NCBI GenBank assembly: GCA_015056545.1
Contig: SVGE01000007.1
Location: 1 to 64,000, forward strand
Source of the DNA: Clostridiales bacterium
Lineage (GTDB): Bacteria; Bacillota; Clostridia; TANB77; SIG350
Direction: 5' to 3'
Length of the DNA: 64,000 nt
Position numbers and translations under genes: made by a program. The notes under the pieces are model-generated. The model was not told where the DNA came from and ran no database searches. It worked only from the letters and a program-made list of their open reading frames with translations. Below, piece by piece: positions 1-64,000 of the stretch. The first letter of the stretch is position 1, and each line of letters begins with the position of its first letter.

Positions 1-2
1 AT

Positions 3-605
3 TTAAGTTTATGTAATTACCCAAGAAGAAATTTAAAACATTATGAAGGAGAAAGTATTTATATTACTGGAAACACAACAACACTAAAAATCTATAATAA
101 AAGAAAAGAATTTGAAAAAAATGATTTATCAAAATTGAAAAATTCCTCTTTTGATATTGCATCACACTTAAATACAATAAAAGGTTATATAAGATTCGAA
201 TGTGAAATAAAAAAAAGAAAATTAAAATATATTTATAATAAAAATTATATTAGAGTAACTAATTGTAATTACAATGATTTAAAAAAAATATGGTATCAAG
301 AATTTAATAAGTTTTTTAAACATATTGAAAATGATTTAACTATTGTTAATGAAAGAGAACAAGTAAAAAATAGATTATTTTCTACATTCTCAAAAATAAG
401 AGCAAGAAATTTATATAACTTTTATTTATCCATAATAATTGAAGGTTTACAAAATATTAAAACGACAATAAGTAAAAGTGCATACTATAAAAATCTTGCA
501 GATTTAAAGAAAGCAAATATTGATTTTTCGCAGAAAAAAGAAAATTATAACAACGATGATAATATAATTAATTTTAACCCTTTTGAAGAAAAAGAAATAT
601 TATAA
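3..605 (+). CDS. Phage/plasmid replication initiator (gene II/X, CRI-like), 5' end outside window
   Basis: The frame is open from base 3, so the N-terminus lies left of the window; 200 C-terminal residues are visible. Two segments resemble the gene II/X (CRI) rolling-circle initiators of filamentous phages and related plasmids: 'LKIYNKRKEFEK', and 'GYIRFECEIKKRKLK' about 25 residues later. The C-terminal part is Lys/Asn-rich and contains 'SAYYKNLADLKKANIDF', like the end of that family. Catalytic residues would be in the missing part. It is followed at 26 bp by a small ORF and then by HTH regulators, as in an integrated phage or plasmid. Family assignment is from memory of motifs. Confidence 0.7.
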   Translation, partial: LSLCNYPRRNLKHYEGESIYITGNTTTLKIYNKRKEFEKNDLSKLKNSSFDIASHLNTIKGYIRFECEIKKRKLKYIYNKNYIRVTNCNYNDLKKIWYQEFNKFFKHIENDLTIVNEREQVKNRLFSTFSKIRARNLYNFYLSIIIEGLQNIKTTISKSAYYKNLADLKKANIDFSQKKENYNNDDNIINFNPFEEKEIL

Positions 606-631
606 AATATAGAAAGGAGATTGCTTGATAT

Positions 632-766
632 ATGGATTTAAGTAAAGAACAAATACAAAAAATAAGCTCTTCTATATCGTTAACTGATATTAAAACATAT
701 ATCAGCAATCATATAAAAGAGTTTAATGAATATTTAGAAAATGAAAATAAGGGATTTCAATATTAA
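632..766 (+). CDS. Small hypothetical protein (44 aa) downstream of rep
   Basis: ATG at 632 follows a good ribosome binding site (GAAAGGAG, about 612-619). The product begins MDLSKEQIQKISSSISLTD and ends NKGFQY; it is charged, probably helical and soluble, with no membrane segment. It lies 26 bp after the rep-like gene on the same strand, so the two are probably co-transcribed. I do not recognise the family. Small proteins at this position in filamentous-phage-like elements can be regulators or DNA-binding proteins, but nothing in the sequence proves this. Confidence 0.55.
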   Translation: MDLSKEQIQKISSSISLTDIKTYISNHIKEFNEYLENENKGFQY

Positions 767-771
767 TTTCC

Positions 772-1017
772 TTATTTTTTATTTGGCACATATTCTATTA
801 TATCTATTATTGAACAATTTAAGTAATCGCATATTCTAGCTAGAACAATTATATCTATTCTAACTAAATTTCCCGTAAATAATCTTTGTAATACTTTAAA
901 ATCAGTATTTGTATCTCTCATTAATTTATTTTTACTTATATTTTTCTCTTCTAATATTTTTTCTAACTTAAATAAATAATATCCATTTTCTATAATAAGT
1001 TTATGTTCTTTACCCAT
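772..1017 (-). CDS. Small HTH (Cro/CI-type) transcriptional regulator
   Basis: An 81-residue protein almost entirely occupied by one helix-turn-helix domain of the compact XRE type: 'LEKILEEKNISKNKLMRDTNTDFKVLQRLFTGN' gives helices 1-3 and 'IDIIVLARICDYLNCSIIDII' helices 4-5. There is no sensor domain. It is divergent from the 61-aa HTH gene at 1117, with a 99-bp region between them holding a promoter and palindrome. It converges with the 44-aa ORF ending at 766. A similar divergent pair recurs at 50974-51498. Likely an autoregulatory switch protein; target unknown. Confidence 0.75.
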   Translation of the reverse strand: MGKEHKLIIENGYYLFKLEKILEEKNISKNKLMRDTNTDFKVLQRLFTGNLVRIDIIVLARICDYLNCSIIDIIEYVPNKK

Positions 1018-1060
1018 AAATTAACACCTCACACATATATTTTATATTTATACTGTCCTC

Positions 1061-1089
1061 TTGACTATTGGTTATATAACCAGTATACT
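1061..1089 (+). promoter_or_regulatory. Promoter with palindromic operator in its spacer
   Basis: TTGACT (1061-1066), a 17-bp spacer and TATACT (1084-1089) make a good sigma-70 type promoter for the HTH gene at 1117. The spacer contains the perfect 14-bp palindrome TGGTTATATAACCA (1069-1082), and outer arms ATACTG/CAGTAT flank it more widely. A repressor bound there would block RNA polymerase. The obvious candidates are the two HTH proteins encoded on either side. Confidence 0.6.
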
Positions 1090-1116
1090 TATTATATAAG
1101 AAAGGAGTTGTAATTT

Positions 1117-1302
1117 ATGAATAATATAAAAAAATTTAGATTAGAAAAAAATATAACTTTGAAACAATTAGCTCTTATCACTAATATATCTATGGGTTAT
1201 TTATCTCATCTTGAAAATGGTACTAGAAAAAATCCTTCTTATGCAATAATGAAAAAAATTGCAATTGCATTTGATAAAGATATTTCATTAATATTTCCCT
1301 AA
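1117..1302 (+). CDS. XRE-family HTH regulator (61 aa)
   Basis: A minimal Cro/CI-type HTH protein: 'LKQLALITNISMGYLSHLENG' is helix 2-turn-helix 3, followed by 'RKNPSYAIMKKIAIAFDKDIS'. The start is fixed by GAAAGGAG upstream. The protein at 51313 has the same length and about 38 of 61 identical residues by eye, and also sits opposite a divergent HTH gene, so the two loci look like duplicated regulatory cassettes. Most likely a repressor of its own promoter and of the neighbouring element. Confidence 0.8.
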   Translation: MNNIKKFRLEKNITLKQLALITNISMGYLSHLENGTRKNPSYAIMKKIAIAFDKDISLIFP

Positions 1303-1350
1303 AATATGAAAAGAGAAGCAAAGAAATTTTCTGCTTCTCTTTTCATATTT
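1302..1350 (+). terminator. Terminator after the HTH gene
   Basis: A 19-bp perfect inverted repeat (1302-1320 with 1332-1350, 11-nt loop) starts at the last base of the stop codon. The downstream strand is only moderately T-rich, but the stem is long. Confidence 0.65.
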
Positions 1351-1405
1351 GTATATTTATTGCAAATCCTCCAACAAAATATACAAAGTTCGTTTTATGC
1401 TCGGT

Positions 1406-1480
1406 TGGTAGCACATACGAGAATCGAACTCGTGTCTCAGCCTTGAGAGGGCCACGTCTTAACCACTTGACTAATGTGCC
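1406..1480 (-). tRNA. tRNA-Glu (anticodon CUC)
   Basis: On the minus strand a 75-nt cloverleaf can be folded: acceptor GGCACAT/ATGTGCT (one G-U), D-arm with GTC/GAC, anticodon stem TGGCC/GGCTG (two wobbles), loop CTCTCAA with anticodon CUC, and T-arm ACGAG-TTCGATT-CTCGT, with CCA encoded. The overall sequence matches bacterial tRNA-Glu. The usual isoacceptor has UUC; CUC reads only GAG, so this is probably a second Glu tRNA. Its 3' end faces the rep/HTH region, the usual position of an integrated element. Confidence 0.9.
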
Positions 1481-1582
1481 ATGTAGATATATTTTAGCAC
1501 CAAATATTTCTTTTTTCAATAGTTTTGTTTACATTTTATTAATTATTATATATAATCAAATTATAATTAGTAGGAGGTTATT

Positions 1583-3304
1583 ATGAATACATATTATATA
1601 GCTTTAAATGATTGTAAATATATAAACAAATTATTAAATTCATTAATCCTAAATATTGATGAAAAATATATAATAGATAACGCACTAGATAAGCAAAAAA
1701 TTGAAGATTTGTTTAAAGTACTCTTAAAAAATATTACCTTATATATGTGTGCTATAGATAGAAATTCATCACGTACAGATTTGCAGTTTTTACTTGAAAG
1801 TGCAAATTTTTGGGCAACTGAATATTATGATCAAAATATAATTTTTGATATATTATCTAAAACCCTTACTGATGTAAGATATAATGAAAAAGATTCTACA
1901 CAAGAATTCAATAAAACATATGGAATAATTAATAACACCCCTGGTATAATATGGTCTATCATATTTGATTTAGTAGATAATTCATCTAATTCTACATTAT
2001 CTTTAAGAATTCTAGTTGTAATATATTCTTTAATTGAACATTATTTAACTACTTTAATGTCATTAGATGAACAAATATCATATTCAGAAAAAACTTTTAT
2101 TATGCAATATACTAAAAACATAAGAGAAGCTTTAATTAATAGATGGCCTGAATATTTATCTAATTTTGATTTTAACAAAATACTAACTGAAATTAATAGG
2201 TTGTATTCAAAAAATAATAAACCAAATGCGTATTTAAAATCTAATGTATTAGATTCAATATATGTTAATTTTATTAATAATTCAAATTTATTAATAAAAC
2301 ACCTCCCTTTTGATAATAGTGAAAAGGTTCAAGAATTAGATGATGAAACTATAGGGCATATAAAAAATGATACTATTGAATATATCTCTAATAATAAAAA
2401 CAGTGTTACAAAACCTTTAAATAATAATTACGTACAAGCACAATTACCTAAAACACCTTCTAAACCAAAAGAAGAAGTTATTGTTAAAGAAACATTAGAA
2501 GAACTTTTAGCTGAATTAAATGAATTAATTGGCTTAGAAAATATTAAAAAAGATATTAATGATATGGTTAATTTAATTAAAATACGCAATATGAGAAAAG
2601 AAAATAATCTGCCTGTAACAGATATGTCTTTTCACTTAGTCTTCACTGGTAATCCAGGAACAGGTAAAACTACAATTGCTAGATTAATTTCTAAAATATA
2701 TAACAAACTAGGTGTTCTTTCAAAAGGACAATTAGTTGAAGTAGACCGTTCTGGACTTATCGCTGGATATGTTGGACAAACAGCAATTAAAGTTAAAGAA
2801 AAAGTTGATGAAGCAATGGGTGGTGTATTATTTATAGATGAAGCATATACTCTGACTCAACAAGACGGAGAAAATGATTTTGCTGAAGAAGCTGTTGCTA
2901 CACTTTTAAAATATATGGAAGATTACAGAAATGACTTAGTTGTTATAGTTGCTGGTTATACTGATTTAATGAAAGAATTTATAGCTTCAAATCCTGGTCT
3001 TAAATCTAGATTTAACAAGTATTTAGAATTTAAAGACTATACTATTGAACAATTAAAAGATATTTTCTTACTTCAATGTAAAAAAAATCAGTTTACTCTT
3101 GATGAGAATTTACATAAGAATTTAAAAGAAAATATTCAAAAACAACTAGATAAAAACATAGATACTTTTGGAAATGCTCGTGGAGTTAGAAACTACTTTG
3201 AAAAAGTATTAATTAATCAGGCAAATAGATTAACAGCTGAAAATCCGGAATCAATTTCTGTAGAAAAATTAAAGGAAATAACTGATAAAGATTTAATTAT
3301 TTAA
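1583..3304 (+). CDS. AAA+ ATPase of the SpoVK/CbbX family
   Basis: A 573-residue protein. The first ~290 residues are a low-complexity helical region that I do not recognise. Residues ~300-573 form a CbbX/SpoVK-type AAA module: Walker A 'GNPGTGKTT', 'RSGLIAGYVGQTA', Walker B 'GVLFIDEAYTL', then 'VIVAGY', an arginine-finger region 'NPGLKSRF', and the C-terminal lid with 'FGNARGVRNYFE'. SpoVK acts in spore maturation in Bacillus, while other members are remodelling ATPases, so the function here is inferred only from family. Start chosen at the GTAGGAGG site. It stands alone and is followed by two terminators. Confidence 0.8.
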   Translation: MNTYYIALNDCKYINKLLNSLILNIDEKYIIDNALDKQKIEDLFKVLLKNITLYMCAIDRNSSRTDLQFLLESANFWATEYYDQNIIFDILSKTLTDVRYNEKDSTQEFNKTYGIINNTPGIIWSIIFDLVDNSSNSTLSLRILVVIYSLIEHYLTTLMSLDEQISYSEKTFIMQYTKNIREALINRWPEYLSNFDFNKILTEINRLYSKNNKPNAYLKSNVLDSIYVNFINNSNLLIKHLPFDNSEKVQELDDETIGHIKNDTIEYISNNKNSVTKPLNNNYVQAQLPKTPSKPKEEVIVKETLEELLAELNELIGLENIKKDINDMVNLIKIRNMRKENNLPVTDMSFHLVFTGNPGTGKTTIARLISKIYNKLGVLSKGQLVEVDRSGLIAGYVGQTAIKVKEKVDEAMGGVLFIDEAYTLTQQDGENDFAEEAVATLLKYMEDYRNDLVVIVAGYTDLMKEFIASNPGLKSRFNKYLEFKDYTIEQLKDIFLLQCKKNQFTLDENLHKNLKENIQKQLDKNIDTFGNARGVRNYFEKVLINQANRLTAENPESISVEKLKEITDKDLII

Positions 3305-3309
3305 AACAT

Positions 3310-3375
3310 GTCTTGCAAAAATTTGCAAGACTTTTTATTCTTTCTAAAAGACTTATTTAATTTAATAAGTCTTTT
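3310..3375 (+). terminator. Tandem terminators after the AAA ATPase
   Basis: Two hairpins in a row: GTCTTGCAAA/TTTGCAAGAC (3310-3331, followed by five T) and AAAAGACTTATT/AATAAGTCTTTTT (3346-3375). They separate the ATPase from the Cys-rich peptide genes. Confidence 0.8.
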
Positions 3376-3460
3376 TCTGCTAATATTTATATATATACAA
3401 GCACAATTTTATTTTTTTAGAATAATATATAGCATAATATTACTTAAAGGAGGAATTAAA

Positions 3461-3592
3461 ATGTTCAATGGATTTGGTAATGATACAGTTTTATGGTTCG
3501 TAATACTATTTTTACTACTATTTTGGAATAATGGTTGGAATAATGGAGGTAACTGCTGTAACAATTGTGGAAACAATTGTGGATGCTGTTAA
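3461..3592 (+). CDS. Tiny Cys/Asn/Gly-rich membrane peptide (43 aa)
   Basis: ATG at 3461 follows AAAGGAGG with ideal spacing; an upstream in-frame ATG at 3308 lies in the terminators and is not used. The peptide has one hydrophobic segment ('VLWFVILFLLLFW') followed by a tail rich in Asn, Gly and Cys ('GGNCCNNCGNNCGCC'), with seven cysteines in the last fifteen residues. It is adjacent to a second peptide with similar composition at 3620. Short Gly/Cys-rich hydrophobic peptides of this kind occur among spore or envelope proteins of Bacillota, but I cannot name a family. Confidence 0.7.
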   Translation: MFNGFGNDTVLWFVILFLLLFWNNGWNNGGNCCNNCGNNCGCC

Positions 3593-3619
3593 TAATATGT
3601 TGAAAGGAGGTTTTTCTTT

Positions 3620-3769
3620 ATGTCAGATCAAAGATGTTGTGGCGGATGCGGCGGATGTGGAAGCTTCGGTGGCTGTGAATGGATTTGGATCATTATATTA
3701 ATAGTAATAATCTGCTGTTGCTGTGGTAATAGTGGATTTGGTAACTGTGGATGTGGTGGATGCTGCTAA
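3620..3769 (+). CDS. Tiny Cys/Gly-rich membrane peptide (49 aa)
   Basis: ATG at 3620, nine bases after a strong GAAAGGAGG site. The peptide has Cys/Gly clusters on both sides of a single hydrophobic segment: an N-terminal 'CCGGCGGCGSFGGC', the membrane stretch 'EWIWIIILIVIICCCC', then a tail 'GNCGCGGCC'. Sixteen of 49 residues are Cys. It lies 27 bp after the 43-aa peptide and shares its terminator at 3782-3809, so the two form a small operon. A metal-binding, disulfide-linked or spore-coat role is conceivable; the sequence does not decide between them. Confidence 0.7.
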   Translation: MSDQRCCGGCGGCGSFGGCEWIWIIILIVIICCCCGNSGFGNCGCGGCC

Positions 3770-3781
3770 ATAATACACATA

Positions 3782-3809
3782 AAGAGGTACTTCTTTTAAA
3801 GTACCTCTT
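3782..3809. terminator. Bidirectional terminator
   Basis: AAGAGGTACTT (3782-3792) pairs with AAGTACCTCTT (3799-3809). It serves the Cys-rich peptide operon on the plus strand and probably also the cdaA operon converging from the right. Confidence 0.75.
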
Positions 3810-3823
3810 CTATTTATATAAAA

Positions 3824-4327
3824 TTATTCACTTAATTGTATAATGTTTCTTCTCATTTCTAATTCATATCTTTTTTCTCTAAATTCATCACATAATAAAT
3901 ATTGTGGATTTTGATTATTTCCATCAAGATTATTAAAATTATGAAATGTTGAATATAAAGCTTGTGTATTAACACCATTAACTTGCAAATTAACATCTGT
4001 TTCATCATAGTCTAATGGATCATAAAGCAGTATTTGTATTAAATCACCTGGTTTAAAGCCAGCTATTGTTTTATTATCCATTTTTTGAATAATTATTGCA
4101 TATCCTAATTTATTTTCTAATAAATCTATAACTTTTTCAATTACTTCTATGCTTAAATATTGATATGGAAGGTATGATGAATCTAAATTAATATGTTTTT
4201 GATTCAATATTCCATAATACCTAATTAAATCATTAAAAAATTTCTCTATACATTTTTCTATTATATTATATGACATTTGCACAGTCTTTTTATTTAATTG
4301 CCTAATATTATCTACAGATAATAACAT
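3824..4327 (-). CDS. Conserved-looking protein of unknown function, cdaA operon
   Basis: A 167-residue soluble protein with no recognisable domain or membrane segment. The N-terminal half looks helical; the middle ('YAIIIQKMDNKTIAGFKPGDLIQILLYDP') looks like beta strands. It starts 9 bp downstream of cdaA on the same strand and is followed by a terminator, so it is the last gene of the cdaA transcript. In most Bacillota this slot is taken by the CdaA regulator CdaR (YbbR repeats) and glmM; this protein has neither a membrane anchor nor YbbR-like features. A link to c-di-AMP signalling is inference from position only. Confidence 0.7.
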   Translation of the reverse strand: MLLSVDNIRQLNKKTVQMSYNIIEKCIEKFFNDLIRYYGILNQKHINLDSSYLPYQYLSIEVIEKVIDLLENKLGYAIIIQKMDNKTIAGFKPGDLIQILLYDPLDYDETDVNLQVNGVNTQALYSTFHNFNNLDGNNQNPQYLLCDEFREKRYELEMRRNIIQLSE

Positions 4328-4336
4328 TTTATCCCT

Positions 4337-5188
4337 CTAATTTTCAATCTCTTTTAATAGTTCTCTTCTTAAGAATTTATTTAATTGATCAGAATCTAGA
4401 TTTGTAGATATCTTTCCATTCATAGCTAAAGATATTTTTCCTGTTTCTTCTGATACAATTACTGATATACAGTCTGTTAATTCACTAATACCTATACCAG
4501 CTCTATGTCTTGTTCCAAATTCAGATTTTAAATCTGTTCTTTTTGTTAATGGCAAAATACATGCTGCTGATTTAATTTTTTCACCTCTTACGACAACTGC
4601 TCCATCATGAAGTGGTGTATTTGGTTCAAATATATTAATTATTAATTCTTGTGATAATTCTCCATCTATCTTAATACCTGTTTTTTCATAATCTCCTAAA
4701 TTTGTGTTTCTTTCTAATATTATTAATGCACCTATATTTTTTCTAGATAGGAAATTACAACTTTCAACTATATTATTGATTATTTTATCATTTAATGTTT
4801 CTTCTTTTTGTATTTTAAATAATTTTCTAAAACGTTGATTTCCTATATCTCCTAATGCTCTACGTATTTCTGGTTGGAAAATTACAATTATTAAAAGCAC
4901 ACCATATGTCATTATAGATTTTAATAAGAAATTTAAAATATATAAATCTAACCAACCACTAATTAAAGTGGCACCTATTAAAATAAATATTCCTTTTAAT
5001 AATTGAATTGCATTAGTATCTTTTATTATGTTATATATTTTTTTAGCTAAATATATAACTATAAGTAAATCTACGCATAAAATTAAAATATTAAATATAT
5101 CACTTTTTAACCATTCAATATAGTTTTGTATATTTTCAACAAAAACTTCATTCAATATAGTTTGAAATTTTTCCATATTTTTCTCCAT
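4337..5188 (-). CDS. cdaA: Diadenylate cyclase CdaA
   Basis: Makes cyclic di-AMP from two ATP at the membrane; this messenger controls potassium and osmolyte transport and cell-wall homeostasis in Bacillota. The protein (283 aa) has three hydrophobic segments in its first ~110 residues, then a DAC domain with 'ALIILER', the catalytic 'LHDGAVVV' (about residue 195) and 'FGTRHRAGIGIS' (about 225), as in CdaA/YbbP. Length is normal. It lies 5 bp downstream of a 35-aa membrane peptide and 9 bp upstream of an unknown 167-aa gene. The usual partners cdaR and glmM are absent from this operon. Confidence 0.93.
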   Translation of the reverse strand: MEKNMEKFQTILNEVFVENIQNYIEWLKSDIFNILILCVDLLIVIYLAKKIYNIIKDTNAIQLLKGIFILIGATLISGWLDLYILNFLLKSIMTYGVLLIIVIFQPEIRRALGDIGNQRFRKLFKIQKEETLNDKIINNIVESCNFLSRKNIGALIILERNTNLGDYEKTGIKIDGELSQELIINIFEPNTPLHDGAVVVRGEKIKSAACILPLTKRTDLKSEFGTRHRAGIGISELTDCISVIVSEETGKISLAMNGKISTNLDSDQLNKFLRRELLKEIEN

Positions 5189-5193
5189 TCAAA

Positions 5194-5301
5194 TTAATAT
5201 TTCATATATAATGCTATTGATAATACTGTTGGAATTACAAAAATTGCAGCTGCTGTTATAGCTACAACTCTAACTAACATTTTTTTCTTTGCTTCTGACA
5301 T
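5194..5301 (-). CDS. 35-residue single-span membrane peptide leading the cdaA operon
   Basis: ATG at 5301 is preceded by GAGGGGG at good distance. The peptide begins MSEAKKKMLVRVVAIT, has a positively charged N-terminus and one membrane span ('AITAAAIFVIPTVLSIALYM'), and ends five bases before cdaA. A promoter lies about 40 bp upstream. The position makes it the first gene of the cdaA transcript. It might be a small membrane partner of CdaA, or simply a translated leader whose translation couples to cdaA; I cannot distinguish these. Confidence 0.65.
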   Translation of the reverse strand: MSEAKKKMLVRVVAITAAAIFVIPTVLSIALYMKY

Positions 5302-5338
5302 AATTTATACCCCCTCTTTTTATATAAATCACAATAAT

Positions 5339-5366
5339 ATTATACCACCTTTAATCATTTTTTCAA
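5339..5366 (-). promoter_or_regulatory. Promoter of the 35-aa peptide-cdaA operon
   Basis: Read on the minus strand: TTGAAA (5361-5366), 16-bp spacer, TATAAT (5339-5344). A start site near 5332 gives a short leader with the GAGGGGG binding site. Confidence 0.65.
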
Positions 5367-5394
5367 TAAAAAAAATAAAAATTTTTAAAATCTT

Positions 5395-5469
5395 TATAAA
5401 ATAAAAATGCCTAGGTGGCAACGTACTTAACATACGTTTAGCTTTTAGCTACCATCCCTAGGTCTTACT
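5395..5469 (-). ncRNA. Candidate small structured RNA (three-way junction)
   Basis: The minus strand folds into a compact cloverleaf-like structure. P1 is CCUAGG (5457-5462) with CCUAGG (5410-5415), extended by UGG/CCA across a GA bulge; P2 is UAGCU-AAA-AGCUA; P3 is AACGUA-UGUUAAG-UACGUU. One unpaired G joins P3 to P1. The closing stem is followed by C and a U-rich tail (AUUUUUAUUUU), as for an intrinsic terminator. A promoter lies just upstream (5476-5504). I do not recognise it as a known riboswitch or RNA family. It could be an elaborate terminator for the ORF remnant overlapping it. Confidence 0.5.
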
Positions 5470-5564
5470 ATAAATATTTTAACATACATATAATTGTATG
5501 TCAAATATCTTATTACTATTTTATGTATTGAACCACTTTCATCTAAGTATACATATATCTTCAT
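5445..5564 (-). pseudogene. Short ORF resembling the N-terminus of a DUF3800 protein
   Basis: A 39-codon ORF with a good binding site (GAGGAGTG at 5571-5578). It begins MKIYVYLDESGSIHK, close to the conserved start of DUF3800 proteins (an Asp-Glu-Ser-Gly motif near the N-terminus), but then runs 'IVIRYLTYNYMYVKIF' and stops inside the structured RNA. DUF3800 proteins are usually several times longer, so this looks like a truncated remnant. Its distal part also holds the candidate promoter of the small RNA. Alternatively a genuine small peptide gene. Confidence 0.4.
5476..5504 (-). promoter_or_regulatory. Promoter of the candidate small RNA
   Basis: Minus strand: TTGACA (5499-5504), 17-bp spacer, TAAAAT (5476-5481). 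Consensus -35 and correct spacing. Predicted start near 5469, seven bases before the first stem. Confidence 0.6.
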
Positions 5565-5656
5565 TTGTTTCACTCCTCATAATTAATTTTATCATATTTT
5601 AATATAAAACTAAAGAAATATAAAAAAAATATACATTTTTTTCCATTTTAATTCAA

Positions 5657-5686
5657 TAAAAAAAGTGCATACTTATGTACACACTT
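5657..5686 (-). terminator. Terminator of the plsX-acpP transcript
   Basis: Minus-strand hairpin of 10 bp with two wobbles (5677-5686 with 5663-5672, loop ATAA) followed by seven T. It lies just after acpP. Confidence 0.8.
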
Positions 5687-5706
5687 AATTATATATTATT
5701 TTAATC

Positions 5707-5946
5707 TTATTGATGTGCTGCAATGTATTCTACTACATCATTAACAGTTGCAACTTTTTCAGCTTCTGAATCAGGAATTTCTAAATCAAATTCTTCTTCA
5801 ATAGCCATTATTAATTCAACTATGTCTAATGAATCTGCACCTAAATCATCTATGAAAGATGAATTTGTTGTTATAGTATCTTCTTCAACACCTAATTGAT
5901 CTATGATTATTTCTTTAATTTTTGCGAAAATTTCTTCTGAACTCAT
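5707..5946 (-). CDS. acpP: Acyl carrier protein
   Basis: The 79-residue carrier of fatty-acid synthesis. '[18 protein letters not shown]' contains the Ser (DSL motif) that receives 4'-phosphopantetheine, and the protein is acidic and four-helical as expected. It follows plsX by about 60 bp, a common lipid-synthesis pairing, and ends in a strong terminator. Start supported by a GGGGAGGTGG-like site. Confidence 0.95.
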
Positions 5947-6004
5947 AAGTCCACCTCCCCTTTTTCTATAAAATATTATATGTTAAATAAAATGTCAATA
6001 CATT

Positions 6005-7018
6005 TTATAAATTATTTTCAATTTCTTTCTTAATTTCTTCAATCGCTCCACTTTTAGCATAATTTTCAGCTTGCATTAATGTTGTTACAAATAATTTTTC
6101 TTTTGCTCCACCATGACATTTTATTATTGGTTTTTCTATTCCTAATAATATACCTCCACCATATTCTGTATAATCCATTCTTTTTTTGAAACGTTTTAAT
6201 GCTGGATACAATAAAAAAGCCATAAATTTTGTATATAGATTTCTGTATAATTCTTCTTTTAACATCTTGTTAACCATTAATCCAACACCTTCTGTTGTTT
6301 TAATAGCTATATTTCCATTAAACCCATCTGTTACAACTACATCTACACTACCATCAAATATGTATCTACCTTCTACATTTCCAACAAAATTTATTTTTTC
6401 ATCTTGTTTTAGTGTTTGATATGTTTCTTTAATAAGCTCTGTTCCTTTTGTTTCTTCTGCACCAATATTTAATAAAGCTACTCTTGGTTTTTCAACATTT
6501 CTAACTTTATTCATATATATGCTTCCCATGTATGCAAATTGTTTAAAGTTAATTGGTTTACAGTTAGTATTTGCACCAGCATCTAAAACCATAAAACTAC
6601 CATTATATGCTGGCATTATAGCTGTTAGAGCAGGTCTATCTATACCTTTAATTCTTCCTACACATAATGTTGCTCCTGCCATAAGAGCTCCTGTATTTCC
6701 AGAACTAACAAATGCATCAACTTCACCATTTTTAATTAATTCAAATCCTTTTACCATTGATGAATTTTTTTTCTTTTTAATTGCTTGCAAAGGAACATCT
6801 GTGTTTTCTACAACTTCATCCGCATTTATTATACTTAATCTTTCAGATATTTGTTTTATATCTTCTTTTCCATATATTTTTTTAATTTCTTCTTTAATTA
6901 ATTCTTCTTTTCCTATTAAAACAATGTCACTTTCAATTTTTTTTAGTGCTGTTACAGCTCCTTTTATTGCTTCTGTTGGGCAATGATCTCCACCCATAAC
7001 ATCTAATAATATTTTCAT
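6005..7018 (-). CDS. plsX: Phosphate acyltransferase PlsX
   Basis: Converts acyl-ACP and phosphate to acyl-phosphate, the donor for PlsY in phospholipid synthesis. Begins with the typical 'MKILLDVMGGDHCPTEAIKG', contains 'DAFVSSGNTGALMAGATL', 'AIMPAYNGSFMVLDAGAN', and 'VVTDGFNGNIAIKTTEG'. The length of 337 aa is normal. It is co-directional with acpP downstream. In many Bacillota plsX is preceded by fapR and rpmF; neither is seen here, the upstream neighbour being an unrelated membrane gene. Confidence 0.95.
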   Translation of the reverse strand: MKILLDVMGGDHCPTEAIKGAVTALKKIESDIVLIGKEELIKEEIKKIYGKEDIKQISERLSIINADEVVENTDVPLQAIKKKKNSSMVKGFELIKNGEVDAFVSSGNTGALMAGATLCVGRIKGIDRPALTAIMPAYNGSFMVLDAGANTNCKPINFKQFAYMGSIYMNKVRNVEKPRVALLNIGAEETKGTELIKETYQTLKQDEKINFVGNVEGRYIFDGSVDVVVTDGFNGNIAIKTTEGVGLMVNKMLKEELYRNLYTKFMAFLLYPALKRFKKRMDYTEYGGGILLGIEKPIIKCHGGAKEKLFVTTLMQAENYAKSGAIEEIKKEIENNL

Positions 7019-7090
7019 AATTTCACCCTTCTTTATAGATATATATTATTGTTTAATTAGTATATTACAACAAATTTTAAATTTCAATAA

Positions 7091-7823
7091 TTATTCTTTA
7101 TTATTTCTTTCACCTTTTTTCATTTCTTTTACTATATCCCTTAATTTTCTGTTTATACTTAAATATGTTAATCTCGGATAAGTTCTTATTAACCTTCTAG
7201 ATTTTTTTATTACATACTTTTTTAATTCTGCTATTTTTCCAGTAGTAGCTAATACTATTGAATTATCTTTTAGTGTAAGAAACATCTTTACGCTTTCTTG
7301 TATATTTAACACTTCAATCAATGTTAATGTATAATCTATTACAAAATATATTACAAAGCCAAACAGTATTTTTTCTCCTATTGTAACAGGTATCATTTCT
7401 ATCATAGATTGTGTAAATGGATGTAAAAACTTAAATAAAGATACTGTGAATATTCCCCAATACATTGAATTTTCTAAGCATACTTTACCTCCGTATATTC
7501 ATAAAATTCCCTGTATAATCCCACCATCTTGTATTAAAGGTTTTTTCCATAATAAAGCCTACAAGATATTCAAGTATTGACATGGATATTACTCCTAGTA
7601 TAAATAACATAGCTGTATTTTCTCTAATAGGATAAAAAAGCGTATACACTGTTAGTGCACCAATTGCATAAATTGGTATAAAAGGACCTCTTAAAAATCC
7701 ACTATTTATTACTTTTCCATATAGTAAAGATTTAAAGCTAGACTCTACTACCCATCCCAAAAATGAATAAAAAATAAAATGATACATTATTTCATATAAC
7801 GAATGCTGTTCAAATAATATCAT
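7091..7823 (-). pseudogene. CmpB-type (PF06541-like) membrane protein gene split by a +1 frameshift
   Basis: Two adjacent ORFs together match one protein of the 'putative ABC-transporter type IV' (CmpB) membrane family. ORF A (7485-7823, 112 aa) holds the N-terminal spans, including 'FYSFLGWVVES', 'GFLRGPFIPIY' and 'TRWWDYTGNFMNIR', and then stops. The continuation 'GKVCLENSMYWGIFTVSLFK' lies in the +1 frame and runs into ORF B (7091-7465). Removing one G near 7489-7494 (CGGAGGTAA to CGAGGTAA) restores one open frame of about 240 codons. The junction looks like a Shine-Dalgarno sequence, so programmed shifting or re-initiation is possible; a simple mutation or assembly error is more likely. 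Confidence 0.7.
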
Positions 7824-7921
7824 ATTTTTCTCCTTAAATCTACAAAAAATATATTTTATATTATATATATATCATAAGTTTTATTATTAATAAATAGTTT
7901 TTTTAAAAAAAGTGTATTTTC

Positions 7922-7932
7922 GACTGGTCAGT
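7922..7932. promoter_or_regulatory. Candidate TetR-type operator
   Basis: GACTGGTCAGT contains ACTG-N2-CAGT, the kind of inverted repeat bound by TetR-family regulators of fatty-acid genes. It sits immediately upstream of the acyl-CoA synthetase promoter. No tetR-like gene is in the window. Confidence 0.35.
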
Positions 7933-7935
7933 ATA

Positions 7936-7964
7936 TTGATTTTTTGTAATTTTAATAGTAATAT
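7936..7964 (+). promoter_or_regulatory. Promoter of the acyl-CoA synthetase gene
   Basis: TTGATT (7936-7941), 17-bp spacer, TAATAT (7959-7964). The candidate operator ends four bases before the -35 box. Confidence 0.5.
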
Positions 7965-8001
7965 ATTATTATTGAATATTATGTTTTATAGGAGTGAAAG
8001 T

Positions 8002-9741
8002 ATGGGAAAGAAAAAAACTAATATTAGAGAAATAATAGATTTAAAAGATATGATTAAACAAAGCACTGAACTTTTTGGTAATTGTACGGCCTTTAAATTA
8101 AAACCAAATAAAGAGGTAAATGAATATGTTGAAATTACATATAAACAATTTGATAATGAAATTAATTGTTTGGGTACAGCTTTATTAGATTTAGGTTTAA
8201 AAGATGAAACTATTAATGTTATAGGAAATAATAGATATGAATGGGCTGTTTCTTATTTAGCTGTTGTTAATGGTGTAGGCGTTGTATCTCCTTTAGATAA
8301 ATCTCTAAAAAATGATGAAATTAAATCATTAGTATTACGTTCTAAATCAAAAGCTTTTATATTTGATGGAGCATATATTGAAACTGTTAAAGAAATAATT
8401 GCAGAAGGAAATACTAATGTAAAATATTTTATTTGTATGGATGATATAGAAGAAGAAGGAATTATATATTACAAAGACTTAGTAAAAAAAGGTCAGCAAA
8501 TTTTAGTCAAAGGCAATACTGATTATGCAGATATAGAAATAGATAATGAGGCTACAAAAATTATATTATTTACATCTGGAACTACGTCTCAATCTAAAGC
8601 TGTAATGTTATCTCATAAAAATATTTGTAGCAATATTATGGATTGTAGGAAAATTTTAGATGTTAGTGAAAAAGATACAATATTGTCCTTCTTACCGCTA
8701 CATCATACATTTGAGTGTACTGCAGGTTTTTTACTTGTTATATATTCTGGAGCTACAATTGCATATTGTGATGGTGTAAAATATCTTGCTAAAAATATAA
8801 ATGAATATGCAATATCTATAATGATATCTGTTCCTATATTATATGAAAACATGTATAAAAAATTAATGTCTACTATTAAAAGTAGTGGCAAATATGAAAC
8901 AATGCAAAAAGCTGTTTCATTATTCAATGCTTTAGATGCAATTGGTATAAATACTTTTTCATTAAGAAAAAAAGCATTTAAAGATATATATGCAAAATTA
9001 AGTCCAAATTTAAGATTATTTGTTGCTGGTGCTGCTGCAATGGATAAAGAAGTGGTTAAAGGTTTTAATAATTTGGGTGTAATGTTCTTCCAAGGATATG
9101 GTTTAACTGAAACATCACCTGTTTTAGCTTGTGAAAGTGCAAAAGCATGTAGACCAGGTTCTGTTGGTAAACCATTAGAAAATTGTGAAGTTAGAATTGA
9201 AGATAAAAATGAAAATGGTATTGGTGAAATTGTTGTTAAAGCACCATATGTTATGAAAGGCTATTATGAAAACCCAGAAGCAACAGCTGAAGTTCTAAAA
9301 GATGGTTGGTTCTATACTGGTGACTTAGGTTATTTAGATGATGATGGTTATTTGTATATAAGTGGTAGAAAGAAAACAGTTATAGTCCTTAAAAATGGTA
9401 AAAATATTTTCCCAGAAGAATTAGAAGCATTAATAAATGAATTGCCTTATATAACAGAATCAATGGTTTATGGAAAACCTGATAAAAAAGATGATTATGA
9501 CATCTGTGCAAAAATAGTTTATGATTTAAATGCATTCAAAGAAGCTTTTAAAGAAAAAGATTATGATGAAAAGAAAATAAAAAAATTAATTATGAAGGAT
9601 ATTAAAAAAATCAACAAAACATTACCAGCATACAAATATGTTCGTGACATTATAATTACAACTGAACCTTTAATAAAAACAACTACTCAAAAAATTAAAA
9701 GACATGAAGAATTAAAATTAATTTTAAATGAAAACAAATAA
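8002..9741 (+). CDS. AMP-dependent acyl-CoA synthetase (long-chain fatty acid--CoA ligase-like)
   Basis: Activates a carboxylic acid, probably a fatty acid, to its acyl-adenylate and CoA thioester. ATG at 8002 is chosen because TAGGAGTG lies just upstream; the reading frame is open further back. Of 579 residues the key motifs are 'LFTSGTTSQSKAVMLSH' (phosphate loop, with S-Q-S replacing the usual G-x-P), 'FLPLHHTFE', 'GYGLTETSPVL', 'YTGDLGYLDDDGYLYISGR' and a C-terminal domain with 'KNGKNIFPEELE'. It stands alone between its promoter and a terminator. Chain-length preference cannot be read from sequence. Confidence 0.88.
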   Translation: MGKKKTNIREIIDLKDMIKQSTELFGNCTAFKLKPNKEVNEYVEITYKQFDNEINCLGTALLDLGLKDETINVIGNNRYEWAVSYLAVVNGVGVVSPLDKSLKNDEIKSLVLRSKSKAFIFDGAYIETVKEIIAEGNTNVKYFICMDDIEEEGIIYYKDLVKKGQQILVKGNTDYADIEIDNEATKIILFTSGTTSQSKAVMLSHKNICSNIMDCRKILDVSEKDTILSFLPLHHTFECTAGFLLVIYSGATIAYCDGVKYLAKNINEYAISIMISVPILYENMYKKLMSTIKSSGKYETMQKAVSLFNALDAIGINTFSLRKKAFKDIYAKLSPNLRLFVAGAAAMDKEVVKGFNNLGVMFFQGYGLTETSPVLACESAKACRPGSVGKPLENCEVRIEDKNENGIGEIVVKAPYVMKGYYENPEATAEVLKDGWFYTGDLGYLDDDGYLYISGRKKTVIVLKNGKNIFPEELEALINELPYITESMVYGKPDKKDDYDICAKIVYDLNAFKEAFKEKDYDEKKIKKLIMKDIKKINKTLPAYKYVRDIIITTEPLIKTTTQKIKRHEELKLILNENK

Positions 9742-9748
9742 AATAAAT

Positions 9749-9781
9749 ACAGTTCTATTAATTATATACTAATAGAACTGT
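9749..9781 (+). terminator. Terminator of the acyl-CoA synthetase gene
   Basis: ACAGTTCTATTA pairs with TAATAGAACTGT (12 bp, 9-nt loop) followed by TTATTTTTA. Confidence 0.8.
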
Positions 9782-9804
9782 TTATTTTTAGCATTTTAAC
9801 ATAT

Positions 9805-9825
9805 TGTGGATAAGTTTGTGGATAA
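9805..9825. promoter_or_regulatory. Two perfect DnaA boxes
   Basis: TGTGGATAA occurs twice (9805-9813 and 9817-9825), 12 bp apart, each the exact complement of TTATCCACA. They lie about 16 kb from dnaA in a non-coding stretch between a terminator and the end of the gene at 9834. They may titrate or reactivate DnaA or control a neighbour. Confidence 0.55.
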
Positions 9826-9833
9826 CTTGTCCT

Positions 9834-10256
9834 TTATTTATTTTTATACTCATCTATGATTTCTTTTAATTCATTAATTGGTATATTTACATACTTTTTG
9901 AAGATAGGTAAATCTTGCGCATCTTCAATATTAACAATATACATATTAATCTTTGGCTTTATATCCATTATTTTATTTATTTCTATTTTTTCCTCACCAT
10001 CTTTATATATAATAGTAAGAAATTCTTTATTTATTTCTAAAACTTTTTTTGGCTTTTTATTTATTTTCTTAATTGTTATTCCTATTGCTAAAATTATAAT
10101 AATATATGCTATTATTTCTATATGTAATGAAGTATTATTTGTATATATACTACTTATAATTAGTAATATTAAAGTTATTATTAATAATAATAAATACTTT
10201 TTAGATTTATTTTTATCTTCATAAATTTCAACTTTATCTTGATTTCTCACTATCAT
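9834..10256 (-). CDS. Hypothetical two-span membrane protein
   Basis: 140 residues: a charged N-terminus, two adjacent hydrophobic segments ('YLLLLIITLILLIISSIY' and 'IEIIAYIIIILAIGITI'), then a soluble C-terminal half with alternating hydrophobic residues ('VLEINKEFLTIIYKDGEEKIEI') that may form a small beta domain, as in membrane-anchored PH-like proteins. I do not recognise it securely. It starts 2 bp after the phosphoesterase gene ends, so the two are co-transcribed. Confidence 0.65.
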   Translation of the reverse strand: MIVRNQDKVEIYEDKNKSKKYLLLLIITLILLIISSIYTNNTSLHIEIIAYIIIILAIGITIKKINKKPKKVLEINKEFLTIIYKDGEEKIEINKIMDIKPKINMYIVNIEDAQDLPIFKKYVNIPINELKEIIDEYKNK

Positions 10257-10258
10257 AA

Positions 10259-11116
10259 TTATTTACTCCTTAATGTTATACAAACCAAATCATATGGATT
10301 ATTTATTCTAAATTTAAATGTTTTATCCCCAAGTCCAGCACTTAATATCATTTTTGTATCATTTATATTATATTCGCCTTTGCTATATTTTGGAAATAAT
10401 GTTCTATCAGGAGATAATACTCCTTTTATGAAAGGCATTCTTATTTCACCACCATGTACATGTCCAGATAAAACTAAATTAAATCCCATTTTTTCATATA
10501 ATTCAAACTTTAAAGGATTATGTGCTAATAATATATTAAAATGTGTTTTATCTATTTCTATTTTATTTGATATATTATTTTTATTTTTCTTTAAATAATC
10601 TTTTGGAGTTTCTTTTAATCCATATAAATAGATTTTTTCTCCATTTTTATCTATTTCTATTTTTTCACCATCAAGCATTATAACATTATTTTTTATTAAT
10701 TCATTTTTATATTTTTCATAATTATTTTTATTATTCTTTTTATCTGTTTCTTCAAGTTTTAATTCATGATTTCCATTAATATAATAAATTGGATATTTGT
10801 TTTCTAATTTTTTTATAAACTTAATAACATTCAATTCATTATTAAATTGACTGTTAAAATTAATCATATCCCCTGTCATCACTATAATATCCGGGTTTTC
10901 TAATATAACATTATTATATATTTCGTCTATATGTTTCATATCATGTAAATCACTTATTTGAATAATTTTAAATTCATTAAAACTATCTGGTATTTTATTT
11001 GACTCAATTATATATTTACTTAAAACTACTTTTTTGGAAGTAAAATAGCCATATATTAAATATATAGCTACTAATACTATTAGCATAATAAATACTATTA
11101 TCATTTTCTTTTTCAT
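10259..11116 (-). CDS. Membrane-anchored metallophosphoesterase (YkuE-like)
   Basis: Calcineurin-type phosphoesterase with an N-terminal membrane anchor (first ~28 residues). The metal-binding motifs are 'IIQISDLHD', 'DIIVMTGDMI', 'YYINGNHE', 'ILLAHNP' and 'LVLSGHVHGGEIRMP', in the order of the YkuE/LpxH-like group; 285 aa is typical. The catalytic domain would lie outside the membrane. Substrate unknown; a phospholipid or cell-wall precursor is plausible. It sits between DUF4446 and a small membrane protein, all on the minus strand with short gaps. Confidence 0.85.
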   Translation of the reverse strand: MKKKMIIVFIMLIVLVAIYLIYGYFTSKKVVLSKYIIESNKIPDSFNEFKIIQISDLHDMKHIDEIYNNVILENPDIIVMTGDMINFNSQFNNELNVIKFIKKLENKYPIYYINGNHELKLEETDKKNNKNNYEKYKNELIKNNVIMLDGEKIEIDKNGEKIYLYGLKETPKDYLKKNKNNISNKIEIDKTHFNILLAHNPLKFELYEKMGFNLVLSGHVHGGEIRMPFIKGVLSPDRTLFPKYSKGEYNINDTKMILSAGLGDKTFKFRINNPYDLVCITLRSK

Positions 11117-11129
11117 GTTTCTCCTTTAA

Positions 11130-11669
11130 TTATACATTAGCATAATATGACCCTGCATTTCTTTTTGCCATATCAATTGCTTGCATTTCTTCTGTAGATA
11201 AAGTATATTTTGATGCTCCTTTTTCAACTGGTTTTCCATATGTAGAAGAACCTTCTCTTGAATATATACCATTAATTACAACACCTGTATCTTCAAAATC
11301 TAATAAAGCAATTGCAAAACATAAGTCACTTCCTGTATCTTCAAAAGCATTATATCTTACAATACCAACTTTTTGAATACATTTCATCATTTTATTATCT
11401 AAATTTTTACAATATTCTAAAACTTCTGCATTTTTATTATCTACTTTTTCAACTTTATCTATATATCCTTTTAACATAGTTTCTAAATTAGTTCCATTTC
11501 CTAATTTTTTCATTAATGAATTATATTTTTTAATAATTCTTTTTGTTTTCATACTATTAATTATTGAAGCTATTATTATTATTAACATTACACCCATTAT
11601 TATAGCTCCAAAATATTCTAAATTGCTTACCCAAATTATTGTATTATATATATTGTTTAATATTTCCAT
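11130..11669 (-). CDS. DUF4446 family membrane protein
   Basis: 179 aa with one N-terminal membrane segment ('YFGAIIMGVMLIIIIASIINS'), a helical, probably coiled region ('IIKKYNSLMKKLGNGTNLE'), and the family's characteristic C-terminal part: 'QKVGIVRYNAFEDTGSDLCF', then 'ALLD' and 'GVVINGIYSREGSSTYGKPV'. DUF4446 proteins are usually encoded next to parB in Clostridia, as here (6 bp after parB). Function unknown; position suggests a link to the origin or to the membrane. Confidence 0.85.
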   Translation of the reverse strand: MEILNNIYNTIIWVSNLEYFGAIIMGVMLIIIIASIINSMKTKRIIKKYNSLMKKLGNGTNLETMLKGYIDKVEKVDNKNAEVLEYCKNLDNKMMKCIQKVGIVRYNAFEDTGSDLCFAIALLDFEDTGVVINGIYSREGSSTYGKPVEKGASKYTLSTEEMQAIDMAKRNAGSYYANV

Positions 11670-11675
11670 GTTTTA

Positions 11676-12560
11676 TTACCTCCCATTAACTATTTCTAAT
11701 ATTCTTTCTAATTCATCATTAGAATAATATTCTAAAATAATCTTTCCTTTATTATTTCCATGCTTTATTTCTACTTTTGTTTGAAAGAAATTTTTAAATT
11801 TTTCTTCTATATCATCTATCCAAACTTCTCTTTCTTTTATTTTTGTTTCTTTTTGTTTAGTTGATATAGGCTCACTTGCAATTTTAACAAAGTCTTCTAA
11901 TTGTCTTACACTTAAATCTTTTTCAATAACTTTTTCTGCTAATGTTTGTTGAAGTGATTTATCTTTTATTGAAGCTAACACTTTGCAATGACCTTCAGTT
12001 AATTTGTCTTCACTAATATATCCTTTTACAGTATCATTAAAATTTAACAATCTTAAGCTGTTCGCTATTGAACTTCTGCTTTTTCCAAGCTTCTCAGCTA
12101 ATTTCTCTTGACTTATATTATATGTATCCATTATTTCTTTATATGCATTAGCCTTTTCTAAAATATTTAAATTTTCTCTTTGTATATTTTCAATTAATGC
12201 AACTTCACTTTTGGTTTTTTCATCATATTCTTTTATTATTACTGGTACTTTCTCTATTTTAGCTATTTTAGCTGCTCTATATCTTCTTTCACCAGCAATT
12301 ATCTCATATTTATCTTCTTTTTTTGTTACAACTATTGGTTGTATTATACCATAATTTTTAATAGATTCAGCTAATTCATTTAATGTTTCATCATTAAATT
12401 TCTTTCTAGGTTGTGATTTATTTATAACTATTTCACTAATTTTTAATTCAACCACACCTTCTTTTATTTCTTCTTTTTTAGATACTTCTTCTTTTTTTTC
12501 AATTGGATTACTTGGTGGAAAAAAAGCATCTAATCCTTTTCCTAAACCTCTTTTTACCAT
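11676..12560 (-). CDS. parB: Chromosome-partitioning protein ParB (Spo0J)
   Basis: Binds parS, spreads as a CTP-dependent clamp and loads SMC near the origin. 294 aa. It starts 'MVKRGLGKGLDAFFP', has the N-terminal domain with 'ISEIVINKSQPRKKF' and the CTP-binding 'IIAGERRYRAAK', then the HTH 'ISQEKLAEKLGKSRSSIANSLRLL', and a C-terminal dimerisation segment. Start and stop overlap parA by one base. Four parS sites lie upstream (13429, 13583, 15052, 17691), so the target sites are close to the gene. Confidence 0.95.
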   Translation of the reverse strand: MVKRGLGKGLDAFFPPSNPIEKKEEVSKKEEIKEGVVELKISEIVINKSQPRKKFNDETLNELAESIKNYGIIQPIVVTKKEDKYEIIAGERRYRAAKIAKIEKVPVIIKEYDEKTKSEVALIENIQRENLNILEKANAYKEIMDTYNISQEKLAEKLGKSRSSIANSLRLLNFNDTVKGYISEDKLTEGHCKVLASIKDKSLQQTLAEKVIEKDLSVRQLEDFVKIASEPISTKQKETKIKEREVWIDDIEEKFKNFFQTKVEIKHGNNKGKIILEYYSNDELERILEIVNGR

Positions 12561-13330
12561 TATTTTTTCACCTCATTATTTTTGATTACTTCTTTTGCTA
12601 AGTTTATATAGCATTCTGCTCCTTTTGATTTTGGATCATAAATTGATATTGGAAGTCCATAACTTGGTGCTTCACTTAATCTAACATTTCTAGGTATAAC
12701 TGTTCTATATACTTTTTTATCAAAATATCTTCTTACTTCTTCAACAACTTGTGTAGATAGATTTGTTCTTGCATCAAACATAGTAAGAACGACACCTTCT
12801 ACTTCTAAATCTTTATTCAAATGTCTTTGTACTAAATCTACTGTACTCATAAGTTGCCCTAACCCTTCTAATGCATAATATTCACATTGGATTGGTACTA
12901 ATACTGTATCAGCTGCTGTTAATGCATTTAATGTTATTAATCCTAATGATGGTGGACAATCTAATATTATATAATCATAGTCATCTTTTACTTTTGATAT
13001 AGCAAAATTTAATCTATTTTCTCTAGATATAACTGAAACTAATTCAATTTCAGCACCAGCTAGATTAATATTAGATGGACATACATCTAATTTGTCTACA
13101 CATGTTTTTTGAAGAGCATTTTTTATTTCCTCATCATTTATAATGACATCATATACTGATTTTTCAACTTGTTTATCTATACCTAAACCACTAGTTGCAT
13201 TTCCTTGAGGGTCTATATCTATCATTAATGTTTTCTTTCCTTGTTGTGCTAAACAAGCACTTAAATTAACTGCAGTAGTTGTTTTACCAACACCACCTTT
13301 TTGATTTGCTATTGCGATTATTCTTCCCAT
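12560..13330 (-). CDS. parA: Chromosome-partitioning ATPase ParA (Soj)
   Basis: Deviant-Walker ATPase, partner of ParB; also modulates DnaA in Bacillus. The P-loop 'NQKGGVGKTTTAVNLSACLA' has the signature KGGVGKT, followed by 'TLMIDIDPQGNAT' and 'DYIILDCPPSLGLITLNAL'. 256 aa is normal. Overlaps parB by one base. Two parS sites sit in the 290-bp upstream region. Confidence 0.96.
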   Translation of the reverse strand: MGRIIAIANQKGGVGKTTTAVNLSACLAQQGKKTLMIDIDPQGNATSGLGIDKQVEKSVYDVIINDEEIKNALQKTCVDKLDVCPSNINLAGAEIELVSVISRENRLNFAISKVKDDYDYIILDCPPSLGLITLNALTAADTVLVPIQCEYYALEGLGQLMSTVDLVQRHLNKDLEVEGVVLTMFDARTNLSTQVVEEVRRYFDKKVYRTVIPRNVRLSEAPSYGLPISIYDPKSKGAECYINLAKEVIKNNEVKK

Positions 13331-13428
13331 TACACACCTCTTTTTAAATATTAATTTTTACACATATATATTATCACATATATATTTTTTTGGGAAGTAA
13401 TTTTTAAATATTTTTAAATATTTTTTAT

Positions 13429-13444
13429 TGTTCCACGTGGAACA
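13429..13444. promoter_or_regulatory. parS site
   Basis: TGTTCCACGTGGAACA, a perfect 16-bp palindrome matching known bacterial parS. It is about 100 bp upstream of parA. Confidence 0.9.
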
Positions 13445-13490
13445 TTTTCTCTACGGAAATATAGGTATAGAACTATATGGATAAAGTAAT

Positions 13491-13504
13491 AAAAATCGAT
13501 TTTT
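13491..13504. other. Palindrome between two parS sites
   Basis: AAAAATCGATTTTT, a perfect 14-bp palindrome in the 13331-13618 intergenic region. Apart from the two parS sites I see nothing else definite there; it could be a weak terminator or a protein site. Confidence 0.3.
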
Positions 13505-13582
13505 GACCCCTTTTTGTAAGTTGATTTTTAAGTGTTGGTATTACTGTATTTAGAGGTTTCTTATATTAAAACAATAAAAAAT

Positions 13583-13598
13583 TGTTCCACGTGGAACA
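13583..13598. promoter_or_regulatory. parS site
   Basis: The same 16-bp palindrome TGTTCCACGTGGAACA, followed by T6, just downstream of the surface-protein gene. On the plus strand it resembles a terminator, but the exact repetition at four places identifies it as parS. Confidence 0.9.
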
Positions 13599-13618
13599 AT
13601 TTTTTAAAATATATTTTA

Positions 13619-14764
13619 TTATTGTGCAACTGTTACATTATCATATTTTTCTGCAATTGTTTCTAAGATTGTAGAAGAACCAGTTAAAGTTATAGGTTTC
13701 TTTGTATTTAAAAACATGTTTATTTCTTCGTTCATATTAGTAGCATTTATTATAACTTCTCCTGTTAATGAAGTACATCCCATAAATAAACAAGGAGCTG
13801 ATGTTATGTTCTCATGAATTACTGGAGCAGATACAAGTGATATGCATCCATAAAATGTTTCATGTAAGGTAGTTACATTTTCCGGAATAATAGGAGCTTC
13901 TATCAAAGAAGTGCAATTTGTAAAAGTATAATTCAGATTTATAGCAGTATTTGGAATTAATGGTGCCTTTAATAAATTTGAACAATCTCTATAAGTACTA
14001 TCTAAATAAGCAACAGGTCTATTATTTATTTCACTAATAGCAGGTTCGTATTCTGTTTTACTAGAATCAAGAACACGTATCCCCCAACTTAATGGAATAG
14101 ATGTGTCTAAATCAGGATTTCCTTTTGAATATTGTGCCATCCACGCTTCACCACTTAAACTAAAACTGTAACCATATCTATATTCATAATCACCATAAAC
14201 ATATACATCTCCATAATTTAAGGTTGTTGGAAAACTATTTCCTCCTATTAATGTTTCTGTGGCAGTTGAATAATCTCCTAATAAACATTCATAATTTTCA
14301 GAATCCTTTACATAATAAATACCACCTTCTGGGATCGTTTCATTATGAATAACGGGAGCTTCTTCTTTTTTTAATTCTGTTAATATTCCTAATTCTGCTA
14401 ACCAGTCAGTATATGGGTTTTCACTTCTACTACCTAATATTATCTCTCCATTACTTATTTCTATTAAATCTTTATACTCTTCTTTAAATTCTGGTATTAT
14501 TTTTTGTATATCTGCTAATTCTGTTGCATTTAATTCACTTTCTCCTCCATTGCCTGTTGCTATTTTTATTTGTTCTTCTCCTTTTTTAACTAACAATATT
14601 TCTTGATATGTTCGTATATCACTTTTAAATACTGCTTCTTTTGCCTTTTCTATTATACCACCTTCCATAAAAGTTACAATAACTGCTGCTGTTAATATTA
14701 TTAGCACAATTATTGTTACGATTAGTGCAACTAAGCTTATACCTGATGTTGTTTTTTTATTCAT
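13619..14764 (-). CDS. Pilin-like N-terminus with BspA-type leucine-rich repeats (surface protein)
   Basis: Start at 14764, where AAAGGAGG precedes ATG; the open frame reaches back 22 more codons through the leader hairpins. The N-terminus 'TSGISLVALIVTIIVLIILT' resembles type IV (pseudo)pilin signal sequences (Gly then a hydrophobic helix) but has Ala where pilins have Glu5. Residues ~60-250 are unassigned. The C-terminal ~130 residues contain repeats such as 'YTFTNCTSLIEAPIIPENVT' and 'ETFYGCISLVSAPVIHENIT', the LRR_5 pattern of BspA-like adhesins. 381 aa. It interrupts the usual rsmG-parA order and is preceded by a G11 leader and switch-like hairpins, so it may be phase-variable. Probably exported and surface-exposed. 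Confidence 0.75.
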   Translation of the reverse strand: MNKKTTSGISLVALIVTIIVLIILTAAVIVTFMEGGIIEKAKEAVFKSDIRTYQEILLVKKGEEQIKIATGNGGESELNATELADIQKIIPEFKEEYKDLIEISNGEIILGSRSENPYTDWLAELGILTELKKEEAPVIHNETIPEGGIYYVKDSENYECLLGDYSTATETLIGGNSFPTTLNYGDVYVYGDYEYRYGYSFSLSGEAWMAQYSKGNPDLDTSIPLSWGIRVLDSSKTEYEPAISEINNRPVAYLDSTYRDCSNLLKAPLIPNTAINLNYTFTNCTSLIEAPIIPENVTTLHETFYGCISLVSAPVIHENITSAPCLFMGCTSLTGEVIINATNMNEEINMFLNTKKPITLTGSSTILETIAEKYDNVTVAQ

Positions 14765-14808
14765 AAAAATTCCTCCTTTAAAATTTCCATTATTGGCTAA
14801 TGGTTGCC

Positions 14809-14879
14809 TAAGTTCTTTTTTATACGACAAAAAGAACTTAAGAACACATTACTTTTTTCGTAATATATTCTTAAGTTCT
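14809..14879 (-). promoter_or_regulatory. Mutually exclusive hairpins (possible translation-controlled attenuator)
   Basis: On the minus-strand RNA, segment A (14879-14868) can pair with B (14844-14833), 12 bp, with an inner AUUAC/GUAAU stem; this A:B stem is followed by UUUUU and looks like an intrinsic terminator. Segment B (14840-14829) can instead pair with C (14820-14809), 12 bp, and the two pairings overlap. Segment A lies inside the alternative frame of the upstream leader ORF, so a ribosome reading that frame would cover A and prevent the terminator. Confidence 0.5.
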
Positions 14880-14918
14880 CTTGTATATTTTGGCATGTCA
14901 AATAAAGATGTTTTTATA

Positions 14919-24224: not shown

Positions 24225-25658
24225 CTATTCCCTTCTTTTTTCAATAACTTTTTCTATTCCTAATGATGAAAACCAAATAAATAAATATGATACAATAAAT
24301 GAATATCTAGGTTGAATTTCAATTATGGAAAATACTAAAATATATCCACCTATTAATATATACATAAAATTAATTAATTTGTTTTCATTATTTTTTAGCC
24401 CTATTATACTAAATGTTAAAATACCTATATTAAATATATTATAGAAAACATCTATAATATGTAGATTATAATTTGTTCCTAATGTAGCCCAATATACTCC
24501 TCCATTACTTCCATTTCCCCACATTATTCCTATTTTCTTAATTAATAAAGTAATAATTTTAATAATTGGTGTTTCTTTTATTCTATTTACTACATATTCC
24601 TTACATTCATTTTCAAAATTTTCATTTTTTAAATTATCATTTATATATTTGCCATCTTGTTCATTCCACATTCCATTACTTTCAATATTTGTTCCTTTTA
24701 ATATAGAAGTTATACTTGGTTCTACTGCATCATATAATGGTCTTTCTATTATACCTGTAAATAATAATATTGAACTTACTAAACATGTAATAAAAATATA
24801 TCCTAATACTACACATAAACAATTTATTATTCTTCTATTTTTCTTAAAAAATATTATATATACACAAACTGCGATTAATATAACTATTGCTATTGCTCTA
24901 AATAAATTTGCTATACCTAAAATTATTCCTGTAATTAATAATAAAATATTTTCCTTTAAAATATTTTTTCTATCTTTAAATTCATCTAATTTAATAGTAT
25001 TAAATAATAGTAATATTCCAATTAAATATGTCCATATAACTAAATTTTCTGTACAATATGTTGATATATATGCTATAAAAGCAGGGAATATTGAAGCTAT
25101 TATTAAACATATTAATTGGCCTTTTTCTGTTTTTAATATTTTTTTAGATATAATATATATTAAAAACATTGAAAAAATAGAAAATATTAAATTAATAAAT
25201 TTATATACTATTAAATGCGAAGTAGGGAATAGCTTTATTAAAAAACTCATATATATTAAACTTGGTATTAAATGTGGAAATCTTGCAAAATATCCAAAAC
25301 CATATAATTCATAAAAGTTACCATTTAAAAGTTGTTTTGCTGAATTATACATTGTTAAATAATCTGATACAATTGGTGTATTAATATTTAAAAGCCAAAA
25401 AACTCTTAAAACAGTTCCAAATAGCATTATTAATATTATTTTCTTTTTTTTAGATATTTTACTTTTTAATATAAAAATATCTATTAATATAGTTAATATA
25501 TACATTATTATTAATATAATATTAAAATTGCTTAATACAAATTTATTTTTATATATTTCTGTACTTATTGAAAATATATTTCCTATAATCATTCCTATAA
25601 AAATTATAAGTAGTGATATTCTCATAAAAATATTTAAGTATTTTTCTACTTTATTCAA
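24225..25658 (-). CDS. Polytopic membrane protein, probably GT-C type glycosyltransferase
   Basis: 477 aa with about 11-12 hydrophobic segments. The first external loop, 'NINTPIVSDYLTMYNSAKQL', has the acidic residue at the position expected in GT-C (GT39/PMT/ArnT-like) transferases, followed by 'FARFPHLIPSLIYM'. These enzymes move a sugar from a polyprenyl-phosphate donor. It is cotranscribed with the LTA-synthase-like gene, so decoration of lipoteichoic acid or another surface polymer is a reasonable inference. A flippase-type role cannot be excluded. Confidence 0.65.
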   Translation of the reverse strand: MNKVEKYLNIFMRISLLIIFIGMIIGNIFSISTEIYKNKFVLSNFNIILIIMYILTILIDIFILKSKISKKKKIILIMLFGTVLRVFWLLNINTPIVSDYLTMYNSAKQLLNGNFYELYGFGYFARFPHLIPSLIYMSFLIKLFPTSHLIVYKFINLIFSIFSMFLIYIISKKILKTEKGQLICLIIASIFPAFIAYISTYCTENLVIWTYLIGILLLFNTIKLDEFKDRKNILKENILLLITGIILGIANLFRAIAIVILIAVCVYIIFFKKNRRIINCLCVVLGYIFITCLVSSILLFTGIIERPLYDAVEPSITSILKGTNIESNGMWNEQDGKYINDNLKNENFENECKEYVVNRIKETPIIKIITLLIKKIGIMWGNGSNGGVYWATLGTNYNLHIIDVFYNIFNIGILTFSIIGLKNNENKLINFMYILIGGYILVFSIIEIQPRYSFIVSYLFIWFSSLGIEKVIEKRRE

Positions 25659-25786
25659 TTTAAAAATCCTTTCAATTTGTTATTTCAACATTATAATATA
25701 TTATTTTATATAACAAGTCAATTAAATATACCTATAATTTATAATTTAATTGTGTTCAAACACATAGCATATAAGCTTTTCATGAC

Positions 25787-25812
25787 TTATCCACATTTTT
25801 TTCCACAATTTT
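25787..25812. promoter_or_regulatory. DnaA box cluster upstream of dnaA
   Basis: A perfect TTATCCACA at 25787-25795 followed by TTTTCCACAA nearby. Together with the dnaA-dnaN cluster this suggests a bipartite origin, or DnaA autoregulation of the dnaA promoter. Confidence 0.65.
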
Positions 25813-25834
25813 TATTCTTTTTTCAAAAAACATA

Positions 25835-25863
25835 TTGATTATTTAAAAAACTTTTGATATATT
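25835..25863 (+). promoter_or_regulatory. dnaA promoter
   Basis: TTGATT (25835-25840), 17-bp spacer, TATATT (25858-25863). The DnaA box lies 40 bp upstream. Confidence 0.5.
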
Positions 25864-25939
25864 TAGGGAAGTAAAGAATGAGATAATTATTAATAACAAT
25901 TAATAGTTGTTAATACAAAAATATAAAGGTGGTGCAAAA

Positions 25940-27259
25940 TTGGAAAACTTTATAGACACTTGGGACAAGGTTATAGAAATATTAAAACCTGAAATGCCTA
26001 GTATAAGTTTAGATACTTGGATAAAACCATTAGAATTAGTTGAAAAAACTGATACTAAATTAATATTTAAAGCACAACAAGATTACCAAAAAACTATTGT
26101 TGAAACAAGATATCTATCATTATTAAAAACAGCTTTATCATATGTAACTAAAAGAGATTATGATATTTCAATAATTCTTTCTGAAAAAGCTGAAAAAACT
26201 GATGAAGATGTTATTTCAAATATTTATGGATATTCAAATACTTGTTTAAATCCTAAATATACTTTTGATAATTTTGTTATAGGAAATAATACTAGATTTG
26301 CACATGCTGCATGTTTAGCTGTTGCTGAAGCTCCTTCAACAGCATATAATCCATTATTTATATATGGTGGAGTAGGGCTTGGTAAAACTCACTTAATGCA
26401 TGCTATTGGTAATTTCATGATAGAAAGAGATCCTAATGCAAAAGTATTATATGTAACATCTGAAAGATTTTTAAATGATTTAGTAAATGCTATTGGTGAA
26501 AATAAAAATGAAGAATTTAGATTAAAATATAGAAATATTGATTTATTATTAATAGATGATATTCAATTCATAGCTAAAAAAGAAAGATGTCAAGAAGAGT
26601 TTTTCCACACATTTAATACTTTATATGAACAAGGTAAACAAATAGTATTAACAAGTGATAAACCACCAAAAGATATAAATCCGTTAGAAGAAAGATTAAA
26701 ATCTAGGTTTGAATGGGGATTAATTGCAGACATTCAACCACCAGAATATGAAACAAGGTTAGCAATTTTGAGAAAAAAAGCTCAAAATGAAAAAATAGTA
26801 ATTGATGATGATATTTTAGCACATATAGCACAAAAAATTGACTCAAACATTAGGGAATTAGAAGGTACACTAAATAAAATTATTGCAGAAGCTTCACTTA
26901 CTAATAGTCCAATCACAATGGAATGTGCACTAAAAGCAATTAGTCATATGTCATCTTCAAATTCAAGATTATTAACATCTTCATTAATAATTGAAACAGT
27001 AGCAAGATATTTTGATATTACAGTAGAAGACATGCTTAAACCAACAAGGGAAGCAAGTATAGCTCTTCCAAGACAAATTGCAATGTATTTGTGTAGAGAA
27101 ATGGCAAATATGTCTTATCCTAAAATATCTGCTGATTTTAAGAAAAAAGATCACACTACTGTTATGCATGCTTGTTCAAAAATCTCTAAAGAAATAAAAG
27201 AGAAGTATGATGTTAGACAAGCTGTGGATAACATTAAAGAATTGTTGATAACTAAATAG
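25940..27259 (+). CDS. dnaA: Chromosomal replication initiator DnaA
   Basis: 439 aa from a TTG at 25940, chosen because AAAGGTGG sits eight bases upstream and the product then begins MENFIDTWDKVIEI; the frame is open 11 codons further. Domain I ~1-85, a short linker, domain III AAA+ with 'PLFIYGGVGLGKTHLMHAIG', 'DLLLIDDIQFIAKKE', 'LTSDKPPKDI', and domain IV with 'REASIALPRQIAMYLCREM' and 'FKKKDHTTVMHAC', the DnaA signature that binds DnaA boxes. Start codon TTG probably limits expression. Confidence 0.97.
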   Translation: MENFIDTWDKVIEILKPEMPSISLDTWIKPLELVEKTDTKLIFKAQQDYQKTIVETRYLSLLKTALSYVTKRDYDISIILSEKAEKTDEDVISNIYGYSNTCLNPKYTFDNFVIGNNTRFAHAACLAVAEAPSTAYNPLFIYGGVGLGKTHLMHAIGNFMIERDPNAKVLYVTSERFLNDLVNAIGENKNEEFRLKYRNIDLLLIDDIQFIAKKERCQEEFFHTFNTLYEQGKQIVLTSDKPPKDINPLEERLKSRFEWGLIADIQPPEYETRLAILRKKAQNEKIVIDDDILAHIAQKIDSNIRELEGTLNKIIAEASLTNSPITMECALKAISHMSSSNSRLLTSSLIIETVARYFDITVEDMLKPTREASIALPRQIAMYLCREMANMSYPKISADFKKKDHTTVMHACSKISKEIKEKYDVRQAVDNIKELLITK

Positions 27260-27569
27260 CCCTTATTTCCGTAGTTTGAGAGCATATTTTACATAATTAT
27301 ATAAAATATGACAAATTTAAAATCCTACTTACGGAACAGCTACAAAGGTTATCAACATCTAATTGTGAATTGCTTGTGGACAAACTGTTGATAAGTTAGT
27401 TTTACACAATTTGAAAAAAATATGAACATTTTATTCATTGTTTTTCCACAAAGTTATACACAAGATAAAATATAGGCATTTTAATAGTTTAACTGGTTTT
27501 CCACAAAATCCACAGGACTTACTATTATTATTACTATAAAATATTATATATATTAAAGGAGTAAATTTT
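27260..27569. other. oriC region between dnaA and dnaN
   Basis: Contains DnaA-box-like 9-mers: TTATCAACA (27349), TGTGGACAA (27375), TGTTGATAA (27386), TTTTCCACA (27442 and 27497) and TTATACACA (27454), several within one mismatch of TTATCCACA. They are followed by an AT-only stretch (about 27520-27555, ATTATTATTACTATAAAA) suitable as the unwinding element. Also an inverted repeat CATATTTTA/TAAAATATG at 27284-27310, probably the dnaA terminator. Gene strand bias switches here. Confidence 0.85.
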
Positions 27570-28688
27570 ATGAAAATCGTTTGCGAAAAAGAAAAATTAT
27601 TAAAAGGATTAAATTGTGTACAAAGAGCAACTAGTTCAAAATCAACTATGCCTATACTTTTTGGTATACTTATACAAACAAATGATAATCAATTAAGATT
27701 AACTACATATGATTTAGAAATAGGTATTGAATATGTAATGGATTGTGAAATAGCTGAGCAAGGTGCAACAGTTGTTGATGCAAAAACATTTATTGAAATT
27801 ATAAGAAAATTACCTAATAATAAAATTAATATTGAATTATTAGAAGATAATAATCAATTATTAATTGAATGTGAAGAAAGTGTATATAAATTATCTACTA
27901 TGAACCCAGAAGAATTTCCTGAGTTACCTAAAATAGAAGTAGAAAAATCAATTGAATTAACAGATATGACATTTAAATCAATGATAAAGAAGACTATTTT
28001 TGCAGTAAGTTTAGATGAAACTAAACCAATATTTACAGGATGTTTAATAGAAGTATTAAAAGACAAAGTAAATTTAGTTTCAATTGATGGATTTAGATTA
28101 GCATTTGTTACTGAAAAAATATTTAATGTTAACGAACCATTTAAAGCTGTAATACCAGGAAAAACTTTAAATGAAATAAATAAAATATTAGCAGAAGACG
28201 GAACAAAAGTTAATATTGGAATTTCTAAGAATCAAGCAATGTTTGAAATGGGAGATTGCAAACTTGTTTCAAGATTATTAGAAGGAGAATTCTTAAATTA
28301 TGAAAATGTAATTCCAAAAGATAGAGAAACAAGAGTAAAGATTAATACTAATACATTAATTCAAGTTATTGAAAGAGCTTCATTAGTTAGTTTTTCAACA
28401 GATGAAAAAAGCAAGAAGTTCCCACTTAAATTACATATAGAAGTAGGAAAACTTACTATTACATGTAATGGTTCAATAGGAAATGCAAAGGAAGAACTAT
28501 ATATTGAAACAGAAGGTAAAGAATTAGAAATAGGATTTAATCACAAATATTTATTAGATGCTTTAAAAGCATGTGATGATGAAGAAGTGTATATAGATTT
28601 TGGTACATCAGTTTCACCTTGTATTATTAGAGGTAAGGACAAAGATGTATACTTATATATGGTATTACCAGTTAGATTAACTGATTAA
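27570..28688 (+). CDS. dnaN: DNA polymerase III sliding clamp (beta subunit)
   Basis: 372 aa, the normal length of the three-domain beta clamp. N-terminus 'MKIVCEKEKLLKGLNCVQRA', then 'SKSTMPILFGILIQT', 'FPELPKIEVEKSIEL', and the C-terminal 'YLYMVLPVRLTD' typical of DnaN. Start supported by AAAGGAG. Lies after oriC and 41 bp before gyrB. Confidence 0.97.
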   Translation: MKIVCEKEKLLKGLNCVQRATSSKSTMPILFGILIQTNDNQLRLTTYDLEIGIEYVMDCEIAEQGATVVDAKTFIEIIRKLPNNKINIELLEDNNQLLIECEESVYKLSTMNPEEFPELPKIEVEKSIELTDMTFKSMIKKTIFAVSLDETKPIFTGCLIEVLKDKVNLVSIDGFRLAFVTEKIFNVNEPFKAVIPGKTLNEINKILAEDGTKVNIGISKNQAMFEMGDCKLVSRLLEGEFLNYENVIPKDRETRVKINTNTLIQVIERASLVSFSTDEKSKKFPLKLHIEVGKLTITCNGSIGNAKEELYIETEGKELEIGFNHKYLLDALKACDDEEVYIDFGTSVSPCIIRGKDKDVYLYMVLPVRLTD

Positions 28689-28699
28689 TTAATAAATAA

Positions 28700-30640
<1,941 letters not shown>

Positions 30641-30649
30641 GGAGTATAT

Positions 30650-32686
30650 ATGAATAAAAAAGGTATAAGCTTAGTTGCTCTTACTATAACAATAATAGTT
30701 ATGACTATAATTACAGCAACTATAGTTATTACAGGTTTAGATTTAAATAAAACTACAGATTTAATTAAATTTGAGAAAAGTATCACTTTAATAGAAAAAA
30801 CAATAAGAAAAGAATATATAAAAGATAATATTATTGGAATTTCACTAAAAAATTATGAATTAAATTCTAATAATGAGCAAGATGAATTTAATTTTACAGA
30901 AGAAGAATTAAATAATATATTAACAGAAATAAAAGAAATATATACAACAATAGAAATAGATAATGAAAAAGAGGAATACTATTTATTAAATAAAGAACAT
31001 TTATTAAAATTAGGTTTAAATGAGATATATGAGGAATATTTAGTAAATTATAAATATGGTTATGTTTTTTGCTTAACACCCGTAATTGATGAAAATAATA
31101 ATAATATGTATACTACTCAATTTATAAAAGAATTAATTGATACAAAAAATGAATATCCTTTAGTAATAAATAGTAGAAGAAATCAAGCTATTAATTATAG
31201 AATATATGGAAATAGTGTTCAAAATGGAACGCCTACACCAGAGAATCCTGTAGAAGTGCAAAGTGTGGGTGAAAAAGTTGAAACTTTATTTGATAAATCT
31301 TTATATAGTTCAATAGATGTATTTAATACAGAACATAGTTCAGGTCTATATTTATATACATATATTGAAGGTTTAAAAATGAACACAGATTATATTGTTA
31401 AGGTTATTAGAAATAATGGAAGTAAATTTAATTCTGTTGCATCAACATTATTAATATCTGGTTCAACGTTTGATGTATCATCTGGAAAATATACAGTTGT
31501 TTCTAACACTAGTGGAACAGATACTGAAGAAAAAACATATACGACAGATAAAAACGGAAGACTTACTATTGGTATTTCTAATAGTAATATGACACAAGAA
31601 AATTTAAATACTATTTTTACAAATACGGATATAATAATTGTAGAAAAAGAAGATAAAGAATATTTAAATAAATATAAAATACCTATAAATATTAAAGGTA
31701 AGAATCTAGTTGATATAAGTAAATTAACTCATACAAAATCTAATTTAATTGTTAATGAAACATCAACAAATTCTTGGACTGTACAAGGAGCAGAAGGAGC
31801 ATCAGAATTAGCATATAGTGCAGGAGAAATTAGGTCTGTTTTTCAAAATAAATTAGAAGCAAATAAAGATTATACATTAAGTTTTTATATTACTTTATTA
31901 GAACAAGGAATATATAATAATAATTTTTGCATATATTTAGGAAATAGTAAAACAGATTATGCAAAAAAACAATTTAGATATTCAAATTTAGAAGTTGGTA
32001 AAAGAGTAAAAATAGAAACGAAATTTAATGTAAATTTTGAAATTGGTACATTAACTATGCGTTTAAATAATAATAAATATTTGATAGAAATGGATACTAT
32101 GCAAATAGAAGAAGGAACGGTAGCAACAGAATATGTACAAGGATTTAATGAAAAAATAAACATATATTTAGATGAACCATTAAGAGGAATAAATTGTTAT
32201 TATGATTATGTAGATTTTAAAGAGCAAAAAGTATATAGAATAATAAATGAAAAAGTATTTGATGGTACTGAAAATTTTAGTATATTTACAGCTAATAATG
32301 TTAATTATTTTAGAATTTTTTTAAGTAATTTTGAATATCTTCCATGGAGTGATGATTCAACTAATTTATATAAAAATGGATTATGTAATAAATATCCAGT
32401 TGTAATGCAAGATAATAGAGTAAATAATACATTGTCTGCAGCTGCTGGAAATTTATATACTTATGATTTTGGTAATAATTCTTATGAAACAGTAGAGGCA
32501 TTTAAAGAAAATTTAGCTAGTGAATATAATAAGGGAATTCCATTGAAAATATATATGGTAAGACCAACAGCAAGTGAACAAAATATTCAAATTCCAGAAA
32601 TGTTATTAAATATTGGTACAAATACAATTGAAACAGCTACTACTATTAATCCAAGTAAAATAGAAGTACAATATTATGAACAATAA
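30650..32686 (+). CDS. Pilin-like N-terminus joined to phage-tail-like module
   Basis: 678 aa starting 9 bp after the gyrB stop, with GGAGTATAT before ATG. Residues 1-30 ('KKGISLVALTITIIVMTIIT') are the same pilin-type signal as in the protein at 13619. Residues ~30-170 look helical and unassigned. From ~190 the sequence resembles modules of phage tail or baseplate proteins: 'QNGTPTPENPVEVQSVGE', 'KYKIPINIKGKNLVDISKLT', 'QIEEGTVATEYVQGF', and 'YYDYVDFKEQKVYRIINEKV'. Carbohydrate-binding or adhesive function is plausible. Shared transcription with gyrB is implied by spacing. Its family placement is from memory of phage protein patterns, not from a search. Confidence 0.65.
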   Translation: MNKKGISLVALTITIIVMTIITATIVITGLDLNKTTDLIKFEKSITLIEKTIRKEYIKDNIIGISLKNYELNSNNEQDEFNFTEEELNNILTEIKEIYTTIEIDNEKEEYYLLNKEHLLKLGLNEIYEEYLVNYKYGYVFCLTPVIDENNNNMYTTQFIKELIDTKNEYPLVINSRRNQAINYRIYGNSVQNGTPTPENPVEVQSVGEKVETLFDKSLYSSIDVFNTEHSSGLYLYTYIEGLKMNTDYIVKVIRNNGSKFNSVASTLLISGSTFDVSSGKYTVVSNTSGTDTEEKTYTTDKNGRLTIGISNSNMTQENLNTIFTNTDIIIVEKEDKEYLNKYKIPINIKGKNLVDISKLTHTKSNLIVNETSTNSWTVQGAEGASELAYSAGEIRSVFQNKLEANKDYTLSFYITLLEQGIYNNNFCIYLGNSKTDYAKKQFRYSNLEVGKRVKIETKFNVNFEIGTLTMRLNNNKYLIEMDTMQIEEGTVATEYVQGFNEKINIYLDEPLRGINCYYDYVDFKEQKVYRIINEKVFDGTENFSIFTANNVNYFRIFLSNFEYLPWSDDSTNLYKNGLCNKYPVVMQDNRVNNTLSAAAGNLYTYDFGNNSYETVEAFKENLASEYNKGIPLKIYMVRPTASEQNIQIPEMLLNIGTNTIETATTINPSKIEVQYYEQ

Positions 32687-32694
32687 AACAAATA

Positions 32695-32734
32695 AAAAGA
32701 ATTTAGATTAATTTAAAAATCTAAATTCTTTTTT
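32695..32734. terminator. Bidirectional terminator
   Basis: AAAAAGAATTTAGAT with ATCTAAATTCTTTTTT, between the pilin-like gene and the convergent SLH gene. Confidence 0.85.
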
Positions 32735-32735
32735 A

Positions 32736-33341
32736 CTATAACTTAATATTTAAACAATTATATATTAGTACAAAAGCATCTTCTCTAATTAATTCAGTTT
32801 TTACTTTTAAATCAGTATTTTTAGTTATTTGTAATTCTTCAGCTTTTGAAATATAATCATCTGGCCAAATAGTTAATCCATTATCTTTATTAACTAACCT
32901 AACAAGAATAGTTAATACTTCTTCATATTTAATGTAATCATTTGGTCTAAATTTACCATCACCATCACCAATTAAATATCCTTCATTTACACAAATATAT
33001 ATATTATTATATCCCCAAAATGATTTATTAACATCAGTAAAATTAATTTTCTTATTTGTAACTTCAGTATTTTCTTTTCCAATTAATCTAACAATAACTG
33101 TTGCAAATTCTGCTCTAGTAAATTTTTTTGTTAACATTAAATTTCCATGTTCATCTCCAATTATTATTTTCATTTTTTTTAAAGCAATTATTGCATTATC
33201 TATATATTCTTGGTCAATTTCTTTTTTTACTTCAATATCTATTTCAATATTTTCTTCATTAACTTCTACTGAAAAAGCTAAAGTAGTAAATAAAGAAATA
33301 CATATTACTAAACATATTAATATTTTTTTCATCATTATCAC
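32736..33341 (-). CDS. Small S-layer-homology (SLH) domain protein
   Basis: 201 aa with an N-terminal signal peptide (MMKKILICLVICISLFTTLA-type) and two SLH motifs: 'ALKKMKIIIGDEHGNLMLTKKFTRAEFATVIVRL' region (~50-85) and 'NEGYLIGDGDGKFRPNDYIK' (~120-150), plus a weaker third. SLH domains bind pyruvylated secondary cell-wall polymers. No additional functional domain is visible, so it is either a minimal S-layer-anchoring protein or a regulator of wall structure. Single gene, opposite to the gyr genes. A second SLH protein is at 60093. Confidence 0.8.
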   Translation of the reverse strand: MIMMKKILICLVICISLFTTLAFSVEVNEENIEIDIEVKKEIDQEYIDNAIIALKKMKIIIGDEHGNLMLTKKFTRAEFATVIVRLIGKENTEVTNKKINFTDVNKSFWGYNNIYICVNEGYLIGDGDGKFRPNDYIKYEEVLTILVRLVNKDNGLTIWPDDYISKAEELQITKNTDLKVKTELIREDAFVLIYNCLNIKL

Positions 33342-33502
33342 CTAAATATATCTTATATTATTTTTATATAAAAGTAAATAGAAATATATTGAAAAACGTT
33401 TTCTTATATGATATATTAATTCAAAAATAAAGTTTATTAAATCTAAAATATTTTATTTTAGAAGGAGAAATAAATATATTTTGTAATAAAGAGGATAAAC
33501 AT

Positions 33503-33583
33503 ATGATAAAAAAACATACTTTTTTAAAAATGTTTTTTAAAAACATACAATGTTTTTTTGTAGCGAAAAAAAATGTAATGTAA
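33503..33583 (+). CDS. Very short ORF upstream of the MazG-like gene (26 aa)
   Basis: ATG with an AAGAGG site 8 bases upstream. Product starts MIKKHTFLKMFFKNIQCFF. It overlaps the next ORF out of frame, and the change occurs at a T7 run (33553-33559), so the two could be one gene broken by a frameshift. Upstream AT-rich stretch (33342-33500) shows nothing else definite. Confidence 0.3.
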   Translation: MIKKHTFLKMFFKNIQCFFVAKKNVM

Positions 33584-33696
33584 AAAGCTTTCCTAATAAA
33601 GAAAAAATTGAAAAAATATATAGTGGTTGTGATACAAAAATGATTGTGTATCGTTGTAAAAAAGAAGTAATAAGAAAACAAAAAAAAGAAAAGTAA
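33550..33696 (+). CDS. Small four-cysteine, Lys-rich ORF (48 aa)
   Basis: Starts at ATG 33550 without a clear binding site, ends 15 bp before the MazG-like gene. The peptide begins MFFCSEKKCNVKSF and has further Cys in 'SGCDTK' and 'YRCKK', so four Cys at C4, C9, C27 and C36, possibly a zinc site. May be the C-terminal part of a frameshifted gene beginning at 33503. Weakly supported. Confidence 0.35.
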   Translation: MFFCSEKKCNVKSFPNKEKIEKIYSGCDTKMIVYRCKKEVIRKQKKEK

Positions 33697-33711
33697 GAGG
33701 GGAGATATCAT

Positions 33712-34026
33712 ATGTTAGAAATATATAATAAATTAATTAGGGATAATCTTGTTGAACATATGAGAAACAAAGGCTTGCAAGTAGAGTATGAAATACTTGA
33801 TGAAAAAAGATATATTGAAGAACTTAACAAGAAACTTCTTGAAGAAGTAAATGAATATTTGCGGGATTATAGTATAGAGGAAATGGCAGATATTATGGAA
33901 GTAATATATGCTATTTTGGAAACAAAAAATATATCTATAGAGGAAGTAGATAAAGTAAGATTAGAAAAAAGATTAAGAAAAGGAGCATTTAAAGATAGAA
34001 TTTTCTTGAAAACAGTCGAAGAATAA
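33712..34026 (+). CDS. MazG-like/phosphoribosyl-ATP pyrophosphohydrolase-type protein
   Basis: 104 aa starting with the characteristic 'YNKLIRDNLVEHM', with 'KLLEEVNEYLRDYSIEEMADIMEVIYAIL' (in parts 'LLEEVNEYL' and 'EEMADIMEVIYAI') carrying the EExxE...ExxD metal-binding pattern of all-alpha NTP pyrophosphatases, and the family ending 'RLRKGAFKDRIFL'. Often annotated as phosphoribosyl-ATP pyrophosphohydrolase, but no his genes are near; a house-cleaning nucleotide pyrophosphatase is more likely. Start supported by GAGGGGAG. Confidence 0.78.
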   Translation: MLEIYNKLIRDNLVEHMRNKGLQVEYEILDEKRYIEELNKKLLEEVNEYLRDYSIEEMADIMEVIYAILETKNISIEEVDKVRLEKRLRKGAFKDRIFLKTVEE

Positions 34027-34033
34027 TAAAAAG

Positions 34034-34069
34034 CTACACTAAGTAATATTTTATTTAGTGTAGTTTTTG
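34034..34069 (+). terminator. Terminator of the MazG-like gene
   Basis: CTACACTAA/TTAGTGTAG followed by TTTTTG. Separates it from the gyrA promoter. Confidence 0.8.
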
Positions 34070-34127
34070 TTTATAAAAAAATTAACGTTTTTCTTGCATT
34101 TTTACACTATTTTTTATACTTTTTTAC

Positions 34128-34156
34128 TTGCATATTTGAAATGTGTTTGATATAAT
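34128..34156 (+). promoter_or_regulatory. gyrA promoter
   Basis: TTGCAT (34128-34133), 17-bp spacer, TATAAT (34151-34156) with TG before the -10. gyrA is therefore transcribed separately from gyrB. Confidence 0.65.
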
Positions 34157-34220
34157 GTTGAGGTAAAGAGTCCGTAAGGAAAATTAGTAAATATTCATAA
34201 GAAAAGTGAGGTAAATTTAG

Positions 34221-36692
34221 ATGTTAGAAATGGAAAATAAAGATGGAAAAATTATACCAGTAGAAATTAATCAGGAGATGAAAAAAGCATATATAGATTA
34301 TGCAATGAGTGTTATTGTATCTCGTGCACTTCCTGATGTAAGAGATGGTTTAAAACCAGTTCATAGAAGAATTTTATATACAATGTATGAAGATGGTTTT
34401 ACACCAGATAAAGGATACAGAAAATGTGCTACTACTGTTGGTGATGTTTTAGGTAGATATCATCCACATGGGGATAGTTCTGTTTATGATGCATTAGTTA
34501 GAATGGCACAAGATTTTACTATGAGATATGCTACAATTGACGGACATGGTAACTTTGGTTCTGTTGATGGTGACAGTGCAGCGGCTTACCGTTATACTGA
34601 AGCAAGAATGTCTAAAATTGCAACATTAATGTTAGAAGATATAGATAAAAATACAGTAGAATTTATGCCTAACTTTGATGACAGATTAAAAGAACCTACT
34701 GTTTTACCATCAAAAATACCTCATTTATTAATAAATGGTTCTTCTGGAATTGCTGTTGGTATGGCAACAAATATACCACCACACAATTTAACAGAAGTAA
34801 TTAATGCATTAGTTAGAATGCTTGAACAAGACAATGTAACTGATGAAGAAATTATGGCAGAAATAAAAGGGCCAGATTTTCCAACAGGAGCTATTATTCT
34901 GGGATATGATGGAATTAAAAAAGCATATACAACAGGTAGAGGAAAAATTACAGTAAGAGCAAAAGCTGAAATTGAAGAAATGAGTAATACAAGACAAAGA
35001 ATTATTGTTACTGAAATACCTTATGGTGTTAATAAAGCTAGATTAGTTGAAAATATTGCTCATCAAGTTAGAGATAAAAAATTAGAAGGCATATCAGATT
35101 TAAGAGATGAATCAGATAGAGATGGTATGAGAATTGTAATTGAATTAAAAAGAGATGCAAATGCAAATGTTGTTTTAAATCAATTATATAAAAATACTCA
35201 AATGCAAGATACGTTTGGTATGATTAATTTGTCTTTGGTTAATGGTGAGCCAAAAATATTAACATTAAGACAAACATTAGAATATTATATTGAACATAGA
35301 AAAGAAGTTGTAATTAGAAGAACACAATTTGATTTAGAAAAAGCACAAGCTAGACTACATATTTTAGAAGGATTAAAAATTGCTTTAGATAATATTGATG
35401 AAGTTATTAATATTATTAGAAATGCATATGATGATGCAAAAGAGCAATTAATGAAGAGATTTAATTTAACTGAAATTCAAGCTCAATCAATTCTAGATAT
35501 GAGATTAAAAACATTATCTGGATTGCAAAGAGAAAAAATTGAACAAGAATACAACGAATTACTTGCATTTATAAATAAATGTAAAGAAATTCTTGGAAGT
35601 GAAAGATTAGTTTTCGATATAATTAGAGATGAATTATTAGAAGTAAAAGAAAAATATGGTGATGAACGAAGAACTAAAATTGTTGCAGCTGAAGGAGAAA
35701 TTGAAATTGAAGATTTAATCAAAGAAGAAGAAACTGTTATTGCTTTAACACATTTTGGCTATATAAAAAGAGTACCAATTAATACATATAAGAGCCAAAG
35801 AAGAGGTGGAAAAGGTATTACAGGTATTTCTACAAGAGAAGAAGACTTTGTTAAACAATTATTTATTTCTTCAACACATGATACTATATTATTCTTTACA
35901 AACAATGGTAAAGTATATAGATTAAGAGGTTATGAAGTTCCAGAAGCAGGAAGAACTGCAAAAGGCACTGCAATTGTTAATTTACTTCAATTAGATGCAG
36001 GAGAAAAAGTAACTGCTGTAATGCCAGTTAAAGTATTTGCAGAAGGTCAATATTTATTAATGACTACTAAAAAAGGTTTAGTTAAGAAAACTGCTTTAAC
36101 TGAATATATAAATGTAAGAAAGAGTGGGCTTCAAGGAATTAATTTAAATGAAGATGATGAATTAATAGATGTTAGATTAACAGATGGAGAAAACGATATT
36201 GTTTTAGTTACTAAAAATGGTATATCAATTAAATTTAATGAAAAAGATGTACGTTCAGTTGGTAGAGTATCAAAAGGTGTAATAGGTATTAAATTAGATG
36301 ATGAAGATGAATTAATTGGAATGGAAATAATTCAAAATGAAAAAGATTATCTGTTAGCTATTACTGAAAATGGATTTGGTAAAAGAACGGAATTAGAAGA
36401 ATATAGACATCAAGGAAGAGGCGGAAAAGGTGTAATTACATATAAAATTACTGAAAAAACTGGACAGTTAGTAGGAATTAAAATTGTTAAAGATAGTGAT
36501 GATGTAATGTTAATTACAGATACAGGTATAGTTATTAGAATGAATGTTTCTGAAATAAGTGTACTAGGAAGATCAACACAAGGTGTAACATTAATGAGAA
36601 CTAGTGATGGTGGAAAAGTTGTTAGTGTTGCAAAAGTTGAAAGTGATGAAGAAGAAGATAATCAATTAAGTTTATTAGATGATAATAAATAG
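34221..36692 (+). CDS. gyrA: DNA gyrase subunit A
   Basis: Breakage-reunion subunit, 823 aa. 'EMKKAYIDYAMSVIVSRALP' and 'DVRDGLKPVHRRILYTM' at the start, the quinolone-region 'YHPHGDSSVYDALVRMAQDF', catalytic Tyr in 'AAAYRYTEARMSKIA', then 'NIPPHNLTEVINAL', and a C-terminal beta-pinwheel with GyrA-box-like 'QRRGGKGITG'. Standard length. Separated from gyrB by 3.6 kb of unrelated genes. Confidence 0.97.
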   Translation: MLEMENKDGKIIPVEINQEMKKAYIDYAMSVIVSRALPDVRDGLKPVHRRILYTMYEDGFTPDKGYRKCATTVGDVLGRYHPHGDSSVYDALVRMAQDFTMRYATIDGHGNFGSVDGDSAAAYRYTEARMSKIATLMLEDIDKNTVEFMPNFDDRLKEPTVLPSKIPHLLINGSSGIAVGMATNIPPHNLTEVINALVRMLEQDNVTDEEIMAEIKGPDFPTGAIILGYDGIKKAYTTGRGKITVRAKAEIEEMSNTRQRIIVTEIPYGVNKARLVENIAHQVRDKKLEGISDLRDESDRDGMRIVIELKRDANANVVLNQLYKNTQMQDTFGMINLSLVNGEPKILTLRQTLEYYIEHRKEVVIRRTQFDLEKAQARLHILEGLKIALDNIDEVINIIRNAYDDAKEQLMKRFNLTEIQAQSILDMRLKTLSGLQREKIEQEYNELLAFINKCKEILGSERLVFDIIRDELLEVKEKYGDERRTKIVAAEGEIEIEDLIKEEETVIALTHFGYIKRVPINTYKSQRRGGKGITGISTREEDFVKQLFISSTHDTILFFTNNGKVYRLRGYEVPEAGRTAKGTAIVNLLQLDAGEKVTAVMPVKVFAEGQYLLMTTKKGLVKKTALTEYINVRKSGLQGINLNEDDELIDVRLTDGENDIVLVTKNGISIKFNEKDVRSVGRVSKGVIGIKLDDEDELIGMEIIQNEKDYLLAITENGFGKRTELEEYRHQGRGGKGVITYKITEKTGQLVGIKIVKDSDDVMLITDTGIVIRMNVSEISVLGRSTQGVTLMRTSDGGKVVSVAKVESDEEEDNQLSLLDDNK

Positions 36693-36710
36693 GAAAAGAG
36701 GTAATCTATT

Positions 36711-36956
36711 ATGATGATATCACCAGAAGTATATAAAGAAGAAAATAAAGATAAAGAATTAAAAGAATTATTAGTAGAAAGAAATAAATTGATAAAATAT
36801 ATGAATGAATATGAAAATGATAGTATTAATAATGAGAGAAAAAGTGATATAGGGATTATAATATCACCTTCACCAAGTACTAGATATTATTGGTATAATT
36901 ATTATTTAAAAGAAATTACTGATTTAATAATAGAAAAGCTAGATGATAATAAATAG
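36711..36956 (+). CDS. Hypothetical protein between gyrA and proS (81 aa)
   Basis: Starts after AAAGAGG; a second ATG follows immediately, so the true start may be 36714. Helical N-terminal half with many Glu/Lys ('EENKDKELKELLVERNKLIKY') and a central 'IIISPSPSTRYYWYNYYL' that looks ordered. No family recognised. 18 bp after gyrA and 14 bp before proS, so part of the same transcript. Confidence 0.6.
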   Translation: MMISPEVYKEENKDKELKELLVERNKLIKYMNEYENDSINNERKSDIGIIISPSPSTRYYWYNYYLKEITDLIIEKLDDNK

Positions 36957-36970
36957 GAGGAAAATAAAAA

Positions 36971-38410
36971 ATGTCAAGCGAAAAAGGTTTTGTAAAAGAA
37001 ATAACTAATATGGAAGATGATTTTGCTACATGGTATACAGATGTTGTTAGAAAAGCAGAATTAGCAGATTATACAGATGTAAAAGGTTGTATGGTTATAA
37101 GACCGTATGGTTATGCAATATGGGAAAATATTCAAAAAGAATTAGATAGAAGATTTAAAGAAACAGGTCATAAAAATGCATATTTCCCGCTGTTCATACC
37201 GGAAAGTTTGCTTAACAAAGAAAAAGAACATGTTGAAGGATTTGCTCCAGAGGTAGCATGGGTTACACATGGTGGAAGTGAAAAACTTGAAGAAAGACTT
37301 TGTGTAAGACCTACATCAGAAACTATATTTTCTACAATGTATTCTAAATGGATACAATCATGGAGAGATTTACCACTTCTTATAAATCAATGGGCAAATG
37401 TAGTTAGATGGGAAAAAACAACAAGACCTTTTTTAAGAAGTTCAGAGTTTTTATGGCAAGAAGGGCATACAATGCATGCTACTGAAGAAGAAGCAATGAA
37501 AGAAACATTAAAAATATTAAATATTTATTCAGATTTTTGTGAAGAATTTTTAGCAATTCCAATGATTAAAGGAAGAAAATCTGAAAAAGAAAAATTTGCA
37601 GGTGCAGAAGCTACCTTTACTATTGAAGCTATGATGCATGATGGAAAAGCGCTTCAATCTGGTACTTCACATTATTTTGGACAAGGATTTGCAAAAGCTT
37701 TTGATGTTAAATTCCAAAATAAAGAAGGAAAAGAAGAGTATTGTTATCAAACATCATGGGGAGTTTCAACTAGATTAATTGGTGGTTTAATTATGACACA
37801 TGGAGATAATAGAGGATTAAAACTACCGCCAAGAATAGCACCAGTGCAAGTTATAGTAGTTCCAATTGCTATGCATAAAGAAGGTGTTCTTGAAAAAGCA
37901 GCAGATTTAGCTGAGTTTTTAAAGAAAAGATATAGAGTTGAAATAGATGCAAGAGAAGAATATTCTCCAGGATATAAATTTAATGAATGGGAAATGAAAG
38001 GTGTTCCTATTAGATTAGAAATAGGGCCTAGAGATATTGAAAATGGTGAATGTGTATTAGTTAGAAGAGATACAGGAGATAAAATAACAATAAAAATGAC
38101 TGATGCATATGATGAAATAGAAAATGTATTAAATGATATTCACAACAATATGTTATTAAGTGCATTTAATAATAGACAAGCAAATACATTTATGGCTAGC
38201 AATATGGATGAATTAAAGAATATATATGAAAACAAACAAGGTTTTGCAAAAGCTATGTGGTGTGGAAGTAGAGAATGTGAAGAAAAAATAAAAGAAGAAG
38301 TTGGAATCTCTATTAGATGTATACCATTTGAGCAAGAAAACCTTGGAGATAAATGTGTATGTTGTGGTAATCATGCGGATAATATGGTATATATGGGAAA
38401 ACAATATTAA
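36971..38410 (+). CDS. proS: Prolyl-tRNA synthetase, archaeal/eukaryal-like type
   Basis: 479 aa class II synthetase of the short type without an editing insertion. 'CMVIRPYGYAIWENIQKELD' (motif 1 region), 'RPTSETIFSTMYSKW', 'NQWANVVRWEKTTRPFLRSS' with 'EFLWQEGHT' (motif 2), and 'WGVSTRLIGGLIMTHGDNRG' (motif 3), plus a C-terminal Cys-containing zinc-like domain ('MWCGSRECEEKI', 'DKCVCCG'). Charges tRNA-Pro. It lies immediately before a second, bacterial-type ProRS, with a terminator between them. Start supported by AGGAGG. Confidence 0.94.
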   Translation: MSSEKGFVKEITNMEDDFATWYTDVVRKAELADYTDVKGCMVIRPYGYAIWENIQKELDRRFKETGHKNAYFPLFIPESLLNKEKEHVEGFAPEVAWVTHGGSEKLEERLCVRPTSETIFSTMYSKWIQSWRDLPLLINQWANVVRWEKTTRPFLRSSEFLWQEGHTMHATEEEAMKETLKILNIYSDFCEEFLAIPMIKGRKSEKEKFAGAEATFTIEAMMHDGKALQSGTSHYFGQGFAKAFDVKFQNKEGKEEYCYQTSWGVSTRLIGGLIMTHGDNRGLKLPPRIAPVQVIVVPIAMHKEGVLEKAADLAEFLKKRYRVEIDAREEYSPGYKFNEWEMKGVPIRLEIGPRDIENGECVLVRRDTGDKITIKMTDAYDEIENVLNDIHNNMLLSAFNNRQANTFMASNMDELKNIYENKQGFAKAMWCGSRECEEKIKEEVGISIRCIPFEQENLGDKCVCCGNHADNMVYMGKQY

Positions 38411-38415
38411 GAGTT

Positions 38416-38449
38416 AAAGAGGTTAGCAACAAATATGCTAATCTCTTTT
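38416..38449 (+). terminator. Hairpin between the two proS genes
   Basis: AAAGAGGTTAGCA with TGCTAATCTCTTT (13 bp, one G-U) followed by TAAAATATTT. Terminator or partial terminator; the second proS starts 22 bp later. Confidence 0.65.
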
Positions 38450-38471
38450 AAAATATTTGAAAGGAGTATTT

Positions 38472-40163
38472 ATGAGATTAAGTAAAGAGTTTTTTTATAC
38501 ATTAAGAGAAGATGCAAAAGATGAAGAATCAGTAAGTGGTAATCTTTTAGTTAAAAGTGGAATGTTCAAGAAAATAAGTAATGGTATATATATTAAAATG
38601 CCTCTAGGATTAAAGGTTATAAATAATGTTTCTAATATTGTTAGAAAATGTATGAATGAAGCTGGTGCAACTGAGCTTAGTATGCCAATGCTACTTCCAA
38701 TTGAATATTTTGAAAAAGCAGGTAGAAAAGATATTTTTGGTAAAAGTATGTTTTCTCTTCATGATAGATATGATAGACAGTATGCATTAGGACCAACACA
38801 TGAAGAATTTTTTACAGTAACTGCTATGAATAAAGTTAATTCATATAAGGATTTACCTTTTACAATATATCAGATTGGGAATAAATATAGAGATGAAATT
38901 AGACCAAGACTAGGACTTATTCGTGTTAGAGAATTTTTAATGAAAGATGCATATAGTTTTGATACTGATTTAGAAAGTTTAGATGAATCATATAAAAAAA
39001 TGTATGATGCTTATCATAAAATTTTTAAGGAAGTAGGTTTAGATTATGTTGTTGTAACAGCAGATACAGGTGCTATGGGTGGTCTTTTATCTGAAGAGTT
39101 CCAAGCTGTTACAGATATTGGCGAAGATATTTTAGTGCTTTGTGATAACTGTTCTTATTCTTCAAATGTTGAAGTAAGTAAATGTGTAAAAAATGAGAAT
39201 ATAGATAATGAAGAAGAAAAAAAATATGAAGAAGTTTATACTCCAAATGCAGGTAAAATTGAAGATGTAGTAGAGTATTTAAATTTACCTATTTCTAAAT
39301 TCGTTAAAACAATGATATATAATGTTGATAGTAAATTTTATGCTTGTATGGTTGAAGGTGATAGAGAAATTAACGAAACAAAACTTGCTAAAGTATTAAA
39401 TGCTAAAGAAGTTTGTTTAGCAGAAGCAGAAGATGTTATTAGAATAACAAATGCCCAGGTGGGTTTTGCAGGTCCTATTGGTTTAGATGTGCCAGTTATT
39501 ATGGATGAAAATATTAAGAATAAAAAGAATTTTATTGTTGGTGCTAATAAAACAGATTATCATTATATTAATGTTAATTTAAAAGATTTTGATACATATC
39601 TAGTTGAAGATATTAAAAATGTAAAAGAAGGAGATAAATGCCCAGTTTGTGGAGGTAATTTACATTTTAAAAAAGGTATTGAAGTTGGAAATACTTTTAA
39701 ATTAGGAACTAAATATGCAGAAAGTTTAGGACTAATGTATACAGATAATGAAAATAAATTAAAACCAGTATACATGGGTTGTTATGGTATTGGTATTGAA
39801 AGAATAATTGCTTCAATTGTTGAACAAAATAATGATGAAAAAGGTATAGTTTGGCCAATAAATGTAGCACCATTTAAAGTGGGTATTGTTCTTATAGATA
39901 ATAAAAATGAAGAACAATTAAAAGTTGCAGAAGAATTATATACTAAATTAAATGAATTAGGTATTGATACATTACTTGATGATAGAAAAGAAAGACCAGG
40001 TGTTAAATTTAATGACATGGACTTAATTGGATTACCTATTAGAATAACAGTTGGTAAAAAAGTTACAGATAATTTAGTTGAAATTAAATTAAGAAAAGAA
40101 GATAATGTTAATGAATATGAAATTAATAATGTAATAGATATTATTAAAGAAATACTAAAATAA
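38472..40163 (+). CDS. proS: Prolyl-tRNA synthetase, bacterial type with editing insertion
   Basis: 563 aa. ATG at 38472 is chosen because GAAAGGAG lies just upstream; an ATG at 38457 overlaps that site. Begins 'MRLSKEFFYTLREDAKDEES', has 'YALGPTHEEFFTVTAMNKV', 'YRDEIRPRLGLIRVREFLMK', a central INS editing domain (~220-380, 'YLNLPISKFVKTMIYNVDSK', 'AQVGFAGPIGL'), and motif 3 'YGIGIERIIASIVEQN'. Hydrolyses Ala-tRNA-Pro through INS. Co-directional with the archaeal-like ProRS. Two proS genes side by side are unusual. Confidence 0.94.
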   Translation: MRLSKEFFYTLREDAKDEESVSGNLLVKSGMFKKISNGIYIKMPLGLKVINNVSNIVRKCMNEAGATELSMPMLLPIEYFEKAGRKDIFGKSMFSLHDRYDRQYALGPTHEEFFTVTAMNKVNSYKDLPFTIYQIGNKYRDEIRPRLGLIRVREFLMKDAYSFDTDLESLDESYKKMYDAYHKIFKEVGLDYVVVTADTGAMGGLLSEEFQAVTDIGEDILVLCDNCSYSSNVEVSKCVKNENIDNEEEKKYEEVYTPNAGKIEDVVEYLNLPISKFVKTMIYNVDSKFYACMVEGDREINETKLAKVLNAKEVCLAEAEDVIRITNAQVGFAGPIGLDVPVIMDENIKNKKNFIVGANKTDYHYINVNLKDFDTYLVEDIKNVKEGDKCPVCGGNLHFKKGIEVGNTFKLGTKYAESLGLMYTDNENKLKPVYMGCYGIGIERIIASIVEQNNDEKGIVWPINVAPFKVGIVLIDNKNEEQLKVAEELYTKLNELGIDTLLDDRKERPGVKFNDMDLIGLPIRITVGKKVTDNLVEIKLRKEDNVNEYEINNVIDIIKEILK

Positions 40164-40198
40164 CATAATAAATATATTATGGTATAAAAGGAGGAAAC

Positions 40199-40798
40199 AT
40201 GGCATTAAAAGAAAATGATGAGATAACTGTAAAAATTAATGTAGATATAGAAGAATTTTATAAAATATTAAAAGTAAAGGGATATAATATAGTTAATAAA
40301 TTTACAATGGATGATTCATATTTTATACCAAACAATTTAGATATATCTAATATGAGTATAAGAGATATTTTATCTAAAGCCATACTTACAAGATATATTG
40401 TAGATAATATTCCAAATGATAAAATTTATCAGATGATTACATATAAGAAAAAAGATATTACACCAGAAGGTGTAATATTAGGTCAAGAGTCTATTAATTG
40501 TTATGTAGAAAATATAGAGCAAGCTAAAAAATTAATAAAAGCAATTGGTTATATTGAAATAATGAATATTAAAGAAAATGACTTAGTATATGAAAAAGAT
40601 GGTATTCAATTATGTATTAAAGATATTATAGATGGAGATAATTTGGTTGAAGTTGAAACTAAATATAATGAAGAATATAATACAGTTGAAAAAATAAAAG
40701 AAAAATTAATTAAAGAAAATTTACCAATTGATTTAAAAAATTTATATATTAAAAAAGCAGAAATAGAATTAAATAAAAGATTAAAAAGAGAGGGATAA
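40199..40798 (+). CDS. CYTH-like domain protein
   Basis: 199 aa. An N-terminal beta strand with charged residues ('DEITVKINVDIEEFYKIL'), 'NIVNKFTMDDSYFIP', 'YQMITYKKKDITPEG', and 'NLVEVETKYNEEYNTVE' resemble the CYTH fold (adenylate-cyclase-IV/thiamine-triphosphatase superfamily), although the usual ExExK start is absent (VKINVD). Enzymatic activity is therefore doubtful. 4 bp before the Pit gene, so in that operon. A related fold protein is at 49920. Confidence 0.6.
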   Translation: MALKENDEITVKINVDIEEFYKILKVKGYNIVNKFTMDDSYFIPNNLDISNMSIRDILSKAILTRYIVDNIPNDKIYQMITYKKKDITPEGVILGQESINCYVENIEQAKKLIKAIGYIEIMNIKENDLVYEKDGIQLCIKDIIDGDNLVEVETKYNEEYNTVEKIKEKLIKENLPIDLKNLYIKKAEIELNKRLKREG

Positions 40799-40801
40799 AA
40801 A

Positions 40802-41854
40802 ATGACAATTACTTTTCAAGAATTTATAAATGAGTGTTTAACAAATCCTAGTTTTTTAATAATAACTGTGCTTATATCAGGAGTTATTTTAGTAAATGGT
40901 TGGACAGATGCTCCAAATGCTATAGCGACATGTGTTTCTACTAGATGTTTATCACCTAAAAAGTCAATTATAATGGCAGCAGTTTTTAATTTTCTTGGTG
41001 TTTTTACAATGACATTGATAAATTCTACTGTTGCTCAAACAATTTTTAATATGGTGGATTTTGGTGGTGATGCAAGCTCAGCGTTAACAGCTCTTTGTGC
41101 AGCATTAGTTGCAATAGTTACTTGGGCTGTTGCAGCATGGTTTTTTGGAATTCCAACAAGCGAGTCACATGCTTTAATAGCAGGACTTTCTGGTGCTGCA
41201 ATTGCACTTCAAGGAGGAATAAGTGGAATTAATGGTTCTGAATGGATTAAAGTAATATATGGTCTTGTGATGTCTACTGTATTAGGTTTTGGAATGGGAT
41301 TTGGAATAACTAAAATAATTGAATTAATTTGCAAAAATATTCAAAGACAAAAAACAATTAAATTTTTTAAAGCAACACAAATTGTTGGAGGAGCATCAAT
41401 GGCATTTATGCATGGTGCACAAGATGGACAAAAGTTTATGGGGGTATTTTTACTTGGAACTTCTCTTGCAAGTGGATATATAGGTGCTCAAACCTTTGAG
41501 ATACCTATTTGGCTTATAATATTATGTTCAGGATTAATGACACTAGGAACTTCAATTGGTGGATATAAAATTATTAAAACAGTTGGAATGGGCATGGTTA
41601 AATTAGAAGTATATCAAGGGGCAGCAGCAGATATTTCTAGTGCAACATCTCTTTTTATTGCATCATTTTTAGGTATTCCTGTAAGTACTACACATACTAA
41701 AACAACAGCAATAATGGGTGTTGGGGCTTCGAGAAGATTATCTAATGTAAATTGGAGTGTTGTAAAAGAGATGGTATTAGCTTGGATATTAACATTCCCT
41801 GGATGTGGAATTTTGGGATATTTAGCAACATTAGTTTTCACAAAAATATTATAA
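40802..41854 (+). CDS. Pit-family inorganic phosphate transporter
   Basis: 350 aa, about ten membrane spans. Both family signatures are present: 'NGWTDAPNAIATCVSTR' near the N-terminus and 'GIPVSTTHTKTTAIMGVGAS' near the C-terminus. Low-affinity phosphate uptake, coupled to protons or cations. Followed at 20 bp by the DUF47 partner, the standard pairing. Confidence 0.92.
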   Translation: MTITFQEFINECLTNPSFLIITVLISGVILVNGWTDAPNAIATCVSTRCLSPKKSIIMAAVFNFLGVFTMTLINSTVAQTIFNMVDFGGDASSALTALCAALVAIVTWAVAAWFFGIPTSESHALIAGLSGAAIALQGGISGINGSEWIKVIYGLVMSTVLGFGMGFGITKIIELICKNIQRQKTIKFFKATQIVGGASMAFMHGAQDGQKFMGVFLLGTSLASGYIGAQTFEIPIWLIILCSGLMTLGTSIGGYKIIKTVGMGMVKLEVYQGAAADISSATSLFIASFLGIPVSTTHTKTTAIMGVGASRRLSNVNWSVVKEMVLAWILTFPGCGILGYLATLVFTKIL

Positions 41855-41874
41855 GAAAGGTAAGTGGTTAAATT

Positions 41875-42513
41875 ATGTTTAAGAAAAATAAAGAAAAAAA
41901 TACATATAATTATTTTGATGAATTTATAAAAACATCAGAATATATTTTAGAGTCTGCAAAGACTCTAAAAGAAACAATAAAGGAATATAATAAAGAAGTA
42001 TTAGAAAAAAACATTTTATCTGTTCATAAGCTAGAAAATGAGGCAGATAATTCACTTCATACTATGAGAAATTATTTAATAAAAGATTTCCTACCACCAA
42101 TAGATAGAGAAGACATTATTTTCATTGGTCATAATTTAGATGATATTGAAGATGAAATAGATGAAGTTTTAATTAATTTAAATATTTTAAATATTGAAAG
42201 TTTAAGAGAAGAAATTTTTGAATTTGTAGATTTATTATTAGAATGTGCAGAAAAAGTAAAAGAAACTTTAAATGTATTTAAAAATTTTAATAAAAATATT
42301 AATCTTATTAAAGAAAAAGTGGTTGAAATTAATAAATTAGAAGATAGAGGAGATAGAATTTTTGAACAAGCAATGAAAAGACTTTATCAAGAAGAAATAA
42401 ATTCTATTGAAATTATTAAATGGACAACAATGTTTAATTGTTTAGAAAATACAATAGATTCTTGCGAGAATATTGCTAATAGTATAGAAGATGTTATTAT
42501 GAAAAATTCTTAA
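41875..42513 (+). CDS. DUF47 (PhoU-like) protein, Pit accessory
   Basis: 212 aa, all helical, with 'VHKLENEADNSLHTM' and 'IDREDIIFIGHNLDDIEDEID' and the C-terminal 'INKLEDRGDRIFEQAMKRLY', the two ExxxD-like metal-binding repeats of the DUF47/PhoU family. Thought to regulate the adjacent Pit transporter. Confidence 0.92.
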   Translation: MFKKNKEKNTYNYFDEFIKTSEYILESAKTLKETIKEYNKEVLEKNILSVHKLENEADNSLHTMRNYLIKDFLPPIDREDIIFIGHNLDDIEDEIDEVLINLNILNIESLREEIFEFVDLLLECAEKVKETLNVFKNFNKNINLIKEKVVEINKLEDRGDRIFEQAMKRLYQEEINSIEIIKWTTMFNCLENTIDSCENIANSIEDVIMKNS

Positions 42514-42589
42514 TAAAATTAAAAAAATTTAAAAAAGGTATTGAAAAAATTTTTTCCACGTGCTATACTATATAGGCATTGGAAAAAAT

Positions 42590-42665
42590 CGAGGTGTGGC
42601 GCAGTTGGTAGCGCGCGTGGTTTGGGACCATGAGGTCGCAGGTTCGAACCCTGTCACCTCGACCA
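42590..42665 (+). tRNA. tRNA-Pro (anticodon UGG)
   Basis: 76-nt cloverleaf: acceptor CGAGGTG/CACCTCG, D-arm GCGC, anticodon stem GTGGT/ACCAT with loop TTTGGGA (UGG), T-arm GCAGG-TTCGAAC-CCTGT, and CCA encoded. The 3' end is the left attachment site of the element that follows. It lies 2.4 kb downstream of two proS genes. Confidence 0.95.
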
Positions 42666-42675
42666 TCAAAAATAT
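42659..42675 (+). other. attL, overlapping the tRNA-Pro 3' end
   Basis: First copy of the 17-bp repeat; the left 7 bp are the tRNA acceptor 3' strand with CCA. Confidence 0.75.
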
Positions 42676-42817
42676 ACAATAAAGTTAGTAATAGCAAGTC
42701 TTTCGAGATTTGCTATTATTTTTATTTTATGAAAAAAGCTACGAAAAAGCTACCAAAATATTTTAAAATAAAAAATAAGGTATAAATTATAATAGGATAA
42801 TTCAATTGTTTTATAAC

Positions 42818-42846
42818 TTGTCATGATATGTCATATATGATATAAT
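42818..42846 (+). promoter_or_regulatory. Promoter of the DUF4352-like gene
   Basis: TTGTCA (42818-42823), 17-bp spacer, TATAAT (42841-42846). The spacer has TGTCATATATGA, partly palindromic. Confidence 0.6.
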
Positions 42847-42870
42847 TAGCAAAAAATGGGGGGATATATT

Positions 42871-43527
42871 ATGGAATTTATTAAAAAGAATTGGAAATGG
42901 TTAATTGTAGTTAGTATTATACTTTATACAATAGTTGTTGTTTTTATAACTATAGCGGTATATAAAAATCATTTAAAAAATAAACTTTCTAATATGATAA
43001 CAGATTCTATTAGTGAAGCTTTTAATGTAGATACTGATAAAAAAGAAAATTCATTAGATAAATCAAAAGATACAGAAAAAAGTAATACTAAAGGTAAAAA
43101 AATAAATATAGGAGAAAAGGTAACTACAGAAGAATGGGAAATAGTATTAACTGGTACAGAATTTAAACAAGATGTAGTACCACCAAAAACAAATAGTTTT
43201 TATACACATTATGAAGTAAGCGATAAAGCAAATACTTATTTAGTTGTGATGTTAGAAGCAAAAAATATTTCTACAACCGAATTAAGAGGAGATGATTTGT
43301 TATCAATAAAAGCATATTATGATAACAAATATGAATATAAAGGTTTTTGTACTGTTTTAGATAGTGATAATGAAGGTTTTTCAACATATGAAAATATTAA
43401 GCCTTTAACTACAAGAACATTATATTATTTAATAGAAATGCCAAAAGAATTAACAAACGATGAAAAATCTATAAAAGTTGATATATTAATAGAAAAAGAT
43501 ACTTATGAATATGAAATTATAAAATAA
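42871..43527 (+). CDS. Membrane-anchored DUF4352-like protein (element cargo)
   Basis: 218 aa from ATG 42871, after GGGGGG; an ATG at 42856 overlaps that site. One N-terminal span ('WLIVVSIILYTIVVVFITIA'), a charged linker, then an Ig-like (DUF4352/telokin) domain: 'IGEKVTTEEWEIVLTGTEF', 'TYLVVMLEAKNIS', and 'ESTREN'-type ending. Such domains are extracellular and often of unknown function. Within the tRNA-Pro element. Confidence 0.65.
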   Translation: MEFIKKNWKWLIVVSIILYTIVVVFITIAVYKNHLKNKLSNMITDSISEAFNVDTDKKENSLDKSKDTEKSNTKGKKINIGEKVTTEEWEIVLTGTEFKQDVVPPKTNSFYTHYEVSDKANTYLVVMLEAKNISTTELRGDDLLSIKAYYDNKYEYKGFCTVLDSDNEGFSTYENIKPLTTRTLYYLIEMPKELTNDEKSIKVDILIEKDTYEYEIIK

Positions 43528-43571
43528 ATAATTAATATAATATTAAAACGAAAGAGAAAGGAGAATTAATT

Positions 43572-44066
43572 ATGAAGAAAAAAATAATAATTACTTTAAT
43601 AGTTTTATTATTTATAGTTGTATTAATGCTTTTATCAAAAAAAATAATAAACATTAATACAAATGATTTAGAACCATATAATTATTATGCAAAAGTATTT
43701 ACATATAATATACCTGGTAAATCATATGTATTAAAAATATGGGAAAAAGGATGGTATGAATTAGTAGTAGAAAATTATTCAAGTGCTGTAGATGGAAAAA
43801 CTACAACTGATAAATATGAAGGATATTTAGACAATGATGAAATGAAAAATATAAAGAGTATATTTGAATATCTATATAATAAGTATCCATACGATAATGA
43901 TAAAAACGAAGATATAATATATTATTTCGATAATGAAGAAGTTAAAATGAATTTTGAAGATGATAGAGTTTTACAACATACAATGTTAGCTATTCATACT
44001 ATTAGTGAAGGGAATAAAGAATATGGAAAATCAATGTTAATAGAATGTTTAAATTTATGTAATTAA
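43572..44066 (+). CDS. Membrane-anchored hypothetical protein (element cargo)
   Basis: 164 aa, start after AAAGGAG. N-terminal anchor ('IIITLIVLLFIVVLMLLS'), then an extracellular mixed domain with 'KSYVLKIWEKGWYELVVENY' and 'DKYEGYLDNDEMKNIKSIF'. No family recognised. 44 bp after the DUF4352-like gene and cotranscribed, so the two may act together at the cell surface. Confidence 0.65.
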   Translation: MKKKIIITLIVLLFIVVLMLLSKKIININTNDLEPYNYYAKVFTYNIPGKSYVLKIWEKGWYELVVENYSSAVDGKTTTDKYEGYLDNDEMKNIKSIFEYLYNKYPYDNDKNEDIIYYFDNEEVKMNFEDDRVLQHTMLAIHTISEGNKEYGKSMLIECLNLCN

Positions 44067-44180
44067 AACTTATTAACAATTATTTTTAAGAATACATAAA
44101 AAGGAAAAGAAGCTATAATATTTTTTAAGTGTTTTTGATGATAAAAATAAGCATAATGCGTATTGAAATAAATAAGTTTT

Positions 44181-44205
44181 AACACCACCTAATAAAGGTG
44201 GTGTT
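44181..44205. terminator. Bidirectional terminator
   Basis: AACACCACCT/AGGTGGTGTT with AATAA loop; T-rich on both sides. Between the cargo genes and the integrase remnant. Confidence 0.8.
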
Positions 44206-44211
44206 ATATTT

Positions 44212-44670
44212 TTATACAGTTTTAATATTTAAAAAGTAATCCATTTTATTTGCAACTTCTTTAAACTCATTATCAAAGAAATGTGAATATATACTATGTG
44301 TAACAGATATATTAGAGTGTCCAGCTCTTTTACTTATAATTTGAGTCTGTATTCCACTAGAAATTTGTAAAGATATACTTGTATGTCTTAATCCATGAAA
44401 TGATATATCTTTTAAGTTGTATTTTTTTATGATATGTTTTAAAACTTTATATGGCCTATCAGGGTGCATATCTTCACCTAAATCAGTTGTAAAAACTCTT
44501 TCAGAACCTTTCCATTTAGAACCTAATAAAAATTGATGTTCAATTTGTTGTTTTTAATACTTCTATAGTTGTTGGTGTAATATAAATTAACCTATTACTT
44601 GTATCTGATTTAGTAGCTTTTTCAATCCTTTTGTATGTATGTCATCTTTCAATACAGTTTTTAAATTTTT
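44212..44670 (-). pseudogene. Tyrosine recombinase (integrase) remnant
   Basis: The C-terminal part is readable: 'KDISFHGLRHTSISLQISSG', 'IISKRAGHSNISVTHSIYSH', containing the Arg-His, His and Tyr of the active site. Upstream in the same frame comes 'LLGSKWKGSERVFTTDLG', then a frameshift near 44555, after which 'IEKATKSDTSNRLIYITP' and 'TTIEVLK' belong to another frame, and beyond about 44640 more stops. The N-terminal domain is missing altogether. Probably integrated the element at tRNA-Pro before decaying. Confidence 0.8.
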
Positions 44671-44700
44671 ATTTCTCTTTATCAAATTTTATTATTATAT

Positions 44701-45984
44701 TTACATATGTAAATCATTATAGATTTTTATTACTGTGTCTTTATTATTCAAAAAACATTGTGCAACAATTGGATCAAAGTCTGTCCCTATTCCTTTTCTT
44801 ATAATTTCAAATGATTCATCTAAAGACATTGCTTCTCTATAACATCTTTTTTGCGATACAGCATCAAATACATCTGCTACTGCCATGATTCTCGCTCCTA
44901 ATGGAATTTCGTCTTCTTTTTTCCCTGTTGGATATCCCTTTCCGTTCCATTTTTCATGATGATAATGCACTACTTCATATATTATTTTTTTACAGAAGTC
45001 ATTTTCAATTTTTAGTGATTGTTCAATTAATTTTGCTCCTTCTGTTGTATGTGTTTTCATAATTTCATATTCTTCGTTTGTAAGCTTGTCTGGTTTTTGC
45101 AGTATTTTATCTGGTATTGCAACTTTTCCAATATCGTGCATAGGTGCTGCCAAAATCAAAGCGTCAATATAATCTTGAGAAAGTATATTATCATATGATT
45201 TTATTTTTCTTAATTCTTGTGCTAGTAATTCTACATATTTAGATGTGCGTTTAATGTGACCTCCTGTGTTATTATCTCTACTTTCCACTATATCAGCAAG
45301 TGCATGTATCATTTCTCTTTGCTGGTTATCTTTACTTTCGTCTATTCCGTTTTCCATACTTTGATATAGTACAAGAAGCATAAAAGTTGGAATAAAACAA
45401 GTAATCAAAACCTCTGGAAAAATAGTCTGAATAATAAGTGTAATAAATACTAATATATTTGCAATAAGTAATATTTGCTGATTCCTTTTAGTTATAAACC
45501 TCTTTCTCTTCAGAAAAACAGCTATGCTAAAAATAAAATATGCATATCCTACTCCATAAAGAGCATAGGCAGAATATCCCATAGAATAGTTTGTATAATT
45601 TCCAATACGATATTCTAGTTTTGATATAGTTGCTGTTGCGATACATATTCCTACAATATATGGTAAATATAATACTACTTTGTTCATTTTTAGTCCACAA
45701 AGTTCCATAATATACTGAAACAGGAACATCATCATTGTTGGTATACTAATAATAAATAATAAATGCAATATCATATTTAATGTATTATTTACTGTTTCTA
45801 AATGATTTACGGTATATACCGTTGCTATATCTAATCCTAAATTTACAAATGCTGTTATTAATAGTAATAAATATGCTCTAGTTCTTTGTTTGTGTTTTTT
45901 TGAATGATTATGAATATAACAATAGGTAAGGTATATAAGAAACAGAAAACAGATTATTTGTGATTTAAAAAACAAAAAGTTCAT
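44701..45984 (-). CDS. HD-GYP phosphodiesterase with seven-span membrane domain
   Basis: 427 aa. Residues ~1-210 contain about seven hydrophobic segments and look like a receptor domain (7TM type). Residues ~225-420 are an HD-GYP domain: 'GHIKRTSKYVELLAQEL', 'APMHDIGKVAIPDKIL', 'YHHEKWNGKGYPTGKK' and 'IMAVADVFDAVSQ', with both the HD and GYP motifs intact, so degradation of c-di-GMP is expected. Within the tRNA-Pro element. Next to the integrase remnant on the same strand. Start supported by GGAGGG. Confidence 0.88.
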   Translation of the reverse strand: MNFLFFKSQIICFLFLIYLTYCYIHNHSKKHKQRTRAYLLLLITAFVNLGLDIATVYTVNHLETVNNTLNMILHLLFIISIPTMMMFLFQYIMELCGLKMNKVVLYLPYIVGICIATATISKLEYRIGNYTNYSMGYSAYALYGVGYAYFIFSIAVFLKRKRFITKRNQQILLIANILVFITLIIQTIFPEVLITCFIPTFMLLVLYQSMENGIDESKDNQQREMIHALADIVESRDNNTGGHIKRTSKYVELLAQELRKIKSYDNILSQDYIDALILAAPMHDIGKVAIPDKILQKPDKLTNEEYEIMKTHTTEGAKLIEQSLKIENDFCKKIIYEVVHYHHEKWNGKGYPTGKKEDEIPLGARIMAVADVFDAVSQKRCYREAMSLDESFEIIRKGIGTDFDPIVAQCFLNNKDTVIKIYNDLHM

Positions 45985-46372
45985 TTATCCTTTTCCCTCC
46001 TATTTTTCATGTACAATTATTTATGTAATAATAATATATTTCTTTTTATATTTCAATACTTTTCAGCAAAATTTAATTTTCTATCAGCTACTAGATGTAA
46101 TTAAAGAGGAAAGTACTTAGGATATAGAATAAAGATTTTTTAGCAATGAGATTAGTTGACTAATTTAACACACCCTTAGTTAGTGCTACATCAACTGACT
46201 TTGTAGTGTTAATTAGTTATATTATATAATTATTTGCTGAAAATGCTAAGAGACATTTATTATGTTATATATTAATTAATGTCAAATTATAACTATTATG
46301 AAAAAATGGTCAACAACCACATAGAATAGTAAGAGTTTAGCATATTAAGCATATATTTAAAATCAAGTTACA
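45985..46372. other. Intergenic region of the element with nested hairpin
   Basis: No ORF. An imperfect nested inverted repeat at about 46156-46219 (ACTAATTTAACAC with GTGTTAATTAGT, inner GTGCTACA with TGTAGTGT) is the only structure. Otherwise AT-rich sequence without clear signals. Confidence 0.4.
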
Positions 46373-46389
46373 TCGACCATCAAAAATAT
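46373..46389 (+). other. attR of the tRNA-Pro element
   Basis: Second copy of TCGACCATCAAAAATAT, then GCAATCAAA compared with ACAATAAAG at attL. Confidence 0.75.
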
Positions 46390-46452
46390 GCAATCAAAAA
46401 TCTACAAAAATATATTCTAATCCTACATAAAATAATTTGACTTTTTAAATAA

Positions 46453-46481
46453 TTGACAAGAAAATAAATTTAGTATATAAT
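46453..46481 (+). promoter_or_regulatory. Consensus promoter of the repeat protein
   Basis: TTGACA (46453-46458), 17-bp spacer, TATAAT (46476-46481): perfect consensus. Strong expression expected. Confidence 0.75.
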
Positions 46482-46542
46482 TCATTTAGTTAACATAAAT
46501 AACAAGAAATATCCAATTAATGAATTTAAGGGAGGACGTATT

Positions 46543-47991
46543 ATGAGTACAAAGTTTACTTCTGAACAATTGAAGCAAATTAATTTAGGTTTTAAAAATG
46601 GGTTAACAATGGAACAAGTAACAACATATTCGGATACCAGATTTAATTCAGGGCAGATGGAACAAATTCGTTTAGGTTATGAAGAGGGTTTAACAGAAGA
46701 ACAGGTTAAATTGTATGCAAAGACTGAGTTATCGTGGCTACATATGAAAGAACTTAGAAAGGCATGGAGAAAATGCGTTAAATATGAACATATGAAAAAA
46801 TTAGCTAACCCTAAATTTTCACTTGATTGTTTGGATTATTTAATTAGTTGCTATTCATCTTGGGTTGGCGATACAAGTAGGTCATATATTTTTAGCATAT
46901 TTAATTTGGCTACAAATCCTAATTTTAATTTGGAGCAGATGAAAGAAATTACAAGAGGAATAGGTTCATCTACAGTATGGGAATATGCAAATCCTAAATT
47001 TTCAGCAAAACAAATGGAACAAATTAGATTAGCAGGTAACCACCCAGGTTTTATGAAATATTGCAACCCTAAATTTTCAGCAAATCAGATGAAACAAATT
47101 CGACTTGGTTATGAAAATGGATTGTCAGATGAGATGGTAGTTGTATATGCTAAACCCGTTTTTCAATCTGAGCAAATGGAACAAATTCGTAAAGGGTTTG
47201 AAAATGGCCTTTCAGATAAAAAAGTTCAATCTTATGCAGATCCTAAATTTGATCGTAATGTTATGTGGCAGATGCGACTTGGTTATGAAGATGGTCTTTC
47301 TATTGATATGGTTGCGAAATATGCAAAATCTGAGTTTGAATGGCAACAAATGGCAGAAATTCGACTTGGTTATGAAAATGGATTGTCTAATGAACAAATT
47401 AAAATCTATGCAAATAAGTCTTTTTCAGAAAAACAGATGAAAGAGATTCGTTTAGGGTTTGAAAGCAATTTGACTCTTGAGCAAATTTTAGTTTATGCAA
47501 ATGTAGATGTTCATAGTGAGGTAATGTTTTTTATTCGATGTAAGTATGAAGAAGGATTAATACTTGAAAAAGCAAAGGAGATAGCTAGTTATAAAATTCC
47601 TAGAATCGAATTGATATGGAAAAACGTAAAATTTCAAATTGCTGAGTGCATAAATCAGGACATCGATAAAAGTATGATAGAGGAGCTAATAGAAAAGTTT
47701 TGTGATATTAAATATATAGATGATCCAGTATATTCAACTCCTGATATTATATATAATATTGATAATCAAAAATTATCTTTATGCTTAGACTGTTGCTTGA
47801 GGGGGATGAGAAAAGATGAAATTGCATTATTAACATCGTCTGATTTTTCTATTGAGCAGATGAAAGAAATTGAGTTAGGTTTATCTAGTAAATTATCTAC
47901 GGTTCTAGTTGAACTTTATGCAAAAAAAAGTTTATCTGCTACTGAAATGAAACAGAGGCGCGAAGAACTTTTAAAAATGAAAAAGGAATAA
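46543..47991 (+). CDS. Repeat protein with ~24-33-residue units ('QMxxIRxGxxxGL')
   Basis: 482 aa built of tandem units of about 24-33 residues. Copies read 'FSAKQMEQIRLAGNHPGF', 'FSANQMKQIRLGYENGLS', 'FQSEQMEQIRKGFENGLS', 'FEWQQMAEIRLGYENGLS' and so on, each followed by '...V..YA.P'. At least ten units, the last ones degenerate. All-helical solenoid expected; no signal peptide, no membrane segment. No catalytic motif, so a scaffold or binding protein is likely; I do not know the family name. Transcribed alone from a perfect consensus promoter just outside attR, with GGGAGG before ATG. Confidence 0.75.
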   Translation: MSTKFTSEQLKQINLGFKNGLTMEQVTTYSDTRFNSGQMEQIRLGYEEGLTEEQVKLYAKTELSWLHMKELRKAWRKCVKYEHMKKLANPKFSLDCLDYLISCYSSWVGDTSRSYIFSIFNLATNPNFNLEQMKEITRGIGSSTVWEYANPKFSAKQMEQIRLAGNHPGFMKYCNPKFSANQMKQIRLGYENGLSDEMVVVYAKPVFQSEQMEQIRKGFENGLSDKKVQSYADPKFDRNVMWQMRLGYEDGLSIDMVAKYAKSEFEWQQMAEIRLGYENGLSNEQIKIYANKSFSEKQMKEIRLGFESNLTLEQILVYANVDVHSEVMFFIRCKYEEGLILEKAKEIASYKIPRIELIWKNVKFQIAECINQDIDKSMIEELIEKFCDIKYIDDPVYSTPDIIYNIDNQKLSLCLDCCLRGMRKDEIALLTSSDFSIEQMKEIELGLSSKLSTVLVELYAKKSLSATEMKQRREELLKMKKE

Positions 47992-48004
47992 ATTAAATAC
48001 TGAA

Positions 48005-48032
48005 AAAGGGTAACTTTAGTTACTCTTTTTTT
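48005..48032 (+). terminator. Terminator of the repeat-protein gene
   Basis: AAAGGGTAAC/GTTACTCTTT, TTTA loop, then T-rich. Confidence 0.8.
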
Positions 48033-48100
48033 CTTTTCTTACATTATTAAAAACAGCTTTCTCACTCATGTTACCTCAGTGGCATTATTTTTATTTCATA

Positions 48101-48130
48101 AAAAAGTGAGAGTAATTTCTCTCACTTTTT
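48101..48130. terminator. Bidirectional hairpin between convergent genes
   Basis: AAAAAGTGAGAG/CTCTCACTTTTT. The surrounding 48033-48279 shows nothing else. Confidence 0.7.
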
Positions 48131-48279
48131 ACTAAGAATTATGATTATTTATATTTGGTATTGTCGTTTATGATATCTAAAAATAATTGACGTTTTGTAT
48201 AGTTTTTTGTACTTACTGTCTTATTGATAGATTTGTCATAAAAACCTCTATTTGTACCATAAAAGGTATAGTAAAAAAA

Positions 48280-49695
48280 TTAATCAAATTTAGTTGATAT
48301 AATTTTTACAAGTCCATACGGATTTACTCTATAGAAATATTCTCTTCCAAGTAATCCAACATTTTTTGTTTCTATTTCACGGAGAATTCTTTTTGAAAAA
48401 CATACTTTTGTTTCTATTTCCCCGTGGTTTAATAATAGTAGCCTAATATTTTTAAACTGTTTTAAAAAACTTATAATTTCATCTGCTTTTGCATGGGAAG
48501 AATATTCAGTTGTATATTCAACTTTTCCATTTTTTTTAGTCATTAATCCTCCAATTTGTACGATTTCGTCATGCTCAGCATTTTTTAGCTTATTTCCAAG
48601 AGTTCCCTCAGCTGTATATCCTGTAAAATGAATTAAAGAATTTTTTCGACTTATATATTCAGGAATATATATCTGAGCAGGACCGTATGATCCCATGCCT
48701 GAGGTAGTAAGAATTATTTTGCTTGTTTTGCTTTCTAAAACCTCTTGTCTAGTTTCGGTATTTACGAAAGAAAGATTTTCAGGTAAAAAGTCTCTCATAT
48801 TGTTTTTTATATCCAAGCCATCTTTGATGTATAAATTCGTATATCTTATGGCTAATTTACCATCAAAGTATATTGGAATATTTGGATCAAGATCACCTGA
48901 TAATTGCATTTTTCTTAATTCATACAAAATTTCTTGTGATCTTCCCAGTGAAAATACTAATGCTACAACAGTTCCTTTGTTAGATAAGCAGTTTTTAATA
49001 TTTCCTTTGAAAACTTGTTTCATATCTTTTGTTTCCATATTTCCGTATGTTGATTCTTGAACTAATGTTAGAGGTAATTCAAGAACCCAATCTGGAAGAT
49101 TAGGAACATCAAAAAATATATTTTTGTTATTATAGTCTCCTGTAAATAGTAAATTAATGTCTTCATATCCTGAGTAACTAATTTGTACTAATATAAGAGA
49201 GGCTCCTACAAGATGACCATTCATAAAAAAAGTAACTCTTATATTTTCGTTAATTTGAACTGTTTCATTATAATTACATGGTTCTAAAAGCCTTACTGTT
49301 TCATCAATGTTACTTTCTTGATATAAACATTTAGTATGTTTTCTTTTAGATATATCATGTAATATATTAAAATTATCCTGCAGTGCTAATGGTAATAATT
49401 TGCAAGTTGTATTTGTTGCATAAATTTTATTTGAAAATCCGTTTTTTACCATAAGAGGAAGTCTTCCAATATGATCAACATGATTGTGGGTAACCAAGCA
49501 AAAATCAATATTTTCTGGATTAAAATGAAAGATTTCATTCAATTCAGAATATTTTCTTTCTTGAAATAAACCACAATCTACAACAAACCGAATGGTATTC
49601 CCATTAGGAAATTTGATAACAACTAAATTACAAGAACCTGTAACTTCTTCGTGCATTGCCATAATATCGACATAAAACCTATTTTTAGATCCCAT
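48280..49695 (-). CDS. Metallo-beta-lactamase/beta-CASP family hydrolase
   Basis: 471 aa. The metallo-beta-lactamase core has 'FVVDCGLFQERKY', 'FCLVTHNHVDHIGRLPLM' (HxHxDH), 'FFMNGHLVGASLILVQI' and 'LLFTGDYNNKNIFF'; the beta-CASP insert follows (motifs 'ESTYGNMETKD', 'VALVFSLGRSQEILYEL', 'IILTTSGMGSYGPAQIY') with a final 'HSSHAKADE'-like 'EYSSHAKADEIISFLKQF'. This is the fold of RNA-processing nucleases such as the CPSF/Int11 and RNase J relatives. Nuclease activity on RNA is expected; the substrate is not known. Single gene with its own promoter region. Confidence 0.88.
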   Translation of the reverse strand: MGSKNRFYVDIMAMHEEVTGSCNLVVIKFPNGNTIRFVVDCGLFQERKYSELNEIFHFNPENIDFCLVTHNHVDHIGRLPLMVKNGFSNKIYATNTTCKLLPLALQDNFNILHDISKRKHTKCLYQESNIDETVRLLEPCNYNETVQINENIRVTFFMNGHLVGASLILVQISYSGYEDINLLFTGDYNNKNIFFDVPNLPDWVLELPLTLVQESTYGNMETKDMKQVFKGNIKNCLSNKGTVVALVFSLGRSQEILYELRKMQLSGDLDPNIPIYFDGKLAIRYTNLYIKDGLDIKNNMRDFLPENLSFVNTETRQEVLESKTSKIILTTSGMGSYGPAQIYIPEYISRKNSLIHFTGYTAEGTLGNKLKNAEHDEIVQIGGLMTKKNGKVEYTTEYSSHAKADEIISFLKQFKNIRLLLLNHGEIETKVCFSKRILREIETKNVGLLGREYFYRVNPYGLVKIISTKFD

Positions 49696-49919
49696 AAAAA
49701 TTCCTCCATCAAATTAAAATAATTCAATGTTAATATAAATATAGAACATTGTATATGTAGTTTATCATGCTTGAAAAGTTATGTCAAATTTAAAAAAAAT
49801 TTATATAATAATAATATTTAATATTAAGTTTGTATAAAAAAATAATATACATTAAATAATTGAAATACAGTTTTAACTATGATATTATATTTTTGATATA
49901 ATTAAAAAGGAGGGATATT

Positions 49920-50504
49920 ATGGCAAATATAATTGAACTTGAAGTATGCTATGTGCTTAATGAAGATTATAAAGATATTTTAGAAAAAATAGAAAAATAT
50001 GGCTATACATTTAATGCACATATAATAGAAGAAGATACTTATTATACAGATAAACAAGAAACTTTTATAAAAGATAGAATTTGCTTAAGAACAAGAAAGA
50101 CAAATGAAGATAGTTTAGAACTTACATATAAACCTAAAACAGATAATTCAACTGAGAAATATGGTAAAAAAGAGGTGAATATTTCACTAAATGTTAAAGA
50201 TTATAAAGATATTAAATTTGTTATTAATTCATTAGGTTATGATGAGTATGTAACCTTTAAAAAGGATAGAACTATTTATACAAAAGTAATTAACGGATTT
50301 GAACATAATATAATGATAGATAAAATAGAAGGTATAGGACAATATATAGAACTTGAAATTATTGCAAATACTGAAGAAGAGAAAGAAAAATTACATGATG
50401 AATTAGATAATTTTGTAAGAATTTTTGAATGTGACAAATTAGTAGAAAAAAATAAACCATATAGAGATATTGTTAAGGAATATTATATAAAGAATAATAA
50501 ATAA
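49920..50504 (+). CDS. CYTH domain protein (adenylate cyclase class IV-like)
   Basis: 194 aa. 'IIELEVCYVLNEDYKDILEK' at the start (ELEV in place of ExExK), 'EEDTYYTDKQETFIKDRICLRTRK' (in parts 'DTYYTDK' and 'ICLRTRK'), 'LELTYKPKT', 'DKIEGIGQYIELEIIANTEE' at the C-terminal side: strand order and acidic/basic residues fit the CYTH superfamily of triphosphate-binding enzymes. Substrate could be ATP, thiamine triphosphate or polyphosphate. 15 bp before a thioesterase gene, so cotranscribed. Start at GGAGGG. Confidence 0.78.
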   Translation: MANIIELEVCYVLNEDYKDILEKIEKYGYTFNAHIIEEDTYYTDKQETFIKDRICLRTRKTNEDSLELTYKPKTDNSTEKYGKKEVNISLNVKDYKDIKFVINSLGYDEYVTFKKDRTIYTKVINGFEHNIMIDKIEGIGQYIELEIIANTEEEKEKLHDELDNFVRIFECDKLVEKNKPYRDIVKEYYIKNNK

Positions 50505-50519
50505 ATTAGGAGATATGAT

Positions 50520-50933
50520 ATGAAGAAATACATACATAAAGTTCAATATTATGAAACAGATAAAATGGGAATAACACATCATTCTAATTATATAAGATGG
50601 ATGGAAGAAGCTAGAATATATTTTTTAGAACAAATTGGTTTTGAGTATTCAAAATTAGAAAGAGAAGGAATAATTTCACCTGTAATTGGAATAGAGTGTG
50701 AATATAAAACAGCAACAACATTTGATAATGAGATTGAAATTGATGTAAAAGTTAAAGAGTTTAAAGGAGTAAGATTAATTATAGAATATACTATGCTTAA
50801 TATAAAAACAGGAGATTTAGTTGCTATTTGTATATCTAAGCATTGTTTTGTTAATAAAGAGGGAAAACCAATAGCTTTAAAGAAGGAAAACCAATTATTA
50901 GCAGATGCTTTAAGTAAATTAGAAAACAAATAA
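50520..50933 (+). CDS. Acyl-CoA thioesterase, hotdog fold (YbgC/4HBT-like)
   Basis: 137 aa. 'VQYYETDKMGITHHSNYIRW' is the typical start (Asp near residue 15 catalytic in the 4HBT group), then 'MEEARIYFLEQIGFEYSKLE', and 'IECEYKTATTFDNEIEI'. Hydrolyses short acyl- or aryl-CoA. Substrate not predictable. Last gene of the pair with the CYTH protein; terminator at 50936. Confidence 0.88.
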   Translation: MKKYIHKVQYYETDKMGITHHSNYIRWMEEARIYFLEQIGFEYSKLEREGIISPVIGIECEYKTATTFDNEIEIDVKVKEFKGVRLIIEYTMLNIKTGDLVAICISKHCFVNKEGKPIALKKENQLLADALSKLENK

Positions 50934-50935
50934 AT

Positions 50936-50975
50936 AAAAAGCAATCATATTATTATAAAAATATGGTTGCTTTTT
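50936..50975. terminator. Bidirectional terminator
   Basis: AAAAAGCAATCATAT/ATATGGTTGCTTTTT, between the thioesterase and the convergent HTH gene. Confidence 0.85.
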
Positions 50976-51210
50976 ATTCGTCTTCTATATCTGAAAATAA
51001 TTCATCTTTGAAAAATTCATCAATTGTAATATCAAATCCCTGACATATCCTATAAATAGTTAATATTCTAGGATTATTACTAAAGCCTAATAAAATATTA
51101 TTAACTGTAGATTGGTATACACCTGAACGCATTGCTAGCTTATTTACAGTTATATTATTTTTATGACATAAATTTAAAATTCTTTTTGAGATAGCTTCAT
51201 TTAATTTCAT
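50974..51210 (-). CDS. HTH (XRE/Cro-type) transcriptional regulator, 78 aa
   Basis: One compact HTH: 'RILNLCHKNNITVNKLAMRSG' and 'QSTVNNILLGFSNNPRILTI', then 'CQGFDITIDEFFKDELF'. Divergent from the 61-aa HTH at 51313 across 102 bp with a palindrome overlapping the promoter. Same arrangement as 772-1302, so the locus is a second regulatory cassette. Start preceded by CTAGGAGGC. Confidence 0.85.
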   Translation of the reverse strand: MKLNEAISKRILNLCHKNNITVNKLAMRSGVYQSTVNNILLGFSNNPRILTIYRICQGFDITIDEFFKDELFSDIEDE

Positions 51211-51255
51211 TTTTTTGCCTCCTAGAAAAATTATAGCAAAATTAAAAAATATATA

Positions 51256-51295
51256 TTAACAACACATTGTTAACTTTAACAAAATATTGTATAAT
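51256..51295 (+). promoter_or_regulatory. Promoter overlapped by an 18-bp inverted repeat
   Basis: Inverted repeat TTAACAA-CACA-TTGTTAA (51256-51273); its right arm is part of the -35 TTGTTA (51267-51272), followed by a 17-bp spacer and TATAAT (51290-51295). Probable operator of one of the flanking HTH proteins. Confidence 0.6.
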
Positions 51296-51312
51296 TATTA
51301 TGGTGATTAATT

Positions 51313-51498
51313 ATGAAAAATATTATTAAATTTAGAAAAGAAAAAAATCTTTCACAAAAGGAGTTAGCAAAGCTAGTTAATATCTCTCCAGGATACTTAT
51401 CTCATTTAGAAAATGGAGGAAGAAAGAATCCTTCAATTGTTATTCTAAAAAAGATAGCAGAAATATTAGAAAAAGATATTTCTGATTTATTGAGGTAA
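51313..51498 (+). CDS. XRE-family HTH regulator (61 aa)
   Basis: A bare Cro/CI HTH: 'LSQKELAKLVNISPGYLSHL' then 'ENGGRKNPSIVILKKIAEIL'. Same length as and about 60% identical to the protein at 1117 (38 of 61 positions counted by eye). The start lacks a strong Shine-Dalgarno (only GGTGAT nearby), so expression may be low. A terminator follows. Confidence 0.82.
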   Translation: MKNIIKFRKEKNLSQKELAKLVNISPGYLSHLENGGRKNPSIVILKKIAEILEKDISDLLR

Positions 51499-51541
51499 AA
51501 CTATTGAAAAGATAAAATAAGTGTAAAATTTTTATATATTT

Positions 51542-51580
51542 AATAAACCTAAAGTTAAATTTTAGCTTAGGTTTATTTTT
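51542..51580 (+). terminator. Terminator after the HTH gene
   Basis: AATAAACCTAA/TTAGGTTTATT followed by TTTTTGC. Confidence 0.8.
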
Positions 51581-51669
51581 TGCATTTTTAAATAAAAAAA
51601 TTATAATTTACTGTTCAAAATAATTAATATGTGTGATATAATAATTCCGTATTTATATAAGGAGGTATT

Positions 51670-52836
51670 ATGAGAATATATAAGTTTGATGATATTAAAT
51701 CAAAAATGAATAAAAAGAAAATAATAATAATGGTAGTAATATTAATTGTTATTTTATTTTTTACTTTATATAAATTTTGTTATCCGTTTAGACAACTGGT
51801 AAACAATATTTGTTCTATAACACCTTCAATTAATCTAAATCTAACAACTTTATATGTAGATAATGAAAGTATTAATGGAATAGTAGGATATGATAAATAT
51901 TTTTCAATTTTAAGTCAAAATAAATTATCTACATATACTACAAAGGAAAAAGCGGATTTTGAAACAAATGTAAAAATAACTAATATGATAAGTTCACAAT
52001 CTGGTAGTTATTTAGCAATAGCACAAAAAAATGCAACAGATTTATATTTATTTAATGGAGATAATCTTAAATATGAAATAAATACAACAGGAAATATTTC
52101 ACAAATATCTGTGAATAAAAATGGATATGTTGCAGTTTCTGTAGCAAAAAGTGGTTACCGAACAATAATAGTATTATATAATCCACAAGGACAAGAAGTA
52201 TTTACAACTTATCTTGTTAATACATATGCAAATGATATAAAAATATCAGACAATAATAAGTATTTAGCTTTTTCTGAAATAGATACATCAGGAATACAAC
52301 CTGTTTCAAAAATAAAATTTATACAAATTGATAAAGTAGGAACAGATAATTATATAATTGATACTGAAACAGAAGAAAATACTATTATTTCAAAATTAGA
52401 ATTTCATAATAATAATGAAGTAATATATTTAACAGATGGAAAAATAAAAAAAGTAAATATTAATGGGGAAAAAACAGATATTTTAGATATATCTAATAAA
52501 AATATATTAAACATTGATATTAGTTTGGGAAATGTAATAGTAATAGTAGAAAAAAACTCAAATAATTTATTTAAGAATTCAAATGATATAAAGACATATG
52601 ATTTATCAGGTAATTTGATAAGTTCATATCAAGTAGATTATACTATTAAACAATTAAAAGTAAATGATAATATTATTTGTGCTAATATTGGACAAACAGC
52701 ATATTTTATAACATCATCAGGAAGATTAATTAATAAATATGAAGCAAAAGCTGACATAAAAGATGTTATAATATATGATAATGGAACAATGGCAGCATTG
52801 ATATATAGAAATAAAATAGAATTAATGTATATATAA
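51670..52836 (+). CDS. DUF5711-family membrane-anchored protein
   Basis: 388 aa: a cytoplasmic N-terminal stretch, one span ('IIIMVVILIVILFFTLY'), then a large extracellular region of repeating beta-strand units ('ISQISVNKNGYVAVSVAKSG', 'NDIKISDNNKYLAFSEIDTS') that looks like a beta-propeller of the DUF5711 kind. Function unknown. First gene of a run DUF5711-cvpA-LCP-rsfS-leuS, all plus strand with small gaps; start at AAGGAGG. Confidence 0.72.
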   Translation: MRIYKFDDIKSKMNKKKIIIMVVILIVILFFTLYKFCYPFRQLVNNICSITPSINLNLTTLYVDNESINGIVGYDKYFSILSQNKLSTYTTKEKADFETNVKITNMISSQSGSYLAIAQKNATDLYLFNGDNLKYEINTTGNISQISVNKNGYVAVSVAKSGYRTIIVLYNPQGQEVFTTYLVNTYANDIKISDNNKYLAFSEIDTSGIQPVSKIKFIQIDKVGTDNYIIDTETEENTIISKLEFHNNNEVIYLTDGKIKKVNINGEKTDILDISNKNILNIDISLGNVIVIVEKNSNNLFKNSNDIKTYDLSGNLISSYQVDYTIKQLKVNDNIICANIGQTAYFITSSGRLINKYEAKADIKDVIIYDNGTMAALIYRNKIELMYI

Positions 52837-52849
52837 TTGGAGGTATCAA

Positions 52850-64000: not shown

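What the first reader, a model, noticed from the sequence alone, without database searches (positions are those of the whole stretch)
5395..5504. Candidate novel small RNA: compact three-way junction with its own promoter
Seen on the minus strand: TTGACA-17-TAAAAT, then an approximately 54-nt unit closed by CCUAGG/CCUAGG, with stems UAGCU-AAA-AGCUA and AACGUA-7 nt-UACGUU meeting at a UGG/CCA extension, ending in a U-rich tail. All three helices are perfect. It sits about 95 bp upstream of the 35-aa peptide and cdaA. I cannot match it to a riboswitch or known small RNA. Because a separate promoter for cdaA lies after the tail, it is more likely an independent RNA than a leader. It may bind a ligand, a protein or act as an insulator.
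Basis: partly seen in the sequence, partly recalled or inferred. Interest (0 to 1): 0.75.

Follow-up and report, generated by a model that had tools for sequence, protein, structure and literature searches.

The report
Orphan small RNA of DUF3800 gene
The small three-armed RNA is real, but it is a relative of a known, unexplained RNA that normally sits beside a nuclease-like gene called DUF3800; here most of that gene has been deleted and the RNA is left behind, and comparing many such loci suggests that the RNA is kept intact mainly while its gene is present.

Summary
On the minus strand at 5504-5403 lie a consensus-like promoter and a 64-nt stretch that folds into a three-way junction with a U-rich tail. 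It is not without relatives: Rfam's DUF3800-I RNA (RF02969) matches its full length at E 8e-4, below that family's gathering score (35.2 against 44.2 bits). Relatives show covariation in every helix. Just upstream, 5563-5519 encodes MKIYVYLDESGSIHK, the first 15 codons of a DUF3800 gene; the rest was deleted, apparently between short repeats at 5525-5503. In relatives the intact gene sits directly before the RNA: all 15 close genes found by protein search have it. The own genome has no other DUF3800. Of 30 loci in 385 genomes, 12 are solo RNAs. Solo RNAs decay: broken pairs or indels in 8 of 18 distinct solos against 1 of 44 gene-linked copies. The RNA therefore most likely works with the DUF3800 protein (RNase HII fold); the window copy is a recently orphaned relic, not a cdaA leader. 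It is a new variant of a known kind: gene and RNA on one strand (convergent in canonical loci), no separate terminator hairpin. Whether the RNA is antitoxin, cofactor or guard is untested.

The parts
5519..5563 (-). Remnant of a DUF3800 gene: first 15 codons, MKIYVYLDESGSIHK; the body of the gene is gone
   Evidence: tblastn 86.7% over residues 1-15 of an intact relative, E 0.002; DNA alignments to L114, L151, L174
5503..5525 (-). Deletion junction, lying in an imperfect direct repeat present both after the gene start and before the RNA promoter in intact relatives
   Evidence: Overlap of the two alignments to L114, L151 and L174
5476..5504 (-). Promoter of the RNA, TTGACA-17-TAAAAT
   Evidence: 11 of 12 consensus letters; 43 of 44 distinct gene-linked relatives score at least 9 of 12 at this place
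5403..5466 (-). DUF3800-I-like RNA: three-way junction (P1 5462-5457/5415-5410, extension 5454-5451/5419-5416, P2 5450-5448/5442-5440, P3 5438-5432/5426-5420) and U-rich tail
   Evidence: RF02969 match E 8.3e-4, below gathering score; covariation on 49 distinct sequences; R1 match 95.4 bits

Best explanation
The RNA is one half of a two-part module: a gene for a DUF3800 protein (RNase HII-like fold) followed at once, on the same strand, by a roughly 65-70-nt three-way-junction RNA with its own promoter and U-rich 3' end. RNA and protein most likely act together as a ribonucleoprotein, the RNA binding the protein and controlling it. In this genome nearly the whole protein gene was deleted between short direct repeats, leaving 15 codons and an RNA that is probably still transcribed but has no partner. 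Shown: fold, covariation, gene-RNA linkage, gene remnant, no other DUF3800 domain in the genome, more decay in solo than in gene-linked RNAs. Inferred: direct binding, transcription, and the sense of the control.
For: RF02969 full-length match; 15 of 15 close DUF3800 genes have the RNA directly downstream; covariation, 7 pairs and 65 cells with double changes, 0 of 500 shuffles as high; gene remnant and junction; no PF12686 in the own genome; broken pairs or indels in 8 of 18 solo against 1 of 44 gene-linked sequences, promoter kept in 12 of 18 against 43 of 44; L114 carries the identical 64-nt RNA with an intact gene; RNase HII fold.
Against: The Rfam gathering score is not reached. The remnant is only 15 codons and Pfam does not see it. 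Solo and gene-linked sequences are related by descent, so the tests are optimistic. Many solos still keep a perfect fold and promoter (10 of 18 without broken pair or indel), which also fits a solo role. Nothing here shows that the RNA is made or binds the protein.
Confidence: 0.72

Rival explanations
1. The solo RNA is still useful: it is an antitoxin or anti-addiction RNA that neutralises DUF3800 modules arriving from outside, so it is kept after the gene is lost.
For: Solo RNA is common (12 of 30 loci; 16 of 74) while close genes without RNA were not seen (0 of 15); the window copy has perfect helices and promoter; solos L102-L104 carry a paired change G-C to U-A; AbiF/RCd22 is a described precedent (PMC12373285, abstract and passages read).
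Against: Solos as a group decay in pairing and promoter; several have lost the promoter.
Confidence: 0.14
2. A plain intrinsic terminator or insulator between acpP and the cdaA operon.
For: A GC-containing stem followed by a U-rich tail; it lies between two transcription units.
Against: P2 and P3 are nearly invariant and P3 covaries; relatives lie between unrelated genes; a promoter is conserved before it.
Confidence: 0.04
3. The sequence is chiefly a DNA end or recombination signal of a mobile element, not an RNA.
For: Homology between non-orthologous loci runs from about the gene start to the RNA tail, and occurrence is patchy (33 of 385 genomes at E <= 0.01).
Against: One copy in each of the 33 genomes; paired changes in helices; ragged left ends of solos, as deletions would leave. 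No target duplication was worked out.
Confidence: 0.05
4. A leader, riboswitch or ligand-binding RNA for cdaA or the 35-aa peptide.
For: It lies about 100 bp upstream of the peptide gene and cdaA.
Against: A separate promoter follows the tail; none of the 31 other genomes with a cdaA match has the RNA before cdaA in the 11 upstream stretches read; relatives of the RNA sit beside unrelated genes.
Confidence: 0.02
5. A guide RNA that directs the DUF3800 nuclease to a target, like the RNAs of TnpB or Cas proteins.
For: An RNase H-fold protein with an adjacent structured RNA.
Against: No variable guide-like segment: of 64 positions 51 are invariant in 16 sequences, and the RNA ends in a U-rich tail at the end of the homology.
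Confidence: 0.03

Closest known systems
DUF3800-I RNA (Rfam RF02969)
   Same: Three-way-junction core, shared P3 element (AAGCGTATGTTAAGTACG in several canonical loci), own promoter, adjacent DUF3800 gene
   Different: Scores below the gathering threshold; 5' hairpin not transcribed, no separate GC-rich terminator hairpin; gene upstream on the same strand, whereas in 17 of 17 canonical loci with the gene it is convergent; proteins only 25% identical
AbiF/RCd22 and type III toxin-antitoxin systems (ToxIN, CptIN, TenpIN)
   Same: Small structured RNA encoded beside a nuclease-like protein; RNA without protein is tolerable, protein without RNA rare (inference)
   Different: Here one RNA unit, not a repeat array, and it lies after the gene rather than before it; toxicity and neutralisation are untested; a different protein fold
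RNase HII / RNase H2
   Same: Fold of the DUF3800 model, Z 12.1 over 170 residues, rmsd 5.6; invariant D8, E9, D138, D182
   Different: 11% identity; activity unknown; genetically tied to an RNA

Membership tests
Rfam RF02969 DUF3800-I | Score at or above the curated gathering score (44.2 bits) | tested here: not met
   35.2 bits, E 8.3e-4; two relatives 35.9 and 35.5 bits, the other 8 loci of that call not listed at E <= 0.1
Rfam RF02969 DUF3800-I | Three-way-junction core with its consensus pairing | tested here: met
   Alignment pairs the core throughout; covariation in relatives
Rfam RF02969 DUF3800-I | 5' hairpin and GC-rich terminator hairpin of the model | tested here: not met
   Model positions of the 5' hairpin fall on the promoter, and those of the terminator on A/U-only sequence
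Rfam RF02969 DUF3800-I | Location next to a DUF3800 gene (recalled as the basis of the name) | tested here: met
   Remnant in the window, intact gene in 15 of 30 R1 loci and 49 of 74 pattern loci
Type III toxin-antitoxin system | RNA repeats ahead of the toxin gene with a terminator between (PMC12373285, passages read) | tested here: not met
   Single RNA unit after the gene
Type III toxin-antitoxin system | RNA neutralises a toxic protein by binding it | not testable with these tools
   Needs expression experiments
cis-regulatory leader / riboswitch | Constant kind of downstream gene | tested here: not met
   Downstream flanks differ from locus to locus; own promoter for the cdaA side
Guide RNA of an RNA-guided nuclease | Variable guide segment | tested here: not met
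   51 of 64 positions invariant in 16 sequences; homology ends at the U tail

The most novel reading that the evidence does not exclude
DUF3800 plus its three-way-junction RNA is an RNA-controlled RNase HII-fold nuclease module (toxin-antitoxin or abortive-infection type) that spreads among gut Bacillota, and the orphan RNA in this window is a natural antitoxin-only state that could shield the cell from the module. One branch of the nuclease genes would in addition need a +1 ribosomal frameshift inside its DESG motif.
Probability: 0.2. Interest if true: 0.75.

Novelty: new variant of a known kind. Interest (0 to 1): 0.42.

Why it matters
In the papers seen here DUF3800 RNAs have a name and no function. 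This gives a compact version (about 0.8 kb in all, 64-nt RNA), two gene-RNA arrangements, a natural set of gene-plus and gene-minus loci, and a statistical sign that integrity of the RNA depends on the gene being present. That makes the question whether the RNA controls an RNase H-fold enzyme directly testable with one small construct. It also warns that solo structured RNAs in genome scans can be leftovers of lost protein partners.

Tried and rejected
Rfam at gathering threshold found only two tRNAs in the window. Pfam found nothing in the 38-aa remnant reading frame. The viral contig collection gave no relative of the protein and no exact match of the RNA pattern; tblastn of the L114 protein in phage and plasmid records gave none. 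PADLOC gave no match; sequence search of solved structures gave one chance-level match, E 0.45. R1 in 291 genomes of the class hit only two, the own genome and one of the same order, so this RNA type is not class-wide in that sample; yet the 74 records found by exact pattern include MAGs titled Bacilli as well as Clostridia. The source paper of the DUF3800 motifs was not held, so its account of gene arrangement is unchecked; that these motifs were named for neighbouring DUF3800 genes is recalled. A ligand-binding or cdaA-leader role was considered and rejected. Independent maintenance of all solos was considered and weakened.

Rows dropped: 5 of 74 pattern loci (L116, L136, L140, L154, L161) and 2 of 30 model loci (L087, L105), because the RNA or its upstream 55-60 nt was cut by a contig end; identical rows were then merged; the pair between positions 13 and 51 was left out for all; L146, with only the gene's end on its contig, was counted as gene-linked; 5 distinct rows (the window and four contig-edge loci) were left out of the test. 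In 'solo' means no DUF3800 match at E < 1e-3 and at least 700 bases of upstream sequence; L178, counted as solo, has a weak match to the gene's end (E 0.013) and is probably a second remnant.

Full report
1. What is there. Folding energy is only mildly better than that of shuffled sequence (z -2.07, 5 of 200 shuffles as good), and promoter-like sites are as frequent in shuffles as here, so the evidence must come from relatives.

2. A known relative. Rfam scanned at its gathering thresholds lists only two tRNAs in the window. Scanned locally with permissive settings, RF02969 (DUF3800-I RNA) matches 5490-5380 over the full model, 35.2 bits, E 8.3e-4, against a gathering score of 44.2. In the window the model's 5' hairpin falls on the promoter and its GC-rich terminator on A/U-only sequence; the three-way junction carries the match. 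RF02969 itself occurs in 18 of 191 genomes of the order (19 places); most of these loci have a TTGACA promoter before the RNA, and several share AAGCGTATGTTAAGTACG of P3 letter for letter. In 17 of these 19 loci a DUF3800 gene is convergent with the RNA; L033 and L038 show no gene (strands).

3. The window's own kind. A DNA search of 95 genomes found seven strong hits besides the window itself, E below 1e-17. Four of these loci carry a gene directly upstream of the RNA on the same strand; the two proteins tested are DUF3800 by Pfam (E 4e-12 and 1.5e-10). A search of 385 genomes with that protein found 27 genomes: 15 close genes (67-100% identity), all 15 with the RNA immediately downstream, and 12 distant ones (31-34%), for which no such RNA is seen in the 3' stretches printed and whose genomes gave no R1 match. 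In 11 of 17 in-frame genes measured the stop codon falls 35-37 nt before the RNA's AAGACC, that is in the -35 box: gene and RNA are tightly packed.

4. Covariation. Sixteen RNAs align without gaps over 64 positions, with four pairs that change on both sides. Model R1 found the RNA in 33 of 385 genomes at E <= 0.01, one copy each. A pattern scan of GTDB genomes gave 74 records, titled as Clostridia, Bacilli and related gut MAGs. On 79 RNAs (49 distinct rows) seven pairs have double changes, 65 cells; 0 of 500 shuffles reach either value, slid controls give at most 3 pairs and 9 cells, and 95.2% of cells pair. P1 occurs as CCUAGG/CCUAGG, CCUGAG/CUCAGG, CCUGGA/UCCAGG and CCUAAG/CUUAGG, among others. 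One extension pair (positions 13/51) is mostly unpaired. The alignment was fitted to the model, which favours it somewhat; relatedness does too.

5. The gene was here. Window 5563-5519 encodes MKIYVYLDESGSIHK, 86.7% identical to the start of an intact relative (E 0.002). Alignments to L114, L151 and L174 show the gene start and the RNA region overlapping at 5525-5503, an imperfect direct repeat present both after the gene start and before the RNA promoter: the body of the gene was most simply lost by deletion between these repeats. L114 has an identical 64-nt RNA next to an intact gene. The own genome (99% complete) has no DUF3800 domain at E <= 0.01.

6. Solo RNAs and their decay. Of 30 loci found with R1, 15 have the gene, the window has the remnant, 2 are cut by contig ends and 12 have no gene in the 1.1-1.5 kb upstream; their genomes gave no match to the close protein at E <= 1e-10. 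Of the 74 pattern loci 49 have the gene, 16 are solo, 8 lie at contig ends and 1 shows only the gene's end at a contig end; the two sets share genomes. Some solos sit at sites where other genomes carry the gene, for example L097 against L139 and L179, where both flanks align. Left ends of solos are ragged, and several have lost the promoter. Counting distinct sequences, 8 of 18 solos against 1 of 44 gene-linked copies have a broken pair or an indel (Fisher p 1e-4), and 12 of 18 against 43 of 44 keep a promoter scoring at least 9 of 12 (p 0.002). Copies are related by descent (five of the solos form one group), so these p-values are optimistic. The simplest reading is that the RNA is under selection chiefly while its gene is present, so the two work together; the window copy, still perfect, was orphaned recently. 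Against this, 10 of 18 solos are undamaged.

7. Which way round. A gene without RNA was not seen among 15 close genes; among 23 canonical genes 20 have an adjacent RNA, two lie at contig ends and one distant copy has none. RNA without gene is common. That asymmetry is expected if the protein is harmful or inactive without the RNA; AbiF/RCd22 is a described precedent for a neutralising RNA (PMC12373285, abstract and passages read). It does not decide between antitoxin and cofactor.

8. The protein. The model of the L114 protein (pLDDT 81) matches RNase HII/H2 best (Foldseek E 5e-4; Z 12.1 over 170 residues at 11% identity). D8, E9, D138 and D182 are invariant in 14 proteins; their likeness to the RNase HII active site is recalled, not measured. 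An RNase H fold for DUF3800 was reported before, with the remark that the domain is associated with putative ncRNAs (PMC10910872, passages read), and DUF3800 is listed as an RNase H-fold accessory in some type V and VI CRISPR loci (PMC12669027, passage read). Window-type and canonical proteins are 25% identical over 216 columns.

9. Verdict. Function remains unproven. In the papers seen in the text searches and passages read none gave a function for DUF3800 RNAs; the founding paper was not available.

Noticed in passing
Gene starts in L109, L120, L126, L129, L139, L142, L143, L144, L159, L164, L175, L177, L179, L180; also 9 of 15 genes: Candidate programmed +1 frameshift: 14 of 31 readable DUF3800 genes carry an extra C inside DES|G (AGT C GGA), so frame 0 ends after 14 codons while the +1 frame stays open for 212-217 codons with third-position-biased changes (1206, 551, 4017 at positions 1, 2, 3, summed over pairs). 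L120 and L142 lack the ATG that could restart. The frame-0 codon at the slip is CGG, 7 of 24,069 codons in long ORFs of these loci.
   Followed up: partly
window 5301-5194 and upstream of cdaA in L205-L210 and others: A small peptide gene with a hydrophobic stretch (35 aa in the window) stands directly before cdaA in most of the 11 relatives whose upstream DNA was read, judged by eye.
   Followed up: no
L111, L125, L163 (solo RNA loci): Solo RNAs sit directly behind other defence or toxin-antitoxin genes: nucleotidyltransferase plus HepT-like (L111), BsuBI/PstI restriction endonuclease (L125), HicB-like antitoxin (L163, protein tested as L004).
   Followed up: partly
L083, L117, L130, L055, L056, L059, L060: The stretch downstream of secA looks like a recurrent site for this module: SecA ends are seen before the RNA in L117 and L130, and flanks of L055, L056, L059 and L060 align there at about 70-74% while the module itself is 84-90% identical.
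   Followed up: partly
window 5445-5563, minus strand: The truncated gene's reading frame now runs through the RNA promoter into the RNA and stops in P2, so an orphan 38-aa frame overlaps the RNA.
   Followed up: no
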